Source: Gammaproteobacteria bacterium
GTDB lineage: Bacteria; Pseudomonadota; Gammaproteobacteria; Pseudomonadales; Cellvibrionaceae
Direction of reading: 5' to 3'
Length of the DNA stretch: 64,000 bases
NCBI GenBank assembly: GCA_004172865.1
Contig: SEBV01000006.1
Location: forward strand, 310,001-374,000
Made by a program: the position numbers and the translations under genes. Below the pieces are notes generated by a model. It saw nothing but the letters and a program-made list of their open reading frames with translations. It was not told where the DNA came from and did not search any database. Positions 1 through 64,000 of this stretch are shown here, one piece after another (position 1 is the stretch's first letter; every line of letters starts with the position of its first letter).

Positions 1-1002
1 AATCATATTCTCGGCGATGTTATTCAGATCAATTCCGCCGAAAATGGCGATATAAAATCTGTAACCACTGCGCAGCAAGGCGAAATTTTCGGAGATTTAT
101 TTATTGATTGCACCGGCTTCTCATCGCTGTTACTCGGCGAGCATTTAGCCGTGCCTTTTGTTGATAGAAGCGATGTGCTTTTTATTGATACCGCCATAGC
201 GGCGCAAGTGCCCTACGAGCAGGAAGATGCACCTATAGCGTCGCACACCATTTCAACTGGCCAAGCCGCTGGCTGGATCTGGGATATAGGATTAATACAC
301 AGACGTGGCACCGGCTACGTTTATTCCAGTAAACACACCAGTCATGATGAAGCAGAACAAACCTTACGCGATTACATAGGGCCTGCGGCAAAAGATTTAA
401 ATTTTAGAAAAATTCCAATTCAATCCGGTCACCGAAAATTATTCTGGAAAAACAATTGTGTCGCGGTAGGTTTATCGGCGGGATTTTTAGAACCGCTCGA
501 AGCATCCGCGATTGTATTAGTGGAACTGTCAGCGGAAATGATTGCAGAACAATTACCGGCTTGCAGAGAGGTAATGGATATTACCGCTAAACGCTTTAAC
601 GAAACATTTTTGTATCGCTGGGATCGAATCGTTGATTTTTTAAAATTGCATTACATTTTAAGTAAACGCTCCGATAATAGTTTTTGGTCGGATAACCGCA
701 ACCCGGAAACCATTCCTGAAAGTCTGCAAGAACTTATGCAACTGTGGCGCTACCGCTCACCCGGCAATCAGGATTTCACCAGCAATAACGAGGTATTTCC
801 TGCTGCCAGTTACCAATACGTGCTCTACGGCATGGGTTTTAAAATGGATGCGAGCTTAATTGCACATACATTGGATGCAAAACATTTAGCCGCCGAGCAA
901 ATTTCACAAAATGCCGCGACAATTAAAAAAGCACTGAATATGTTGCCAACCAATCGCGAACTTATGAAAAAAATTCACGAATTCGGTTTCGCAAGCGTTT
1001 AA
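1..1002 (+). CDS. Flavin-dependent (tryptophan) halogenase-like protein, 5' end outside window
   Basis: The frame is open from base 1, so the gene begins upstream of the window; only the C-terminal 333 codons are visible. It reads like the second complete copy at 7168-8691: a FAD-domain stretch ending in IDCTGFSSLL, then AGWIWDIG followed by RRGTGYVYSS, then FLEPLEASAI, which aligns with the PLE-S/A-T segment carrying the catalytic glutamate in PrnA/RebH. The family signature WxWxIP is here WIWDIG, so the proline is replaced by glycine. The substrate is unknown. Proteins of this family next to TonB receptors and SapC are usually annotated tryptophan halogenase without evidence for tryptophan. 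It is followed after 21 bp by SapC, so the two are probably co-transcribed. Confidence 0.85.
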   Translation, partial: NHILGDVIQINSAENGDIKSVTTAQQGEIFGDLFIDCTGFSSLLLGEHLAVPFVDRSDVLFIDTAIAAQVPYEQEDAPIASHTISTGQAAGWIWDIGLIHRRGTGYVYSSKHTSHDEAEQTLRDYIGPAAKDLNFRKIPIQSGHRKLFWKNNCVAVGLSAGFLEPLEASAIVLVELSAEMIAEQLPACREVMDITAKRFNETFLYRWDRIVDFLKLHYILSKRSDNSFWSDNRNPETIPESLQELMQLWRYRSPGNQDFTSNNEVFPAASYQYVLYGMGFKMDASLIAHTLDAKHLAAEQISQNAATIKKALNMLPTNRELMKKIHEFGFASV

Positions 1003-1023
1003 TTATCATGGAGCAAAATAACT

Positions 1024-1740
1024 ATGTCTAATTTAGTAGCACTACACAATAACGCACACCAAAGCCTTAAAGTGAACACGCAACTCGCTGAAGCCCAGGG
1101 CGGCAACTTACATATGATTCCTGTGGTACTCAGCGAGTTTCTAAAATTAGCGGTACAGTTCCCTATTGTTTTAACCAAAAACAAAGATACCGGCCGCTTC
1201 TCTTGCATCACCTTGTTTGGTTTTCAAACCAATGAAAATCTCTTTGTAAAAAATGGAGAATGGGATTCACTTTATATTCCTTTGCAAATCAGACGGCAGC
1301 CATTTTTCCTAGGCAATTCCAGCGACGTTGAAAATGAATTTGTTATTTGTATTGATACGGATCATAAAAGTTTGCAGAGCGATATAGGTGAGCAAGTGTT
1401 CGATACTACTGGCAAAGAAACGCCCTATCTCGAAAATATAAAAGCGATTCTGGCTGAGCTTATGAATGGTGAAGCTAGCACTGAGAACTTTGTGAAAACC
1501 CTGGCTGAATTAAATTTATTACAGCCTATGCGTTTGGAAATTACGTTTAAAAACGAAGATTCTATGCGGGTAGACGGCCTTTACACCATCAATGAAGACC
1601 GCTTAAAAACGCTTGAAATTGAGGCGATTACGCAGTTACATCAGAAAAATTATTTAAGTTCAATTTATACAATGATCACTTCGGTTGGTCATATTTACGG
1701 GCTAATCGAACGAAAAAATAAACAGCTAAGCGGCAATTGA
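1024..1740 (+). CDS. SapC family protein
   Basis: This 238-residue soluble protein resembles the SapC family (Pfam PF07277), first named from a surface-layer-associated gene but of unknown biochemical role. Visible family features are an N-terminal stretch HMIPVVLSEFLKLAVQFPIV followed by a KD-x-G-x-F strand, FGF, and a conserved FFLG segment. No signal peptide or membrane segment is apparent. It sits between a halogenase-like gene (21 bp upstream) and a DUF6445 gene, whose ATG lies 2 bp after this stop codon. Such trios recur beside TonB-dependent receptors in Caulobacter, Xanthomonas and Cellvibrio relatives. The start ATG has GGAG about 10 bp upstream. The function is not established. Confidence 0.8.
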   Translation: MSNLVALHNNAHQSLKVNTQLAEAQGGNLHMIPVVLSEFLKLAVQFPIVLTKNKDTGRFSCITLFGFQTNENLFVKNGEWDSLYIPLQIRRQPFFLGNSSDVENEFVICIDTDHKSLQSDIGEQVFDTTGKETPYLENIKAILAELMNGEASTENFVKTLAELNLLQPMRLEITFKNEDSMRVDGLYTINEDRLKTLEIEAITQLHQKNYLSSIYTMITSVGHIYGLIERKNKQLSGN

Positions 1741-1742
1741 TT

Positions 1743-2510
1743 ATGAATACTGCAACTTCACTCGTCAGCCAAATAGCTAAATCAGTAGCGGAAAATAATG
1801 TTCCTCAATTTAATTTTTCGATTAATCCCAATCTTAAAATTAATACTATTTACGTGGGAAATGAGCAGGAACCTGTTGTTATTGTGGATGACCTTTTGAA
1901 TTTTCCAGAGGCAATAATTCAATATGCGGAGACGGGTTTCCCCTTTAAAGCAGATGCTAAAGATTTTTACCCCGGCATTAGAAAACCACTCGCGCCCTCT
2001 TACGCTGAAAATATATATCGCGAATTAATGCAAACCATGTGGACGGTCTTTAGCTCAAAAAGCACGGTTAATATTAAACTTTTATCCAGCGTTTTATCGC
2101 TCACCACCACGGCACCACAAGATTTGCGCCCTATTCAAAGTGTTCCGCATTTCGATGGTTTTCTCGCTAACAATATCGCTAGCGTCCACTATTTTTGTGA
2201 ACCGGAATGCGGCGGAACTTCGTTTTATCGTCATAAAACGACGGGATTTGAAACCATGAATTCGCAACGCATTCAGCACTACGCGCCCACGCTAAAAAAT
2301 GAGGTGATTGCATCCAACAAATCCACTTATGATTATATTAATGGCGATACAGATATTTTTGAACGCACCGCGTCAATCGATGCGAAATTTAACCGCGCTA
2401 TTTTTTATCGCAGTAATATTTTGCATTCGGCGAACGTCAACAAGATTTGCCTGAATGAAAAACCTGCAGAGGGAAGACTAACCGCCAACACACTTATTGC
2501 GATTGATTGA
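1743..2510 (+). CDS. DUF6445 family protein, putative 2OG-Fe(II) oxygenase-like
   Basis: The protein has 255 residues from the ATG at 1743; a TTG six bases earlier overlaps the SapC stop and is less likely. It is a paralog of the protein at 6429-7148. The shared blocks are PHFD, GGTSFYRH, FYRSNILHS and GRLTANT. The order HxD, later H, then R about 20-25 residues on is that of non-haem iron, 2-oxoglutarate-dependent oxygenases, so I infer an iron-binding double-stranded beta-helix. This is inference; the family is officially of unknown function. It is probably translated with SapC because only 2 bp separate the SapC stop and this ATG. It ends 32 bp from the convergent nagX gene. Confidence 0.75.
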   Translation: MNTATSLVSQIAKSVAENNVPQFNFSINPNLKINTIYVGNEQEPVVIVDDLLNFPEAIIQYAETGFPFKADAKDFYPGIRKPLAPSYAENIYRELMQTMWTVFSSKSTVNIKLLSSVLSLTTTAPQDLRPIQSVPHFDGFLANNIASVHYFCEPECGGTSFYRHKTTGFETMNSQRIQHYAPTLKNEVIASNKSTYDYINGDTDIFERTASIDAKFNRAIFYRSNILHSANVNKICLNEKPAEGRLTANTLIAID

Positions 2511-2542
2511 TCGATACATCAATCAATTAAAATATGAATGAC

Positions 2543-3625
2543 TTAAAGCGAAATAACAATACCTTTCTTATCCATATATTTGGCAACACACCAAAATATA
2601 AAGACTTGAATTAACGCATAAGTAAGCGAAGCAATGTAGGGATCAAGGAAATGATTTAATTGTTGGAAGGAAAACTCGTAAACACTGACATCACCGATTT
2701 TAACTGTGTACAAGACGGTTGCCCACATAAATGACAGAACATAAATAAATAACGGATTTTTTCCGAATGGTATGCAGAGATTTAAAATGGCTTTCGCGGG
2801 AGTCTTCTCCAAAGCAACCAGTAGCAATAATACCGCAATTCCAACGCCCGACGTTAAGAGTACAAATGGGCTGGTCCATAAGGATTTATTAATTGGGAAA
2901 ATAAGATTCCAAATCAATGCAGCAACAATAAGCACCGCGCTCAGAATTGCTAATTTTTTCTGCGCAGAAAAACCGCTATCACTCGTCGATAAAATACGCG
3001 CGACTTCAAAACCTAAAAGTACATTAACAACCGCAGGAAGCGTACTCAACAAGCCTTCAGGATCAAATGGAATTCCTTTGCCTTGCCACAAATGCCCTGC
3101 CCCAAGTACTGCCAAATCGATTTGACGAACTAGCGAATGCTCAAGCGAATAAGGTTGATCACTCAACTGTAACAACAACCAGTAACCCAACAAAATTGCA
3201 GCACTGATCACCCAACGCGTTCTCATGCCCGCATAGAGCACGATAAATGCTGCGATTCCATAAGCTAAGGCAATACGCTGCAATACGCCCAAAATACGAA
3301 TTTCACCAATTGGTGTGAGGAAGGGAAATATATTTAGAAACAAACCCACTGCAAATAATAATAAGGTACGTCTGATGATTTTTTTATGGCGATCTGCGGC
3401 GGTAATATGTGGCTGCAAAAGTGAGCGTTGCGAAAAGAATAACGCTGCGCCGACCATAAAGAGAAAGAAGGGAAAAATGAAATCGGTTGGTGTAAAACCA
3501 TTCCAATCCGCATGCTCCAACGGAGCGTAAACAAAACTCCACGAACCGGGATTGTTAACCAAAATCATCAAAGCAAGGGTAAGGCCGCGCATTATATCCA
3601 GTGCGGGGAAACGTTGTTTTATCAT
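2543..3625 (-). CDS. nagX: NagX-like inner-membrane acyltransferase-family protein
   Basis: This 360-residue polytopic protein begins ALDIMRGLTLALMILVNNPG, then has DWNGFTPTDFIFPFFLFMVG, both typical of the HGSNAT/DUF5009 family. About ten hydrophobic segments can be read. NagX is linked genetically to chitin and N-acetylglucosamine use in Shewanella and Xanthomonas, where it may help amino-sugar passage or modification across the inner membrane; the exact reaction is not settled. It is the last gene of nagK-nagP-nagX, starting 27 bp after the nagP stop, with GAGG five bases before its ATG. The tight position behind nagP supports the NagX name over a generic acyltransferase. Confidence 0.85.
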   Translation of the reverse strand: MIKQRFPALDIMRGLTLALMILVNNPGSWSFVYAPLEHADWNGFTPTDFIFPFFLFMVGAALFFSQRSLLQPHITAADRHKKIIRRTLLLFAVGLFLNIFPFLTPIGEIRILGVLQRIALAYGIAAFIVLYAGMRTRWVISAAILLGYWLLLQLSDQPYSLEHSLVRQIDLAVLGAGHLWQGKGIPFDPEGLLSTLPAVVNVLLGFEVARILSTSDSGFSAQKKLAILSAVLIVAALIWNLIFPINKSLWTSPFVLLTSGVGIAVLLLLVALEKTPAKAILNLCIPFGKNPLFIYVLSFMWATVLYTVKIGDVSVYEFSFQQLNHFLDPYIASLTYALIQVFIFWCVAKYMDKKGIVISL

Positions 3626-3652
3626 GGCAGCCTCAGCAATTTTTTGAACGAA

Positions 3653-4981
3653 TTATTTCCAGCTTTTTATTTTGTGGCCTTTGACTGCATAAAACAAAAT
3701 GAAAGCGTAACACGGCAGCATCACCCAATAGGCAGTTTGGCTATTGCCAGTTGAGTGAGCGATTTGTCCATATACCAAAGGTAAAAGCGCGCCGCCCGCA
3801 ATTGCCATGATCAACAAAGCCGAACCTGTGCTGGTGTATTTTCCTAGGCCTTGTAATGCCAATGGCCAAATCGCAGGCCACACTAATGCGTTGGCAAATC
3901 CGAGTAATGCGAGAAATAACACACTGTTTGGAATGGCAGGAATACCTATCCAACCTAATAACATTTGCGAAATATTTGAATCAGCCGGAGACGAAAATAT
4001 AACGCCAGCAACAAATATAAAACCGGAAACTGCAGATAACACCAATGCATTTGACTGGCTTAGATATTTAGGAATACAAGTCACGCCAACTACATAACCC
4101 AACACCATAAAGCCCATGGTATAAGAAGTCAGTGAACCGAAATGTTCAACGCCGAGATGACGGCCATATAGGCCAATGGTATCACCCGCAATTACTTCAA
4201 CACCCACATATAAAAACAATGCAATCGTGCCGAGAATTAATTGGGGAAACTGCAAAATTCCAGATTTTTTATCGATTGACTGATCTTCATCATCACTTAA
4301 ATTTAATTCAGCCAGCGGAGAAAAATGCACAAATGCCATCAATGCAATTAATACCACCGCCATAATTACGTAAGGCGTGACAAGACGTGATGACAATTCA
4401 GAAAGACGTTCAGCGCGCGCCGTTGCATCCAGCACACTAAGAGCTTCGTTGGTGAACTGATCCATGCCAGTTAATATCCACGCAGTAAAAAGCAGTGGAA
4501 CAAGAACTCCGGCAGATTTGTTAATCAAACCCATAATGCTAATACGCATAGCCGCACTTTCACGCGGGCCAATGCAAACAATGTAAGGATTTGATGCGGT
4601 TTGTAACAATGTTAAGCCCGCGCCCAACACAAAAAGCGCAGTTAGAAATAAAAAATAAGTTGAGGATTTTGCAGCAGGAATAAATAAAAGCGCACCGAGC
4701 GCCATAACACCAAGCCCAACGACCATACCGGTTTTGAAACCAATTTTGCGCAGTACAAACGAAGCCGGTAACGCCATAAAGGTGTAAGCGATATAAAACG
4801 CAAAGGTCACCAGCATTGCCTGAAATTCGTTGAGGTCACAAACGATTTTCAAAAATGGAATCAGCGAGCCGTTTAACCAGGTTACAAATCCAAATACAAA
4901 AAAAAGTGTTCCTATGATGACCATAGGAATAAATGTGCTGGTAGTGCGCGGCAGATTTTCGGTTTGTGTGCTGGCATTCAT
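3653..4981 (-). CDS. nagP: NagP-type MFS N-acetylglucosamine permease (FHS family)
   Basis: The protein has 442 residues with twelve predicted membrane helices and belongs to the fucose/glucose/galactose:H+ symporter group of the major facilitator superfamily. The opening FVFGFVTWLNGSLIPFLK and the FVLGAGLTLLQTASNPYI segment are characteristic. In Shewanella and Xanthomonas, orthologs beside nagX and nagK import N-acetylglucosamine through the inner membrane without the PTS. That role fits here because a kinase follows the same promoter and no PTS gene is visible. GAGG lies eight bases before the ATG. The 98-bp gap to nagK contains no obvious terminator, so one operon is likely. Confidence 0.9.
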   Translation of the reverse strand: MNASTQTENLPRTTSTFIPMVIIGTLFFVFGFVTWLNGSLIPFLKIVCDLNEFQAMLVTFAFYIAYTFMALPASFVLRKIGFKTGMVVGLGVMALGALLFIPAAKSSTYFLFLTALFVLGAGLTLLQTASNPYIVCIGPRESAAMRISIMGLINKSAGVLVPLLFTAWILTGMDQFTNEALSVLDATARAERLSELSSRLVTPYVIMAVVLIALMAFVHFSPLAELNLSDDEDQSIDKKSGILQFPQLILGTIALFLYVGVEVIAGDTIGLYGRHLGVEHFGSLTSYTMGFMVLGYVVGVTCIPKYLSQSNALVLSAVSGFIFVAGVIFSSPADSNISQMLLGWIGIPAIPNSVLFLALLGFANALVWPAIWPLALQGLGKYTSTGSALLIMAIAGGALLPLVYGQIAHSTGNSQTAYWVMLPCYAFILFYAVKGHKIKSWK

Positions 4982-5079
4982 GACAGTGACCTCGTAGTGA
5001 TCGCTTGTGCGAACCTGTTGTTATAGCTTTATAGAGTAGGCAACACTATTTAAGTAGGCGAATTAAATATCTAAAAAAT

Positions 5080-5979
5080 TTAGACCGTTAAAACATGCTG
5101 CTGTTTTGCAAAGTAGACCGCGCCAAACTCAGGCTGGCTAATAGGATTAGATAGGCTGGCGGCTATGCTAGGTTTCAACCATGGCGTTAATGGCCCGGAT
5201 AAGCCGCCGATTAATGACATGCGGCTTGGGCCTGTTTCCCATAATCTTTCAGCAACGGCGCTCATGTAGTCAGCACCTTCACGCATAATTTTTACGGCAA
5301 CTTCATCGTTCGCATTTGCGGCTTCTAATACGAAACGTGCGAGTTTTGCATAATCGCTGGATTTTGCTGAACCCATCTTATCAACAATCATCACGCCTCT
5401 AGCGTTTAAATGATCGCCAATTAAATCGCTTAAGCTGGTGCGCGGGCCGAGATTATCAGATTCCAGAAGAACTGCTTTTACCGCTTCCAAACCAATCCAG
5501 GCACCGCTACATTTGTCGCCAAATGGAAAGCCGTGCGCACCGAGAATAGTTGCCTTACCTTTTACAAATGAATAACCGCATGAACCGGTACCGGCAATCA
5601 TTACCGCACCTTCGTCCTGGGTGTGTGCCCCTAAACAGGCGATATGCAAATCAGTGGTGAGGTACATTTTTTTGAAGGGGTGATGCCAGGCATTCATAAC
5701 ATCGAACAGGCTTGGCAAATTCACGCCTGCCAAACCGACACCTGCAATCAAACTACCGGCAACAGCATTAGGCAGACCGGCTTCGGTCAGCGCCATTTCA
5801 ACAGCGTGTAAAATAGAGGCTTTAGCTTGTGATTGACCGTGTAATGGATTTGCGGGGCCACCAACTCCTGTGCCCAACACTTTATCGTCCGCGGAAAATA
5901 AACGCGCGCGGCATTTTGTACCACCACCGTCAATGCCGATAAAAAGCTGATCGGAATCAAGATTTGGCATTTTTCCCAT
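5080..5979 (-). CDS. nagK: N-acetylglucosamine kinase, BadF/BadG family
   Basis: The protein has 299 residues from the ATG at 5979, which has GAGG five bases upstream; an in-frame ATG 36 bp earlier has no good ribosome site. The phosphate-binding motif FIGIDGGGTK is at residues 13-22, the catalytic TD at 109-110, and the second phosphate loop AGTGSCGYSF at 129-138. This is the BadF/BadG/BcrA/BcrD ATPase fold of GlcNAc and glucosamine kinases. It would phosphorylate cytoplasmic GlcNAc delivered by NagP to GlcNAc-6-phosphate. The deacetylase and deaminase (nagA, nagB) and the regulator are not in the window. A terminator-like hairpin lies in its leader. Confidence 0.88.
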   Translation of the reverse strand: MGKMPNLDSDQLFIGIDGGGTKCRARLFSADDKVLGTGVGGPANPLHGQSQAKASILHAVEMALTEAGLPNAVAGSLIAGVGLAGVNLPSLFDVMNAWHHPFKKMYLTTDLHIACLGAHTQDEGAVMIAGTGSCGYSFVKGKATILGAHGFPFGDKCSGAWIGLEAVKAVLLESDNLGPRTSLSDLIGDHLNARGVMIVDKMGSAKSSDYAKLARFVLEAANANDEVAVKIMREGADYMSAVAERLWETGPSRMSLIGGLSGPLTPWLKPSIAASLSNPISQPEFGAVYFAKQQHVLTV

Positions 5980-6082
5980 GGCGACCTCATTACAACGTAA
6001 AAATTCGTACAACATCAGGTTCGGCTAATCGCAACCGACTTTTTTAATTTTTTGCAGCGCTGGTTATGTCGCGTTGAAAAAA

Positions 6083-6104
6083 GTTGGTGCCTTGCGGCAC
6101 CAAC
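6083..6104 (-). terminator. Intrinsic terminator or attenuator hairpin in the nagK leader
   Basis: Read on the minus strand this is a perfect 9-bp stem, GTTGGTGCC and GGCACCAAC, closed by a GCAA tetraloop and followed directly by six T residues. It lies about 100 bp upstream of nagK and downstream of the predicted nagK promoter at 6160-6188. The leader in front of it is only about 50-60 nt and has no convincing open reading frame. It could attenuate the operon or end a short leader RNA. Confidence 0.7.
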
Positions 6105-6159
6105 AAAAGGATTGACTCAACAACTACGAACAATAACAACTAACGTTTAACTCAGGGTT

Positions 6160-6188
6160 AGATTAGCCTCTTGAGACAACGTTGTCAA
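6160..6188 (-). promoter_or_regulatory. Predicted sigma-70 promoter of the nagK-nagP-nagX operon
   Basis: On the minus strand a perfect TTGACA (6188-6183) is followed after 17 bp by TAATCT (6165-6160). The -35 hexamer overlaps the operator palindrome at 6175-6186, so repressor binding should block RNA polymerase. The same TTGACAACGTTGTC plus 17-bp arrangement occurs before the TonB receptor. Confidence 0.6.
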
Positions 6189-6199
6189 ATAGATATTAT
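6171..6199 (+). promoter_or_regulatory. Predicted sigma-70 promoter of the second DUF6445 gene
   Basis: TTGAGA at 6171-6176 and TATTAT at 6194-6199 are separated by exactly 17 bp; each hexamer matches the consensus at five of six positions. The operator palindrome fills the spacer. It would give a transcript with a leader of about 220 nt before the gene at 6429 and makes this a divergent promoter pair with one operator. Confidence 0.55.
6175..6186. promoter_or_regulatory. Operator palindrome GACAACGTTGTC, copy 1 (LacI-type, putative NagR site)
   Basis: A perfect 12-bp palindrome with a central CG, the hallmark of LacI-family operators. The identical sequence is found twice before the TonB receptor (11506-11517 and 11542-11553) and I noticed no copy away from these promoters. 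Position over both divergent promoters suggests repression in the absence of an amino-sugar inducer. The repressor gene is not in the window, so calling it a NagR site is inference. Confidence 0.75.
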
Positions 6200-6428
6200 G
6201 CTAATTTACACGATAAGTGCGAATAAATATTTTCTACCAAGAAAGGTGCATATTCACCTATAAAACCAAGGCAAATTCTTATCGTTTTTCGTAAATTCAA
6301 GGCGCTATTACGTGAATCATTTTGAAAATAGAGCATAACGGAAAACGGTTTTTGAAAATACTCAAGTAGACTACAATTATTCGGAAACAACAGCGATTTA
6401 AATTCCATTTAACCACAGCGGCGATGCA

Positions 6429-7148
6429 ATGACAGCAACTAATCCTTATGCGCTTAATCCAAATTTATCGATTAAATTGCTAAATCCCGCGAGTAATATT
6501 CAAAAAGTTATAGTGATAGAAAATTTACTACAAAACCCTCAAGCCTTGACGGATTTTGCTATAGAAAATAATTTTGAGCCCTACCCCCGCACTGCATCGG
6601 GTAAAGGTTACCCTGGTGTACGTTTAACGCCGCCGAGTGAATATTCCCTCGCAATTACTGAATTTATTAAGCCTTTAATACAACGGGAATTTAGTGTTGA
6701 TACAGATTTGGAAATGCGCAAAAGTGAATGCGCTATTTCATTGATGACCCTTAAACCTGAAGAGCTTGGTGCAGTTCAACGCTTGCCGCATTTTGATACC
6801 AGCAATATCAATCAATTTGCGGTCCTCCTATATCTTTGTAATCACAAGCATGGGGGAACTGCATTTTATCGTCACAATAAAACTGGTTTGGAATTTATTA
6901 CCCCACAAAATTGTGATCACTACCTAAATACTTTTTATGCAGAACTCGATAAACAAGAACCGCCTTTAGAATATTTTGCAGATTCAGATGAGCAATTTAC
7001 CAAACTTGGTTTTTTACCGGCGGCGGTGAACAGAATGGTTATTTATCGCAGCTGCGTTTTACACTCGCCTTATATTGATCCTGCAATTAGTATTGATGCA
7101 AACCCAAGCACTGGTCGCCTTACGGTCAACACTTTCGTTGCTTTCTAA
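6429..7148 (+). CDS. DUF6445 family protein, second copy
   Basis: This 239-residue protein is a paralog of 1743-2510. Conserved blocks occur in the same order: KGYPGVRL, LPHFDTSN, HGGTAFYRH, VIYRSCVLHS and TGRLTVNTFV. The HxD, distal H and following R again fit the iron and 2-oxoglutarate ligands of dioxygenases, which I infer but cannot prove. No signal peptide is seen, so it is cytoplasmic. Its promoter shares an operator with the divergent nagK operon. It ends 19 bp from the convergent halogenase-like gene, and the pair halogenase-like plus DUF6445 repeats the arrangement at the left edge of the window. The ribosome site is weak. Confidence 0.75.
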   Translation: MTATNPYALNPNLSIKLLNPASNIQKVIVIENLLQNPQALTDFAIENNFEPYPRTASGKGYPGVRLTPPSEYSLAITEFIKPLIQREFSVDTDLEMRKSECAISLMTLKPEELGAVQRLPHFDTSNINQFAVLLYLCNHKHGGTAFYRHNKTGLEFITPQNCDHYLNTFYAELDKQEPPLEYFADSDEQFTKLGFLPAAVNRMVIYRSCVLHSPYIDPAISIDANPSTGRLTVNTFVAF

Positions 7149-7167
7149 CTGTGTGTTGTTGTGTCGA

Positions 7168-8691
7168 TCATTTAGGATTGCTAATAGCACGTTCAAACTT
7201 GCTTAACCATTCACGATGACTTGGTAATTCTTTCGCTAATTGCTCGGAACGCTGTTTCACCTGCGCAAACTGAGCTTTGCTAACGCCTGCTTCATAAGTC
7301 GAGATTGGTGGAACTCGTGTTAGGTATTTCATACCATAGAGAACGAATAAATAATTATCCACATTAAATAAATCAAACTGGCTGAAAAAATCGATTTTCT
7401 TGGGATGATTAAGTTTCCACATTTCCAATCGCTCATGCAGAATTTCAGACAATGACGTTGAATTAATATTTTCCTGCCAAAAATCAGAATCGTCACGATC
7501 AGAAATACAATAATGTAATTGCACAAAATCAATAACTCTTTCCCACGCATAACTCAATACTTTGTTGCAATAGCCGGATAAAACCTCAATATTCTCGCTG
7601 TTTCTGGGAAAGTTTCGCGCAAGAATCTCTGCAGAAAAATCGGTTAATAAAATAGACGTTGCTTCCAGTGGTTCAACAAAGCCCTGCGCCAAACCGAGTG
7701 CGACACAATTTTTACACCAAAATTTTTCACGATAGCCAATCTTCATGGAAATTTTTCTGGGTGATAATTTTTCTACATCCAACTGCAGGTATTTTGAAAA
7801 CTCTTCAAGCGCCTGTGACTCGCTCATGTGCGAACTTGAATATACGAATCCCGTGCCGCGCCTTTGCGTTAAGGGAATATCCCAAGTCCAACCTGCTTTA
7901 TGTGCGGTTGCAGTTGTGTAGGGTTTTATTTCTTCCATACCATCACTTGGTATTTGCAGTGCAAACGCGGTATCGGTAAAAATTTGTTTGGATTTATCAA
8001 TAAAAGGAACTTGTAATTCGCGATCAATTAATAACGACGCAAAGCCGCTGCAATCAACATAAAAATCAAATTCAACCTCACCCCCATCGCTTGTTACTAG
8101 TTTAGCAATTGAGCCGTCATCATTTTTGGTGGCGCCAACAATTGTGGTGATGAGATGCTTAACCGATAATTTTTCACGTGCGTTTTTGGCTAATAATTTT
8201 CCAAATTTTACTGCGTTAAAATGGTAAGCGTAATTGACTTCGCCAAGGTATGGAGGCGATGAGATTTTTTTAGGGGAACGCATAGCTTCTGCAACACCGA
8301 TAACTTCAGTAACGGCAGAAAATTCAAGGTTCTCACGATTTGCTAACCAATAAGGCGTAACGTCATAACCGGCAGGATAAGGAGAACTAAAAGGATGATA
8401 ATAAAAATGCCCTGCGCCGTGTTTTTCTGCGCTTAGCCAATCGACAAATTTTATTCCTTGTTTAAATGCAACATCGCAATTGGCGATTAATTCTGCTTCC
8501 GAAATACCAAAACGCTGCAGGGATTTTTTGATGTAAGGAACTGTGCCCTCGCCTACGCCAATAATGCCGATATCTTCAGATTCAATAAGCATTATTTCAA
8601 TATTTTCATGCTTTAATTCAACGCCGAGATGATTAGCGGCCAGCCATCCCGCTGTTCCACCACCAATAATAGCAACGCGTTTTATATTCAT
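7168..8691 (-). CDS. Flavin-dependent (tryptophan) halogenase family protein
   Basis: Complete, 507 residues. The Rossmann FAD motif RVAIIGGGTAGWLAANHL is at residues 5-22. The lysine aligned with catalytic Lys79 of PrnA is K77 in FKQGIKFVDW. The family signature WxWxIP is intact as WTWDIP, and the catalytic glutamate region reads EPLEATSI. It should use reduced FAD supplied by a separate reductase, not seen here. The substrate is unknown; tryptophan is only the family label. The gene lies downstream of the TonB receptor on the same strand, but a terminator separates them, so it probably has its own promoter in the 122-bp gap. AAGGT stands six bases before the ATG. Confidence 0.9.
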   Translation of the reverse strand: MNIKRVAIIGGGTAGWLAANHLGVELKHENIEIMLIESEDIGIIGVGEGTVPYIKKSLQRFGISEAELIANCDVAFKQGIKFVDWLSAEKHGAGHFYYHPFSSPYPAGYDVTPYWLANRENLEFSAVTEVIGVAEAMRSPKKISSPPYLGEVNYAYHFNAVKFGKLLAKNAREKLSVKHLITTIVGATKNDDGSIAKLVTSDGGEVEFDFYVDCSGFASLLIDRELQVPFIDKSKQIFTDTAFALQIPSDGMEEIKPYTTATAHKAGWTWDIPLTQRRGTGFVYSSSHMSESQALEEFSKYLQLDVEKLSPRKISMKIGYREKFWCKNCVALGLAQGFVEPLEATSILLTDFSAEILARNFPRNSENIEVLSGYCNKVLSYAWERVIDFVQLHYCISDRDDSDFWQENINSTSLSEILHERLEMWKLNHPKKIDFFSQFDLFNVDNYLFVLYGMKYLTRVPPISTYEAGVSKAQFAQVKQRSEQLAKELPSHREWLSKFERAISNPK

Positions 8692-8756
8692 GGTTTACCT
8701 TTTAAATTTGTTGCGCACATTAATTCAATGTGAAAATCATTAAACATTTTTTAGCT

Positions 8757-8786
8757 TCAAAAAAAAAGCCCAGCAATTGCCGGGCT
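8757..8786 (-). terminator. Intrinsic terminator of the TonB receptor gene
   Basis: On the minus strand AGCCC and GGGCT enclose a GCAATTGC inner palindrome with one G-T wobble, followed by a run of nine T residues. It lies 28 bp after the receptor stop codon. Confidence 0.8.
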
Positions 8787-8813
8787 CCTTTTCTTCACAA
8801 ATCTAGCTCTAAC

Positions 8814-11441
8814 TTAGAATTTGAAATTTGCGCCGATGGTGTAACGTGCTTCACCTGAGTATGACCATGCTGGATAGCCAGATTTGAGTGAATCTTTCAA
8901 GGTGGTAGATGGAGCTGCAGCACCGTATTGAATATCGTCTTCTTCTAACAAGTTAGTTGCTTCAAAGGTCAAACCAATATTTTCAGTGATGTGCCAGCCC
9001 AAGCTCAAATCCAGAGAGCCGAAGTCATCGTGCATACGATTGCCGTAGTAACCAGTTTCACGAATTAAGTACTTCGAACGCCAGTTGTACGCCGCACGTG
9101 CTGAGTAAGTTTCGTTTTCCCAGTAACCTACGATGTTAGCGCTGTTTTTAGACGATTCGGTAAATACACCAATGTTGTCTTGATAGCTTGCACCTGGTGC
9201 ATTGCCGTCAGCAAAAGTGTAGTTGATAGAAGTACCGAAGCCGTTTGCGAACGCGTGGTTCCATTGGAACTCCAAACCTTCGATTTTACCGCCGCCAGCA
9301 TTCACGTATTTGTTAACAGTCCAACTATCCAAGTTTGAGTCAGGGCTTACCAAACCGATTTGTTGGTCAACCAAGGTGTTGGACGTAATGAAGTTGTTAA
9401 TATCTTTGGTGAAATAAGTTACCGACAAGAGGTTGCCTTCACCGTAGTAGTATTCCAAACCAACGTCAGCTTGACTTGATTTCATTGGCAGCAAGCCGAT
9501 GTCACCTGTGGTCACGCTTTCGTTACCCACTACTGTATCTTCATAACCCGCTTGAGTAGTAGCGGTGAACATGTTGTCGTAGTTCGCGCGGTTGATTGCT
9601 TGCGATGCCGCTACACGCAATACCAAATCTTCGGTCAAGTCGAATGCGATATTCACACTTGGCAACACATCATGATAAGACGCTTTTTCGTAGGATTTAG
9701 TTTTGCTGTAGTAGGTATTAGCGACTTCATCGCCAGTAGCTAATGGAGTGCCATCAACTTTGTAAGAACCACCTTTTGCGTCAGTGTGGATGTAACGCAA
9801 ACCAAAGTTACCTCTCAAACCTTCAGCTTCAAAGGTGAACATGCCGTAAACAGCCTGGTTTTGTTCATTCAAGCTAGCGTAGCCAGAGCGCAATTCAGTC
9901 CAGTGATCAAGACTTGCTTTGGTAACATTAACCATTGCGCCTAACTTTGGCTCAGGTACTTTGAAACCTTCGTTACCCAATTCATAGCTACCACCGTAGA
10001 AATTACTGGTGGCAGTTGGAGCAAGGCCAGCTTTCAAGATGCCTTTGTAGTTCTCTTTAACAACATCGTGTTCAGTAGCACGTACACCGGTTTTGAAAGA
10101 TTTGATCACACCAAGATCAAGATCGAAATCTATATCAAATTGACCGTATTTCTCTTCGTCAGAGTTTGGTCCTTTACCGACAGCCCAGCTTTCAGGAGCA
10201 GAATTGGCAGGAAGGTTAGACATATTAACGGTAACGTCTTGCAGCGGAGTTACCTTAATTTGGTGACCCGTTGCATCTACAGTACCCGCCCACTTAGGCA
10301 AGTTGCCTGCGTAGTAACCGAAGTTGGTCGTTAAGCTGGTGCCGCCTTCTGCCTTGGTTTTACCGATTGCTGCAGTCGCTTTGAATGAGTCAGCTGTGTA
10401 AGCCGCGTTCAAGTCGATAGTGTCAGACGTCATTTCACCGGTACGACCCCAAGTTTGCATAAAGGTATCAGCTGGTGCGCTGGTAGGAACTGTGCTTACT
10501 ACGCAAGTGCCGTTAGCATTGGTTTTAGAGCAAGTGCCGCTAGCATTGAACAAATAAAGACTGGTGTTGGTGTTATCGCCAACCAGTTTCAAGGTGAGCA
10601 AATGCGCACCGAATTCCAACTCGTCCGTCGGCTTGGCTTGCAAAGTTAAATCAAGTGCAGTGCGCTTACGCTCTTGAATAAAAGTTGATGGTGCAACGTC
10701 GCTTGACCAGCGTAAATCCGCTTCATCACCTTGGCGAACATAATCACCAGAACTGCCAGCAGCAGCTACCAATACACCGAAGGTGTCAGAGTCATTTTTC
10801 CAGCTGTACAAGCCAGAAATATCCGGAGCCACGTCATCACTCAAAGTACCTTTAGAGGCTTTGATACCGGCGTAAGCTGTGTTCGCAGGCAAATCCAGAG
10901 GCTTACGAGTTTTTACGTTTACAACACCACCGATACCGCCTTCAGCGATGTCAGCTTGTGCAGATTTGTAAACGTCCATTCCGCCAATCAATTCTGATGG
11001 CAACATGGAGTAGTTGAAGCTACGGTCGATAGATACTTGATCGTACCAACCGGTTGATGCAACTGATTGACCATTCAATTGAGTCAAGGTCATTTGTGGA
11101 GCTGAACCGCGAATCGATACTGAAGAACCCTGACCGAACGCGCGGCCAACAGTTACACCAGGGATACGGCCGAGTGATTCACCGATATCTGAGTCAGGGA
11201 ATTTACCCACATCTTCAGCAGAAACTGCATCCACTACAGCGGTGGCGTTACGCTTAATATCCACGGCATTTTTCAAAGCACCACGAATACCAGTAACAGT
11301 AATTTCTTCAGCTTCTTGCGCGTGTACTTGCGCGGTTAAACCGAGAATAACGAGAGCGGCGGAGCTGGTTAAGAGCGCCGTTTTACTAAAAAGCGACTTT
11401 TGATTGACCGCCTTAATTGCATTGCTAAGCGTGTTATACAT
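8814..11441 (-). CDS. TonB-dependent receptor, putative chitooligosaccharide/GlcNAc uptake
   Basis: 875 residues. A signal peptide ends about residue 42 (VHAQ), followed by a TonB-box-like EITVTG. The plug domain reads IGESLGRIPGVTVGRAFGQG, then SIRGSAP and a VNVKTRKP segment. The beta-barrel ends in an aromatic terminal strand (GANFKF). The long SIRGSAPQMTLTQLNGQ plug is typical of carbohydrate receptors in Caulobacter, Xanthomonas and Cellvibrio. Two operator palindromes identical to the one at the nagK operon flank its predicted promoter, so I infer GlcNAc or chitin oligosaccharide as ligand. The Shine-Dalgarno AAGGGGA lies just before the ATG. An iron-siderophore role is less likely because no Fur box was seen. 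Confidence 0.88.
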   Translation of the reverse strand: MYNTLSNAIKAVNQKSLFSKTALLTSSAALVILGLTAQVHAQEAEEITVTGIRGALKNAVDIKRNATAVVDAVSAEDVGKFPDSDIGESLGRIPGVTVGRAFGQGSSVSIRGSAPQMTLTQLNGQSVASTGWYDQVSIDRSFNYSMLPSELIGGMDVYKSAQADIAEGGIGGVVNVKTRKPLDLPANTAYAGIKASKGTLSDDVAPDISGLYSWKNDSDTFGVLVAAAGSSGDYVRQGDEADLRWSSDVAPSTFIQERKRTALDLTLQAKPTDELEFGAHLLTLKLVGDNTNTSLYLFNASGTCSKTNANGTCVVSTVPTSAPADTFMQTWGRTGEMTSDTIDLNAAYTADSFKATAAIGKTKAEGGTSLTTNFGYYAGNLPKWAGTVDATGHQIKVTPLQDVTVNMSNLPANSAPESWAVGKGPNSDEEKYGQFDIDFDLDLGVIKSFKTGVRATEHDVVKENYKGILKAGLAPTATSNFYGGSYELGNEGFKVPEPKLGAMVNVTKASLDHWTELRSGYASLNEQNQAVYGMFTFEAEGLRGNFGLRYIHTDAKGGSYKVDGTPLATGDEVANTYYSKTKSYEKASYHDVLPSVNIAFDLTEDLVLRVAASQAINRANYDNMFTATTQAGYEDTVVGNESVTTGDIGLLPMKSSQADVGLEYYYGEGNLLSVTYFTKDINNFITSNTLVDQQIGLVSPDSNLDSWTVNKYVNAGGGKIEGLEFQWNHAFANGFGTSINYTFADGNAPGASYQDNIGVFTESSKNSANIVGYWENETYSARAAYNWRSKYLIRETGYYGNRMHDDFGSLDLSLGWHITENIGLTFEATNLLEEDDIQYGAAAPSTTLKDSLKSGYPAWSYSGEARYTIGANFKF

Positions 11442-11505
11442 GACTTTCCCCTTAAATTTTTTTGAACTCTTAATTTTTGGACTTTAGTTTTTTGTACAAC
11501 AACAT

Positions 11506-11517
11506 GACAACGTTGTC
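11506..11517. promoter_or_regulatory. Operator palindrome GACAACGTTGTC, copy 2
   Basis: A perfect 12-bp palindrome just downstream of the predicted -10 element of the TonB receptor promoter, roughly at +3 to +14. It is spaced 36 bp from copy 3, a little over three helical turns, so two dimers or one tetramer could bind together. Confidence 0.75.
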
Positions 11518-11526
11518 GTTAAAGCA

Positions 11527-11555
11527 ACATTATTCTCACTGGACAACGTTGTCAA
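11527..11555 (-). promoter_or_regulatory. Predicted sigma-70 promoter of the TonB receptor
   Basis: On the minus strand TTGACA (11555-11550) is followed after 17 bp by TAATGT (11532-11527). The layout, including operator overlap with the -35 element, copies the nagK promoter. The remaining intergenic sequence, 11556-11779, shows nothing I can name. Confidence 0.55.
11542..11553. promoter_or_regulatory. Operator palindrome GACAACGTTGTC, copy 3
   Basis: Perfect 12-bp palindrome overlapping the -35 hexamer of the receptor promoter, in the same register as copy 1 at the nagK promoter (TTGACAACGTTGTC on the minus strand in both). Confidence 0.75.
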
Positions 11556-11779
11556 GCCCTTGGGTAATTTCAACACACTGTTTAAAAATGCGTCTTTTTC
11601 GAGTGTTTTCAGTGAGATAGATTAAAAGCGCGCCATCGCAGCCAGCGGCGTCGAAAAAATAAATTTGTCGTCAGGTTGAAACCATGGCGCTGACAGGAGT
11701 ATGACAAAAGGTTTTGGTGATGACTACGCAGTGGCAGGCGCCACGATATTTAGCATGCATAACGAAGGATTTTTCCCAT

Positions 11780-11801
11780 AAAAAAAGCCGCTAAAAGCGG
11801 C
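11780..11801 (-). terminator. Intrinsic terminator of the DUF3014 gene
   Basis: On the minus strand GCCGCT and AGCGGC form a 6-bp GC-rich stem with a TTT loop, followed by seven T residues. It lies about 30 bp after the stop codon at 11833. Confidence 0.8.
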
Positions 11802-11832
11802 CTTACATCAACTTGAGTTAATTCAATTTTGA

Positions 11833-12699
11833 CTATTTGTGTAGCAACTTAACGCGCGCATTGCGCAAACTGGCTTTTACTTTTGCTTCGTTATCAGGCC
11901 CCATGCGCAACATTAATTTGTGTATTCCGGGCAGCTTTTCCAAAGCCGGATCGGCGAATTCATAATAGACTTTTGGATGAATCAGTATCACATCGCCGTT
12001 GGCTTCAGGCGCACTTAACACCCGGTCTATCGCGCGAATCAGCACCGAGTGAAAATTATCTTTGCTCATGCCAAGCTCTTGGTGAGCGCGGTTTAGCAAA
12101 GGGTAATAATGTTTATAGAGAGAAATAGCAGCGTCGCTATCAAGCGCGGAAATTACCTGCACGAACAAGGTGTAGCGCAAATAGTTTTTCGGGCTGATGC
12201 GATATTGCTCTACATCCTGCTGCTCGCCCAACTCGCCTCCGCCCACTTTCACGTTAAAAGAATCCGCTGCAAATGCGCCTTGTGGTGATGCAATTGGGCG
12301 ATATTCGGTAATGATTTTACCTTCATCTAAAATATTCACGGCGCGCACAAATTTACGCAAAATTTCCTGTGGAATGATCATTTCGACCAAGCCATTTACG
12401 TTCAAAGCTTTTAATGCCGCGAGGACAGTAGCGTCGCTTTGATCGAGGTCTGGCAACGGTTGCGGTACGGGCGCTGGGGCTGGCTCGTCGTAGATGGGTT
12501 TATCAACCGCAACAGTATCCGGCGCGATGGTTTGCTGGGTTGCTGTTGGATTCGGTAATTCATGCAATTTCGGTGGACCACCCACTTCATCCTTCACGAA
12601 ATAGTAGCCAACGCCTACTATGGCAGCAGTCGCCACGGCGATGACGCCAATTTTTGCCGCTATCGACATTGAACCGGCGGGAGAACTCGAATATGCCAT
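11833..12699 (-). CDS. DUF3014 domain-containing protein
   Basis: The protein has 288 residues. A single membrane helix at about residues 12-31 is followed by a proline-rich linker (residues about 40-85, several PAP and PLP steps) and a helical domain starting LPDLDQSDATVLAAL, which matches the DUF3014 family of unknown function. The topology suggests a short cytoplasmic tail with the domain in the periplasm. It is probably a single-gene unit, with its own terminator downstream and another terminator-like hairpin upstream at 12844-12883. Nothing in the context tells its role. Confidence 0.75.
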   Translation of the reverse strand: MAYSSSPAGSMSIAAKIGVIAVATAAIVGVGYYFVKDEVGGPPKLHELPNPTATQQTIAPDTVAVDKPIYDEPAPAPVPQPLPDLDQSDATVLAALKALNVNGLVEMIIPQEILRKFVRAVNILDEGKIITEYRPIASPQGAFAADSFNVKVGGGELGEQQDVEQYRISPKNYLRYTLFVQVISALDSDAAISLYKHYYPLLNRAHQELGMSKDNFHSVLIRAIDRVLSAPEANGDVILIHPKVYYEFADPALEKLPGIHKLMLRMGPDNEAKVKASLRNARVKLLHK

Positions 12700-12843
12700 A
12701 AAAACTCCGTTATTAGTCTTGATTAGGTGTCATCTAAACAACCAATGAATGTGTTGAACTGACAACGCTAAATGAATTTTGTTAGGGAAACAGCAATTTT
12801 ATTTTGGACCACCGGAAAAATTAGCCAGTAAACCCGCCTAATA

Positions 12844-12883
12844 AAACGCCCGCTGACTCACATAATTGAGGCAGCGGGCGTTT
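12844..12883 (-). terminator. Terminator-like hairpin after the FTR1 gene
   Basis: A perfect 12-bp stem, AAACGCCCGCTG and CAGCGGGCGTTT, with a 16-base loop that contains a smaller CTCA/TGAG stem. T-rich sequence occurs on both sides, so it could work in either direction. It follows the FTR1 permease stop by about 20 bp. Confidence 0.7.
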
Positions 12884-12901
12884 CGTTTTTATCGATGAGT
12901 C

Positions 12902-14833
12902 TTACGCAGCTTTAGATTTTTTTGCTCCAGAATAATTGAAAGCGAATCCTACTACTGCAATCAACAGTACGGCGATTTGCGCGATGACTGTTTCAGCCGT
13001 TGGCATAATTCCCAGAATCTCGATACGTGGGCCAGCGATTGGGTGAACGCTTATCCAACCAGCTTCTTGCAAACCAATAACGCCTTTGCCAACCAAAATC
13101 ACCGCCAGCACTGCAACAAAAATGGACGTGATAGAGAAGAACTTGCCAATTGGCATGCGCGCGCTGGTGCGCAATAAAATCCAGGCAATTACTACTAACA
13201 AGCCAACAGCAGTTAAGAATCCACCGAGCAATGCAGCGCCATTTCCATCAGCAGCCAAGGCCGAGTAGAAAAGTACAGTTTCGAAAACTTCGCGATATAC
13301 CGCAATGAACGAAAGCGCGAATAAGGCCCAGGCAGAACTGCTCGACATAGCTGCCGACAGCTTGTCATTTAAGTAGGATTGCCAGCGATCTGCACTGCTC
13401 TTTTGGTGCATCCACAGCCCAACGCTCAAGAGCACTATGGCCGCAAACAACGAGCTGACGCCTTCGGTGACTTCACGACTCGCGCCGCTGATGGCGACCA
13501 GATAAGTCGATACAAACCAGGTTAATGCACCTGCCAATAAGGCGCTTATCCAACCCGCATGCACATAGCGCAATGCGGTGGTTTGCTTGGCTTTTCTGAG
13601 GAATGCGATGATGCCGACCACAATCAGCAAGGCCTCAACGCCTTCACGCAACAGAATGGTCAAAGCGCCGATAAATGTGGTTGATGAATCCGCTTTGGAA
13701 GCACCGAGTTCAGTATCCACCTGATCAAACAATCCGCGCAATTGTGAAGCTGCCGCATATGCTTCGGCTTCAGAGCCACCGCTCACCATAGAGCGATAAT
13801 TCAACATGGCTTTTTCGACGGCGAGAAGCAGCGGTTTATTGCGAGCGCCAACGGTTGGTTCAATCGGCTCGAAACCATCGAGGTAGGCAGACAAAGCTAA
13901 TTTAGTCGCCGTTTCGCGATCACCGGAACTCAATACTTGTAAACTTTCGCCAAGGCGCAAACGCGCCAAATCCAAACCGCGTGGTTTACCAGTTTCGACA
14001 GCTTCAGGATGAGCGCGAAGATAAGCCGTTAGCGCACGCGCCGTACCTGCAGGAATTTTTTCAGCCGCAGCAACTTCGGTAATCGTGGTAACGGCTGTTA
14101 GATCTGGATAATAACTTTTCAAACTTGCATCGCTCGCCCACAATTTTTCGCCTTGTGCGCGAATCGCGTCATCGTGGGATAAATTGCCAATGTAGAACGC
14201 CAGCGCCCAGCGATCATCTTCAGGCAGCGCAGCAAAACTCACCATGGAAGTTCCCGCTACGCCTTGGGAAATCACCTGATATAAAGCCATAACGCTGCGC
14301 GATTGCGCGCGGTCATGATCGCTAAAAGCAACTGGTTCAGGGTCGAGACCTTTAGCGGCGGGGCCATCAGCATGACCCGTTACGCCATGGCAGGTACTAC
14401 AGACTTGCGCATACAACTCAGCGCCTTTTGCAAGGTTGGGGAGATTTTTCGGTGCTACAGGGAAAGGATAAGCAGTGATTAACAATGCATTTGCGGCATG
14501 GGCACGCTTGGCAACTTCAGTACTATCCGCCTTGTTAACAACGGCTTCGCGCAGTTGATCAACGCTTGCAACCACGGCTGCTTTTGATGGATGTTCGGGA
14601 AGTGCCTGAGACTGCTTTTGCGCATTTTCGGTGAAATCCAGCATCTCGGCGTATTCACTTTCACTGACGATTTCGCCGTTGGCAACCGCGCCGCCGTAAT
14701 CGACCGCAAGGTAATCCATCAGCTGCCAAAGCTGCTTGGTACCTTCGCTGGACTCAGTGGTTTGCGCGCTTAAGGCTGCAGAAAACAGAATGCACCACAG
14801 CGCCACCATCACACGTTTAATACTAACAGTCAT
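12902..14833 (-). CDS. Cytochrome c / FTR1-family iron permease fusion
   Basis: 643 residues. A signal peptide (residues 1-23) is followed by a periplasmic domain with one c-type haem site CSTCH at 145-149 and a probable distal methionine in TSMVSFA. From about residue 385 come seven membrane helices of the FTR1/EfeU permease family with two REXXE iron-binding motifs, REGVE at 396-400 and REVFE at 514-518. The family takes up iron across the inner membrane; the haem domain probably oxidises ferrous iron or passes electrons during import, which is inference. A Fur-box match lies immediately upstream. No EfeO or EfeB partner genes follow, so it appears to work alone. Confidence 0.9.
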   Translation of the reverse strand: MTVSIKRVMVALWCILFSAALSAQTTESSEGTKQLWQLMDYLAVDYGGAVANGEIVSESEYAEMLDFTENAQKQSQALPEHPSKAAVVASVDQLREAVVNKADSTEVAKRAHAANALLITAYPFPVAPKNLPNLAKGAELYAQVCSTCHGVTGHADGPAAKGLDPEPVAFSDHDRAQSRSVMALYQVISQGVAGTSMVSFAALPEDDRWALAFYIGNLSHDDAIRAQGEKLWASDASLKSYYPDLTAVTTITEVAAAEKIPAGTARALTAYLRAHPEAVETGKPRGLDLARLRLGESLQVLSSGDRETATKLALSAYLDGFEPIEPTVGARNKPLLLAVEKAMLNYRSMVSGGSEAEAYAAASQLRGLFDQVDTELGASKADSSTTFIGALTILLREGVEALLIVVGIIAFLRKAKQTTALRYVHAGWISALLAGALTWFVSTYLVAISGASREVTEGVSSLFAAIVLLSVGLWMHQKSSADRWQSYLNDKLSAAMSSSSAWALFALSFIAVYREVFETVLFYSALAADGNGAALLGGFLTAVGLLVVIAWILLRTSARMPIGKFFSITSIFVAVLAVILVGKGVIGLQEAGWISVHPIAGPRIEILGIMPTAETVIAQIAVLLIAVVGFAFNYSGAKKSKAA

Positions 14834-14845
14834 ACAACCACACCC

Positions 14846-14864
14846 AATAATGATTCTCGTTATC
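14846..14864 (-). promoter_or_regulatory. Fur box upstream of the iron permease
   Basis: On the minus strand the 19 bases GATAACGAGAATCATTATT match the consensus GATAATGATAATCATTATC at 16 positions. It ends 13 bp before the start codon, where Fur with ferrous iron would block transcription. This agrees with the predicted iron-import function. Confidence 0.8.
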
Positions 14865-15005
14865 AGATTATAACTGAAGATAATGACGACATGCGATGGG
14901 CCAGAAGCGATTTATTGTCATCGGGTACTTATAATCAACTAAAGAAAGTGCTGATTTATTGTTAGGTGGTTATTGATAAGGTCCGCCAGCGCTACCCGCT
15001 TGCTG

Positions 15006-15893
15006 TCATTGACCAAGAGACAACCTGTCAATCCAGTAACCTCGAGTTTCGGATAATGTCTCTTCCGGCAAAAATGGATTTTCAAGTTCGATGATGGTGC
15101 GCTTACGTTTTTTTAAAATATCTAACGCCGATTTTACGCGGGCCGCATCCAAAAAGAATTTTTCGAATTCGCCATTTTTTTGAATAAGTTGCCAACCTCT
15201 TTCCATTCGCTCTGCCAGTTCGATATTGGTTTTGCTGACAAAGAAAAATATATCGGCGGGATAATGCAGCAGCAAATGTGGTTCAACCATCAATTCCTGC
15301 GATTGAATCAATTCATCTTCTAGCTCGACTTCTACTACACCGCGAGGGAAAAAATCGAAACGTTTCGCGGCCAACATCTTGTATAAATTTTCCTTGGCCA
15401 TAGCTTCGGTCAACCGAAATTCATTCGCGCGCAAAATGTCAGTATCTGGCCAATGCATACCCTGCCCGGCGCTTAGCTTCAGCAAATCCTCTTTGGTATT
15501 AATATTCGAAAACTTAGCTTCGTCTTGTTTACGAATTACGAGTAAACGATAACCCATCAAGCCCTTCAACACTGGCACACGGATCATATGCAAATTTCTT
15601 TCGCGATCTTTGCTGTTCATAGTCCACAACACATTATTGCCTTTGTCCTGAACAACTTCGGCAACCCATCGCGCTTGTGATAATTGATCACCGCTGAAGC
15701 GAAACTCGATATGTTCTTCAGGGCTTTTGCTGGCATTTAAAATCAAGGTAAGCAATTCGACGTAATAATTTCCTTCTTTGCCCGGCCGATCCACCTGAAC
15801 ATCTACAAAATAAATACGTGGCTCAGCCTCGGCTGCGTTAATTATGCAACAGAACAAAATTAAAAATACTCGCAACATAGCGCTTGGCGACAT
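15006..15893 (-). CDS. Orphan periplasmic solute-binding-like protein, copy A
   Basis: 295 residues with an N-terminal signal peptide (hydrophobic MLRVFLILFCCIINAAEA; the ATG at 15893 or the one 15 bases later could be used). The remainder resembles type 2 periplasmic binding proteins of the amino-acid class, with late helices ending in a MERGWQLIQKNGEFEKFF segment. It is clearly paralogous to 28684-29535: both share INT-x-(E/D)DL, SAGxGxxWPDTD, MLxAKRFDxFPRG and YPA-x3-FFV. No permease or ATPase gene is nearby for either. They may be sensors or scavengers rather than transporter parts. The ligand is unknown. Confidence 0.7.
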   Translation of the reverse strand: MSPSAMLRVFLILFCCIINAAEAEPRIYFVDVQVDRPGKEGNYYVELLTLILNASKSPEEHIEFRFSGDQLSQARWVAEVVQDKGNNVLWTMNSKDRERNLHMIRVPVLKGLMGYRLLVIRKQDEAKFSNINTKEDLLKLSAGQGMHWPDTDILRANEFRLTEAMAKENLYKMLAAKRFDFFPRGVVEVELEDELIQSQELMVEPHLLLHYPADIFFFVSKTNIELAERMERGWQLIQKNGEFEKFFLDAARVKSALDILKKRKRTIIELENPFLPEETLSETRGYWIDRLSLGQ

Positions 15894-16029
15894 TCACAAT
15901 CTCACGTCATTATTCTTATTAGATAGCCTAGCATAGCGTGGGATGACAGTTGCCTGAGGCTGCCGTATAGTCGCGTTCATTCACATTATTTTAGCCAGCT
16001 CAAAATTTCCCAATAAGGATTCATGCGTT

Positions 16030-17100
16030 ATGTATAACAAAGTGGAAACACGTACCTTCTTAATATTTTTATTGCTAGTGACAATCGGCTTCGTACTCCT
16101 GCTTAAACCTTTTTTCGGCACCGTTTTTTGGGCCTGCGCCATCGCTATTATTTTTGCGCCGTTACAAGATCGCCTGTTAAAGCGCTGGCCCAAACGTAAA
16201 AATCAGGCAGCGCTAGTTACCTTGCTGTTGTGTACCGTCATCGTCGTTTTGCCGATGATTTTCGTGGTGATGTCGGTTGTTAGCGAAGGCGTTGCCCTCT
16301 ACGATAAATTGCAATCAGGCGAAATTAATCCGGCAGGCTATATAGAATCGATGGAAACGGCCTTCCCGGCAGTGAACTCCGTGCTTAATAACTTCGGCAT
16401 GGATATGAATTCGCTAAAAGCCAATGCCATCAACGCCGCTATGTCGAGCGGAAAATTTATTGCGGGCCACGCGCTCACGATCGGCCAAAACGCCTTCGGA
16501 TTTTTAGTGAGCGTTGTGCTCATGTTGTACGTCACCTTCTTTATGCTGCGCGATGGCAGTTATCTGGTTGATTTGATGGTGCGCGCATTGCCTCTGGGCG
16601 ATACCCGCGAGCGCATGTTGTTTTCCCTGTTTGCAGAAGTGACCCGCGCAACCATTAAAGGCAACCTCGTTATTGCCATGCTGCAAGGTTTAATCGGCGG
16701 TATTACGCTCTACGCGCTCGGCGTTCACGGTGCGATTTTGTGGGGTGTGTTGATGGCGATTGCATCCCTCATTCCCGCTGTAGGCTCGGCATTGGTTTGG
16801 GTTCCGGTTGCGGTTTATTTTGCGGCTATTGGCGATCTCACCTCGGCGTTTATCCTTACCGGTATTGGCGCTGGCATCATCGGCATGCTGGATAACGTAT
16901 TGCGCCCGATTCTCGTTGGTCGCGACACCAAACTCCCCGATTACATAGTGCTGCTCTCAACTTTGGGCGGCATCGCCATGTTCGGGGTAAACGGCTTCGT
17001 GGTTGGGCCAGTCATGGCCGCGCTCTTTATCGCCTTCTGGGGCATTATGATTCACGATCAATACTTGTTCGCCCCCGAAACACCTCCAGAAAACCGCTAG
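16030..17100 (+). CDS. AI-2E family transporter (PerM-like), copy 1
   Basis: 356 residues with about eight membrane helices. The family-typical central region GNLVIAMLQGLIGGITLYALGV and the following GVLMAIASLIPAVGSALVWVP are present, along with the conserved ending GGIAMFGVNGFVVGPVMAAL. The family was named for autoinducer-2 export by TqsA, but members also act as Na+/H+ antiporters or have unknown substrates, so the cargo is not assigned. AAGGA lies ten bases before the ATG. It starts a plus-strand run with fklB and rdgC but is probably independent. A second, diverged member is at 61132-62142. Confidence 0.85.
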   Translation: MYNKVETRTFLIFLLLVTIGFVLLLKPFFGTVFWACAIAIIFAPLQDRLLKRWPKRKNQAALVTLLLCTVIVVLPMIFVVMSVVSEGVALYDKLQSGEINPAGYIESMETAFPAVNSVLNNFGMDMNSLKANAINAAMSSGKFIAGHALTIGQNAFGFLVSVVLMLYVTFFMLRDGSYLVDLMVRALPLGDTRERMLFSLFAEVTRATIKGNLVIAMLQGLIGGITLYALGVHGAILWGVLMAIASLIPAVGSALVWVPVAVYFAAIGDLTSAFILTGIGAGIIGMLDNVLRPILVGRDTKLPDYIVLLSTLGGIAMFGVNGFVVGPVMAALFIAFWGIMIHDQYLFAPETPPENR

Positions 17101-17194
17101 CAAAACACTGACTTTTTGCATTGTCTTATGAGGCCGCCAATCTGCTAGAATTCGCGGCCTTTTATATTTCATGAATTAACTAAAGAGAATTCCC

Positions 17195-17815
17195 ATGTCA
17201 GAAAAATACAACACTACCGAACTGCGCGTTAGCTACGGCGTAGGCCGCCAAATGGGCGAACAACTGGCTTCCAACCCTTTTGACGGCGTAGATGCAGACG
17301 CAGTTGCACAAGGCGTATTGGATGCACTCAACGGCAGAGAAAGCCAGGTTCCGCGCGCAGCGCTGGAAGAAGATTTCCGCATAGTCGGCACCCGCATGCA
17401 GGAAAAACAAGAACAACAAACCAAAGCTCAAGCCAAAATTGGCGAGCTGTTTTTAGCTGAAAACGCTAAGAAAGAAGGCGTGACTGTTACCGATTCTGGC
17501 CTGCAATACGAAGTGCTTACCCAAGGCACCGGCGAAAAACCTACTGCACAATCACGCGTAAAAACTCATTATCACGGCACCCTGATAGACGGCACCGTAT
17601 TTGACAGCTCCGTACAACGCGGCGAGCCAATTGACTTCGCTGTTGGCGGCGTTATCGCAGGCTGGACTGAAGCCCTGCAATTAATGCCCGTTGGCTCCAA
17701 GTGGCGTTTGTACATTCCGCACAATCTCGCCTACGGCGAGCGCGGCGCTGGCGCAAGCATCGCACCTTTCTCTGCATTAATTTTTGATGTGGAATTGTTG
17801 GATATCGTTGGTTAA
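17195..17815 (+). CDS. fklB: FKBP-type peptidyl-prolyl cis-trans isomerase (FklB-like)
   Basis: 206 residues, the same length as E. coli FklB. An N-terminal helical dimerisation domain (about 1-95; YGVGRQMGEQL opening) precedes the FKBP catalytic domain (about 100-206), with VKTHYHGTLIDGTVFDSS, the GGVIAGWTEAL strand-helix, and a final AYGERGAGASIAPFSALIF segment carrying active-site aromatics. No signal peptide is seen, so it is cytoplasmic, unlike FkpA. It catalyses proline isomerisation during folding. GAGA lies seven bases before the ATG. Confidence 0.92.
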   Translation: MSEKYNTTELRVSYGVGRQMGEQLASNPFDGVDADAVAQGVLDALNGRESQVPRAALEEDFRIVGTRMQEKQEQQTKAQAKIGELFLAENAKKEGVTVTDSGLQYEVLTQGTGEKPTAQSRVKTHYHGTLIDGTVFDSSVQRGEPIDFAVGGVIAGWTEALQLMPVGSKWRLYIPHNLAYGERGAGASIAPFSALIFDVELLDIVG

Positions 17816-17847
17816 TTTTCTGCTTTTTGCTTTTCGATTCCCATGTG

Positions 17848-18040
17848 AGTTCGCCGAGCATCGGAAGATAATTATTGTAAAACGCACAGGACGTGCGTTT
17901 TAGTGACGTTGAGCCATGGATGGCTCATCGGAACGACAATAATTATCTGAGAAGCACAGGAAATACGAACGAGCTGGGTCGCCTTTCTTTTGCTTACTTT
18001 TCTTTGGCGAAGCAAAGAAAAGTAAGGCCCGCGGCAGGCA
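17848..18040 (+). repeat. Structured intergenic repeat, copy A (upstream of rdgC)
   Basis: About 190 bp sharing one layout with copy B at 19082-19270. A 13-bp outer stem (17866-17878 with 17936-17948) encloses two hairpins: AAAACGCAC/GTGCGTTTT with AGGAC loop (17879-17901) and GAGCC/GGCTC (17911-17926). A third hairpin, 14 bp with loop GCGAAG, is at 17993-18026. Most stems differ in sequence from copy B yet remain paired. Elements ending in a TTTCTTTGGCGAAGCAAAGAAA hairpin-like core are common in gammaproteobacterial intergenic regions. The remaining gap to rdgC has a short GATCCCCGC/GCGAGGAT imperfect inverted repeat at about 18061-18079. Confidence 0.8.
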
Positions 18041-18145
18041 AACAAAAACTAAAGTCACTGGATCCCCGCTACGCGAGGATGACGACTCCCTAATAAATTC
18101 AGCACTAAACACTCTGCTCATTACCCAACTATTTCTGGAATTCTC

Positions 18146-19054
18146 ATGTGGTTTAAAAACCTACGCCTATACCGCCTCACCGAAGATTGGACACACACAC
18201 CCGAAGACCTCAATACCGCACTCGAAGCCCAATGCTTTAACCCCTGCGGCAGTCTCGATCTTATGCGCTACGGATTCATCGAACCGCTCGGCCGCCACGG
18301 CACTGAATTTATTCACGCCACCAACGGCTACATAATGATTTGCGCCAAAAAGCAGGAAAAACTTCTGCCCTCTTCCGTTATCAACGAACAACTGGAAGAA
18401 AAAGCCTTGGCGATTAGCGAAGCCGAATCGCGCAGTGTTGGCCGCAAAGAAAAACAAACGCTGAAAGATGAAATTATTTTTTCATTGCTTCCAAAAGCTT
18501 TCGCAAAATCATCGCTGGATTTTGCCTACATCGCCCCGCAAGAAAAATTGATTATCGTGAATTCTTCGTCCGCAAAACGCGCAGAAGATTTGCTCAGCAA
18601 ATTGCGCGAAGCTCTGGGAAGCTTGCGCTGCATTCCTATTAGCGCCAAAAATATTCCAACACAAGTGATGACCCATTGGGTACAAACCGGAAAGTTGACC
18701 AACGATTTTGAATTAGGCGAAGAATGTGAATTACACGCAGGTAAAGACGAGCGCGTTATTCGCTGCAAAAAGCAAGATTTAACAGCCGATGAAATTCTCA
18801 GCCACCTCAGCAGCGGAATGTTTGTGAGCAAACTCGCCGTTACCTGGAAAGAATCTATTCACTGCGTGTTAGATGATCAACTCGCGGTAAAACGCTTAAA
18901 GTTTGATGACGTCATCAGCGAAAAAGCCAACGACCGCAACCCCGACACCAAAGCCGAACAATTCGATGCCGACTTCGCGATTATGAGCGGCGAATTGAAA
19001 AACTTTATAGTCGCGCTGCTCGCTGCGTTTGGTGGCGAAACAGATCCAGTTTAA
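18146..19054 (+). CDS. rdgC: Recombination-associated protein RdgC
   Basis: 302 residues, nearly identical in length to E. coli RdgC (303). It begins MWFKNLRLYRL, has the early FIEPLGRHG segment and the conserved final LKNFIVALLAAFGGE. RdgC forms a ring dimer on DNA and counters RecA filament formation, helping replication restart and antigenic-variation control in other species. GGAA lies close before the ATG. It is bracketed by two direct copies of a structured repeat, which could in principle recombine and delete it; the copies differ considerably, so this is only a possibility. Confidence 0.93.
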   Translation: MWFKNLRLYRLTEDWTHTPEDLNTALEAQCFNPCGSLDLMRYGFIEPLGRHGTEFIHATNGYIMICAKKQEKLLPSSVINEQLEEKALAISEAESRSVGRKEKQTLKDEIIFSLLPKAFAKSSLDFAYIAPQEKLIIVNSSSAKRAEDLLSKLREALGSLRCIPISAKNIPTQVMTHWVQTGKLTNDFELGEECELHAGKDERVIRCKKQDLTADEILSHLSSGMFVSKLAVTWKESIHCVLDDQLAVKRLKFDDVISEKANDRNPDTKAEQFDADFAIMSGELKNFIVALLAAFGGETDPV

Positions 19055-19081
19055 TAATCAGCTCGCTGTTCACCCTCTGCA

Positions 19082-19270
19082 AGTTCCCCGAGCATTGGAA
19101 GAAAATTGATGGAAAACAAACAGGATGTTTGTTTTAGTGACGATGCGACAGGGATGTCGCACCGGAACGACAGCAATTTTCTGAAACGCGCAGGAACCGG
19201 GGACGAGAGAGGTCGCTTTTCTTTGGTTACTTTCTTTGGCGAAGCAAAGAAAGTGACTCGCCAGCAGGCG
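19082..19270 (+). repeat. Structured intergenic repeat, copy B (downstream of rdgC)
   Basis: Direct-orientation partner of copy A. Outer stem AGAAAATTG/CAATTTTCT (19100-19108 with 19174-19182). Inner hairpins are AAAACAAAC/GTTTGTTTT with loop AGGAT (19113-19135) and TGCGACA/TGTCGCA (19144-19161). The third hairpin ACTTTCTTTG/CAAAGAAAGT has the same GCGAAG loop (19229-19254), extended by a G-C pair where copy A has C-G. Several base pairs are changed on both sides relative to copy A. The rest of the gap to apbE holds nothing else I can name. Confidence 0.8.
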
Positions 19271-19409
19271 AAAAAATACTCTAAAGATTGAACAATGCAC
19301 ACGAATACTCCCAAGTTTATTAATTCACATTAATTGCACGATTTAAGATTTTTCTCGCCTCCAGCAAGGATATAATGCGAGCGATTCTCAACATCCATCT
19401 GGACTTAAC

Positions 19410-20465
19410 ATGCGCGCAGTGACCTCTTTCACGTCCACGTTATTTTGTACTTTCCTGGCAAGCTATTTACTGACAGCCTGTAGCAAAGCACCCGAACCCA
19501 CAAAAATCGAAGGCTTCGCACAGGGTACAACTTATCACCTCACATTTATTTTGCCCGATGCAAAACAAAAAGCCGCAATTGCAGCAGAAGTCACCGCCGA
19601 ATTAAAACGCATAGACGCATCCATTTCTAATTATCGCAAAGATTCCACCATCGAATTATTTAATGCACAGCTGGACACCCAGCCGCACGAAGTTAACGAC
19701 GAAATTGTAAATTTGATTGAATATGCACGCACTATTAGCAAAGCCAGCGGCGGCTGCTACGACTTAACCATTAGACCTTTGTTTGATTTATGGGGCTTTA
19801 AAAAAGATGCTTTCCATATGCCGAGCGATGAAGAACTGCAGCAAACTTTGCAGCTTATCGGCATGGATAAACTCATCACAGTCGATGCAACGCATCTACA
19901 AAAAACATTACCCAATTTACGCGTGGACTTATCATCTATCGGCCAAGGTTACAGCGTTGAACGTCTCGCCAATCTTTTAGAAAGCCATCAGATTACAAGC
20001 TACATTGTGGAGATTGGTGGCGAACTCAAAGTGCGCGGGAAAAAAACCGATGGAATCCCCTGGCGCATTGCAATGGAAAAACCTATTTCAACAGAACGCA
20101 AAATAGAAAAAGTTGCCGTGTTTGAAACAGGTGACCCCATGTCGCTAATGCCATCGGGAACCTATCATCATTTTTTCGACAACAACGGTAAACGCTACAG
20201 CCATATTTTGGATGCGCGCACCGGTAAACCTATCGAACACAATACTGTCGTCGCCAATGCATTTATTGAAAGCTCAACCTTGGCCGATGCATGGTCAACT
20301 GCATTGTTGTGTTTAGGGAGCGATGCAGGAATTAAAGTGGCGGATGAAAATAATATTGCAGCTTTATTTGTAGAGCAAAACGGCGAACAACTGACCGAGA
20401 AAAAATCCAAAGCGATGGATAAGTTAACCAGCGTGAAATTGGACGATCCAGAAAAAGATAAGTAA
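19410..20465 (+). CDS. apbE: FAD:protein FMN transferase (ApbE), lipoprotein
   Basis: 351 residues. A signal peptide with lipobox LLTAC (cysteine 25) marks a lipoprotein facing the periplasm. The ApbE fold is shown by AQGTTYHL, ISNYRKDSTIELFN, DLTIRPLFDLWGF, DLSSIGQGYSVERL and HILDARTGKPI. It would attach FMN covalently to threonine in target proteins such as NqrB, NqrC or RnfG, using FAD and Mg2+. No Nqr or Rnf genes are in the window, so the target lies elsewhere. The gene ends at a strong bidirectional terminator. Confidence 0.93.
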   Translation: MRAVTSFTSTLFCTFLASYLLTACSKAPEPTKIEGFAQGTTYHLTFILPDAKQKAAIAAEVTAELKRIDASISNYRKDSTIELFNAQLDTQPHEVNDEIVNLIEYARTISKASGGCYDLTIRPLFDLWGFKKDAFHMPSDEELQQTLQLIGMDKLITVDATHLQKTLPNLRVDLSSIGQGYSVERLANLLESHQITSYIVEIGGELKVRGKKTDGIPWRIAMEKPISTERKIEKVAVFETGDPMSLMPSGTYHHFFDNNGKRYSHILDARTGKPIEHNTVVANAFIESSTLADAWSTALLCLGSDAGIKVADENNIAALFVEQNGEQLTEKKSKAMDKLTSVKLDDPEKDK

Positions 20466-20484
20466 ATTAAAAGATCAGTAATCT

Positions 20485-20527
20485 AAAAAATCGCCAACTG
20501 AAAATTAATTTCAGTTGGCGATTTTTT
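20485..20527. terminator. Bidirectional terminator between apbE and the SDR gene
   Basis: A 19-bp perfect stem (20485-20503 with 20509-20527) with loop ATTAA and A/T runs at both ends. It serves the convergent apbE and SDR genes; its last bases include the SDR stop codon. Confidence 0.9.
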
Positions 20528-21285
20528 TACAACATCATACCGCCAGAAGCTTCAATACGCTGCGCATTAATCCAGCGATTATCTTCCGATAATAGCGACG
20601 CGATTACACCGCCAATATCATCGGGCACACCTACACGCCCCAACGCAGTAATCGAAGCAATATGATTATTTAATTGCTCGTTGTCGCGCACCACACCGCC
20701 GCCAAAATCGGTTTCAATCGCACCGGGCGCAACTACATTCACTGCGATTCCACGCGCACCCAATTCTTTTGCAAGATATTTACTCAGCACTTCAATAGCG
20801 CCTTTCATTGATGCATATGCCGCATAACCTGGAAAACTAAAACGCGTTAAGCCAGTAGAAATATTAATAATGCGACCACCATCCGCAATCAGTGGCAGCA
20901 GTGTTTGCGTGAGAAAAAATACACCTTTGAATTGAATATTCACCAGTTGATCAAATTGCTCTTCCGTAGTTTGCGCAAACGGCGTGTTAATGCCGATACC
21001 CGCGTTATTGACTAAAAAATCAAAATTTTCGCGCTGCCATGTGTTGCTCAATAAATCTTTAACAGTTGTTGCAAACGCTGAAAAAGTTTTGCTTTCGGCT
21101 ACATCCAATTGCACCGCGTTAGCTTTTACGCCAAGGCTTTCAGCTTCTGCGACAACAGCATCTGCATCTTCTTTTTTACTGCGATAGGTAATGATGAGAT
21201 CCACACCCTGGCTTGCCAATTTCAGCGCGGTGTTTTTGCCAAGGCCACGGCTGCCGCCAGTGATGATTGCAATTTTGTTGGTCAT
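20527..21285 (-). CDS. SDR family NAD(P)-dependent oxidoreductase
   Basis: 252 residues of a classical short-chain dehydrogenase. The nucleotide-binding motif TGGSRGLGK is at residues 9-17, NNAG at 93-96, the catalytic serine at 143 in NISTG, and YASMK at 157-161. The tail GGVIASLLSEDNRWINAQRIEASGGMML is standard for the family. The arginine and lysines after the second beta strand (YRSKKED) favour NADP over NAD. The substrate cannot be read. A LysR gene that might once have controlled it lies 1.3 kb away and is broken. Confidence 0.88.
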   Translation of the reverse strand: MTNKIAIITGGSRGLGKNTALKLASQGVDLIITYRSKKEDADAVVAEAESLGVKANAVQLDVAESKTFSAFATTVKDLLSNTWQRENFDFLVNNAGIGINTPFAQTTEEQFDQLVNIQFKGVFFLTQTLLPLIADGGRIINISTGLTRFSFPGYAAYASMKGAIEVLSKYLAKELGARGIAVNVVAPGAIETDFGGGVVRDNEQLNNHIASITALGRVGVPDDIGGVIASLLSEDNRWINAQRIEASGGMML

Positions 21286-21530
21286 GATAAGTATCCCTAA
21301 TAAGTGATTGATGTCGGCAAGCAGTTATTGCTTGATGGTTGCCAGCCTATTACCCTGTGGATATCGAATAAATAAGCCGATATTGAATAAACTATTCAGA
21401 AAATCGATTCAATGGCTTTAAGAGAGGAAGGAGTAGCTGCGTGAGGCCTTACAAAGCTGGATTTGAGAGGATAAGTTGATTCGAAGAATAATTATTTGAA
21501 GGTTTTCACACCAGATTTAAAAATCAACTT

Positions 21531-21557
21531 AAAAAAAGCCGTCTTTCGACGGCCTTT
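21531..21557 (-). terminator. Intrinsic terminator after the 21563 orphan gene
   Basis: On the minus strand GCCGTC and GACGGC close a GAAA tetraloop and are followed by seven T residues. It begins a few bases after the stop codon of the gene at 21563. Confidence 0.85.
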
Positions 21558-21562
21558 TAGAT

Positions 21563-22372
21563 TTATAGCCACGGCGTAGGTCCATAATTTTGATCGAGCA
21601 AATCGCGTAACCTTACTTGGGGCGACTGCGATTCGCCGCCGTTATAGTCTTTAAATTTCACCGAAATCAGAGGATCGCTAGCAGTACCGCTGATTGCTAT
21701 TCCGACCACATCAATGTTGTCAAAAAAGTCGCGAGGAACTGGCGCTGGAATAATTAACGTTTTAGCGCCTTTACCGTACCAAAGTGCATCAATTGCAAAA
21801 CCTTCAGCTCTTGGTTGCGCTTGATAAATTAAGCGATCTCTTAACGATAAAGTCAGCTTTTTATTGGCTACAGTTAATATTTCCTGATCAACAACCTTGG
21901 TCGCCGTTACGTCAGTTAGCAAACCATTTAACGTAAATAACGACGCATTTAGAGATTGGTTATCAGAAACTGGATTAATAAAAGCCGTTCTCTCAGATAC
22001 AAATACGCCGAAATGGATAGGAGCATCAAGCTGGAAACTATCCAAATCAACGATAACTTCTTTATAAATCCATGCCCCAGCAACGAGTGCTCTGTATCTT
22101 CTGCCTTCAATCAATTTAAAGTTAGTAGCAGTCAACTTTGCCATATTAGGAAAAGTCACCTCTAAGGAAACTATTTTGGGCTCAATTGCTGGAGGAGTTT
22201 TTGTAACGATTAAGACCGCAGAAGTCACATTATTAAAGTCTAAACCCGGGTAATTAATCCAACCCTGACTCGAACGTGCATTTGAAAGCTCATATCTGGT
22301 TGTCTTTGCTTCCGCGATAGCAACCGATCCTAAAGCAACTAATAGTGCCATAACGCCAATAATATTTTTCAT
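21563..22372 (-). CDS. Secreted protein of unknown function
   Basis: 269 residues. I do not recognise the family. A clear signal peptide (MKNIIGVMALLVALGSVAIAEA) is followed by a mature part rich in beta-strand-forming residues and poor in cysteine. The N-terminal half has repeating strand patterns (VLIVTKTPPAIEPKIVSLEV) that suggest a beta-sandwich. The C-terminal half carries WYGKGAKTLIIP and PVPRDFFDNIDVVGIAI. It is expressed as a single gene with its own terminator. The periplasm or cell surface is the likely location. Confidence 0.6.
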   Translation of the reverse strand: MKNIIGVMALLVALGSVAIAEAKTTRYELSNARSSQGWINYPGLDFNNVTSAVLIVTKTPPAIEPKIVSLEVTFPNMAKLTATNFKLIEGRRYRALVAGAWIYKEVIVDLDSFQLDAPIHFGVFVSERTAFINPVSDNQSLNASLFTLNGLLTDVTATKVVDQEILTVANKKLTLSLRDRLIYQAQPRAEGFAIDALWYGKGAKTLIIPAPVPRDFFDNIDVVGIAISGTASDPLISVKFKDYNGGESQSPQVRLRDLLDQNYGPTPWL

Positions 22373-22634
22373 ACTTGAAAATTCCTTGAGTTAATAAATG
22401 CCCAGCTTCTGCTGAGGCACGAACTGTAACAAAGTTCGATTTTCCACACCAACGCTTTAGTATTTAGGTTTTGTAACCTTTAAGTCAGCTTGTGAATCTA
22501 TAAACGCCAAGGCCAAGTTGGCACGAATATGTGACAATCGCGCATCTCACTGCCCTCAAATTTTTAGTTGAATTGGCAGACTACTTTTTGAAACCTCAAT
22601 ACTATTCAGCTATTTAGGCAACAAGGTGCAATTC

Positions 22635-23266
22635 ATGAATCAATTGGAAGCTATTCAGATTTATTTACGCGTTGCCGAACTCTCCAGCTTTACTGACGCC
22701 GCTGATAGCCTCGGTTTACCTAAAGCCAATGTTTCGACGGCAGTGCAGCAATTGGAAAGCTATCTGGGCACCCGCCTACTTCACCGCACCACTCGCCGCG
22801 TGCAAATGACCCACGACGGCCAGGCTTTCTTATCAACTGCGCGTCGCCGGAGTATCTGGCGCGCAACGGTACGCCAACTTCTTTGGCTGATTTGGAGCAT
22901 CATCATTTAATTCATTACGTACCCATATTGGGCGGTAAGCCTTTGGGTTTTGAGTATGTGGATAGCAGCAACGAAAAATCCGAACCCGTCGAAAAAACTA
23001 TCGCAATGCAAGGTGCTTTAAAGGTGAATAATGTGGATGCTTATACTGGGGCTTGCTTGGCGGGCTTGGGAATTATCCAAAGCCCGGAACCGGGTATGCG
23101 CGAGTATATTGCGGCGGGCCGATTGGTTGAGATATTGCCCCACTACAGCCCTGCGCCTATGCCGGTTTCACTAATTTACGCCAATCGCAGACACCTGCCA
23201 AAACGCGCGCAAGTTTTTATGACTTGGCTGACCGAGCTGGTAAAACCGAGATTAATGCCGCAGTGA
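22635..23266 (+). pseudogene. LysR-family regulator with internal deletion and frameshift
   Basis: The N-terminal winged-helix domain starts at the ATG 22635 (MNQLEAIQIYLRVAELSSF) and is intact to about residue 69 (FLSTARR). The reading then jumps frame near 22836-22845 and continues in the +2 frame as ASPEYLARNGTPTSLADLEHHHLIHY, typical of the second half of the effector domain, to the stop at 23266. About 100 residues of a normal 300-residue LysR protein are absent, so this is a deletion of roughly 300 bp, not a single sequencing slip. The short product of the first frame (ending 22910) might still bind DNA. The repeated GCG/CGCG sequence at the join may mark the deletion endpoint. Confidence 0.85.
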
Positions 23267-23372
23267 TACCTTTAAATGATCGATTAGGTTATACAGACCA
23301 CTGAATTATTTTTTGAATTAGCGCCTAATGCGAAAACAAATGACAAAAAAATAAGTTGAGCCGTGAGGAATT

Positions 23373-24590
23373 ATGGCGGTTGTTAAAAAAGTAATGCGTC
23401 GCACACTAAAGCTCGCTGAACGTTACCCGTGGATAATTCCACTGTTCGGTTTCGTGTCTGGTGTTGCCAGTTTTTTTCTGGTGGAGCGAAAGCAGGAACA
23501 ATTTGCGCAACTTATTTCTATTTTGATGTTGGCGAGCTGGTTTTGGTTGGCGATAGAAAATTTATTGCAGCGCGGAATTTCGCATTGGTTTGGCATCCAA
23601 GTTCCGCCGATAGTATTGCGTTACGTAAATCAATTAGTGCATCAGGAAAGTTTATTTTTTGTCATTCCATTTTTTTTTATCACCACTGCGTGGAATAGCG
23701 GGCAACTTGTTTTTACTTCACTACTCATAGTCGCCGCTTTTGTCTCAATCATCGACCCCCTTTATTACCACTGGCTCGCGCCGCGCCGCTGGCTGTATTT
23801 TAGTTTTCACGGCATCACTTTATTCGCGGCACTATTAACTGCACTGCCATTAATTTTTCATTTGCCAACATCCAAAAGTTATCTGTGGGCGCTTGGCATT
23901 GCAGCCGTTTTGTCATCTCCAGGCATAGCACGAAGTTTCTCTGAATCCTGGTGGAAACGGATTCCGATTATGCTGCTAATTATCGCTGGAACATTCGGCG
24001 TAGGTCTGGCCGCACGTCACTGGATTCCGCCAGCATCAATCTGGCTAACGCATGTCGCCATTACTGATCAAATCGACGACGTTAGCCGTTCACCCAATAA
24101 AAATTTAAAAGTGATCACTACTGACCAATTGCATCAAGGCGTTTACGCCTACACTGCCATTCACGCTCCGCGCGGGTTGCGCGAGCGCATTTACCACGCG
24201 TGGTATCAAGACGGAAAAGAATTTGACCGCATCGCATTGGATATCAACGGCGGCAACGACGACGGCTACCGCTCATGGAGTCGAAAAAAGAATTTTCCAA
24301 AAGATGCCGCCGGTCATTGGCGAATCCAAGTGGAAACTGAAGCAAGACAAGTGTTGGGGATTTTGCGTTTTCAAGTTATCGATTCAAAAAATATGAAGCT
24401 TTTGCCTGACGATCAGAAACAAATTTATCCAACAAACTCGGAAATTAAAACCGAAGAAAAATCAGAATCGTCTGAACCAAAAGCAGAGACAAAAACGGAG
24501 CCTGCTGAAACAAAAGTTGATTCGTCTGAGCCCGCTGCAGCGCCTGCTACCGAGGCAGAAAGTTCGGCCTCGGATGATGGTACTAAGTAA
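23373..24590 (+). CDS. DUF5924/DUF2914 family membrane protein
   Basis: 405 residues. Six to seven membrane helices occupy residues about 18-220. A periplasmic DUF2914-like domain follows (about 225-350; HVAITDQIDDVSRSP opening, IYHAWYQDGKEFDRI, WRIQVETEARQVLG). The last 55 residues are a low-complexity tail rich in Glu, Lys, Ser, Ala and Pro. The role is unknown; DUF2914 domains are found attached to membrane anchors and may bind cell-wall or surface ligands. It ends 22 bp from convergent rnhA. Confidence 0.75.
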   Translation: MAVVKKVMRRTLKLAERYPWIIPLFGFVSGVASFFLVERKQEQFAQLISILMLASWFWLAIENLLQRGISHWFGIQVPPIVLRYVNQLVHQESLFFVIPFFFITTAWNSGQLVFTSLLIVAAFVSIIDPLYYHWLAPRRWLYFSFHGITLFAALLTALPLIFHLPTSKSYLWALGIAAVLSSPGIARSFSESWWKRIPIMLLIIAGTFGVGLAARHWIPPASIWLTHVAITDQIDDVSRSPNKNLKVITTDQLHQGVYAYTAIHAPRGLRERIYHAWYQDGKEFDRIALDINGGNDDGYRSWSRKKNFPKDAAGHWRIQVETEARQVLGILRFQVIDSKNMKLLPDDQKQIYPTNSEIKTEEKSESSEPKAETKTEPAETKVDSSEPAAAPATEAESSASDDGTK

Positions 24591-24612
24591 ACAAATCCTT
24601 GCTAGTTAATAA

Positions 24613-25368
24613 TCAGCCCGCGCGCGTTGCTAAAATTGCCGCAATATCCAAAGGTTCCCGATAAAGTGCGAAATCAGTTTCGCGAGATTGAATAGCAAGA
24701 ATGGACATGCGGTCGGCTAGCTCGTTGCCTTGGACACCGACATGACCATTGACATGCAGCACTTGCACCTTGTTTTTCAGTGTTTGGTACAGCGTGTAAA
24801 TATCTTTAATGAGTTCTAGGTTTTTAATCTCCCCGCTTTTCTTTTTCCAGCCCGCCTTTTCCCAACCAATTGCCCATTGCACGACACATTGGATTGAATA
24901 CTGGGAGTCTGAAAAAACTGCAGCGGTTTTGCCATTGGCCGTTTCATCTCTCGCAAGCAGTAAGCCTTGATGCAAAGCATTTAATTCAGCAGTGTTGTTT
25001 GTTCCCATCGCGTTATATAAACCGTACCAAAGTTCGCACAATTTATTATCCTGATACACAGCCACGCCCGACCCCGCTTCACCCGGGTTCGGTTCACAAC
25101 CACCATCGGTAAAGATTTTCACCTGTTCAGGCAAAGCATTCACTTCAGCTGCGCTATAGGTTTTAATTTTTGCACCGCTCGTAGCTGAGCCACGACCAGC
25201 GGCGACAGATGGCGTAGAGCCGCTAAAAGCTGCTTCCGCTTCTTCTCGCGTTAAAAACGATTTGTAACGCGCACCAGCAAACCCATCAACATGTTTTTTG
25301 CAGGTATTCCAATCAGTAAAAATACCTGTCTCACGTCCGGACCATACTACATAAAATTTTGAAGCCAT
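24613..25368 (-). CDS. rnhA: Ribonuclease HI with N-terminal viroplasmin domain
   Basis: 251 residues. A viroplasmin-type hybrid-binding domain (residues 3-48, FYVVWSGRETGIFTDW and YKSFLTREEAEAAF) is joined by a 35-residue linker to the RNase H fold (about 83-230). The catalytic acids are D88, E128, D154 and D219, with the assisting H209 in NGHVG. It cleaves RNA in RNA-DNA hybrids. The N-terminal domain is typical of eukaryotic RNase H1 and some bacteria and raises affinity for hybrids. A second standard rnhA may exist elsewhere in the genome. Confidence 0.9.
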   Translation of the reverse strand: MASKFYVVWSGRETGIFTDWNTCKKHVDGFAGARYKSFLTREEAEAAFSGSTPSVAAGRGSATSGAKIKTYSAAEVNALPEQVKIFTDGGCEPNPGEAGSGVAVYQDNKLCELWYGLYNAMGTNNTAELNALHQGLLLARDETANGKTAAVFSDSQYSIQCVVQWAIGWEKAGWKKKSGEIKNLELIKDIYTLYQTLKNKVQVLHVNGHVGVQGNELADRMSILAIQSRETDFALYREPLDIAAILATRAG

Positions 25369-25650
25369 CAGATACTCTTAATAATTTTGCAAATTCGGTG
25401 GGTTGAAATATGAATCCATTCAGAACAGATTGTTGTCATTGTGCCATGTGATGCCAAAGCGCAGGAAGATTCAGTCATCACTAGCGCTGAAGCTACTTGG
25501 AAAAAATCCTTTATAGCCTCCATTTTCCCAACAGAAAACTTCCTGACTGCACCTGCTCATACGCACTACATCGCCAGTTACCTCAATACCGACTCTATGC
25601 TAATATGCGCCCCTTTTTTCCGTTGCTAATTTTCCGTTCGAGACAATGCT

Positions 25651-26142
25651 ATGAGCACTAAAGTCGCCGTTGTGATGGGTTCCAAGAGTGATTGGGCCAC
25701 CATGCAATCTGCCGTTGAAATCCTGCAAAAGCTGGGTGTGGAATACCATACCGAGGTGGTTTCGGCGCACCGTACACCACAGAAGCTGGCGACTTTCGCT
25801 GAGGAAGCGGCGGGCAATGGCTTTGGTGTAATCGTTGCCGGTGCCGGCGGCGCTGCGCATTTGCCGGGGATGATTGCGGCTCATACACGTTTACCTGTGC
25901 TTGGCGTTCCGGTGCAAAGTAAAGCGTTGAATGGTATGGATAGCCTTCTGTCTATAGTGCAAATGCCCAAAGGTATTGCGGTAGGTACTTTAGCGATTGG
26001 TACGGCGGGTGCTTTTAATGCGGGCTTATTGGCTTGCCAGATTCTTGCGTTGAACGATGCTGAATTGGCATCGCGCATTGAGGAATTCCGTTACGCGCAG
26101 ACGCAAGCGGTGCTGGATAATCCAGACCCGAGCGTAGACTAA
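25651..26142 (+). CDS. purE: N5-carboxyaminoimidazole ribonucleotide mutase
   Basis: 163 residues, the usual class I length. It carries the phosphate loop [10 protein letters not shown] at residues 9-18, catalytic H40 in SAHRTP, and [13 protein letters not shown]. It converts N5-CAIR to CAIR in purine synthesis, working with PurK encoded 75 bp downstream. An extended -10-like TATGCTAATAT occurs near 25597-25607. The 282-bp gap upstream shows no PurR-type palindrome. Confidence 0.95.
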
Positions 26143-26217
26143 ACGCTCGTCGCTAACGAGTTTTTAATTTTTGTATCGACTAATGTTTGTATTTAATGGT
26201 TAAGCGGTAGGTAGTGG

Positions 26218-27303
26218 ATGAGCAGTAGCAAGCCAATATGGGTTTTAGGCGCAGGCCAGTTGGGCGCAATGCTCAAGCACGCAGGTATGCCCTTGGCGCT
26301 GGATGTTCGCCCCGTAGACATTAATGAAAGCAGCGCGCCGCTGTTACAAGCCGATGACTTGGTGACTGCCGAGCGCGAGCAATGGCCCGAAACGCTGGTA
26401 ACTCACACGCTTGCACAACATGCCAACTTTGTTAATAAGCCGATATTTAGCCGCCTTGCTGACCGCAAAACCCAAAAAGAATTAATCGATTCGCTCGGGC
26501 TTTCTACTGCGCCCTGGCGCAATGTTATTGGCGATATTAACGCCAGCGAATTACGCAACCAGTTGGGCGAGCGTGTTTTACTTAAGCGTCGCACCGGCGG
26601 TTACGATGGCAAAGGCCAGTACTGGTTACGCGCGGTGGATGACGAAGTTCCATCAGACTGGCAAGGCCACGCTATCGCCGAAAAAGCGATTCCCTTTGAT
26701 GAAGAAGTGTCTGTCGTTGGCGTGCGCAATCGCGCGGGCCAATGCGTGTTTTATCCGCTCACGTTGAATCTGCATTTAAACGGTATTCTTTACGCATCAG
26801 TCGCGCCCCTGCCACGCTTGCAACACCTGCAAAACCAGGCCGAAACCATGCTCGGCAAATTATTGAATGAGCTGGATTATGTAGGCGTTATGGCGATGGA
26901 ATGTTTCCGCGTTGGCGACCAGTTGATGATTAACGAACTCGCGCCGCGCGTACACAACAGCGGCCACTGGACGCAAGCGGGCGCGAGCATCAGCCAGTTT
27001 GAGTACCATTTGCGCGCCGTGGCCGATATGGCGATTCCGAAAGCGCAGATCCTGGGCCACAACGTAATGATCAATTTGATCGGCACCCAACGTAATCCCA
27101 ACTGGTTGAATTTACCTGTCGCGCAAACTTATTGGTACGGAAAAGATGTATTGGCCGGCCGCAAAGTTGGTCATATCAATTTGGTCAGCAAAGACGTACA
27201 AGACATTCGCGGCACCCTGCAGCAGCTCAAATACCTACTGCCGGAACAATATTACAAAGAGGCTATCGAATGGAGCCTCAAAGCGCTGGAAGATCTTACC
27301 TAA
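26218..27303 (+). CDS. purK: N5-carboxyaminoimidazole ribonucleotide synthase
   Basis: 361 residues of the ATP-grasp superfamily. The N-terminal WVLGAGQLGAML motif, the KRRTGGYDGKGQYW ATP-binding strand, the EKAIPFDEEVSVVGVR lid and the metal-binding NELAPRVHNSGHWT segment are intact. It makes N5-CAIR from AIR, bicarbonate and ATP, and feeds PurE. It ends with an intrinsic terminator at 27317. Confidence 0.95.
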   Translation: MSSSKPIWVLGAGQLGAMLKHAGMPLALDVRPVDINESSAPLLQADDLVTAEREQWPETLVTHTLAQHANFVNKPIFSRLADRKTQKELIDSLGLSTAPWRNVIGDINASELRNQLGERVLLKRRTGGYDGKGQYWLRAVDDEVPSDWQGHAIAEKAIPFDEEVSVVGVRNRAGQCVFYPLTLNLHLNGILYASVAPLPRLQHLQNQAETMLGKLLNELDYVGVMAMECFRVGDQLMINELAPRVHNSGHWTQAGASISQFEYHLRAVADMAIPKAQILGHNVMINLIGTQRNPNWLNLPVAQTYWYGKDVLAGRKVGHINLVSKDVQDIRGTLQQLKYLLPEQYYKEAIEWSLKALEDLT

Positions 27304-27316
27304 ACTGCAATAGACT

Positions 27317-27345
27317 AAAGCCAAGGCCAACACCTTGGCTTTTTT
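27317..27345 (+). terminator. Intrinsic terminator of purEK
   Basis: AAAGCCAAGG and CCTTGGCTTT form a 10-bp stem with loop CCAACA and a short T run. It starts 14 bp after the purK stop. Confidence 0.85.
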
Positions 27346-27364
27346 ATTGAAAAGGAATCAACCC

Positions 27365-28045
27365 ATGTACACATTACACATCGCTAACAAAAACTATTCG
27401 TCCTGGTCATTGCGCCCTTGGCTAGTGCTACATGTGCTGGGTATTCCGTTTGATGAAAAAGTGCATCCCTTCCCCGAAAGTAATACGTGGGATTCGTACA
27501 GAACATTTTCTCCCAGCGGCAAGGTTCCTTGTTTAGAGGATGGCAATATTCGCGTATGGGATTCGCTAGCGATTGTTGAATATTTGGCAGAACAACATGA
27601 CCATATTTGGCCTAGCGATAAACCCGCCCGTGCCTGGGCGCGCAGTGCAGCCGCTGAAATGCATTCCGGATTTCAAGCTTTGCGAAATACATGTGGCATG
27701 AGCTGTGGCCTGCGTATTCAGTTGGAAGAAATATCGCCAGCGCTGCAAAAAGATATAGCGCGAATCGATGAACTTTGGACGCAAGGTATCCAGAAATTCG
27801 GCGGGCCATTCCTAGCAGGCGCAGCTTTCAGCGCGGTAGACGCGTTTTTTGCGCCCGTAGTATTTCGCGCGCAAACGTATCATCTGCCCCTGAGCGATAA
27901 CGCCAATAAGTACCTGAAAACAATATTGGCCTTGCCATCTATGCAAGCTTGGTACGATGCAGCTTTAGCGGAACCCTGGCGCGAACCTGCCCATGAAAAA
28001 GAAACTTTAGACGCAGGCAAACTTATTGCTGATTTACGCACCTAA
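27365..28045 (+). CDS. Glutathione S-transferase family protein
   Basis: 226 residues from the ATG at 27365, which has AAAGGAA nine bases upstream; a longer frame reading through the terminator is not credible. The thioredoxin-like N-terminal domain begins YTLHIANKNYSSWSLRPWL, with the likely catalytic serine in NYSSWS and the cis-proline strand GKVPCLEDG. The DSLAIVEYLAEQ motif binds the glutathione glutamate. The helical C-terminal domain follows from about residue 90. The type resembles zeta/YfcF-like bacterial enzymes; the substrate is unknown. Confidence 0.88.
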   Translation: MYTLHIANKNYSSWSLRPWLVLHVLGIPFDEKVHPFPESNTWDSYRTFSPSGKVPCLEDGNIRVWDSLAIVEYLAEQHDHIWPSDKPARAWARSAAAEMHSGFQALRNTCGMSCGLRIQLEEISPALQKDIARIDELWTQGIQKFGGPFLAGAAFSAVDAFFAPVVFRAQTYHLPLSDNANKYLKTILALPSMQAWYDAALAEPWREPAHEKETLDAGKLIADLRT

Positions 28046-28093
28046 GATGCTCCTTCACCGACTTATTGAGAGAAAATGCAAGGGAACACTGCC

Positions 28094-28495
28094 ATGTCCT
28101 ACGAAGTAACCATCACCCCGGAAGAGAACTACCTGCACGTTGTTGTAACAGGTAGTTCGTCTTACGAAAACGCGGTTGATTTATGGAAAACAATTGCTGC
28201 CGAGAGCAATAAACATAATTGTTTCAATATTCTCGGTGAACAATCCCTTGATAATCCTATGCCTACAATGGACGCATGGAATCATCAGGATATTTTTCTT
28301 GAGGTGGGAATCACCGCCAAATTTCTTCTCGCGTGGGTAGACCATAACCCAAGAACCTTTGAACACACCGAATTTATTCGCAAGGTGCTATCAAATCGCG
28401 ATATAGGTTACGGGAAATTATTTTCCAATGTTGTTGAAGCAAAAGCCTGGCTGCAAAAGAAAATCGCCAGCAAAAATACTAGCCTCACCTCATAA
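28094..28495 (+). CDS. STAS-like (SpoIIAA-like) small protein
   Basis: 133 residues from the ATG at 28094, which is preceded by AGGGA at eight bases; an in-frame ATG 18 bp upstream lacks a comparable site. The pattern MSYEVTITPEENYLHVVVTGSSSYENAVDLWKTIA with alternating strands and helices is that of the STAS/SpoIIAA-like fold, and FEHTEFIRKVLSNRDIGYGKLFSNVVEAKAWL closes it as in the Crp-like SpoIIAA subgroup. It is soluble and has no enzymatic motif. It may act in protein-protein regulation, but there is no partner in the immediate context. Confidence 0.55.
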   Translation: MSYEVTITPEENYLHVVVTGSSSYENAVDLWKTIAAESNKHNCFNILGEQSLDNPMPTMDAWNHQDIFLEVGITAKFLLAWVDHNPRTFEHTEFIRKVLSNRDIGYGKLFSNVVEAKAWLQKKIASKNTSLTS

Positions 28496-28683
28496 TAAAT
28501 TTTTGCACCCTTCTTAACCTCAGCCTTTCAATTTCTACCTTTAAATTTGGCCGCGCTCAGCAGCTATTATCATCTAAATACACAATTCAAATTCATTACG
28601 TGGATTTATCGCGCTGAGCGCGTTTAGCAACTAGAATTCAATAAAGCTTTCAACTAACCGAACGCTGTGGATACTGTCGCCGT

Positions 28684-29535
28684 ATGTCGAAAAGCCCTGC
28701 AAAAATAATAATGAATCGTATAAGCCTTATAGCCACAGTCGCTATATTATGGGCAAATATGTGCGTGGCCGAACCATTAAAAGTTGTTATGCCTCCGTTT
28801 GAAAAAACTATTGAAATCCATTTAGTTTATTTCTACAAAGTGCTTGAACTGGCGCTGCATAAAACCGAGGTGACAGATGGCCCTTTCGAGCTGAGCACAT
28901 CATCTGAATTCACCTCTGTTGACCGCTGTTTTGCCGATCTTAAAAGCGGTAAAAATATCAACGTTATGTGGACTGTCACAAACGAAAAACGGGAAAGTGA
29001 ATTTCTCCCTATTCGTGTTTCACTGTTGCGCGAGTTAAATAATTTTCGAATTTTTCTGATTCGTAATGGCGACCAAGCGCGCTTTGACAACATAAATACT
29101 ATTGATGATTTGCGTAAATTCAGCGCTGGTTTAGGCTCGCAGTGGCCCGATACTGACGTTATGCGTTTTAACGAACTGAATGTAATAACTTCGCCTAGCT
29201 ATCTGCCTTTATTTAAAATGCTCACCGCAAAAAGATTCGACTATTTTCCGCGCGGACTTTATGAAATCTGGAACGAAGAAAATGTTCACAAAGATGAAGG
29301 AATTATTATCGAAAAAAATATTATGCTGTACTACCCCGCCCCATTTTATTTTTTTGTTAATAAAGATAATGCCACTCTCGCCAGCCGCATTGAACGCGGA
29401 TTAAAACTTGCGATAGCAGATGGTAGTTTCGATGAATTGCTCCTAAGCATACCCGGCTTTAAACGCGCACACGAAGAACAAAAAAATGCTCACAGAAAAT
29501 TATTTATTTTAGAAGCGCCGAGTAAAAATCAGTAA
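28684..29535 (+). CDS. Orphan periplasmic solute-binding-like protein, copy B
   Basis: 283 residues with a signal peptide (ISLIATVAILWANMCVAEP; either ATG 28684 or ATG 28711 could start it). It is a paralog of 15006-15893. Shared features are a WT-x2-(N/S)-(E/D) segment, RV-x-(L/V)-L-(R/K), (F/Y)R-(I/L)-(F/L)-(L/V)-IR, WPDTDVMRFNE, MLTAKRFDYFPRG and YPAPFYFFV. The type 2 periplasmic binding fold is likely. No permease or ATPase is adjacent. The genes on either side are unrelated, so its job is not shown by context. It may bind amino acids or other small solutes. Confidence 0.7.
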   Translation: MSKSPAKIIMNRISLIATVAILWANMCVAEPLKVVMPPFEKTIEIHLVYFYKVLELALHKTEVTDGPFELSTSSEFTSVDRCFADLKSGKNINVMWTVTNEKRESEFLPIRVSLLRELNNFRIFLIRNGDQARFDNINTIDDLRKFSAGLGSQWPDTDVMRFNELNVITSPSYLPLFKMLTAKRFDYFPRGLYEIWNEENVHKDEGIIIEKNIMLYYPAPFYFFVNKDNATLASRIERGLKLAIADGSFDELLLSIPGFKRAHEEQKNAHRKLFILEAPSKNQ

Positions 29536-29576
29536 GAATCAACAATTACAAAGCGCTTAAGCATCCCGAGCAATCC

Positions 29577-31304
29577 TTATAAAATCCAAACCTCTACCCG
29601 ACGATTAATATTTTTCCCTTCTTCCGTGTTACTCGCTGCCAAGGGCGCCACATCGCCCATTCCTTTTGCGACAAGCGGATATATTCCGCGCTGAATTAGC
29701 AGTTGCTCGACCATTTTTGCGCGGCGTTCAGATAGCTCTTTATTTTTGCTTGCGTCACCTTCGTCATCAGAAAATCCGAACAGCTGTACGCGCTTGGGAG
29801 CATTCACATCCACATAACTGGCAACACGGTCTAAATCTGAAAGTGATTTAGTATCCAGCTCATCACTACCACTTTTGAAACGAAAATTTAACGAAAGACG
29901 TTCAGATCTTGCCGTTAAATCGCGCATATCTGCCGGGTAAAAATCATTGGCAAATGGTCGGCCTAATTTAATATTTTGCGATACGAAGCCAACATCCTCC
30001 ACAATCGACTGCCCACGTTCACTCGCCACAAACCGCACAAATTCTTGCGCTTCGATGTTGGGATTAATTTGCGGTGTGTAGAAAAACAAACGTCTTGAGA
30101 GCGGGTAATCTTCGGTTCCCACAGTGAAATGAGTGGGCATTATCGCTTTGTTACGATCTGTAGAAGAAACCGCAATTAATTTTGCATGACGAACGTAGGG
30201 CAAGCCAATAAAACCTATGGCTCCCTCTTCACGCGCGACTGAATCAGATAGTTCACTACTCGATTCAACCCGTACTGCAGAGTCCACCAAAGTCGCTTTG
30301 TAGGAATCCAATACCATAGCTTTGAATGAATCCCAGGTTCCAGATTTCTCGTCGCGCGCGAAAACTTTGATCGGAATATTCTTCCCGCCTAATTGCGACC
30401 AATTGTTAATGTCACCGGAAAAAATACTGACTAGTTGATTAATCGACAAGCTAGCAATTGGATTTCCCGGCGCAGTAATAATCGCCAAGCCATCCAAGCC
30501 TAATATATGTTCATTGCCGGATACAGAAAGGTCGCCTACTTTAGTTAATAGATCTTCTCGCTCTTTAGCTTTTACGGGGCGCGATGACATACCAACATCC
30601 GTTGCGTTTTTTAGTAAATCTGTAAATGCCGTACCCGAACCGTGCGCTTGCAATTCAATATATTCAATGCGCCCGTTAATATCGCCCATAATTATTTTTT
30701 CATTAGGCGACACTTCATCAATATCCGTATGCACATTGCTCGCGCCTTGACTCATGAGATAGGCCTCAACCAAGCGCGGTGCTAATTTTTCACCGATAGT
30801 ATTAGAACCATGTAGGCGAAATAAAGGTTTGTCCGATTTAAGTAAGCTACCTGCCACGACAATATTATTTTTAGCTTTTAAACGCGATTCTATTTTTACA
30901 TTTTGAACCGCTTTCACCACAAAAACTTCGCCTGCGTCCATAGGTAAAAATGAACGAAGTAAATAGCCACCCATAAATATTGCAAGCGAAAATAACGCAG
31001 CACTAAAAAAGTGAAGCCGAAAACTATTTTTGGATTTTTTTCTCAGCTTATGTGTTTCAACATCGCCAGAAGACTCAACTATAGCGTCTTCCATTTTTCG
31101 AATATCCCACACCAAAGCAACCAGTTCTTCGTTTTGTGTTGCCAAGGCTTTTTCTAATAAGTCTGCACGATATTCTTCATCTTTTAATACCATATTTAAG
31201 GGTATATGCATTTTTAAATGGGCTTCACAGAGGCGTTTTAGATTCCAAACCTTATCGACAAGAGCTACGTTATAGTGAAGATGCTTATGGGATTTTGGAG
31301 ACAT
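29577..31304 (-). CDS. PstS-like substrate-binding domain fused to OmpA domain
   Basis: 575 residues in four parts. A cytoplasmic region (1-96) has a heptad-like stretch. One membrane helix spans about 97-117. A periplasmic phosphate-binding-protein-like domain (about 160-445) carries the PstS-type opening FRLHGSNTIGEKLAPRLVEAY, SGTAFTDLL, and an ARDEKSGTWDSFKAMV block. An OmpA/MotB peptidoglycan-binding domain (about 465-575) contains FGFSDDEGDASKNKELSERRA and NRRVEVWIL. The protein would bind peptidoglycan while holding a solute-binding domain in the periplasm, perhaps as a sensor. Similar PBP-OmpA proteins are annotated in gammaproteobacteria; the N-terminal cytoplasmic part is not one I recognise. 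Confidence 0.8.
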   Translation of the reverse strand: MSPKSHKHLHYNVALVDKVWNLKRLCEAHLKMHIPLNMVLKDEEYRADLLEKALATQNEELVALVWDIRKMEDAIVESSGDVETHKLRKKSKNSFRLHFFSAALFSLAIFMGGYLLRSFLPMDAGEVFVVKAVQNVKIESRLKAKNNIVVAGSLLKSDKPLFRLHGSNTIGEKLAPRLVEAYLMSQGASNVHTDIDEVSPNEKIIMGDINGRIEYIELQAHGSGTAFTDLLKNATDVGMSSRPVKAKEREDLLTKVGDLSVSGNEHILGLDGLAIITAPGNPIASLSINQLVSIFSGDINNWSQLGGKNIPIKVFARDEKSGTWDSFKAMVLDSYKATLVDSAVRVESSSELSDSVAREEGAIGFIGLPYVRHAKLIAVSSTDRNKAIMPTHFTVGTEDYPLSRRLFFYTPQINPNIEAQEFVRFVASERGQSIVEDVGFVSQNIKLGRPFANDFYPADMRDLTARSERLSLNFRFKSGSDELDTKSLSDLDRVASYVDVNAPKRVQLFGFSDDEGDASKNKELSERRAKMVEQLLIQRGIYPLVAKGMGDVAPLAASNTEEGKNINRRVEVWIL

Positions 31305-31586
31305 ACATTTTTCTCTTAAGTGTTCAGCAAAAAGGCTGGCGCACTATATGAAGATAAAATGGCAATCTAATGACAAGAAATTTAGGCGCGGTAGAAATTA
31401 GCGGAGAATATATGAAGCGTGAACAGGGTCCCGCTTCCTTGCGGGGAGGTTGCCTTATAAAACATTTCAATCCACATCTACAATAGCTGACAGAGGCTTA
31501 CTGCGTAGCTATTAACCCATAACAAAATGACAACACTATGACAGGTGGAATCAATTACAATTAAATTTTAAGTTTGCGAGGCAAAA

Positions 31587-31937
31587 ATGGCGTGGATTAT
31601 AAGTAAGTATTTGATAACAGCTTTTATGGTGGTCTTTATCTCTGAAGTCGCAAAACGTAGCGATAAATTGGGCGGCTTTATAGCGGCGCTACCATTGGTG
31701 ACGTTGCTCACTTTGGTATGGCTTTATATTGAGCATCAGCCGGAAACTAAAATTGCCAATCACGCGTGGTATACGTTTTGGTATGTGCTACCTACGCTGC
31801 CGATGTTTTTAGTTTTTCCGTGGATGTTAGCACGCTGGGGGTTTTGGCCAAGCTTGGCTGCCAGCATTTTACTTACGTGTATGTTATTTGCAGGCTTTGC
31901 GTATATTTTAAAACGCTTCGGAATTTATTTACTTTAA
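31587..31937 (+). CDS. DUF3147 family small membrane protein
   Basis: 116 residues with four membrane helices. The sequence WIISKYLITAFMVVFISEVAKRSDKLGGFIAALPLVTLL is characteristic of the DUF3147 family, whose function is not known. The conserved pattern of a charged SEVAKRSD loop between helices one and two is present. It is a monocistronic gene converging on the TPR lipoprotein gene 18 bp away. The 282-bp gap upstream (31305-31586) holds no gene or clear motif. Confidence 0.8.
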   Translation: MAWIISKYLITAFMVVFISEVAKRSDKLGGFIAALPLVTLLTLVWLYIEHQPETKIANHAWYTFWYVLPTLPMFLVFPWMLARWGFWPSLAASILLTCMLFAGFAYILKRFGIYLL

Positions 31938-31955
31938 TAATTTTCGTAAAATTTA

Positions 31956-33095
31956 TTACATCGTAAGTTTTTTAATTTTATTTTGCATTTCTCTCACCTT
32001 TGAGTCACGCCCTTGTTTTTCATAAATACTGGATGCCAATTGATAAAAACGCACATCGGTTTTTTCGCGGTCAATTGCCTTCTGCACGTACTGTAAGGAC
32101 TCGTCGTAATTTCCAATATCAAATGCAGACATAGCAAGTGTATATTGAAAGAAAGGATTTGATTCACGATAGCGCTGCGCAAGGCGAGAAAATTTTTGTT
32201 CTCGCTCTTTATCGCCAGTTTGCCGGTAAAGAAAAGCAAGATTATTCATTACGGTAAGATCATTTGGGTTCAGTTCCAAACCATGTAGATACGCAAGTTC
32301 CGCTTCACGCCACAACCGCTGCCGACTGTAAAGCGCGCCGAGATTACTCCATACATAAGTTTGCCGATTATTAAGGTTTATCGACTTACGTAAATTTAAA
32401 AAGCTTTCCACGAGATTACCATTCTCCATATATTCCATTGCGCGGTTACTATAAAACTGAGCCGCCGCTTCGACATCGCTAATTTCATGCTGATTATAGG
32501 TAGCACGGTAGCGATCCATCTCCAAATCAATTACTACGTCATCCTGTTTCAAAATATGAACGGTATCGCGAGACATGGGTACTTTCACATTCACATGCCG
32601 TAAAAAAACCATTTCTTTTTTATTGCGCAAATCCCACGTTGGCGGAATCTCCACTTCATTTACAAAGGCATCAATTCCTACTGATCGTGCAAGCGCTACG
32701 TATAACAGCGTGAAGCTAAGGCAATTAGCCTGACGCTGTTCGAAGGTTACTTTGGGTTCCTCAGTGAAATAAGCGCTGTAAGAAATGCCATAGCCCCCCG
32801 ACTTAGGCGCGGACAAAAGCGCGACATGTAAACTTTTTATTTTTTCAAAATAATTGTCACTATGGCGAACTGCTTTTTTTGCAAAAGCTTCCATTTGCGG
32901 TGTAATGGCAAAAATATTAACGTCGGGTAATTCTGAATCTGTAACAGCGTGGCCCAATATGGTTTTGCCCGAAAGTATATCGATAATACTGGCGGAATAA
33001 GGTTTAGATTGTGTAGGTTTTACGCTCGCGCAGCCGCTTACCGCCAATGCAATAAGTAGCCTTAATACAATTTTCTGTAGCCGCGTAATCATCAT
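31956..33095 (-). CDS. TPR lipoprotein with transglutaminase-like domain
   Basis: 379 residues from the ATG at 33095, chosen because AGGA lies eight bases upstream and a signal peptide with lipobox AVSGC follows directly; the longer frame adds 23 arginine-rich residues that would spoil the signal. After the lipobox comes a papain/transglutaminase-like region with a possible triad: Cys in QANCLSFTLLYVALAR, His in FLRHVNVKV and Asp in VIDLEMDRY. From about residue 215 come four to five tetratricopeptide repeats. Probably a periplasm-facing lipoprotein with a protease-like or scaffold role. The catalytic activity is inferred from the motif order only. Confidence 0.7.
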   Translation of the reverse strand: MMITRLQKIVLRLLIALAVSGCASVKPTQSKPYSASIIDILSGKTILGHAVTDSELPDVNIFAITPQMEAFAKKAVRHSDNYFEKIKSLHVALLSAPKSGGYGISYSAYFTEEPKVTFEQRQANCLSFTLLYVALARSVGIDAFVNEVEIPPTWDLRNKKEMVFLRHVNVKVPMSRDTVHILKQDDVVIDLEMDRYRATYNQHEISDVEAAAQFYSNRAMEYMENGNLVESFLNLRKSINLNNRQTYVWSNLGALYSRQRLWREAELAYLHGLELNPNDLTVMNNLAFLYRQTGDKEREQKFSRLAQRYRESNPFFQYTLAMSAFDIGNYDESLQYVQKAIDREKTDVRFYQLASSIYEKQGRDSKVREMQNKIKKLTM

Positions 33096-33785
33096 TATTC
33101 TTGTCCTGATTCTCAGTCTTATCCTGATGCCAGCTGATCCGACCCATCCCATATATTCACTCAACCGATTGCACTAGCGCTCTTTCCTTTCTGCATGTGT
33201 TCTTCATCTGAAGGCATTTTTAATAAAACACGTTCCTTTTTTCCCCTGAAAATAATAAATGGATCTCTTAAAACGATAGCTGATATGCACTAGAGACGAA
33301 CATATTTCCCTCAAATTCTGGTGTTTTTTTATTATAGGCTAATAAAACATCATTAAAACTCAATTCCAGCCGTCTGACTTGATCGTACGAACCAGCTTAA
33401 GCGAATTTTTTTAATTCATTGAATTTAAAGGAAAAATAACAAAATCCCGCTAACCACTTCTGATTTAAATTTATTCATTTTTTAAAAATGCATCAAAAAA
33501 ATGCGCTAATTTTTTATCGCGCCTTCCAAAAGATCAGTAAGTCGCACTTTTTGAGCGGCAAAAACCCCAAATAATGAACATCCACGAATCATAAATGTGC
33601 ATCGGTGAAAATTCGCAGCTTTTTCGCGAACCAAAAATGCACAAATGGATGATTTAAAGTGCTTGGCACAGACTTTGAATAGGGCTAATCGTAAGAAATT
33701 TTTTAGTTCATATTCAAAAAACGCAAACTAATTTTCTACGCAAGACTTCACACAGTTTGTTTTAGTGGATTTCAGGAGCACACTC
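33096..33785. other. Long intergenic region upstream of the nitrate transporter
   Basis: 690 bp, AT-rich, between divergent genes. The only element I can name is the sigma-54-like promoter at 33664-33678. A half-palindromic TGCAC...GATG near 33637 is too weak to call an NtrC site. No open frame here looks coding. Confidence 0.5.
33664..33678 (+). promoter_or_regulatory. Sigma-54 (RpoN) promoter candidate for the nitrate transporter
   Basis: TGGCAC, five bases, then TTGA matches the -24/-12 consensus TGGCAC-N5-TTGC except that the last C is A. It sits about 110 bp upstream of the start codon. Nitrogen-regulated transport genes often use RpoN with NtrC, but the imperfect -12 element keeps this tentative. 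Confidence 0.4.
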
Positions 33786-35212
33786 ATGAGCGTTACAAAC
33801 AGAAAAAAATTGAAAAATAATTTTTCAAAAAAAATAATTTCAATTACCAAAATTATTAGAACAACTTTTGCAATTGCAACTGCATTTACCGTTGTAAACC
33901 TGGCCGAAGCAGCAACCGGAAAACCCGAAAAAGAAAATTTAAAATTTGGTTTTATCAAATTAACTGATATGGCTCCACTCGCCGTTGCGCTTGAGAATGG
34001 ATATTTTGAAGACGAAGGTTTGAACGTAGAAATTGAAGCGCAAGCAAATTGGAAGGTTGTACTCGACCGTGTTATCACCGGTCAATTAGATGGCTCACAT
34101 ATGTTGATGGGGCAATGTTGATGGGGCAGCCCGTTGGCGCCGCTGCAGGTTTCGGAACCAGCGGCGAATTAGTTTACGCTTACACCCTCGCACAAAATAC
34201 TTACGCATGCACAGTGGGTAATGATATTTGGAACATGATCAAAAAATCTGTACCTAAAGGCGCAGACGGAAAACCACTTCATCCTATCAGTGCAGACGTT
34301 TTAAAACCCGTAATTCAAAGTTTTAAAAACCAAGGTAAGCCATTCAACATGGGCATGGTGTTTCCAGTATCGACTCACAACATGGGTTTGCGTTATTGGC
34401 TTGCAGCAGGCGGAATTAATCCAGGACTTTACGCACCACAAAAAGGTGATACCAGTGGTCAAATCGGCTCAGACGCAATGCTCTCCGTTGTTCCACCACC
34501 GCAAATGCCAGCAACACTTGAAGCGGGCACAATCAATGGATATTGCGTAGGCGAACCCTGGAATCAGCAAGCCGTATTTCGCGGTATCGGCGTTCCCATA
34601 CTCACTGTACACAACCAAATTGCTGACAAAATTTTTGGTGTAACTAAAGCATGGGCAGAAAAAAATCCTAATACACATATTCACGTTGTTAAAGCATTAA
34701 TTCGCGCGGGCAAATGGTTGGATGAAAAAGAAAATGCTAATCGCCCTGCTGCAGTTAAAATTATTTCCAACCCAAATTATGTTGGTGCAGATTACAAAGT
34801 TATTGCCAACTCTATGACGGGCGTCTTCGAATATGAACGCGGCGATGTACGCAAAGAACCTGACTTCAATGTGTTTTTTCGCTACAACGCTTCCTACCCA
34901 TTTTATTCAGATGCAGTTTGGTACTTAACACAAATGCGTCGCTGGGGCCAAATTCCTGAAGCAAAACCAGACAATTGGTACGCAGACTTAGCCAAAAAAA
35001 TAGCGCTGCCTGAAGTTTATCAACAAGCTGCAAAAGATTTAATTGCTGAAGGAAAAATGACAGCGGCTGACTTCCAGGATTTTAGCAAAGCCGATGGTTA
35101 CCGTTCACCAGACGCAACTGAATGGATCGACGGTATTAAATTTGATGGTCACAAACCTAACGATTATTTAAAGCAATTTAAGATCGGCTTAAAAGGTGAT
35201 GAGAAAATTTAA
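33786..35212 (+). pseudogene. nrtA: Nitrate-type ABC transporter substrate-binding protein, frameshifted by a 14-bp duplication
   Basis: The start ATG 33786 has AGGAG seven bases upstream. A signal-like segment (about 20-45) ends in VNLAEAATG. The CmpA/NrtA fold begins [28 protein letters not shown]. In-frame reading reaches GSHMLMGQC and stops at 34121. The sequence ATGTTGATGGGGCA is present twice in tandem (34101-34114 and 34115-34128); removing one copy restores the family-typical [18 protein letters not shown] and an open frame to 35212. The remaining part is intact, with CVGEPWNQQA and WIDGIKFD, so the damage is recent or reversible, or an assembly artefact. It heads the nrtB-nrtD operon. 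Confidence 0.85.
34101..34128 (+). repeat. 14-bp perfect tandem duplication inside nrtA
   Basis: Two adjacent copies of ATGTTGATGGGGCA. Since 14 is not a multiple of three it shifts the frame and leads to a stop at 34119-34121. Such direct repeats can be lost by replication slippage, so the gene could revert. Confidence 0.9.
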
Positions 35213-35262
35213 TCTAACCTGATTTATTTAATCCAGCTGTCTATCAAAAATCACTTACAAAA

Positions 35263-35302
35263 CCGCTCTCGATTTTATCAAGCTTTACAAAATCGAGAGC
35301 GG
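35263..35302 (+). other. Intercistronic hairpin between nrtA and nrtB
   Basis: A perfect 14-bp stem, CCGCTCTCGATTTT and AAAATCGAGAGCGG, with a 12-base loop, in the 134-bp gap. No T run follows, so it is not a classical terminator. Hairpins in this position often protect the binding-protein mRNA from 3' decay and lower expression of the downstream permease; that role is inferred. Confidence 0.7.
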
Positions 35303-35346
35303 GCAAGAAAGCCACTACCAGAAAATTTACAAATGCGGAGTCAACA

Positions 35347-36369
35347 ATGAGCGAACCTATTAGCCTGGTAGCCCCAGCACCATCGGTAAAAGCAGCTGCG
35401 AAATTTGCGTCCGCTATTAACACTAAATTATCTCCAGCAAAACTACGCGATCTCGTCTTGGCAACGCTACTACCTTTTGTCGGACTGGTTTTCTTTCTAC
35501 TATTGTGGCAACTAGGTGCGCAGCACATTAAAACATCGCTAGGCACATTTCCCGGTCCATCTGAAGTCTATAAACAATGGGGAAATTTGGTCGCCGAGCA
35601 AAAAGATGAAAACGCACGCGCTACCGCATTTTATGAACGCCAAGAAAAACGTAATGCAGAGGCCTTAAAATCAGACCCCAAAGCTGAAATAAAAACGCGC
35701 GAATATAATGGGCGTCCAACATTTTTCGATAAAATTAAAACCAGCTTAATCACTGTACTCAGTGGATTCTTGTTGGCAACAATCATTGCAATTCCCATGG
35801 GCATTGTTATCGGGTTAAGCCAATCACTTTATCGAGCCTTCAATCCGGTTATTCAAATTTTTAAACCTGTATCGCCTCTCGCTTGGTTGCCGCTAATCAC
35901 ATTAGTAGTCAGCGCGGTTTATGTGAGCGAAGACCCAATGTTTTCCAAATCCTTCGTTATCTCCATGCTCACCGTAACCTTGTGCTCCATGTGGCCAACC
36001 ATGATTAACACAGCAGTAGGCGTTGCAGGTGTGAGTAAAGATTTAATTAATGTAAGCCGCGTATTGCGTTTGGGCTGGTTTACTCATGTTCGAAAAATTG
36101 TACTGCCCTCTTCCATTCCCATGATGTTCACTGGCTTGCGCTTGTCTCTCGGTATTGCCTGGATGGTTTTAATTGCCGCAGAAATGCTCGCGCAAAATCC
36201 CGGTCTCGGAAAATTTGTGTGGGATGAATTTCAAAATGGTTCCTCTGATTCATTAGGAAGAATTTGTGTGGCGGTATTAACCATCGGCTTTATAGGTTTT
36301 GGATTAGATAGAACCCTTATGGCGCTTCAAAGTTATGTGAACTGGGATAAATCTGCAGTCGTTAGATAA
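35347..36369 (+). CDS. nrtB: Nitrate-type ABC transporter permease
   Basis: 340 residues. After a 30-residue cytoplasmic start and the first membrane helix (about 33-58) comes a charged periplasmic segment (about 85-130), then five helices of the binding-protein-dependent permease fold. The EAA-loop equivalent is near GVSKDLINVSRVLRLGWFTHVRKIVLPSSIPMMFTGLRLSLGIAW. Conserved PVSPLAWLPL identifies the NrtB/SsuC/TauC group; the nitrate assignment rests on the NrtA-type binding protein upstream. Cyanate or another oxyanion is possible. Assimilatory nitrate reductase genes are not in the window. Confidence 0.85.
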   Translation: MSEPISLVAPAPSVKAAAKFASAINTKLSPAKLRDLVLATLLPFVGLVFFLLLWQLGAQHIKTSLGTFPGPSEVYKQWGNLVAEQKDENARATAFYERQEKRNAEALKSDPKAEIKTREYNGRPTFFDKIKTSLITVLSGFLLATIIAIPMGIVIGLSQSLYRAFNPVIQIFKPVSPLAWLPLITLVVSAVYVSEDPMFSKSFVISMLTVTLCSMWPTMINTAVGVAGVSKDLINVSRVLRLGWFTHVRKIVLPSSIPMMFTGLRLSLGIAWMVLIAAEMLAQNPGLGKFVWDEFQNGSSDSLGRICVAVLTIGFIGFGLDRTLMALQSYVNWDKSAVVR

Positions 36370-36422
36370 TCACATCAACTCAAAAAATATTTATGAAAAT
36401 GTAACTTAGTAGGAATTACATC

Positions 36423-37274
36423 ATGAGCGAATTGCATTTAGAAATTTCAAAAGTCGGCATAGATTTTCCAACACCCAAAGGTACTTTTTGTGCGCTGCAA
36501 GATGTAAATTTAAAAATCAACAAAGGTGAATTCGTAACCCTGATTGGTCACTCAGGCTGCGGTAAATCTACAGTACTTAATATTGTTGCGGGCCTCTATC
36601 AAGCAACAGCTGGCGGCGTGGTGCTCAATGGTCGCGAAGTTAACGAACCCGGCCCCGAGCGCGCGGTAGTATTTCAAAATCATTCACTGCTTCCATGGCT
36701 CACCGCTTATCAAAATGTGGAGCTTGGTGTTAAACGCGTTTTTAAAGGCAAGAAAACTAAAGCGCAAATGCGCGAGTGGATTGAACACAATTTAGAGTTG
36801 GTTCATATGACTCATGCCATGCACAAACGCCCCGACGAAATTTCCGGTGGTATGAAACAACGTGTCGGAATTGCGCGCGCATTGGCGATGGAACCACAAG
36901 TTTTATTAATGGACGAACCCTTCGGAGCGCTCGACGCACTCACACGCGCGCATTTACAAGATTCATTAATGGAAATTCAAAATGCCATCGGCAATACCGT
37001 CATCATGATCACCCACGATGTCGATGAAGCGGTTTTGCTATCCGACCGCATAGTTATGATGACCAACGGCCCCGCCGCAACCGTAGGCGAAATTCTCGAT
37101 GTAAAACTCGCACGCCCACGCAATCGTCTAGAGCTAGCAGATGATATTGAATACAACAGCTATCGCACAGCGGTTTTACGATTCCTGTACGAGAAACAAA
37201 AAAAAATTGAACCCATTGCAGTAAAACGTGCGGAAAAATTAACGGGTAAAGATGGTAGTAAGCAGGTGGCTTAA
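36423..37274 (+). CDS. nrtD: Nitrate-type ABC transporter ATP-binding protein
   Basis: 283 residues. Walker A GHSGCGKST is at 42-50, the Q-loop in VFQNHSLLPW at 83-92, the signature SGGMKQR at 141-147, Walker B LLMDEP at 161-166, and the switch histidine in MITHDVDEA. It is the length of NrtD, without the extra binding domain of NrtC. It energises nitrate import with NrtB. The gene starts 53 bp after nrtB. If the binding protein is truly inactive, this permease and ATPase pair has no delivery protein of its own. Confidence 0.88.
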   Translation: MSELHLEISKVGIDFPTPKGTFCALQDVNLKINKGEFVTLIGHSGCGKSTVLNIVAGLYQATAGGVVLNGREVNEPGPERAVVFQNHSLLPWLTAYQNVELGVKRVFKGKKTKAQMREWIEHNLELVHMTHAMHKRPDEISGGMKQRVGIARALAMEPQVLLMDEPFGALDALTRAHLQDSLMEIQNAIGNTVIMITHDVDEAVLLSDRIVMMTNGPAATVGEILDVKLARPRNRLELADDIEYNSYRTAVLRFLYEKQKKIEPIAVKRAEKLTGKDGSKQVA

Positions 37275-37402
37275 TTAAAAAATTCAATAAGTATTTAACC
37301 AACAGGAATTATTTAACTGGAAAAGGAATTTTCCTTTAAGCGTCGGTATTTAATTAGAGTCTTCAAAATCCATTTCAAAAATTGGCATGTATAAATTATC
37401 TA

Positions 37403-37834
37403 TCATGTATTTTCATCACCGCCATTTATAAACGAAAAAGCCTCAATATCATCACGCTTTAACCAACCACGATTTTTCCAGTAAACCTTAGCAGCCTCAT
37501 TTTCACATAAAACATGAATATGAGATTTCACTATACCTTCCACTTTTAAGGCAGATAAACAAAGAGTTAACAATTTGGTGGCTATACCCATTTTACGATG
37601 GCTAACAGCAACGGCTAAATGCTGAAGATAACCACGCTTACCATCGTGCCCTGCCATAATAGTGCCGACCACCATACCGTCAAATTCTGCAACAAAACTG
37701 AGGCCGGGATTTCGTTGTAAATATTTATCAATACCTTCTCTGGAGTCGGCATCACGCAATTTTATTCCCTGTGCATTTTGCCACAGTGAAATAATCGCAT
37801 CGTAATCGCTTTGCTTCATCACACGAAAATTCAT
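37403..37834 (-). CDS. GNAT family N-acetyltransferase
   Basis: 143 residues from the ATG at 37834, with GGA eight bases upstream; a TTG 12 bp earlier is less likely. The acetyl-CoA motif A is LQHLAVAVSHRKMGIATKLL, with the pyrophosphate loop HRKMGIA, and the C-terminal NEAAKVYWKNRGW is the usual motif B. It transfers acetyl groups to an amine that cannot be read from sequence. It is monocistronic and stands at the left of a region of foreign-looking small genes. Confidence 0.85.
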   Translation of the reverse strand: MNFRVMKQSDYDAIISLWQNAQGIKLRDADSREGIDKYLQRNPGLSFVAEFDGMVVGTIMAGHDGKRGYLQHLAVAVSHRKMGIATKLLTLCLSALKVEGIVKSHIHVLCENEAAKVYWKNRGWLKRDDIEAFSFINGGDENT

Positions 37835-38062
37835 AAATACGTCCAAAAATTAAAGAACTTTAATTAGCATCTGAATAACTATGAAGTGTTTAATAATACA
37901 CAGTATTTCATATTATCTTTAATCAAATATTTTCAAATTTTATTTAACTTATCTAACCACTTTATATTAATAAAGACCTTGAAGCTGCTAATATCACGCA
38001 CATGCGAGGCACCGCTCTACTATTTTTATACGCTGCAACTTAGCTCAACAATCGAGAAAGCA

Positions 38063-38878
38063 ATGACCGGATTTTCAATTTCCTGGCTGGATTTACGCGA
38101 ACCCGCCGATGTAAAAGCGCGCTCCAAATTATTAGCTCAAGAAGCAATAGTATGGCTAGAAAATAATAGCAATGGCTTCGACAATATTTTGGTAGATCTA
38201 GGCTCAGGCACAGGGTCAACTTTGCGCACGTTAACAACATTGGGCGCGCGCAATATAATTTGGCGGCTGGTAGACAATGACGGACAGCTACTCGATGAAG
38301 CTTTAAAGCGTCACAGTAAGCACCTATTAATTGAAGCTTATCAAGCCGATCTAACTCTCATAGAAGAACTGCCATTCGGCGGTGCTAAATTAGTAACTGC
38401 ATCGGCTTTATTTGATTTGGTATCACGTGAATTTTTGGATAGCTTGCTCGAAACTTTGTCATCACAAAAGACCGCACTCTACGCTGCGCTTAACTACGAC
38501 GGAAATATTGAATGGACACCCTCGCATCCACTCGACGCAGCAGTACTTAAGGCATTCAATCAGGATCAACGTAAAGACAAAGGATTCGGCAAAGCACTCG
38601 GGCCAGATGCAACAGAATACCTGCAACAGATTTTAGAAAGCAAAAATTACAAAATTTCTACAGCATCAAGTCCTTGGCAACTCAATGCAACAAATTATGA
38701 GCTAGTGAGTGAGCTGATTGAAGGAATTGTAGGTGCTGTTGAAAATGATTATGGATTAATTGCAAGTGACTTAACCGCATGGAAAGAATTTCGCATTGCT
38801 CATGCAAGCAGCGGAACATGTAACCTGGGACATCTGGATTTATTGGCGCTACCGTTGCAGCCAAAAATTCTATTATGA
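38063..38878 (+). CDS. Class I SAM-dependent methyltransferase
   Basis: 271 residues from the ATG at 38063. The longer frame from 37886 adds 59 hydrophobic residues that do not resemble a signal and is probably non-coding. Motif I is ILVDLGSGTGSTLRTL, followed by the acidic WRLVDNDGQLLDEAL. The middle PFGGAKLVTASALFDLVSREFLDSLL and a YAALNYDGNIEW strand fit the fold. The substrate is unknown. The last 100 residues contain no recognisable extra domain. Confidence 0.78.
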   Translation: MTGFSISWLDLREPADVKARSKLLAQEAIVWLENNSNGFDNILVDLGSGTGSTLRTLTTLGARNIIWRLVDNDGQLLDEALKRHSKHLLIEAYQADLTLIEELPFGGAKLVTASALFDLVSREFLDSLLETLSSQKTALYAALNYDGNIEWTPSHPLDAAVLKAFNQDQRKDKGFGKALGPDATEYLQQILESKNYKISTASSPWQLNATNYELVSELIEGIVGAVENDYGLIASDLTAWKEFRIAHASSGTCNLGHLDLLALPLQPKILL

Positions 38879-38939
38879 TTTTTATAATCCATCTATTTTA
38901 AATTTCAAAAAGATTAAAAAGATGGCACTGCAATTTTTA

Positions 38940-39323
38940 TTAGACACTCAGCACGGATGCTGGAAGCAAACAAACTTCCATAGCATGTATCAAATCATTC
39001 TTGATAGTAAACAGATGACCAACGTGCTCATCCACAAGTACAAAGCCCGACAAATCACGTACCACTTGATGTACATCAACTAAAACCTGTGAATTGTTTT
39101 GAGGATAAAACGCAGTAGGCTCAACATGCGGATTAATCTCACTCCACTGCTCACTCCAATACGCACGTATTTCGTCACGCCCAAGAGCAAAGCCTCCCTT
39201 AAAAGCTTTAGGCCAAGTTACATCACCTGTCATGAGCGCAAGCGCAGCATCAATATCACGGGCGTTAAAAGCTGTGTAAGCCGCACTTAGTAACTGATTA
39301 TCTTGAGTGATCTGGCTTGTCAT
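38940..39323 (-). CDS. Nuclear transport factor 2 / SnoaL-like protein
   Basis: 127 residues from the ATG at 39323 (AGG about nine bases upstream); the longer frame runs back across an attC-like site and is not used. The sequence LLSAAYTAFNARDIDAALALMTGDVTWPKAFKGGFALGRDEIRAYWSEQW is a textbook NTF2-like cone fold, and FYPQNNSQVLVDVHQVVRDLSG completes it. The family includes isomerases, hydrolases and ligand-binding proteins; nothing indicates which. Proteins of this fold are frequent in integron gene cassettes, and this gene lies in cassette orientation relative to an attC-like site (39401-39471) and a recombinase remnant (39798-39884). Confidence 0.8.
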   Translation of the reverse strand: MTSQITQDNQLLSAAYTAFNARDIDAALALMTGDVTWPKAFKGGFALGRDEIRAYWSEQWSEINPHVEPTAFYPQNNSQVLVDVHQVVRDLSGFVLVDEHVGHLFTIKNDLIHAMEVCLLPASVLSV

Positions 39324-39400
39324 ATAAGTAACCTGAAAATGTGAAATTGGATTTATCCATTCTAAATAGCTAGATGCCGCGAATTTAACAATTTGAGAGC

Positions 39401-39471
39401 GCCTAGCTGAAGCCGCGACGTAGAAACTGTCCAGCAACTGAAGGTTGCGCTGCTTGAGTGAATTGTTAGCA
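39401..39471 (-). repeat. attC-like recombination site (degenerate)
   Basis: Read on the minus strand: TGCTAAC, then AATTCACTCAAGC, which closely matches the left half of the aadA attC (CTAACAATTCGTTCAAGC). A central small hairpin GCAAC/GTTGC follows, then a complementary arm GCGGCTTCA, then GCTAGGC, one mismatch from the GTTRRRY core. The two inner arms pair at 8 of 10 positions. Length is about 71 bp, within the attC range. Core mismatches suggest it is no longer active. Confidence 0.45.
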
Positions 39472-39797
39472 ATTTATTTCTTTAACTCAATTTTTACAAT
39501 TGTATTTTCAATGTGAAAAACTCTTGCCTCAACGCCTTCGTGTATTGGCCACCTATGATATCTGGCTTAAAGAAACTGTATGTGAAAAGCACTTATTTCC
39601 AATACAAAACCATTCAGATGAATGAACGGTTAAGTCGCCGTGAACTAAGTTAGAAACGACACTTCGACAAGTTAACGGTTTATTAGACAATGCCAACTAT
39701 ATAACCCACAGAATTTTATTCCAACTAATTTATAGTATCGCTGTATGAATGCTTGAAAAGGAAATATTTGAAATGAGGTTATTGCTTTAAAAAATAA

Positions 39798-39884
39798 TTA
39801 GGTCATACCGACATACGTACGACTGAAATTTATCTACATGTTCTTGACGAACTTGGCGATAAAGTTAAAAGCCCGTTAGACTAA
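39798..39884 (+). pseudogene. C-terminal remnant of an integron-type tyrosine recombinase
   Basis: Twenty-eight codons and a stop read LGHTDIRTTEIYLHVL followed by DELGDKVKSPLD. LGH is the third catalytic motif and the Y of EIYLH is the nucleophilic tyrosine of tyrosine recombinases. The ending K/R-V-K/R-SPLD is that of integron integrases and related XerC/D-like enzymes. A stop codon stands immediately in front, and no other part of the protein was found upstream. The rest of the gap 39472-39932 shows no gene. Confidence 0.75.
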
Positions 39885-39932
39885 CCAGATTTTAATGCTG
39901 CAATTAATCTAGTATCGAATTTCAGGATTCTT

Positions 39933-40262
39933 ATGATTAAAACGTTTCTGCTTTTTATTCTCACCGCGCTTGCTGAAATAGTGGGCTGCTTTTTGCCATA
40001 TCTCTGGTTGCGCAAAGATGGTTCGGTTTGGTTGTTGGTTCCGGCGGCCTTAAGTATCGCGGTTTTTGTTTGGCTTTTGACATTGCACCCCGCGGCGAGT
40101 GGGCGGGTATATGCAGCTTATGGTGGTGTGTACGTGGTTACTGCGTTGGCGTGGCTGTATTTTGTGGATGGAGTAAAGTTATCGGTCTATGACCTTGTGG
40201 GTGCTGGCATTGCGCTACTGGGTATGGCTATTATTGTGGCAGGTTGGCGAGTGCAATCTTGA
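39933..40262 (+). CDS. ynfA: YnfA family (UPF0060) membrane protein
   Basis: 109 residues with four membrane helices. [17 protein letters not shown] and [18 protein letters not shown] are hallmark YnfA sequences. The family is related in topology to small multidrug resistance proteins, but its physiological role is not clear. It starts 48 bp after the recombinase remnant and may have arrived with it, or simply be the original neighbour. Confidence 0.92.
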
Positions 40263-40329
40263 ATCGCGGTAACAGAAATTTGTTCGTATGCACACAATAT
40301 AAATGATTGCCGATTGACGACAAAAAATC

Positions 40330-41271
40330 TTATTGCGGGATTAAACTTTCCAGACCTTGTTCGTGTAAATAGTTGTGAATTTTTTCTTCATCTTTTTTCG
40401 ATGCAACGGGTGACCAATCGCGAATGTTATCCGGCATGCCTGTAATATAGGGCATATAGCTCACAGCCGAAAAGCCCGATATGAAATAGGGATTCATAAC
40501 GGGATCGGTAAATACTTTTTCAGGCGAAACAAACGTAAAACCCCTCGCATTCAACGCATCTATAACGCCGACGATACAATAAGCGGCCAAATCATTCTCA
40601 TGTAGTAACAACACTTGTCGTGGGCTAAAACCCAGCATAGCGCGAGCTTTCGCGTCATAAGCCAGAACCTCATCCACAATCATTTTTGTGTAGGATTTTT
40701 CAAGCTGACGAATATCCACAGCGCGACCACTAAGTGTGCGCACTTGATATAGATGATTCATATACTCATCGTGTACACGCGTGGTTACATAGGTTGGTAA
40801 ATAATTATGGTCAGCTAAAAAATGTTGTAGTTGCGGTAAAATTTCAGGATCGCTGCCGTCATACAAATAAGGGAAATTAACGTGCTTATGATAATTCGAG
40901 TAGGCTTCCAACGCGGCGTTGGCTTTCATAATATCGATAGGATAACCAAAACTTTTCGTGCGATGCAACATTGAATAATTGTGGCCGGCATTTACTAATA
41001 ATTGGCCGGTTTCATCATAATGCATCACCCGCTCTACAGTGTTAGGCGTTATGGTTTTAGTCTTAATGAGAAACATGGCTTGCTTTACATCGCCGCGCGC
41101 CATATTTCTGATTAGCATTTTAGTGCGCGCGGTGCCATCTAAGCTCGTGGAGCGAGCTAAGGTATCATCAAAAGCCAGAACAATTTCCTGCGCATAACTA
41201 TTTATTGAAAATACACTGGCTAGCGCCAGAAGAACAAAATAATAATTATTGCAAAGCTTGAAGATACGCAT
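40330..41271 (-). CDS. Secreted polysaccharide deacetylase family protein
   Basis: 313 residues from the ATG at 41271, which places a clean signal peptide (YYFVLLALASVFSINSYAQ) at the N-terminus. The NodB-like metal site begins with IVLAFDDT, which supplies DD. The second motif reads AGHNYSMLHR, with two histidines but more spacing than the usual H(S/T)xxH, so metal binding is plausible but atypical. VLLLHENDLAA provides the late histidine-containing strand. It would remove acetyl groups from a sugar polymer or oligomer in the periplasm. It follows the GH2 gene by 45 bp, so the two are probably co-transcribed. Confidence 0.75.
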   Translation of the reverse strand: MRIFKLCNNYYFVLLALASVFSINSYAQEIVLAFDDTLARSTSLDGTARTKMLIRNMARGDVKQAMFLIKTKTITPNTVERVMHYDETGQLLVNAGHNYSMLHRTKSFGYPIDIMKANAALEAYSNYHKHVNFPYLYDGSDPEILPQLQHFLADHNYLPTYVTTRVHDEYMNHLYQVRTLSGRAVDIRQLEKSYTKMIVDEVLAYDAKARAMLGFSPRQVLLLHENDLAAYCIVGVIDALNARGFTFVSPEKVFTDPVMNPYFISGFSAVSYMPYITGMPDNIRDWSPVASKKDEEKIHNYLHEQGLESLIPQ

Positions 41272-41316
41272 ATTTCTCTCAGAATTTTTTCGAACGCCGA
41301 GCAATTATTTGCTCGT

Positions 41317-43158
41317 TCAATCTACGGTTTTCTTCACATAGTAATCGTGAAGGATATACCAGGATTTTTTCTTGATGCCCTTGTCAGAAATTAAACCTTT
41401 ACGATTCCAAAAATCTTGCACTGTAGGTAATGGACGACGTGGCGACCGGAAATCTTTTAAAATCCATGGCGACATTCCGCGTAAAAACGTCATGCTGTCA
41501 ATCATTAATAGATTATTGACGTAAACATCAGCCTGATATTCTTCAGTCCAACGTTGCGCTTTATCGCCATGCATACCTTGCAGTGCATCAGCTCCAAATT
41601 CGCTCATAATCACCGGCTTACGATACTTTGAAGCCCACTTCAAACTGGCGCAGCTCGCGGGCGTTCCCGCATACCAACCGCAGTAACTATTTACACCTAT
41701 AACATCCACAACGGACGACAAGGGGTCATCAATAACTTTAGTCCCATTATCATCACTTTGCGTATCTAATGCGGCAGTAATTAATCTTGTTGGGTCTAAC
41801 TCACGTGCTTTTTGTGCTAACTGTGCGATAAATTTTAAACGTGGTGTTGAGCTTGGAGTTTCGTTAGCCATTGACCACATTACAATAGATGCACGGTTTT
41901 TATCACGCGAAATCATTTCTTCGAGTTGCGATTCAGCTTTAGTGTAGACCGCTGGATTATTAAACAGCACCGTCCAGTAAACCGGAATTTCTGACCACAC
42001 CATAAGGCCCATTTGGTCAGCTAGGCGCACCATAGTTTCATTGTGAGGATAGTGGGCAAGCCTTACAAAATTACAGCCGAGTTCTTTTGCCCAGGTAAGT
42101 AAAATGCGCGCATCTTCCTCGCTCCATGCACGACCAGGATGCAAAGGTGATTCTTCATGAATACTAATGCCGCGCAAGAAAACTGATTTACCGTTTAATA
42201 AAATATTTTCGCCCTGCACTTGAATGGTTCTAAAACCAATCTTGTCATGCACAACGTCTTGTTGAAATTGAATGTCGACTGCATAAAGCTTGGGTGCTTC
42301 TGGCGTCCATAAGATAGGTTTAGCTGCGATTTCAAATTTCGCTTCACCATTTTTATTAAGGCTAAGTTTTTGTGAAATATTTAATTCTGGAATGCGGACA
42401 TCAACTTTTTGTGTGTCAATATTATCTTTGTTGAAATTATCAACTTTTACCCAGCCCTCAAGTACACCGTCTTCGGTTTTACTAAGCTGTACAAAATAAT
42501 CCTGAATGTAGGTATTGGGATATTGCAGCACTTTTACTGAACGTGTGATGCCGCCGTAATTCCACCAATCTGTATTTACAGTCGGAATTTGATCGCGCTC
42601 GCGATGATTATCAACTTTAACTACGAGCGAATTAACGCCGGTTTTAACTAAACTGGTAATGTTAAATTGAAAAGGTGTAAAACCACCTTCATGGGTGTCC
42701 ACTTTTTTACCGTTAACATAAACAGTGGCGTGATAATTAACAGCACCAAAATAAATTGCATATTGCTGATCAGTTTTTTTGCCTATGTCGAAGTCACGGT
42801 GATACCAAATAGTGCCTTCGTATAAAAATAATTTTTCGTCCTGAGTATTCCAATCACCGGGAACATTTAATTTTGGCGAGCGCGCAAAATCGTATTCAAC
42901 CAAATCGCTAACATTCGCAGGTTTTGCATTTTTAAAATAGCCTTTATCTGATTCTTCATAGCGATGATTGTAAAACCCATTTTCGTAAGGATCTACGATG
43001 GTGTCCCAACGCCCATCCAATAAAATTGTGTTGCGTGAATCCGGGTTTTGAAGTGCTATATCTGCAAAGGCAGTAGTAGCAGCAATAGAAAAAATGAAAC
43101 CAAATAGACTCAAGAACAACGTCGTAAATTTAACTAAAGTGAATGTAAAGTGACGCAT
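41317..43158 (-). CDS. Glycoside hydrolase family 2 enzyme (beta-glucuronidase/galactosidase-like)
   Basis: 613 residues from the ATG at 43158, with AGGGA seven bases upstream and a signal peptide ending near ATTAFA. Domain order: sugar-binding jelly-roll (about 35-205; GTIWYHRDFD, NYHATVYVNGKKV, HEGGFTPFQF), immunoglobulin-like sandwich (about 205-305), and TIM barrel from LLNGKSVFLRGISIHEE. The acid/base glutamate is in WSMANE and the nucleophile in IMSEFGAD. HYPHNETMVRLADQMGLMVWSEIP is typical for the beta-glucuronidase group. It acts outside the cytoplasm on a beta-linked sugar; the exact sugar is not certain. A short palindrome upstream could be its operator. Confidence 0.9.
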   Translation of the reverse strand: MRHFTFTLVKFTTLFLSLFGFIFSIAATTAFADIALQNPDSRNTILLDGRWDTIVDPYENGFYNHRYEESDKGYFKNAKPANVSDLVEYDFARSPKLNVPGDWNTQDEKLFLYEGTIWYHRDFDIGKKTDQQYAIYFGAVNYHATVYVNGKKVDTHEGGFTPFQFNITSLVKTGVNSLVVKVDNHRERDQIPTVNTDWWNYGGITRSVKVLQYPNTYIQDYFVQLSKTEDGVLEGWVKVDNFNKDNIDTQKVDVRIPELNISQKLSLNKNGEAKFEIAAKPILWTPEAPKLYAVDIQFQQDVVHDKIGFRTIQVQGENILLNGKSVFLRGISIHEESPLHPGRAWSEEDARILLTWAKELGCNFVRLAHYPHNETMVRLADQMGLMVWSEIPVYWTVLFNNPAVYTKAESQLEEMISRDKNRASIVMWSMANETPSSTPRLKFIAQLAQKARELDPTRLITAALDTQSDDNGTKVIDDPLSSVVDVIGVNSYCGWYAGTPASCASLKWASKYRKPVIMSEFGADALQGMHGDKAQRWTEEYQADVYVNNLLMIDSMTFLRGMSPWILKDFRSPRRPLPTVQDFWNRKGLISDKGIKKKSWYILHDYYVKKTVD

Positions 43159-43290
43159 AACAATTCCCTGGATGATTGTTTTTAGGCAATAAAATCTTGG
43201 CAACTTTTTAGCTGGCTTAGTTAGTTGATTAGAATTGCTGGGATAAACGCGGGAATAAAATACCGAAAGGCGGGGAAATACAAATTACAT

Positions 43291-43302
43291 TTTTCGCGAA
43301 AA
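43291..43302. promoter_or_regulatory. Palindrome TTTTCGCGAAAA upstream of the GH2 gene
   Basis: A perfect 12-bp palindrome with a central CG, about 130 bp upstream of the GH2 start. Form and position would suit a LacI-type operator. Nothing else in the 355-bp gap 43159-43513 could be named. With no second copy before another gene the call is tentative. Confidence 0.35.
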
Positions 43303-43513
43303 TTGCGAACCACACCGCCGTCAGCATTCATATCCCAAGGCGAGTGATACTAACACTACTGCTGGCGAATTGCGCCTGCCAATCACACTGCCATGCTGTT
43401 CCGGCACAATTATATTTTGCTACAACAACAGTGTCACATATTTCTTGCGATAAACATTAACAGCAGTCTATTCACACGATAAGCAACAGGCACCATAGGC
43501 CTGCACAAAGCAA

Positions 43514-44737
43514 TTATTTCCCGTAAATACTACGGCGAATTTTCGATAAACCCGTTTTGATCCATTCCAGCAATTCATCTGGAAATAGTGGCTTGCAAAA
43601 ATAAAAGCCTTGGACTTGGTCTACGCCCAATTCAACCAAAATACGATAATCCTCCAGCGTTTCGACGCCTTCAGCCACCGTAATTAATTTTAAATTTTTA
43701 GCCAAATCAACGGTGCTTGCCAAAATGGTTCCCTGCTGCGGGCGAGTTGCAACTTGGTGAATAAGCGATCTGTCTATTTTGAGTTCAGTGGCAGGAACGC
43801 GTGAAAGCTGTTGTGCGTTCGCGAAGCCGGTCCCGTAATCGTCTATGGCGATATTGAAACCTTTCAAACGCAAGCGAGCGAGCGTACGTATGGCACAAGC
43901 TAGTTCGCCAAGTAATGCGTTCTCGGTTACTTCAAGCGTAACTTCGTCCGGAGGGATTCCATATTGTTTTGCGAGGTTCGAAAGCCAATCGGATAATCCG
44001 GCATCCGCTAAAGATAGCGGCGATAAATTAAATGCCAGATGAAAACGTAAACCGTATTGCTGCCAGGCTTGTTTTTGTTTAAATGCTTTTTCGAGCAGAT
44101 CACGCGTAAGCGTATCTATCAACCCGTGCCGTTCAGCGAGCGGGATAAAAATTCCCGGTGAAATATTACCTTTTTGTGGATGCTTCCAGCGCGCCAGCGC
44201 TTCCACACCGCGCAAAATTAAACCTTGTACAGTGAGCTTTGGTTGATACGCGAGTGTGATATCGCCAGCATCCAACGCATTACAAAAATCTATAACGGTG
44301 ATGTCGCTCTGTGGTACAGGTTCGGTTACTTCGCAACTTTTTAAGTCGCGCACGTAACGAAGTAAACTGGTTTCCAATAAATCGCGTTTCAAAGGTTTTT
44401 GAAAAGTGCCGAGCACATGCAAGCCATCGGCCTCTGCCATGGTGCCGACGCTTGCAATTAAAATTGGATCTTTCGCACTTAAAATAATTACGCTCTTCAC
44501 GCATTTTTCTTGAGCAATACTGCGCAGTAACTCAATGCCATCCATAATTGGCATTTCCAAATCGATTAATGCCACGTCAACTTTATGCGCTAATAAAACT
44601 TTGAGTGCATCGCGGCCGTCGGTTGCGCCGTAGACTTCGGACAATCCTAAATCGGTACACAATGCTTGTGCATGCATACGTTGCGTAACGCTATCGTCCG
44701 CAACTAAAACGCTTAATTCGCTTACCGCTGTTTTCAT
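43514..44737 (-). CDS. Response regulator with EAL cyclic di-GMP phosphodiesterase domain
   Basis: 407 residues. A receiver domain (about 7-125) has the phospho-acceptor D59 in LIDLEMPIMDG. An EAL domain (about 150-400) retains its catalytic residues: EAL at 179-181, FNLSP, EVTENALL, IAIDDYGTGFA, ELKIDRSLI and TVAEGVET. It should hydrolyse cyclic di-GMP when activated. It is the last gene of the chemosensory operon, directly abutting the cheB stop codon, so CheA is the likely phosphodonor. This links the chemosensory array to cyclic di-GMP levels. Confidence 0.92.
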   Translation of the reverse strand: MKTAVSELSVLVADDSVTQRMHAQALCTDLGLSEVYGATDGRDALKVLLAHKVDVALIDLEMPIMDGIELLRSIAQEKCVKSVIILSAKDPILIASVGTMAEADGLHVLGTFQKPLKRDLLETSLLRYVRDLKSCEVTEPVPQSDITVIDFCNALDAGDITLAYQPKLTVQGLILRGVEALARWKHPQKGNISPGIFIPLAERHGLIDTLTRDLLEKAFKQKQAWQQYGLRFHLAFNLSPLSLADAGLSDWLSNLAKQYGIPPDEVTLEVTENALLGELACAIRTLARLRLKGFNIAIDDYGTGFANAQQLSRVPATELKIDRSLIHQVATRPQQGTILASTVDLAKNLKLITVAEGVETLEDYRILVELGVDQVQGFYFCKPLFPDELLEWIKTGLSKIRRSIYGK

Positions 44738-45796
44738 CTAGCCCTCCAGCACTGCAGGTATTTTAGAGAGAGATAAAATTTCTTTTGCAGCACCCAAATT
44801 AATCGCTTCTTTAGGCATACCAAATACGATACATGAGGCTTCGTCCTGCGCAATGGTGCGCGCGCCTGCCTGTCGCATTTCCAATAGGCCGCGCGCGCCG
44901 TCATCACCCATGCCAGTCATAATAATTCCTGTAACGTTACGCCCGGCAGCTTTCGCAGCCGAACGAAATAAAACATCTACTGAAGGACAATGGCGATTCA
45001 CCGCAGGCCCACGAAATACTTTGGCAATATATTGCGCTCCTGATCGTTGTATTTCCAGATGATGTCCACCCGGTGCAATTAATACGCGCCCTGGAATTAA
45101 ACGATCACCAGTCTCAGCTTCCTTAACATCTACTTCACAAACACTGTTCAATCGTTTTGCAAAAGCTGCTGTGAATTTTTCAGGCATATGTTGCACCACT
45201 GCGATTCCAGGACAGGTGCGCGATAAATTTGTCAAAATAGTTTCCAATGCCTGTGTACCACCAGTGGAGGTACCAATTACCGTAATACGATCTGTCGTGC
45301 TGGTCATACTGACCAAATCGACATTGATATTTACGCTGGCAGTTTTGCTAACTTCTTTTTTCGCAACGGCCGCTGTTTCAACCGCACGTTTGGCTAACCG
45401 AGCAGAAGCTGCACCGCGCACGCTATTCCACAATTGTTGTTTGGTATCCAATAAAAAATCTTTTACGCCTAATTGCGGTTTGGTAAAAATATCAACCGCA
45501 CCCGCAGCAAGTGCTTGCAGGGACAATTCAGCACCCTTCTCTGCCAGAGATGAACAAATAATAACGGGCGTTGGGCGTTCACTCATTATCTGCCGTAAAA
45601 ACGTCAAGCCATCCATCCGCGGCATTTCGATGTCCAACACAATAACGTCGGGCCATTCTTGCTGCATTTTTTGCAAGGCAAAAATTGGATCAGATACTGT
45701 GGCGTACACATTAATATCCGGTGCCTCGCCCAAAATTTCGCGAAGCACCTGACGCACAACGGCTGAATCATCTACTACCAGCACTTTAATGGTCAT
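44738..45796 (-). CDS. cheB: CheB protein-glutamate methylesterase/deamidase
   Basis: 352 residues. The receiver domain has D55 in [11 protein letters not shown]. After a linker comes the catalytic domain from about residue 170 with the triad Ser in IGTSTGG, His in [17 protein letters not shown] and Asp in [12 protein letters not shown]. It removes methyl groups from the receptors encoded upstream, giving adaptation opposite to CheR. It sits between cheD and the REC-EAL gene, starting 57 bp after the cheD stop. Confidence 0.95.
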
Positions 45797-45853
45797 GGTG
45801 GAAAATTCTCAAACTAATTTATTTTTAAATAGAAATTTTCAACACAGGAAAAT

Positions 45854-46366
45854 TCAAAATTTAGTTATCTGCGGGTTACCGTTTTGGATCGCATAATGCT
45901 TCACACTTAATGCACCGTTAATCAGTTCAAACGACAAAGAACGCGAACTGGTGCCGCCGACATCGGTTTGTGCAACCACTAGATTTTCGTGTTGCAACCA
46001 ATGCTGCGCAAACAAAACATTTTGTTTGCCAATGCCATAATTTGAAAGCGTGTCGCAGCCGCCAAACAATCCTAATTGATATTCAGCCAAAGCCGCGTAA
46101 CGTTGCATGGCGCTTTTCATCAGCGCCAATACAGTATTACCGTAACGCCCAGCTGCTTCATCATTAACGTCACTCGCGGTCTGATGCCCCGGCTGCGCAG
46201 GCAACAGGTAATGACATAAGCCGCCAATTTTGAGTGTAGGATGCCAAACGCTTAATGCCACGCAGGAACCCAAAATCGTGTAAAGGCTTTTGTATTCGTT
46301 ACCAAAATACCACTCGCCAGGGTGAATACTTAACCTGGCACCGGGTGGTGTCACTGCTGAAATCAT
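45854..46366 (-). CDS. cheD: CheD chemoreceptor glutamine deamidase
   Basis: 170 residues. The catalytic cysteine is C35 in LGSCVALSVW and the histidine H52 in LCHYLLPA, both conserved in CheD. It deamidates receptor glutamines and may take part in adaptation. It starts 15 bp after the cheR stop. The presence of CheR, CheB and CheD together shows a complete adaptation module. Confidence 0.93.
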   Translation of the reverse strand: MISAVTPPGARLSIHPGEWYFGNEYKSLYTILGSCVALSVWHPTLKIGGLCHYLLPAQPGHQTASDVNDEAAGRYGNTVLALMKSAMQRYAALAEYQLGLFGGCDTLSNYGIGKQNVLFAQHWLQHENLVVAQTDVGGTSSRSLSFELINGALSVKHYAIQNGNPQITKF

Positions 46367-46381
46367 ATTAATAAGGCTCGA

Positions 46382-47197
46382 TTAAACAAGCCGATAAATA
46401 GCCGGCTTGATGGGTGCGAAACGCTGCGTCACACCATGTAAACTTTCCGAATGCCCCACAAATAAAACACCATTAGGATTTAACATATTGGCAATGCGAT
46501 CCAATACTTTCGCTTTGGTGTCGTTCTCAAAATAAATAAGAACATTACGCAAAAAAACCAAATCAAATTTTCCAAGATCAGGAAAGCTTTGGTTCAAATT
46601 CAAGGTGAAAAAATTTACCTTATCTCGTAAATCCTGTGTAACTCTTACAAAACCATCCTGGGGGCCAATGCCTTTTCGACAAAAACGATGTAGATAATTT
46701 CTTGGAATATTCTGAATTCTGGCATTTGGGTAAATTGCCCTACGCGCCTGTTCAATAACAGTTTTGTTAACGTCTGAACATTCCAATTCCCATTCTGTCT
46801 GGCATTTATCTGCCAACAGCATGGCGATACTGTAGGGCTCTTCGCCAGTGGACGCCGCTGCGCTCCACACCCGTAATTTTTTTCCCGATTTAAAGTTGGG
46901 CAGAATTGACTGCTCTAAATAATCAAAATGCTTTTGTTCACGAAAAAAATAAGTTTCGTTGGTGGTAATCAATTCCATTGCAAGGTGAAGCTCCGCTTCA
47001 CCTTTTTTACCGACAATGAAATTATAATAATCCTCATAGGTAGTTAAGTCGCATTCACGTAACCGCTTCCATAAGCGATTTGTCAGTAACGCCTTTTTTT
47101 GCAAGGGTAAAAAAATACCGAGACGCTGAAGAATAAGTTGTTGAAATAAATAAAATTCCTGATCGCTTGGTAATTGATTAACCGATTCGACTGTCAT
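46382..47197 (-). CDS. cheR: CheR chemoreceptor methyltransferase
   Basis: 271 residues. The N-terminal helical domain (about 10-80) is followed by the SAM-binding domain with LRVWSAAASTGEEPYSIAM, the family's cofactor motif, and FDLVFLRNVLIYF. The substrate is glutamate in MCP methylation helices. No extra TPR domain is present. It starts 11 bp after the stop of the last MCP gene and has no pentapeptide tether partner on the receptors of this operon. Confidence 0.95.
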   Translation of the reverse strand: MTVESVNQLPSDQEFYLFQQLILQRLGIFLPLQKKALLTNRLWKRLRECDLTTYEDYYNFIVGKKGEAELHLAMELITTNETYFFREQKHFDYLEQSILPNFKSGKKLRVWSAAASTGEEPYSIAMLLADKCQTEWELECSDVNKTVIEQARRAIYPNARIQNIPRNYLHRFCRKGIGPQDGFVRVTQDLRDKVNFFTLNLNQSFPDLGKFDLVFLRNVLIYFENDTKAKVLDRIANMLNPNGVLFVGHSESLHGVTQRFAPIKPAIYRLV

Positions 47198-47208
47198 AAA
47201 TCACTACA

Positions 47209-48906
47209 TCACTCGAAACGAACAAAGTGTTTATCGCTATCATCTGCCGCGCGGGCGGCTGGTGATTTGTGCGATATAACTGTCTTTTTACTAGCCAAAG
47301 GTTCAACACGACGCGCTTTGGTAGGCTCAACAGATTGCGATCCAAATTTAGTATTTACTTTACCAGAGCGATCACCCGACAATTTAAAGTAAGTCATAGA
47401 TTCTTGTAATTTCACCGCCTGCGCACTCATTTCTTCCGCAGTAGAACTCAATTCTTCTGAAGCGGCGGCATTTTGCTGCAAGGTCTGGCTTACTTGGCTA
47501 ATCGCACTATTAATTTGCGTAACACCCGTAGTTTGCTCTGAAGATGCTGCGGCAATTTCCTGCACAAGATCTGCAGTTTTGCGAATGGACGGAACCATTT
47601 CCGCAAGCAAATTACCGGCAAGTTCTGCACGTTTTACACTGGTACCTGCAAGCTCACCGATTTCCTGCGCAGCAACCTGGCTACGCTCTGCAAGCTTACG
47701 AACTTCTGAAGCAACTACTGCGAAACCGCGACCATGTTCGCCAGCACGCCCCGCTTCAATTGCCGCGTTAAGTGCAAGTAAATTTGTTTGGTAGGCAATT
47801 TCATCAATAACGCTGATTCGCTCTGCAATTTTTTGCATGGCTTCAACCGTTGCGGATACTGCTTCGCCACCGTTGTTGGCATCGCGCGCTGATTTTTGCG
47901 CTATACCGTCAGTAATGCTGGCGTTTTGATTATTTTGCGCGATAGACGCCGACATCTCTTCCATTGAGGCAGAAGTTTGCTCAACACTCGCCGCTTGTAT
48001 TGATGCACCTTTAGCAAGTGATTGTGCCGTTGAATTAACTTGTTCAGACGCAGAGGAAAGTGCATCAGCAGAACTGCGAACGTCGGTAATGATATGCGCG
48101 AGCTGTTTACTCATATGTGCAACGGCAGCGAGCAGTGATGTTGTGTCGTTAGGTTTCAGGCGAATATCCAAATCCAGATCGCCCTGCGCCAACTGCGCAA
48201 CAATGTCAGATGTATAAGCGGGTTCAGCGCCCAACATTTTAAAGAGGTCAACAAATATAAATACCAACAAGCCGAGAATAACTGCGAAAGCGATAATTAA
48301 AATGGTGATGAATGTTTTTACAGAAGACGCATAAATTGCATTGATTTCTGAATCAGTTGCTTTAATTAACTCGCTAAATTCATTTGATAGTGCTTGCGAT
48401 GCCGCCAAAGTTTTTGCGCCTAATGCAGCAACTACGCCAGCTGCAAGTGCATCCACTTTTTTTCCTGTTTCTGGATCTTTAGGGTCAAAACTTTTTAAAG
48501 CAGTCGCATATTTTTCCTGCATCGCTATGTGTTCTTTCCGGAAGCCCTCTAGATCGCTAACATCTAACCCCATGGATTTTTTGCGCGCTATGGCTGACAG
48601 CAAACTTTCCTGAACTTTTTTCTCGGCTTCGCTAAAAGTTGCAAAATGCTTATCGAATAGCGCTTTGTCATTGCCCGCGATCATAATATTTTTCCATCCC
48701 TGCACTTGAATTCGCAGTTGCAGAGATGCGCGGTCCACATCAGACAATAAGTCAGACGTTCGCTGAATTTGCGTCAAACGCTCATCCACTTTCACGTTGT
48801 ACTTTTGCAGTTGAATAAAAGCAGATAGCCCGAGAACACCCAGACCTAACAAAATAGCGCTACTGAGTAAAATGATTTTAAATTTTAACGATAGTTTTTT
48901 GAACAT
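47209..48906 (-). CDS. Methyl-accepting chemotaxis protein, operon copy 4
   Basis: 565 residues. One membrane helix at about 10-30, a helical periplasmic domain (about 31-190, four-helix-bundle type, [23 protein letters not shown]), a second helix at about 195-218, then HAMP-like and signalling regions. The hairpin tip reads [31 protein letters not shown]. It has an extra basic C-terminal tail of about 50 residues not found in the other two. It is paralogous to 49007-50545 and 50584-52107, and their signalling halves are nearly the same at protein level. The ligand is unknown. Confidence 0.92.
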
Positions 48907-49006
48907 AACAATTAACCTGTATTACTGAGTCTTATCCGACTAATTACGACACGACAAATATCGTCGTCTCCGTTAACAATGTTTTATGAATTGCGTCTGT
49001 AAATTT

Positions 49007-50545
49007 TTAAGCGCGAGCTAACTTAAAGTAGGTCATAGCTTCTTGCAGACGAATTGCCTGCCCGCTCATTTCTTCTGCAGTTGAACTCAATTCTTCGGAC
49101 GCCGCAGCGTTGTGCTGCATAGTTTGGCTGACTTGTGATATCGCAATATTAATTTGCGTTACACCTGTTGTTTGCTCACTGGAAGCCGCTGAAATTTCCT
49201 GAACGAGATCTGCAGTTTTGCGAATGGAAGGCACCATATCTTCCAACAAATTTCCTGCGACTTCAGCGCGCGAGACAGTTTCTTTTGCCAGCGTACCAAT
49301 CTCTTGTGCAGCTACCTGACTGCGTTCAGCCAGTTTGCGAACTTCAGAAGCTACCACCGCAAAACCACGGCCATGTTCACCAGCGCGCCCAGCTTCAATT
49401 GCCGCATTCAACGCAAGCAGATTAGTTTGGTAGGCAATGTCATCAATCACACCAATACGATCAGCAATTTTTTGCATGGCATCTACGGTGCCTGCAACAG
49501 CTTTACCGCCCGAAGAAGCATCGAGTGCTGCCTTTTGGGCCATGCCGTCGGTGATACTCGCGTTCTGATTATTTTGCGCAATAGATGCTGCCATTTCTTC
49601 CATAGATGCCGATGTCTCTTCAACGCTCGCTGCTTGCTGCGATGCGCCTTGCGCTAAAGATTGCGCAGTAGCATTCACTTCTTCTGATGCCGAAGAGAGC
49701 GCATCAGCTGAGCTGCTGACTTCAGAAATAATCTGTGCTAGTTGATCGCGCATGCGTGCAACACTGAACAACAGCGATTTGGTATCACCGGGATTAAGTG
49801 CGATAGCAATCGCCAAATTTCCGCTAGCCACTTGCGTCACCACTTCAGCAGTATATGCAGGCTCGCCGCCTAATAATTTAAATAAATCGCGGAAAATAAG
49901 AGCCATAATTCCAATAATAAATAATGAGGCTATCACGCTAATTGATATTAATTTTTTCAAGGAGTCGTTGTAGAGCGCATTGGTCTGAATATTTGATTCA
50001 CTCAAGTACTGTTCAAAACTCGTACTCATATTTGCAGCAAGTTCTGCAATCTGACGCGTTGCCTCGCGATCCATTCCCGCAACTAACTTATCAACTTTTT
50101 TGCCCGATTCAGGGTCTGTCGATTTAAAGCTGACTAGAGCTTCACGGTAATTTTTCCCAAGGCTTAAGTGTTCTTTTTGAAAAGCTTCTATTTCTTTCGT
50201 TGATTGCCCAATAGTTTTTTGGAGCGACATAGCTTTCAGAAGATGTTGTTGTACCGTCGTTTCTTCTTCGGTGAAACCTTTGATGTGTTTATCCAGCTTT
50301 TCGTCGTCATTGCCCCGAATTAAAATATTTTTCCATTCCTGCACTTGCGATTTAAACGCGACTGAAGACTTACCTATTTCAGAAGCCAACTCCGAACGCA
50401 ATTGAGTTCGCTTTGCATCTTCATTGATGATGCTGTTGTATTGGTGAATTTGTACGTAGGCGATAAAACCTAGAAAAAATAGACCCAAGGCAACAAGACC
50501 ACTCAACAAAAGAATTTTCGATTTCAAGCTGAGATTACTTAACAT
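49007..50545 (-). CDS. Methyl-accepting chemotaxis protein, operon copy 3
   Basis: 512 residues with the same plan as copy 4: helix at about 10-30, four-helix periplasmic bundle (about 31-190, with [29 protein letters not shown]), second helix at about 195-217, HAMP, and the cytoplasmic methylation and signalling hairpin with [31 protein letters not shown]. It ends shortly after the last methylation helix ([10 protein letters not shown]) and lacks a CheR-binding pentapeptide. The periplasmic domains of copies 3 and 4 are recognisably similar (GND-x5-DKH in both), so they arose by duplication. Confidence 0.92.
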
Positions 50546-50583
50546 ATATAGCCATCCTAAATTTTGCTCGCATCAATAAAGGC

Positions 50584-52107
50584 CTAGTGGCCTCGACCGT
50601 TCGATAAAGCATCACCAGAAAGTTTGAAAAACGTCATGGCTTCTTGCAGACGAATCGCTTGCCCACTCATCTCTTCAGCGGTTGAACTTAATTCTTCAGA
50701 CGCTGCCGCGTTATGCTGCATGGTTTGGCTTACTTGTGAGATGGCAGTATTAATTTGTGTGACGCCGGTAGTTTGTTCGCTGGAAGCTGCGGAAATTTCC
50801 TGAACAAGATCTGCCGTTTTGCGAATGGAAGGAACCATATCTTCCAACAATTTCCCCGCAGATTCAGCACGAGTAACAGTTTCTTTTGCCAAAGCACCAA
50901 TTTCTTGTGCGGCAACCTGACTGCGTTCAGCAAGCTTGCGAACCTCAGAAGCTACTACCGCAAAACCGCGACCGTGTTCTCCAGCGCGCCCTGCTTCAAT
51001 CGCCGCGTTTAATGCGAGTAAATTAGTTTGGTAAGCGATGTCATCAATAACACCGATACGATCAGCAATTTTTTGCATGGCGTTTACAGTTCCTGAAACT
51101 GCCTGGCCGCCAGTTGCAGCGTCGCGCGCTGCCTTCTGAGCCATGCCATCAGTAATGCTCGCGTTTTGATTATTTTGTGCAATGGACGCCGCCATTTCTT
51201 CCATTGAAGCGGAAGTTTCTTCAACGCTTGCGGCTTGTTCAGATGCACCTTGTGCTAATGATTGTGCGGTTGCATTTACTTCTTCAGATGCAGAGGCAAG
51301 CGCATCCGCTGAGCTATTTACATCGCGAATAATACCAGCGAGTTTAATCACCATATTATTAACAGCCGAAAGCATGCTGGTGTTGTCGCCGGGTTTAATA
51401 ATGATTCGCGTACTCAAGTCACCTGCAGCAACTTTGTTTAAAATATCTGAAGCGTATGCAGGTTCACCGCCTAATTGCAGCAATAAATTTCGAGTAATAA
51501 GAAATCCTATAACAGCGATGGTAAGTAGCGTTATAGAAGCAATAATAATTGACATGGTGGTAGCGCTACTTTTCGCAGCTACCGCCGCTTCTGAACCTTG
51601 TTCTCCCAACTCAATATTGTAGGCAAGATGTTCACCCGAGGTATTTAGTGCTAAGGTAATATCGTCCAAAACGTCTTCACGTAATTTTTTTGCATCTTCA
51701 ATTTGATTTGCTCGCGAAGCGGTTAATACTGCTGGTAGAGCCTCGGCATATACTTTGTAGGCAGCATACTCTTTATCGAAAAAATCTTTGTCTTTATCAT
51801 TATCTATAGTAGTTAGATATGATTTAAAGGCCGCTTCAGTTTCACTAAAAGTTTTCTTTATATTTTCTTCAATAATTATTTTGTCATTGGCAACTGTTTT
51901 TTCCATGTGCCGAAAAGTATCGAGTCGAAGTGAAAAAATATTTTTGCGTATAGTTGATAGAGCAATAATTGAAGGGACAGTATTTTCATTTGCAAAGTTT
52001 GCACTCTCGTAAACTTGCTTTATTTGGTATTGGGCCACGCCGCCCATAACCACAATGCCGAGCAATGCGGATACCACCAACAGAATCATTTTTTGTGCAA
52101 TAGTCAC
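50584..52107 (-). CDS. Methyl-accepting chemotaxis protein, operon copy 2
   Basis: 507 residues. Membrane helix at about 8-28, periplasmic four-helix bundle (about 30-185) with the MCP 4HB-type pattern [25 protein letters not shown], second helix at about 186-208, HAMP and signalling domain. The periplasmic half is unlike those of copies 3 and 4, while the cytoplasmic half is nearly the same, so ligand range was probably diversified after duplication. It starts 45 bp after the cheW stop. Confidence 0.92.
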
Positions 52108-52152
52108 TTGTGTATCTCCAGATAATCCAAAATTTATTACTGATTAAGCAAA

Positions 52153-52662
52153 CTACTGCAGTTCTGCTTCAACTAAATGTGCAAGTTCGCGAATTGACAA
52201 GGCGTTATTTGCATCGAGTAGAACCACAAATTCTTCACCTTGCTTGGCGATCCCCTGAATAAATTCAGCGCGAATATTTGCTCCGAACGACGGTGCGTCT
52301 TCAATATTTTCATCATCCATTTCGATAACTTCGCTCACCGCATCGGCCAGCAAACCCAGTACATGGTGTTGATCATTATTCGCAAGCTCTACCACAATGA
52401 TGCAGGTGCGGCGCTGTACTTCTATCGGCTTGCGCCCAAGCCTTACCGCCAAGTCAATTACCGGTACCACTTCACCGCGCAAATTAATTACCCCACGCAA
52501 AAAATTCGGCATGAGCGGAACTTGGGTAATGCCCGCGTATTCAATAATTTCTCGCGTTTGCGAAAGTTCAAGACCGTAATTTTCATTGCCGATGCGAAAC
52601 GTGAGAAATTGCTTTGATACAATATTTTTCACATTTTTCTTTTGTTTGTTGAGGGTATTCAT
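52153..52662 (-). CDS. cheW: CheW coupling protein
   Basis: 169 residues, a single CheW domain: FLTFRIGNENYGLELSQTREII, then FLRGVINLRGEVVPVIDLAVRLG and LGLLADAVSEVIEMDDENIE. It bridges CheA and the receptors in the array. It begins 3 bp after the cheA stop codon, so translation is probably coupled. Confidence 0.95.
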   Translation of the reverse strand: MNTLNKQKKNVKNIVSKQFLTFRIGNENYGLELSQTREIIEYAGITQVPLMPNFLRGVINLRGEVVPVIDLAVRLGRKPIEVQRRTCIIVVELANNDQHHVLGLLADAVSEVIEMDDENIEDAPSFGANIRAEFIQGIAKQGEEFVVLLDANNALSIRELAHLVEAELQ

Positions 52663-52665
52663 AAA

Positions 52666-54855
52666 TTACTCCTGAGCGCCCGATACGCCCGATACAAGAG
52701 CACCGTTGCGAGAATGCTCTTTATCAATAGCGAAACCAATAAGTTGTTGTACATCTAAAATTAACGCGACCGCGCCGGTGCCCAGCAAGCTTGATCCGCC
52801 GATACCTTTAAGCGCCTGAAAAATTGGGCCCATAGGTTTTACAACGGTTTGAATTTCACCGTGCAACACATCTACAACAATGCCAGCGCGCTTATCACCA
52901 AATTGCACCACCACTAATTTTTCGCGGGAATTTTCCAGCTCTTCCAACGCAAATAATTTTTGCAAACGAATGTAGGGAATTTGTTCGCCACGTAAATTAA
53001 CGCAGCTTTGACCTTGAACATGAGGCAAGGAACCTAAGTCGACACACTCAAGAATTGTATTTTGCGGAACAATAAAATCAATATTGCCTGCGCCCACGTG
53101 GAAGCCATCAATAATGGCGAGCGTGAGCGGAAGCCGAATAGTGAATTGCGTACCCACTCCAACTTCGCTATCAATTTCAATAGAACCTTGCAGCTCGGAA
53201 ATATTGCGTTTAACCACATCCATACCTACGCCACGCCCGGATAAATTCGTGACATGTTCAGCAGTAGATAACCCCGGATGAAAAATTAATTGATAAAGTT
53301 CGTGGCGACTGAGATGGGCACCCTCTTCAATAACACCATTAGTCACTGCTTTTTTGCGAATGCGTTCTAAATCTAAACCACCACCATCATCACTAATATC
53401 GATCACAATACTGCCAGCGTCATGGCGAGCTTTTAGTGAAATAGTGCCCGCGCTGGCCTTATCGCGCGATTGACGCACCGCAACGGATTCAATGCCGTGA
53501 TCCATAGCATTGCGTACAATGTGCATTAGTGGATCATTTAATTTTTCCACCATGGATCTATCCAGCTCGGTGTCCGCGCCTTCAATATCCAATTCAATTT
53601 CTTTGCCTAGTTCTTTTGCGGTATCGCGCACTACGCGTTTAAACTTTTGAAAAGTTTCTGCCATAGGAACCATGCGCAATGTAAGTGCTGCATCGCGAAT
53701 TTGTTCGGTAAAATTTCCCATTGAAGTGATAGCTTCGATTAAATTGGTATTACCCATTTTCGATGCTAATAAATCTACACGCTGGCGATTTACCACAAGC
53801 TCGCCAATCAAATTAATTAATTTATCCAGGCGATCTGCTTCTACGCGAATAAAACGATTCTCTGGCGCAGTGCGACGCTCCTGATTTTTTTTCTGTTTAT
53901 CCAAAGCAGCCGTTACTAACTCCGGCGCAACATCCTGCTCTTTAATAAAGATTTGGCCGAGCAAAGGCACGGCTTCATGAGCAACTGCTTGCGCTTTTTG
54001 GGTTGCCAGCGCTGCGGTTAATTCATCAAAGGTAATAACGTGGCTTTTTACTAAAATTTCACCGAGACGATTAGTGTCTTCAGGTAGTGATTTAATTAAA
54101 TCTATGTACGCGCTGATATTACTGCGCGGTGGAATAATATGAATTTCAGAATCATCGCGCACAAACATAAACGCGTTTTCAATATCAGCTTGCACGGCAT
54201 CGCTTAGAAAACTAATTTCAAAACCTAAATACAATTGTTCAGGATCAAAATCAGCTGCATCGGGAATGTGATCGGTAATAGTGGCAATATGGGTGATAGT
54301 TCCCATGGTGCCTAGAAAGCGAATAATGGATAGCGGGTCCATACCGTTGCGCAATAAATCTGGGCCAAGGCGCACAGAAATATGCCAGAGGTCGCGCTCA
54401 CTTTTCAGATTATCGCTAGCCGATACCGGCGCACTTGCGCGAGTTGCTACTTTTGGCTTTTCTGATTCGCCCAACCAGGGTGATAGCGAATCAATTAATG
54501 CTTCGCCTTTTGCGATGCATTCGGCATCTGCTTCTGAATTGTGTACGGCGTTATCCACAAGGTGCGCGATATGATCACGACAAGGTAAAAGTATGCTGAG
54601 CAAATCGCCGCTCATTTCAATTTTTCCGTCGCGCGCTAAATCGAGAACATTTTCTACTTTGTGCGTGAACGCAACTATATCGTCGAGCCCGAATAACCCT
54701 GCTGAACCTTTAATAGTATGTGCTGCACGAAAAACTTCGTTAATAATATCGTGCGTTTTCTCACCTTCATCCATACGCAGCAATGCTGATTCCATGGAAA
54801 CTAATAACTCGTCCGCCTCGGCAAAAAATGTTTGCAGTGCGCTATCAATATTCAT
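52666..54855 (-). CDS. cheA: CheA histidine kinase with tandem MshEN-like motif
   Basis: 729 residues. The Hpt domain (1-105) has the phospho-accepting H46 in AAHTIKGSAG. An unusual region (about 155-245, WHISVRLGPDLLRNGMDPLSII) takes the place of P2. Residues 263-286 and 298-321 are two repeats of the pattern (R/L)LG-x-I-x-(V/I), then IT/VA, then L-x-AAL-x2-Q, like the MshEN/GspE-N motif. P3 dimerisation follows at about 340-400. The kinase domain has DPLMHIVRNAMDHGIE, ISDDGGGLDLERI and GRGVGMDVVKRNI. A CheW-like domain ends it (about 590-715). It phosphorylates CheY, CheB and probably the REC-EAL protein. Confidence 0.95.
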   Translation of the reverse strand: MNIDSALQTFFAEADELLVSMESALLRMDEGEKTHDIINEVFRAAHTIKGSAGLFGLDDIVAFTHKVENVLDLARDGKIEMSGDLLSILLPCRDHIAHLVDNAVHNSEADAECIAKGEALIDSLSPWLGESEKPKVATRASAPVSASDNLKSERDLWHISVRLGPDLLRNGMDPLSIIRFLGTMGTITHIATITDHIPDAADFDPEQLYLGFEISFLSDAVQADIENAFMFVRDDSEIHIIPPRSNISAYIDLIKSLPEDTNRLGEILVKSHVITFDELTAALATQKAQAVAHEAVPLLGQIFIKEQDVAPELVTAALDKQKKNQERRTAPENRFIRVEADRLDKLINLIGELVVNRQRVDLLASKMGNTNLIEAITSMGNFTEQIRDAALTLRMVPMAETFQKFKRVVRDTAKELGKEIELDIEGADTELDRSMVEKLNDPLMHIVRNAMDHGIESVAVRQSRDKASAGTISLKARHDAGSIVIDISDDGGGLDLERIRKKAVTNGVIEEGAHLSRHELYQLIFHPGLSTAEHVTNLSGRGVGMDVVKRNISELQGSIEIDSEVGVGTQFTIRLPLTLAIIDGFHVGAGNIDFIVPQNTILECVDLGSLPHVQGQSCVNLRGEQIPYIRLQKLFALEELENSREKLVVVQFGDKRAGIVVDVLHGEIQTVVKPMGPIFQALKGIGGSSLLGTGAVALILDVQQLIGFAIDKEHSRNGALVSGVSGAQE

Positions 54856-54856
54856 G

Positions 54857-55162
54857 TTAATTTTCCAGGGCGAATAAGGAAGTTACATCCAGATTTTTAA
54901 AAATAGAGTCAACATGCTCATTACTTTTTGACACGCTTAATTTTTTACTAGAACCACCCAATAGCTTTTGCAAAAACAATAACAACTGGAGTCCGGCAGT
55001 ATCTATTTCGCTAACATTTGCCAAATTTAAGGATACAGATGGCGAGAAATTTTCGTGGCCTTCGAGCAACGACTGTTTCGCCTGAGCGACGGTGTAAATC
55101 GTTAGTTCACCTTCTAAACTGAGTACAGTTCCGGATTTGTTGTCTTTGCGAGTTACCTTCAT
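54857..55162 (-). CDS. STAS domain protein (anti-anti-sigma-factor-like)
   Basis: 101 residues: LEGELTIYTVAQAKQSLLEGHENFSPSVSLNLANVSEIDTAGLQLLLFLQKLL is a complete STAS domain, and the conserved serine/threonine at the phosphorylation position is present as T in EIDTAGLQ. It lies between cheY and cheA, ending 1 bp before the cheA ATG, as in several alternative chemosensory operons. It may sense a nucleotide or couple CheA to another partner; its role in such clusters is not well defined. Confidence 0.85.
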   Translation of the reverse strand: MKVTRKDNKSGTVLSLEGELTIYTVAQAKQSLLEGHENFSPSVSLNLANVSEIDTAGLQLLLFLQKLLGGSSKKLSVSKSNEHVDSIFKNLDVTSLFALEN

Positions 55163-55274
55163 AAACCAGAAATCCTCTCCATACTTGCAGCGTAAGGATG
55201 TGCAATAATTCGATGCGGCTAAACCAATAAAAATAAAGCTTCTAAATAAAATTTCGATTCAGATATTCGATCAC

Positions 55275-55640
55275 TTAAATCAACATAGAAACAGTTTGCA
55301 GTAACTGCTCGGGCCGGAATGGTTTTACAATCCACGCTTTTGCGCCTGCTGCTTTACCTTCCTGCTTTTTACTATCCGCACCTTCAGTGGTGAGCATGAT
55401 TACAGGAGTAAATTTGTAATTTGCTTTCTGCTTCATTTCTTTCACAAAAGTGATGCCATCCATATTCGGCATATTTACATCGGAGATCACCAGATTTACT
55501 TTTTGCTGACCATCCAACTTCACTAGCGCATCTTTACCATCACAAGCTTCGACTACGGTATAACCGGCACCGCGCAAAGAAATACTAACGACTTGCCTAA
55601 CGCTGGCAGAATCATCCACAACTAAAATAACTTTGGACAT
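55275..55640 (-). CDS. cheY: CheY-like response regulator
   Basis: 121 residues, a single receiver domain. D9-D10 bind Mg2+, D54 in VISDVNMPNMDG is phosphorylated, T83-equivalent is in MLTTEGAD, and K106-equivalent in WIVKPFRPEQL. It is the direct output of CheA. It starts 9 bp after the MCP stop. Whether it acts on a flagellar motor, pili or another target is not shown. Confidence 0.93.
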   Translation of the reverse strand: MSKVILVVDDSASVRQVVSISLRGAGYTVVEACDGKDALVKLDGQQKVNLVISDVNMPNMDGITFVKEMKQKANYKFTPVIMLTTEGADSKKQEGKAAGAKAWIVKPFRPEQLLQTVSMLI

Positions 55641-55649
55641 GCCTTACTC

Positions 55650-56924
55650 CTAAAAAAGTGTTACGTCTGAATTACTAGGTTTATTAAAAGATTGTTTGCC
55701 ATGATGCACATCAACCTGTTCAAGCGTGGTGTAGGTTTTGCGAACTTCAGCCAACCACGCATCAATATCAATAAGCTCAATATCTTGATCCGCCTCCAGA
55801 CTTTTTTGTTGCGAATGAATAACGCTGACAAACTTTTCCATATCAGCAGTAACATGACTCAATATTTGTCCGACGCGATCTTGAAATTGCAAATTAACTA
55901 AAACTTCTTCTACGCTGTGCTGCACATTTGAACTCTCTTGTTCGAGAGATTCTGCGCAATACATAATGCGTTCACTAGACTTCTGAAATTGCGAAAGTAC
56001 TTCTGAAATTGATGATTCAGATTTACCTAAACGCTCGTCATCTTGCGCGGCATATTCGGCGGTGCTATCCAAGGTTTTTTGCAGCGCAGCATTTGCTTGT
56101 TGAATACGTTTACCAATACGCGAACCGGTTTCCCCGGAACGACTTGAAAGCGTGCGAACTTCATCGGCAACTACCGCAAAGCCTCGCCCATATTCACCAG
56201 CGCGCGCCGCTTCAATCGCCGCGTTTAACGCCAATAAATTTGTTTGCGATGCAATGCCCGCAACTTCAGCACCCATAGTGCTGAGCTCGCTGGTTATTTC
56301 TGAAAGCCCTGAAATTTCGCCAAGTAATTCATCGCGTTGATGAATGGCATTGCGCAAGGTTTGCACTAACTGGCCAAGCTCCACATTCGCAAATTCAATC
56401 ACGCCGCTAAGGCCTTGCTTGCCACTCATTCCGCTAGCGGTTGCTTGAGCACTACTCACAGATGATTGCAAACGCTCATGAATTTCGGAGAAACGATTTA
56501 CCAATTCGGTAACGCTCTGCTCCATCTGAAATTTTGCCAAATCGGTTTGGCGTTGCCATAAGGGAAGTAATTCGCGCAGTAGTTGTTGATAATTATTAGC
56601 AACGTCTTTTAGCTGTAACAATTGCGAACTTTGTTGGCGATTAATATTTTTTTGAGCTGCAAAAGCTTCGCTCTGCCGCGTAATTTTTTGCGCTTGCAAA
56701 AAACTTACAACAGCGCTGACCAACACCAATGCAATTAATAAAATTTTTACCGTGAACGAAAGCGGTCCGGTAAATGCCAAGGCGATAGCAATAAAAGCTG
56801 TTAAAAAAGATGCGCTTAAAAGAATAAGTAGTGACGAACCCGACAATTGCGATGTTTCTTCACTTGAGGAATAAGCTGCGGAATAGTTCTGCTGAGCAGA
56901 CTGGGAATAATTGCGTGAATTCAT
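55650..56924 (-). CDS. Membrane-anchored methyl-accepting protein without sensory domain
   Basis: 424 residues from the ATG at 56924; a GTG nine bases earlier is in frame. Two membrane helices (about 31-52 and 57-77) are separated by only a few residues, so there is no periplasmic sensing domain. The rest is a coiled-coil signalling hairpin with tip [39 protein letters not shown]. It differs in tip sequence and length from the three MCPs downstream, so it probably belongs to another signalling class. It is the first gene of the operon. It may sense membrane or cytoplasmic state. Confidence 0.88.
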
Positions 56925-57004
56925 GACTACCACTCAAATCTATTGATCAAATTACGGTACAAATACATTGCGATCCCTGCGAAATCACCGTGGAGACTCA
57001 CGTA

Positions 57005-57033
57005 GGTATAGACGCCGATTGAGGTAGTGTCAA
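57005..57033 (-). promoter_or_regulatory. Predicted sigma-70 promoter of the chemosensory operon
   Basis: On the minus strand a perfect TTGACA (57033-57028) and TATACC (57010-57005) are separated by 17 bp, about 80 bp before the first MCP gene. No flagellar sigma-28 pattern was seen. The AT-rich remainder of the gap, 57034-57423, shows nothing else. Confidence 0.55.
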
Positions 57034-57423
57034 AAGAATAGGCTTGAGAAAGCGGATAAACGAGTAGGTAAAAATACTCTTTTTGTTATTGGCAATATGC
57101 TTTAGTGTTCCGATTCAAGAGAGTTGAACCTCCTTGAATTTTGCTAAATACCAAAATTATTATTAGAAAAATGAATTAAGCGGCGTTTAAAAGTTTTGCG
57201 GTCAATAGAAGTTAATTTTTAGAATTTCATTACTGTTAACTTTGTGCAGATCAAAATTAAAAATTGATTTTTTTGTTATGAGATTTTATCTGCCAATTTG
57301 ATTGAAATTATTTATTTGTTTAAAAAATATCTTATAGAAGATATGAGATTGATTGATTGAAGTATTTTGTACAAAAACTCCGAATATATTCGATAAAAAT
57401 CGCCATCAGTAATCGGCGGCCAT

Positions 57424-57452
57424 AAAAAAACCGCGCACTGCGCGGTTTTTTT
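57424..57452 (-). terminator. Intrinsic terminator of ppc
   Basis: On the minus strand CCGCGC and GCGCGG with A/T runs of seven on each side form a strong short hairpin. It lies about 20 bp after the ppc stop codon. Confidence 0.9.
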
Positions 57453-57470
57453 ATCTGACCATCTGAAGCA

Positions 57471-59936
57471 TTAGCCCGTATTACGCATACCCGCGGCAAT
57501 ACCTGCCATTGTCACTTTGAGCGCACGCTCAAGGTCAGGACTAATGGTTTCACTGCTACGGTAGCGCTTAAGCAATTCTGCTTGCAAATAGTTAAGCGGA
57601 TCAACGTAAGGCTTGCGCACTTCCAATGACTGGCGCAGCAGAGGCTCATCTTTCAACAATATGTCCTGCTTTTTAAGCGAGTTGATCAACAATTCCAGCG
57701 CTTTCAAATCGTCACGCAATTGCTTGCCGAGACCATGATATTCCGCTGGTACAAGTTGCTGTTCGTAATAGGTACAGATGGGGCCATCGGCTTTACCGAT
57801 TACCATCTCCAGCAAATCGAGGAAGCTGGAGAAGAACGGCCAATTAGAAACCATGTCCGCCAACGTCTTGGGCTCATGCTGCAACGCATATTCAAGCGCT
57901 TGGCGAGCGCCCAACCAAGCTGGCAAATTCAGGCGCACTTGCGTCCACGCAAATACCCAGGGAATTGCACGCAAGCTTTCAACGCCGCCAGTGGATTTAC
58001 GTTTGGCTGGACGACTGCCAAGTGCGAGCAGGCTCAATTCCTGCTCAGGTGTGAGACTGCGGAAGTAAGGAACGAAATGCTCATGACCGCGCACAACGCT
58101 ACGATAGGCTTCCAGACTTGCTGCGCCCATGCGCTCAATCAGGTCACGCCATTCGGGCGATGGTGCATCATGGGGCGATATTGTTGCGCGCAAAGTCGCA
58201 ACAACATAAGAAGACAAGCTACTGAACGCCACACGCGGCAAACCAAATTTGTAGCGAATCATCTCGCCTTGTTCTGTCACGCGAATGCGACCGTGAATCG
58301 AACCTGGTGGTTGCGATGCCATAGCTTTTTCAACCGGGCCACCGCCACGACCAACGGTGCCGCCACGGCCATGAAACAGAACCAAGGACACTTCGTATTT
58401 ATCCGCCAAAGCGACGAGCTTCTCTTGCGCCTTATATTGCGCCCAAGTTGCAGAGAATTTGCCCGCATCTTTAGCAGAATCCGAATAGCCGATCATGATG
58501 GTTTGGTCTTTGGCGCTGTACTTTTGATACCACTCCAAATTCCATAAACGATCCATAACGACTGGCGCGCGGTCGAGGTCGTCCAAGGTTTCAAACAGTG
58601 GAACAATCGGCATATCCCATGTCATACCGCATTCTTTCAACAGAAGTGCAACCGCTAACACGTCGGAAGGCTGCTGCGCCATGGAGATAACGTAATGCGA
58701 TAAAATTTCGCGCGGCTCGTTGGCGATAACTCGGCAAGTCGCAAGTACTTCAGCGGTATCATCACTCACTGGCCATTTGATCGGCATGATCGGACGCTTG
58801 CTGCTCAATTGTTCTAACAGGAACGCCTGACGTTCTTCTTCCGACCATTCGGCGTAATTGCCTAGATCGAGATAAGCCACCAATTCGTCGATAGCTTTCA
58901 CATGACGCTCGCCATCCTGACGTATATCCAGCGGAACCAGATTGATACCGAAGCAGTGAATGCGTCGAATTGTGTCCATTAACGGACCATTGGCGATATG
59001 AGGCAAGCCCACTTCGTTTAAGGATTTGTAACAAACCATCAGCGGCTCAAGCAAATCCTCACGGCTGATAATTAAGTCTTCCGGCGCTTCAACTACACGG
59101 CCTTGCAGGCGTGCTTCGGCCCATTCGAGTGTAGCTTGAATGCGCTTGCGCAAGGTGTACATTGCATCGCGATAAGGTGTTGGGCTCGGGTAAAGCTTAC
59201 GCAACTCGTCGGTTGCCTCGCTCATACTCAAATCGCCGCCCAGGCTGTAAACATCACGCGAATAAAGCTCTGCAGCCATCCAGCGGCCTAATAAAAGAAC
59301 TTCTCGGGTAATTTTGTGGGTTACGTTCGGGTTGCCGTCGCGGTCGCCGCCCATCCAGGAGAAAAACTTGAAGGGCTGAACATCAATCGGTAATGGCTGA
59401 TCAAGATGGCGTTTGCTTAGGCGATCCAAGTGGCGAATAAAGTCAGGAACAGCTTCCCACAAGCTATTTTCGATAACCGCGAATCCCCATTTAGCTTCAT
59501 CGATTGCGGTTGGACGCGTGGTTCGAATTTCATCGGTAGCCCAAATTTCCTCTACCAAACGGTGTAAGCGGCCACGCAACTTATCTTGTTCGAAAGTTAA
59601 GAGGCTGCCATTTTGGCGATCTGCCAAGGTGTCTACGATTTGGTCGTACTTACGAATTAAGGTGCGACGAGTAACTTCGGTAGGATGCGCTGTTAGTACT
59701 AGAAACTGATTGAAGGCGCGTACAATCGGCAGAATGTCTGCATCGCCAAGCTCACCGAGCAAGGTTACCAAGGGCGCAGAATCGCCATTATCAGTGCGGG
59801 TAATAGCTTTACCAAGTTTGCGAATACCCTCGACCTTATCGAACAAATCGGCGCCTTCATGAGCATGAATCGTTTCACCCAGGAGTTCCCCTAACAGGCG
59901 TACGTTTTCGCGCAGGGTTTCAGGCAGCTTTAACAT
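57471..59936 (-). CDS. ppc: Phosphoenolpyruvate carboxylase
   Basis: 821 residues from the ATG at 59936 (MLKLPETLRENVRLLGELLG), which has GGAG nine bases upstream; the longer frame adds 29 residues with no family similarity. The catalytic histidine is in LTAHPTEVTRRT, the conserved FHGRGGTVGRGGGP loop and the RAIPWVFAWTQ active-site arginine segment are intact, and the C-terminus MAGIAAGMRNTG is standard. It makes oxaloacetate from PEP and bicarbonate to refill the TCA cycle. The length is a little shorter than E. coli Ppc (883), in gaps typical of related species. Confidence 0.95.
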   Translation of the reverse strand: MLKLPETLRENVRLLGELLGETIHAHEGADLFDKVEGIRKLGKAITRTDNGDSAPLVTLLGELGDADILPIVRAFNQFLVLTAHPTEVTRRTLIRKYDQIVDTLADRQNGSLLTFEQDKLRGRLHRLVEEIWATDEIRTTRPTAIDEAKWGFAVIENSLWEAVPDFIRHLDRLSKRHLDQPLPIDVQPFKFFSWMGGDRDGNPNVTHKITREVLLLGRWMAAELYSRDVYSLGGDLSMSEATDELRKLYPSPTPYRDAMYTLRKRIQATLEWAEARLQGRVVEAPEDLIISREDLLEPLMVCYKSLNEVGLPHIANGPLMDTIRRIHCFGINLVPLDIRQDGERHVKAIDELVAYLDLGNYAEWSEEERQAFLLEQLSSKRPIMPIKWPVSDDTAEVLATCRVIANEPREILSHYVISMAQQPSDVLAVALLLKECGMTWDMPIVPLFETLDDLDRAPVVMDRLWNLEWYQKYSAKDQTIMIGYSDSAKDAGKFSATWAQYKAQEKLVALADKYEVSLVLFHGRGGTVGRGGGPVEKAMASQPPGSIHGRIRVTEQGEMIRYKFGLPRVAFSSLSSYVVATLRATISPHDAPSPEWRDLIERMGAASLEAYRSVVRGHEHFVPYFRSLTPEQELSLLALGSRPAKRKSTGGVESLRAIPWVFAWTQVRLNLPAWLGARQALEYALQHEPKTLADMVSNWPFFSSFLDLLEMVIGKADGPICTYYEQQLVPAEYHGLGKQLRDDLKALELLINSLKKQDILLKDEPLLRQSLEVRKPYVDPLNYLQAELLKRYRSSETISPDLERALKVTMAGIAAGMRNTG

Positions 59937-60207
59937 CGGACGTATCTCCAAAAAAACATGATCCAAATCAGAGGCCAAAAAAATCAGGGCCAACGAGGTC
60001 GAGGGAATAAAATGAAGCATCAAAATAGGGCGGCATTCTACGTCATCGCCCCCTACTTGGGTAGAAATACCCCTGTGCTTGTCTTAAAAGTCGTTAAATT
60101 TACTTATCTTACTCAATTGAAAAAGTGAGTAGCAAATTATCATCAGCAGTATCTATGCCAATGCCTGTTTAGGGTGCATGCAATCTGTTGGCAATGTGTA
60201 CAGCGGC

Positions 60208-60242
60208 TTATCCACAGAAGCTGTGAATAAGTCTGTGAATGA
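60208..60242. promoter_or_regulatory. Cluster of DnaA-box-like sequences between ppc and the exonuclease gene
   Basis: TTATCCACA at 60208-60216 is a perfect DnaA box. TGTGAATAA at 60222-60230 is an inverted perfect TTATNCACA match, five bases away. TGTGAATGA at 60234-60242 is a third, with one mismatch. They lie 130-165 bp upstream of the exonuclease ATG. dnaA, dnaN or gidA genes are not nearby, so a replication origin is not indicated. The rest of the gap 59937-60373 is unremarkable. Confidence 0.6.
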
Positions 60243-60373
60243 AGTAAGAGTAACTAACTTGAGCCTAGTGCTAGCCTAGCTTGGCGCTTAATGTCTAAAT
60301 AGTGTGCGAGAAAAATTCAGACCGAAGCGTTAAGCTAGCGTCCTCGCCTTTTAACTAGACCCTGAAGATTTTA

Positions 60374-61012
60374 ATGACCGCACAATTCCACAGCCGATCG
60401 GCAGATACTTTAGTCGTATTCGACTTCGAAACCACCGGCCTATCGCCCGATATGGGTGACCGCAGTATTGAGATTGGGGCTGTATTAATTGAGCGAGGGC
60501 AGATCACCCAGCGCTTTCAGCAATTAATGAATCCCGGAATTCGCATTCCAGTGTTTATTGAAAACCTCACTGGGATAACCACGCGCATGGTTAATGATGC
60601 ACGCAAAAATCACGATGTGATGGCTGATTTTTTTGAGTTTATCGCCGGGCACAATCTGGTTGCACACAATGCATCCTTTGATGAGCGTTTTTTACGCGCT
60701 GAATTTAAACGCATCAAAAAATCTTTTAATGGCGGAATTGCCTGCAGTTTGCTCGCGTCGCGACGATTATTTCAGCAAGCGCCCAATCATCAACTCGTTA
60801 CCCTGGCGCAATATAAAAATTTGCCCACTCAAGGGATTTATCACCGTGCCTTGGCAGATGCTGAAGTCACCACTCATTTGTGGTTAAGTTTGCTGGATGA
60901 ATTGCGAGCTCAACACGATTTACATGAGCCTTCGTTTGGATTTATGGCGCAACTATGTAAAACACCTAAGCATCAGCTACCCACATTATTAAGCTCAGTA
61001 AGCAGACGCTGA
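60374..61012 (+). CDS. DnaQ-like 3'-5' exonuclease
   Basis: 212 residues of the DEDDh exonuclease fold. D17 and E19 lie in VFDFETTG, D103 in HNASFDERFL, H157 and D162 in YHRALADAE. It resembles PolC/DnaQ-type nucleases but has a short C-terminal tail, so it may be a stand-alone proofreading or repair nuclease rather than the replicative epsilon subunit. Three DnaA-box-like sites stand upstream, which suggests a replication link. Confidence 0.85.
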   Translation: MTAQFHSRSADTLVVFDFETTGLSPDMGDRSIEIGAVLIERGQITQRFQQLMNPGIRIPVFIENLTGITTRMVNDARKNHDVMADFFEFIAGHNLVAHNASFDERFLRAEFKRIKKSFNGGIACSLLASRRLFQQAPNHQLVTLAQYKNLPTQGIYHRALADAEVTTHLWLSLLDELRAQHDLHEPSFGFMAQLCKTPKHQLPTLLSSVSRR

Positions 61013-61131
61013 GCGATTATTTGTAAACTTGCAAACTCGTCAATTACCCCAATAAATCAACCAGATTTTCCATATTGGCCGAATATCACCTATGATGCTG
61101 GCCACACATTTACCTTCAAGCGGTAACCTTC

Positions 61132-62142
61132 ATGTTTGTTAATAATAAAATCACCTACGCGGAAATTGCTTCCTACATATTGGTGACGATCTCGCTGCTG
61201 GTAATACTGACGCACGGTTTGTTGGTTGCCCTACTCGCAGGTTTATTAGTTCATTCATTAGTCGTCGTGTTATCGCCCAAATTTGACGGACAAGTTGGTA
61301 AGGGCCGCGCGCGCATTGTGTCGGTCAGTTTGATTGGTACTTTTATTATTACCGCACTCACACTCGCCGTGTGGGGCGCAATCACTTTTTTCCAAAGCGA
61401 AGCAGGAAGTACACACGCACTCCTGCAAAAAATGGCGGATATTGTTGATGCATCGCGCGCGCAATGTCCACCGTGGATCTGTTCACACCTGCCCGATAAT
61501 AGCGAAGAATTGCGCGAATTAATTACCAATTGGATGCGCGAACATGCGCAAGAAGCCAAATCCTTAAGCTCCGACGCGAGCCATACTTTGGTGCGAATTT
61601 TATTGGGGATGATTATAGGTGCAATGATTTCTCTGCACAGACCTGACACCTTACCCAGCGCTCCGCTCGCCGTTGCCTTACTTGACCGAATTAAAACATT
61701 GAGTCGAGCATTTAAAAAAATAGTGTTTGCGCAAGTAAAAATTTCTGCAGTAAATACTTTTGCCACCGGTGTTTACGTTTTAATTGTTTTGCCTTTGCTA
61801 GATGTTAATTTACCTATGGCAAAAAGCCTTGTGGTGATCACTTTCGTTGTAGGCATGCTACCGATTGTAGGCAACTTAATTTCAAACTCTATTTTAGTCA
61901 TTGTTGCTTTACCTTTTGGTGCATCAGTCGCCGTTGGTTCCTTGATATTTTTGATCGTACTCCACAAGCTGGAATATTTTCTCAACGCGAAAATTATCGG
62001 CACACAAATTCAAGCGCAAGCGTGGGAACTGCTTATCGCAATGCTGGTAATGGAATCTGTATTTGGAATGGCAGGCGTGGTAGCAGCACCGATTTTTTAC
62101 GCTTACATGAAACAAGAATTAATAAATCGTCAGCTGATCTAG
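61132..62142 (+). CDS. AI-2E family transporter, copy 2
   Basis: 336 residues with seven to eight membrane helices. Family features are AGLLVHSLVVVLSPKF, the long soluble segment at about 85-150 and the VITFVVGMLPIVGNLISNSILVIVALPFG block. The ending MLVMESVFGMAGVVAAPIFYAYMKQEL is conserved. It is diverged from copy 1 at 16030-17100 and probably transports a different solute. It is preceded by an exonuclease gene and followed by a 279-bp gap without recognisable signals. Confidence 0.83.
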   Translation: MFVNNKITYAEIASYILVTISLLVILTHGLLVALLAGLLVHSLVVVLSPKFDGQVGKGRARIVSVSLIGTFIITALTLAVWGAITFFQSEAGSTHALLQKMADIVDASRAQCPPWICSHLPDNSEELRELITNWMREHAQEAKSLSSDASHTLVRILLGMIIGAMISLHRPDTLPSAPLAVALLDRIKTLSRAFKKIVFAQVKISAVNTFATGVYVLIVLPLLDVNLPMAKSLVVITFVVGMLPIVGNLISNSILVIVALPFGASVAVGSLIFLIVLHKLEYFLNAKIIGTQIQAQAWELLIAMLVMESVFGMAGVVAAPIFYAYMKQELINRQLI

Positions 62143-62421
62143 CAGAAATTTTTTAGCAGCGGAAATTACATTTAATTTCCGCACCTTTAATCCTCCTTTG
62201 TCAATTCCCCCAAGAAAATAGGTACCGTATATGGCACCGCATCCCTCTTTAACAATATCTCCTAACTAATAAGACTAGCTCCAACAACGAACACCTCACT
62301 TTTTAAGCTATGCAGCGCACAGACCACGAGTACCTGGTTTGAAATAGTTAGCGTGAATAATTTTCTCATTTTTTTTATCGATGAATTTATCCCTACTTTA
62401 TTTCTACCCTTGGAGGTCATT

Positions 62422-62847
62422 ATGCAACGCTCAGCAAATGCGGTTTGGACCGGAAACCTTAAAGAAGGCAAAGGCAAAATATCTACCCAAAGCGGTGTTT
62501 TAAAAGATGCACAATACGGTTTTAACACACGTTTTGAAGATGGCCCTGGCACCAACCCGGAAGAATTAATCGGCGCTGCCCACGCGGGCTGTTTTAGCAT
62601 GGCCCTATCGCTACAACTCGGTGAAGCAGGCTTTACGGCAGACAGCATTAAAACAACTGCAATCGTGACCTTAGACAAGGACGGCAGTGGGTTCAGCATT
62701 ACCGCCGTTCAGCTCAATCTCGTGGCAAAAATTCCGGGTATAGATGAACAGAAATTTCAGGAGCTGGCCGATAAAACCAAAGACGGCTGCCCCGTCTCCA
62801 AAGTACTCAATGCGAAAATCACTTTAGATGCAAAACTGGAGGCTTAA
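62422..62847 (+). CDS. osmC: OsmC family peroxiredoxin
   Basis: 141 residues from the ATG at 62422, with GGAGG five bases upstream; the longer frame from 62353 is not needed. The two redox cysteines are C57 in AAHAGCFSMAL and C123 in DGCPVSKVL, as in OsmC. It reduces organic hydroperoxides. It stops directly before the ATG of the sorbosone dehydrogenase gene, so the two are probably co-expressed. Confidence 0.92.
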   Translation: MQRSANAVWTGNLKEGKGKISTQSGVLKDAQYGFNTRFEDGPGTNPEELIGAAHAGCFSMALSLQLGEAGFTADSIKTTAIVTLDKDGSGFSITAVQLNLVAKIPGIDEQKFQELADKTKDGCPVSKVLNAKITLDAKLEA

Positions 62848-64000
62848 ATGTCTACTGCCTCATTATTCACTGACCATAAAATGCCTCGTACACTAATAGC
62901 CGCAAGCTTGCTGTTATTGACTACGACTGCCTGCGCCGATGTTAAGCCACTGTCGGATGCAGCCGGCTTTGGCCCCACACCAACGCTGCCGGAGCCAGAT
63001 AAATCCATATTGCCGCGCGTGAATATCGCCAAGGAACAAGGTTGGGCGGCGGGTGGAAAACCTATAGCTGCGCCCGGTTTTGCGGTACAGGCATTAGCTA
63101 CCGGATTAGCTCATCCACGCACCCTACATGTGTTGCCCAACGGCGATATTCTGGTTGCAGAAACCAATAAACCGGCGGTGCATGATGAGGGTGGCGGCAT
63201 CAAAGGATGGTTCAGCAAAAAAATCATGAAATCAGCCGGCGCCGGTGCAGACAGCCCCGATCAAATCACTTTATTACGTGATATCGACAGCAACGGCGTA
63301 GCCAAAACTCGCACCGTATTTTTGAAAGATTTGCATTCACCTTTTGGTATGGCGTTAGTTGGCGATGATTTTTATGTCGCTAATACCGATGCCATAGTGC
63401 GTTACCCCTACCATGCGGGCAATACGCAAATCACCGTGAGCGGCGTGGTGGTTGCGGATCTACCGGCGGGCGACATTAATCACCACTGGACCAAAGATTT
63501 GGTTGCTGGTGCAGATGGCAAACATCTCTACGTGAGCGTTGGCTCCAACAGCAACGTGGCTGAAAATGGAATTGATAAAGAGGAAGGTCGCGCTGCAATA
63601 CACGAAATTGAATTGCCAAGTGGCAAATCTCGTATCTTTGCAACTGGCTTGCGCAACGCTAATGGCCTCACCTGGCAACCTGAAAGTGGTGCGCTATGGG
63701 CAGTGGTAAATGAGCGCGATGAATTAGGGAATGATTTAGTGCCTGACTATATGACTTCCGTGAAAGACGGCGCTTTTTACGGATGGCCTTACAGCTATTA
63801 CGGCCAACATGTGGATGACCGTGTAAAACCGCAAAATCCCGAATTGGTCGCAAAAGCTATAGCTCCAGATTACGCATTGGGCTCGCACACTGCATCGCTT
63901 GGCTTAACGTTTTACACCGGGAATTTATTTCCCAGCGAATATCAAAACGGCGCGTTTATCGGCCAACATGGCTCATGGAATCGTACGCCGCACAGCGGCT
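62848..64000 (+). CDS. PQQ-type sorbosone dehydrogenase family protein, 3' end outside window
   Basis: The frame opens at the ATG 62848, immediately after the osmC stop, and stays open for 384 codons to the window end. A signal sequence (LIAASLLLLTTTACA) may be a lipobox, though the residues before the cysteine are atypical. The body is a six-bladed beta-propeller of the soluble glucose/L-sorbosone dehydrogenase type: GLAHPRTLHVLPNGDILVAETN, LHSPFGMALVGDDFYVANTD, ATGLRNANGLTWQPESG, VNERDELGNDLVPDYM, KDGAFYGWPYSYYG and FIGQHGSWNR. It would oxidise an aldose or related sugar in the periplasm with PQQ. PQQ genes are not visible. Confidence 0.85.
   Translation, partial: MSTASLFTDHKMPRTLIAASLLLLTTTACADVKPLSDAAGFGPTPTLPEPDKSILPRVNIAKEQGWAAGGKPIAAPGFAVQALATGLAHPRTLHVLPNGDILVAETNKPAVHDEGGGIKGWFSKKIMKSAGAGADSPDQITLLRDIDSNGVAKTRTVFLKDLHSPFGMALVGDDFYVANTDAIVRYPYHAGNTQITVSGVVVADLPAGDINHHWTKDLVAGADGKHLYVSVGSNSNVAENGIDKEEGRAAIHEIELPSGKSRIFATGLRNANGLTWQPESGALWAVVNERDELGNDLVPDYMTSVKDGAFYGWPYSYYGQHVDDRVKPQNPELVAKAIAPDYALGSHTASLGLTFYTGNLFPSEYQNGAFIGQHGSWNRTPHSG

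Follow-up and report, generated by a model that had tools for sequence, protein, structure and literature searches.

Predicted NagR operators at a GlcNAc locus of a Cellvibrionaceae bacterium, with a DUF6445 gene and a nagK leader that may be a regulatory RNA

Which genes does a short repeated palindrome govern at the nagK locus of this Cellvibrionaceae bacterium, what lies between its copy upstream of nagK and the kinase gene itself, and which regulator reads it? The window, that is, the whole 64-kb stretch of DNA that was analysed (G000:C227:310001-374000, from a genome of 5.25 Mb), had been given a sequence-only reading, in which a 12-bp LacI-type operator seen at 6175, 11506 and 11542, and nowhere else in the window, tied nagK-nagP-nagX, a DUF6445 gene and a TonB receptor into one regulon. 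Our scan located the palindrome, GACAACGTTGTC, exactly at 6175-6186, 11506-11517 and 11542-11553, and returned no further copy in the 64 kb even when two mismatches were allowed, in agreement with that reading. The expression 'one operator' holds for the motif, which is the same 12 bp each time, and fails for the site, of which the window contains three.

Operators, promoters and genes of the locus

The nagK gene, encoding N-acetylglucosamine kinase, occupies 5080-5979 on the minus strand (NCBIfam NagK_SO3507, 447 bits, cut-off 370); its open reading frame extends to 6015, and translation probably starts at 5979 rather than at this first start codon. On the same strand follow nagP, a GlcNAc transporter of the MFS type (3653-4981; NagP_SO3503, 543 bits, below the cut-off of 625), and nagX, a putative transmembrane glucosamine N-acetyltransferase (2543-3625; NagX_SO_3504, 151 bits, below the cut-off of 480; Pfam HGSNAT_cat, 38 bits, cut-off 22). 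The TonB-dependent receptor gene (TBDR; 8814-11441, minus strand; TonB-Xanth-Caul family, NCBIfam TIGR01782, 573 bits, cut-off 310) likely encodes an importer of GlcNAc or chitooligosaccharides, a substrate suggested by the locus. Downstream of it, on the same strand, is a gene for a flavin-dependent halogenase-family protein (Trp_halogenase, 7168-8691; PF04820, 446 bits), syntenic in 13 relatives and missing from the regulon list of the sequence-only reading. Control of the halogenase gene is uncertain because a strong terminator-like hairpin (8752-8800, minus strand; z -4.7) separates it from the TBDR gene; the consensus terminator scanner listed none at this hairpin. The order TBDR-halogenase-DUF6445-operator-nagK-nagP is found in the window and in all 13 relatives with a close DUF6445, and nagX comes next after nagP where the contig reaches that far. 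A second halogenase-family gene was seen in the loci of two relatives.

The palindrome at 6175-6186 is the predicted common NagR operator of divergent nagK and DUF6445 promoters. The nagK-direction promoter, TTGACA-17-TAATCT, spans 6160-6188 on the minus strand (-35 box from 6188), and the DUF6445-direction promoter, TTGAGA-17-TATTAT, spans 6171-6199 on the plus strand (-35 box from 6171; 10 of 12 consensus matches). At the TBDR promoter, TTGACA-17-TAATGT (11527-11555, minus strand; -35 box from 11555), the predicted NagR operator O1 (11542-11553) overlaps the -35 box and spacer, and a second, O2 (11506-11517), lies near the predicted transcription start; both are exact palindromes with counterparts in relatives. 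Recomputing the geometry reproduced two arrangements described before, namely the two minus-strand TTGACA-17-TAAT(C/G)T promoters that overlap the palindrome and the placement of the copy at 6175 in the 17-bp spacer of a plus-strand promoter. Both minus-strand -10 boxes match the consensus weakly, and the promoter scanner listed neither. When the operator-bearing nagK leaders of Cellvibrio were read, all 21 had TTGACA and, after a 17-bp spacer, a hexamer that starts with TA, and this conserved -10 box was TAATCT in 16 of the 21; of the 21 Cellvibrio genomes, 20 have the exact operator ahead of nagK. The TBDR operators are 36 bp apart in most relatives and 32 bp apart in G009, and G011 and G018 have a single exact site at this promoter.

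Genome-wide, GACAACGTTGTC occurs in 11 exact copies at 10 places, the TBDR place having two, versus 0.29 expected from base composition, and the reversed-pattern control has no exact copy in the genome. The scan had been proposed in the sequence-only reading with random copies away from promoters in mind; all 11 copies lie outside ORFs of at least 80 aa and 23-358 bp upstream of an ORF. With up to two mismatches there were 165 matches per strand versus 394 for the control, indicating that the signal resides in the exact sites only, and mismatched sites were left out of the operator counts. The motif is an even palindrome with a central CG and stands before nagK, nagB-nagA and the TBDR gene. 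A longer consensus was rejected, as the 11 sites with their flanks agree, by reading, only in the 12-bp core. Many of the 11 sites have a T at the -35 side. A literature search with the string returned a Streptococcus genome paper and an Escherichia coli aminoglycoside paper, neither of which concerns GlcNAc by its title and the start of its abstract.

The nagK leader

Coordinated induction of outer-membrane uptake, inner-membrane import and phosphorylation of GlcNAc had been predicted from the shared palindrome. The regulon stands, as described below, and simple induction of nagK-nagP-nagX is not assured, because an intrinsic terminator (6077-6104, minus strand; 9-pair stem, GCAA loop, six U; z -5.3) lies between the operator and nagK. 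It would end a short leader RNA (6077-6160, minus strand; fold z -2.9) that begins near the predicted nagK start site. The nagK operator might thus mainly control a small RNA, or an attenuated leader, of 80-220 nt ending at the terminator, with nagK-nagP-nagX transcribed by read-through or from a promoter of their own; the RNA would then act on other mRNAs or sense a signal that decides read-through. We regard the chances of this explanation as even.

Several features of the relatives argue for it. Under a strict stem-plus-U-run rule, a terminator is present in 19 of the 21 operator-bearing nagK leaders of Cellvibrio, and the same rule found none in the other regulon leaders of the window's genome. 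One 36-nt stretch before the terminator, present once per genome, is the same without any mismatch in 14 of the 21 genomes, the window's not among them. These 14 leaders make up the Cellvibrio RNA alignment and have in common a 5' hairpin with covariation, an invariant central part and the terminator; 8 pairs were changed on both sides versus a shuffled mean of 3.2, and none of 500 shuffles reached the score. Five single leader sequences folded with z between -2.4 and -5.1, and pairwise identity among the Cellvibrio leaders was 0.87 in the RNA versus 0.59 in the spacer that follows. In Gilvimarinus, seven leaders make up a covarying RNA of greater length, in which 18 pairs have both sides changed versus 9.1 in shuffles (0 of 500 reaching it), and a model of it finds the nagK leaders of Cellvibrio G009 (E 1.3e-5) and G004 (E 0.0011), with four more matches up to E 1, at 0.11-0.48. 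Run on 47 sources, the Cellvibrio model matched 11 times at E of at most 1, each time in a nagK leader; these matches are weak (best E 0.0066), two of them are on the terminator alone, and L147 and L268 are the same genome. In 12 of the 14 Cellvibrio leaders TGNTATNAT, an extended -10 box, follows the U-run by 7-8 nt, so that nagK could be transcribed apart from the RNA. Rfam returned no family for the relatives' leaders tried or for the window's leader, whose only match was to a CRISPR repeat on the other strand (E 3.3).

Other observations weigh against a separate RNA. The window's leader, a candidate relative of this RNA, is short, matches the relatives' RNA model weakly (E 0.7) and, by reading, has no TGNTATNAT. 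Seven of the 21 Cellvibrio leaders did not fit the alignment, and when the Cellvibrio covariation was scored by further pair types, 20 of 500 shuffles reached the value. Outside Cellvibrio, the strict terminator is found in 7 of 16 operator-bearing nagK leaders and is lacking in nine. By eye, a hairpin with a U-run can be seen in some of these nine (G409, G430 and G429). When the invariant core was paired computationally with the starts of eight locus genes in up to 11 genomes, the duplex energies showed no consistent excess over mononucleotide shuffles; the least weak pairing was with the TBDR gene (z -1.6 to -2.0 in 6 of 11 genomes), and for nagP z was -2.2 to -2.7 in 3 of 11. In Shewanella, moreover, NagR controls nagK directly (PMC3223726). 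A leader peptide was considered and rejected: short frames occur, among them a six-codon one in the 36-nt stretch, and none is kept, by eye, across the leader types.

Hfq-type small RNAs and terminator attenuators have a promoter of their own, a folded 5' part, an unpaired middle and a terminator with a U-run. The nagK leader resembles them in its own promoter, folded 5' part, invariant and mostly unpaired middle, and terminator. Judged by sequence, the promoter and intrinsic terminator are present in the window, and the conserved covarying structure was seen in the relatives. Unlike the catalogued small RNAs, the leader has no Rfam match. In open-licence literature on Cellvibrio, small RNAs, leaders and nagK, this RNA was not recognised among the matches listed, and the structured leader RNA that this operator precedes in relatives is, within the reach of our searches, new. 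We conclude that the nagK operator may drive a small RNA or an attenuator. A tentative proposal, to which we give slightly less than an even chance, is that in Cellvibrionaceae this operator switches a NagR-controlled RNA gene of 80-220 nt, located between receptor/DUF6445 and nagK, of which no description was found in open-licence papers.

DUF6445: place in the locus and predicted chemistry

The DUF6445 gene (6429-7148, plus strand; Pfam PF20043) is found between the halogenase gene and nagK, next to the operator, in all 14 Cellvibrio genomes that have a close orthologue. In 10 of these 14 loci it is co-directional with TBDR-halogenase, and the nagK operator is then on its 3' side; in four (the window, G020, G002 and G009) it is inverted, and one operator sits between two divergent promoters. 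By reading, the plus-strand promoter is clear in the window and in its nearest relative G020, which has the same hexamers, and unclear in the other two inverted loci. The earlier inclusion of DUF6445 in the regulon is borne out by its conserved place in the locus and qualified by this narrow distribution of the promoter and by the 3' position of the operator in most loci. The distance from operator to start is 242 bp for DUF6445 and 195 bp for nagK. More than 75% of LacI-family sites are reported at 30-140 bp (PMC4052901), a range that both distances exceed, and this was counted against the NagR explanation.

The unclear promoters in two of the four inverted loci, the 3' operator in 10 of 14 and the 242-bp distance would all be expected if DUF6445 merely adjoined the nagK operator and were controlled otherwise. 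We consider this improbable. Of 30 Cellvibrio DUF6445 loci fetched, the 14 orthologue loci (39-100% identity) all have an exact operator within 1.5 kb, versus none of the 16 others (31-43% identity; two of these end at contig ends). Where DUF6445 is co-directional, it comes after TBDR-halogenase, whose promoter bears operators. The association with GlcNAc genes also extends to other bacteria: the named-genome scan yielded 15 DUF6445 loci from Burkholderiales and beta-proteobacteria (its other five were short stretches), with the same receptor type (51-57% identity) nearby in 13 and homologues of nag enzymes nearby in 10. The palindrome was found in none of the 15, indicating that the GlcNAc link outlives the regulator. 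In the DUF6445 tree, the rows that have nag enzymes nearby are contained in a single group of 35 with modest support (85/63), two rows of which have the operator only; a strict GlcNAc-only clade was rejected, as the group includes 10 rows without nag enzymes. Among three further genomes with NagR, no DUF6445 was found in the fetched locus of G007 and G010, and SapC and halogenase genes were present instead in G372 and G007, indicating that DUF6445 is not essential to the locus. No open-licence paper on NagR with SapC or halogenase was found.

The AlphaFold2 model of the protein (42 sequences; pLDDT 93, pTM 0.90) gave 23 Foldseek matches with E of at most 0.001, the named ones being 2-oxoglutarate (2OG)-type oxygenases, among them PolD, HygX, OGFOD1, P3H1, AndA and SnoN, besides two uncharacterised proteins. 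The TM-scores are modest (about 0.3-0.5), and identity is about 8-14% for most. H121, D123, H212 and R230 are invariant in all 42 sequences, which we take to be the pattern of an HxD...H metal triad with a 2OG-binding arginine. The protein thus resembles Fe(II)/2OG dioxygenases such as PolD, HygX, OGFOD1 and P3H1 in its predicted fold, the HxD...H motif and the distal arginine, and differs from them in that it matches no sequence family of known function and is filed apart by Pfam. PF20043 was the sole Pfam match for five of six DUF6445 proteins, the sixth adding three chance-level matches, and a PDB sequence search gave one match, an antibody at the chance level of E 2.3. From the model and the invariant residues, we consider DUF6445 a probable Fe(II)/2-oxoglutarate oxygenase that would work alongside the receptor and the halogenase; that it acts on the receptor, or on a compound together with the halogenase-family protein, is a guess. 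No mention of DUF6445 was found in open-licence literature, and its place in the locus with a predicted chemistry is new as far as our searches reach.

NagR and the extent of its predicted regulon

A nagR-type LacI gene, for which the sequence-only reading suggested a search, was found about 11 kb before the window (G000:C227:298098-299123, equal to L018:7599-8624), with an operator just behind it, directly before nagB-II-nagA. Its product has the LacI DNA-binding and sugar-binding domains (PF00356, 72 bits, cut-off 27; Peripla_BP_3, 125 bits, cut-off 26.5) and passes the cut-off of no NCBIfam equivalog. In Cellvibrio, 20 of 21 genomes have NagR (matched part at least 80% identical; in G019 only a partial protein on a contig) together with 4-15 operators, and the sole genome without it, G012, has nagK and no operator copy. 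Across 120 Cellvibrionaceae genomes, all 49 with NagR of at least 62% identity hold 3-17 copies (mean 9.6), and all 71 without it, comprising 25 with a 52-59% homologue and 46 with no match at E 1e-95, hold 0-2 copies each. NagR presence therefore predicts the operator number across the 120 genomes with no exception. In a class-level scan, 2 of 369 genomes matched NagR at E 1e-110, G000 itself and G372 of another family, which has a 57% homologue and the operator at its nag loci. This division of the genomes argues most strongly for the palindrome as the NagR operator, and GACAACGTTGTC is almost certainly the operator of this LacI-family protein. That the palindrome is instead a generic LacI-type site read by a different one of the genome's six LacI-domain proteins, such as the 43-46% identical NagR paralogue found across Cellvibrio, is very improbable, since G012 has that paralogue yet neither NagR nor any copy of GACAACGTTGTC, and the 25 genomes with only 52-59% homologues hold at most two copies.

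At 6 of the 10 places, the operator precedes genes directly of GlcNAc or chitin use: nagK, the TBDR gene, nagB-nagA, a GH20 gene and two GH18 genes. Here nagA matches TIGR00221 over its cut-off, and nagB-II matches NagB_SO3506 with 353 bits, below the cut-off of 430. Two more places, before a chemoreceptor gene with an sCache domain and an acetate-CoA ligase gene, fit GlcNAc use, and two, before genes for an AraC-type regulator and a 450-aa protein without a Pfam match, have no evident role in it. After the AraC-type regulator gene comes one that matches chitinase weakly. Two operator places have a second, divergent candidate (a hybrid histidine kinase and a sigma factor), and the target there is a choice. 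In five further genomes, 40 stretches at operator places were taken (5 of 8 places in G004). The acetate-CoA ligase and GH20 genes are behind the operator in all five, the chemoreceptor (MCP) and GH18a genes in four, and the AraC gene clearly in two; 10 of the 40 stretches had no target among the queries within 800 bp. With high confidence, we place the genes of GlcNAc and chitin use behind these operators under NagR, with DUF6445 as a predicted member. The proposed LacI-type operator tying GlcNAc genes into a regulon is upheld by the genes at the six places named first and by the association of NagR with the operator across the 120 genomes.

We infer NagR binding, its effector and induction as follows. 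Without GlcNAc, NagR dimers on the -35 and spacer sequences would block the promoters, and at the TBDR gene NagR would also occupy the second site near the transcription start. Intracellular GlcNAc, an effector borrowed from the NagR of Shewanella oneidensis, would release NagR and allow joint expression of the receptor, inner-membrane transport, kinase, nagB-II/nagA, chitinases, hexosaminidase, chemoreceptor and acetate-CoA ligase. DUF6445 would be induced through the shared divergent operator here, and by transcription after TBDR-halogenase in most relatives.

NagR regulons have been described in Shewanella and Xanthomonas (PMC2996990, PMC5343134). The NagR of S. oneidensis was shown to bind the upstream regions of nagP, nagK, mcp, omp and cbp; 20 mM GlcNAc frees it from the nagK fragment, and when it is deleted the transcripts of these five genes rise 5- to 50-fold (PMC3223726). 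The predicted regulon resembles that of S. oneidensis MR-1 in its LacI-family regulator, with GlcNAc as the expected inducer, and in the targets nagP, nagK, nagB-II, nagA, a TonB receptor, a chemoreceptor and a hexosaminidase (PMC3223726, PMC2996990). It differs from the regulon given in the consulted parts of these two papers in that the operator here also precedes genes for GH18 chitinases, acetate-CoA ligase and DUF6445; 'acetyl-CoA synthetase' and 'halogenase' have no match in the main text of PMC3223726. Unlike in S. oneidensis, a halogenase-family gene follows the receptor gene, and nagK is preceded by a leader containing a terminator or structured RNA. As in Xanthomonas, NagR would control a GlcNAc kinase and TonB-dependent receptors; there, NagQ of the GntR family controls nagAB and nagP, whereas here the same palindrome stands before nagB-nagA and nagK-nagP-nagX (PMC5343134). 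On this comparison, in which the NagR proteins are matched by role, the predicted Cellvibrio regulon extends the one validated in S. oneidensis. In its substance the regulon first read from the window is correct, and such control is of a known kind; its wider target set is new as far as our literature search reaches.

A promoter-level observation thus becomes a defined regulon with its predicted repressor, in a chitin-degrading genus that is used as a model saprophyte. The presence of acetate-CoA ligase in it suggests that acetate released by NagA is recaptured under the same control, and DUF6445, a family without known function, gains a predicted chemistry and a pathway. The structured RNA is absent from Rfam and lies at a sugar-kinase operon, where its role as a small RNA or an attenuator is directly testable. 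If the operator does switch such an RNA, GlcNAc would induce, along with the uptake and catabolic genes, a regulatory RNA with conserved CUCUCC-like motifs, and chitin sensing would act on other mRNAs or the RNA would set read-through into nagK.

A natural control for the NagR operator

The whole genome of the Cellvibrio relative G012 retains nagK, the GlcNAc kinase gene, lacks NagR and contains no copies of the 12-bp palindrome predicted to be the NagR site. Judged from this sequence content, G012 is a natural control for the pairing of NagR with the palindrome.

Leader RNA between the operator and nagK

In 14 Cellvibrio and 7 Gilvimarinus genomes, the interval from the NagR operator to nagK holds a structured, covarying leader RNA with a terminator, as in the fetched relatives' stretches L177:1285-1412 and L266:7151-7344. 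No Rfam family matched this RNA. In the window the leader is a short version (6160-6077, minus strand), and its kinship with the relatives' structured RNA is uncertain. In another relative, G419, a terminator lies upstream of nagK (L270:391-453), where the Gilvimarinus RNA model also matches weakly (E = 0.31); no NagR operator was found within 420 bp at this leader.

Halogenase-family genes and the neighboring cluster

A strong terminator-like hairpin with U/A tracts (window 8752-8800) separates the TonB receptor gene from the halogenase-family gene, so that expression of the latter may depend on read-through. An adjacent cluster (window 1-2510 and L018:14180-18850) encodes a TonB receptor, a halogenase-family protein, SapC, a second DUF6445 protein, and sigma-factor-like and FecR-like products, the last two named by eye; it contains no exact NagR operator.

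Other genes behind exact operators

An exact NagR operator lies upstream of a serine-rich 450-aa protein (L016:8072-9529) that neither Pfam nor NCBIfam assigns to a family at E 0.001. Another precedes acs, encoding acetate-CoA ligase (L014:8161-10249), and does so in all five relatives sampled, which suggests that acetate released by NagA is recaptured via acs.
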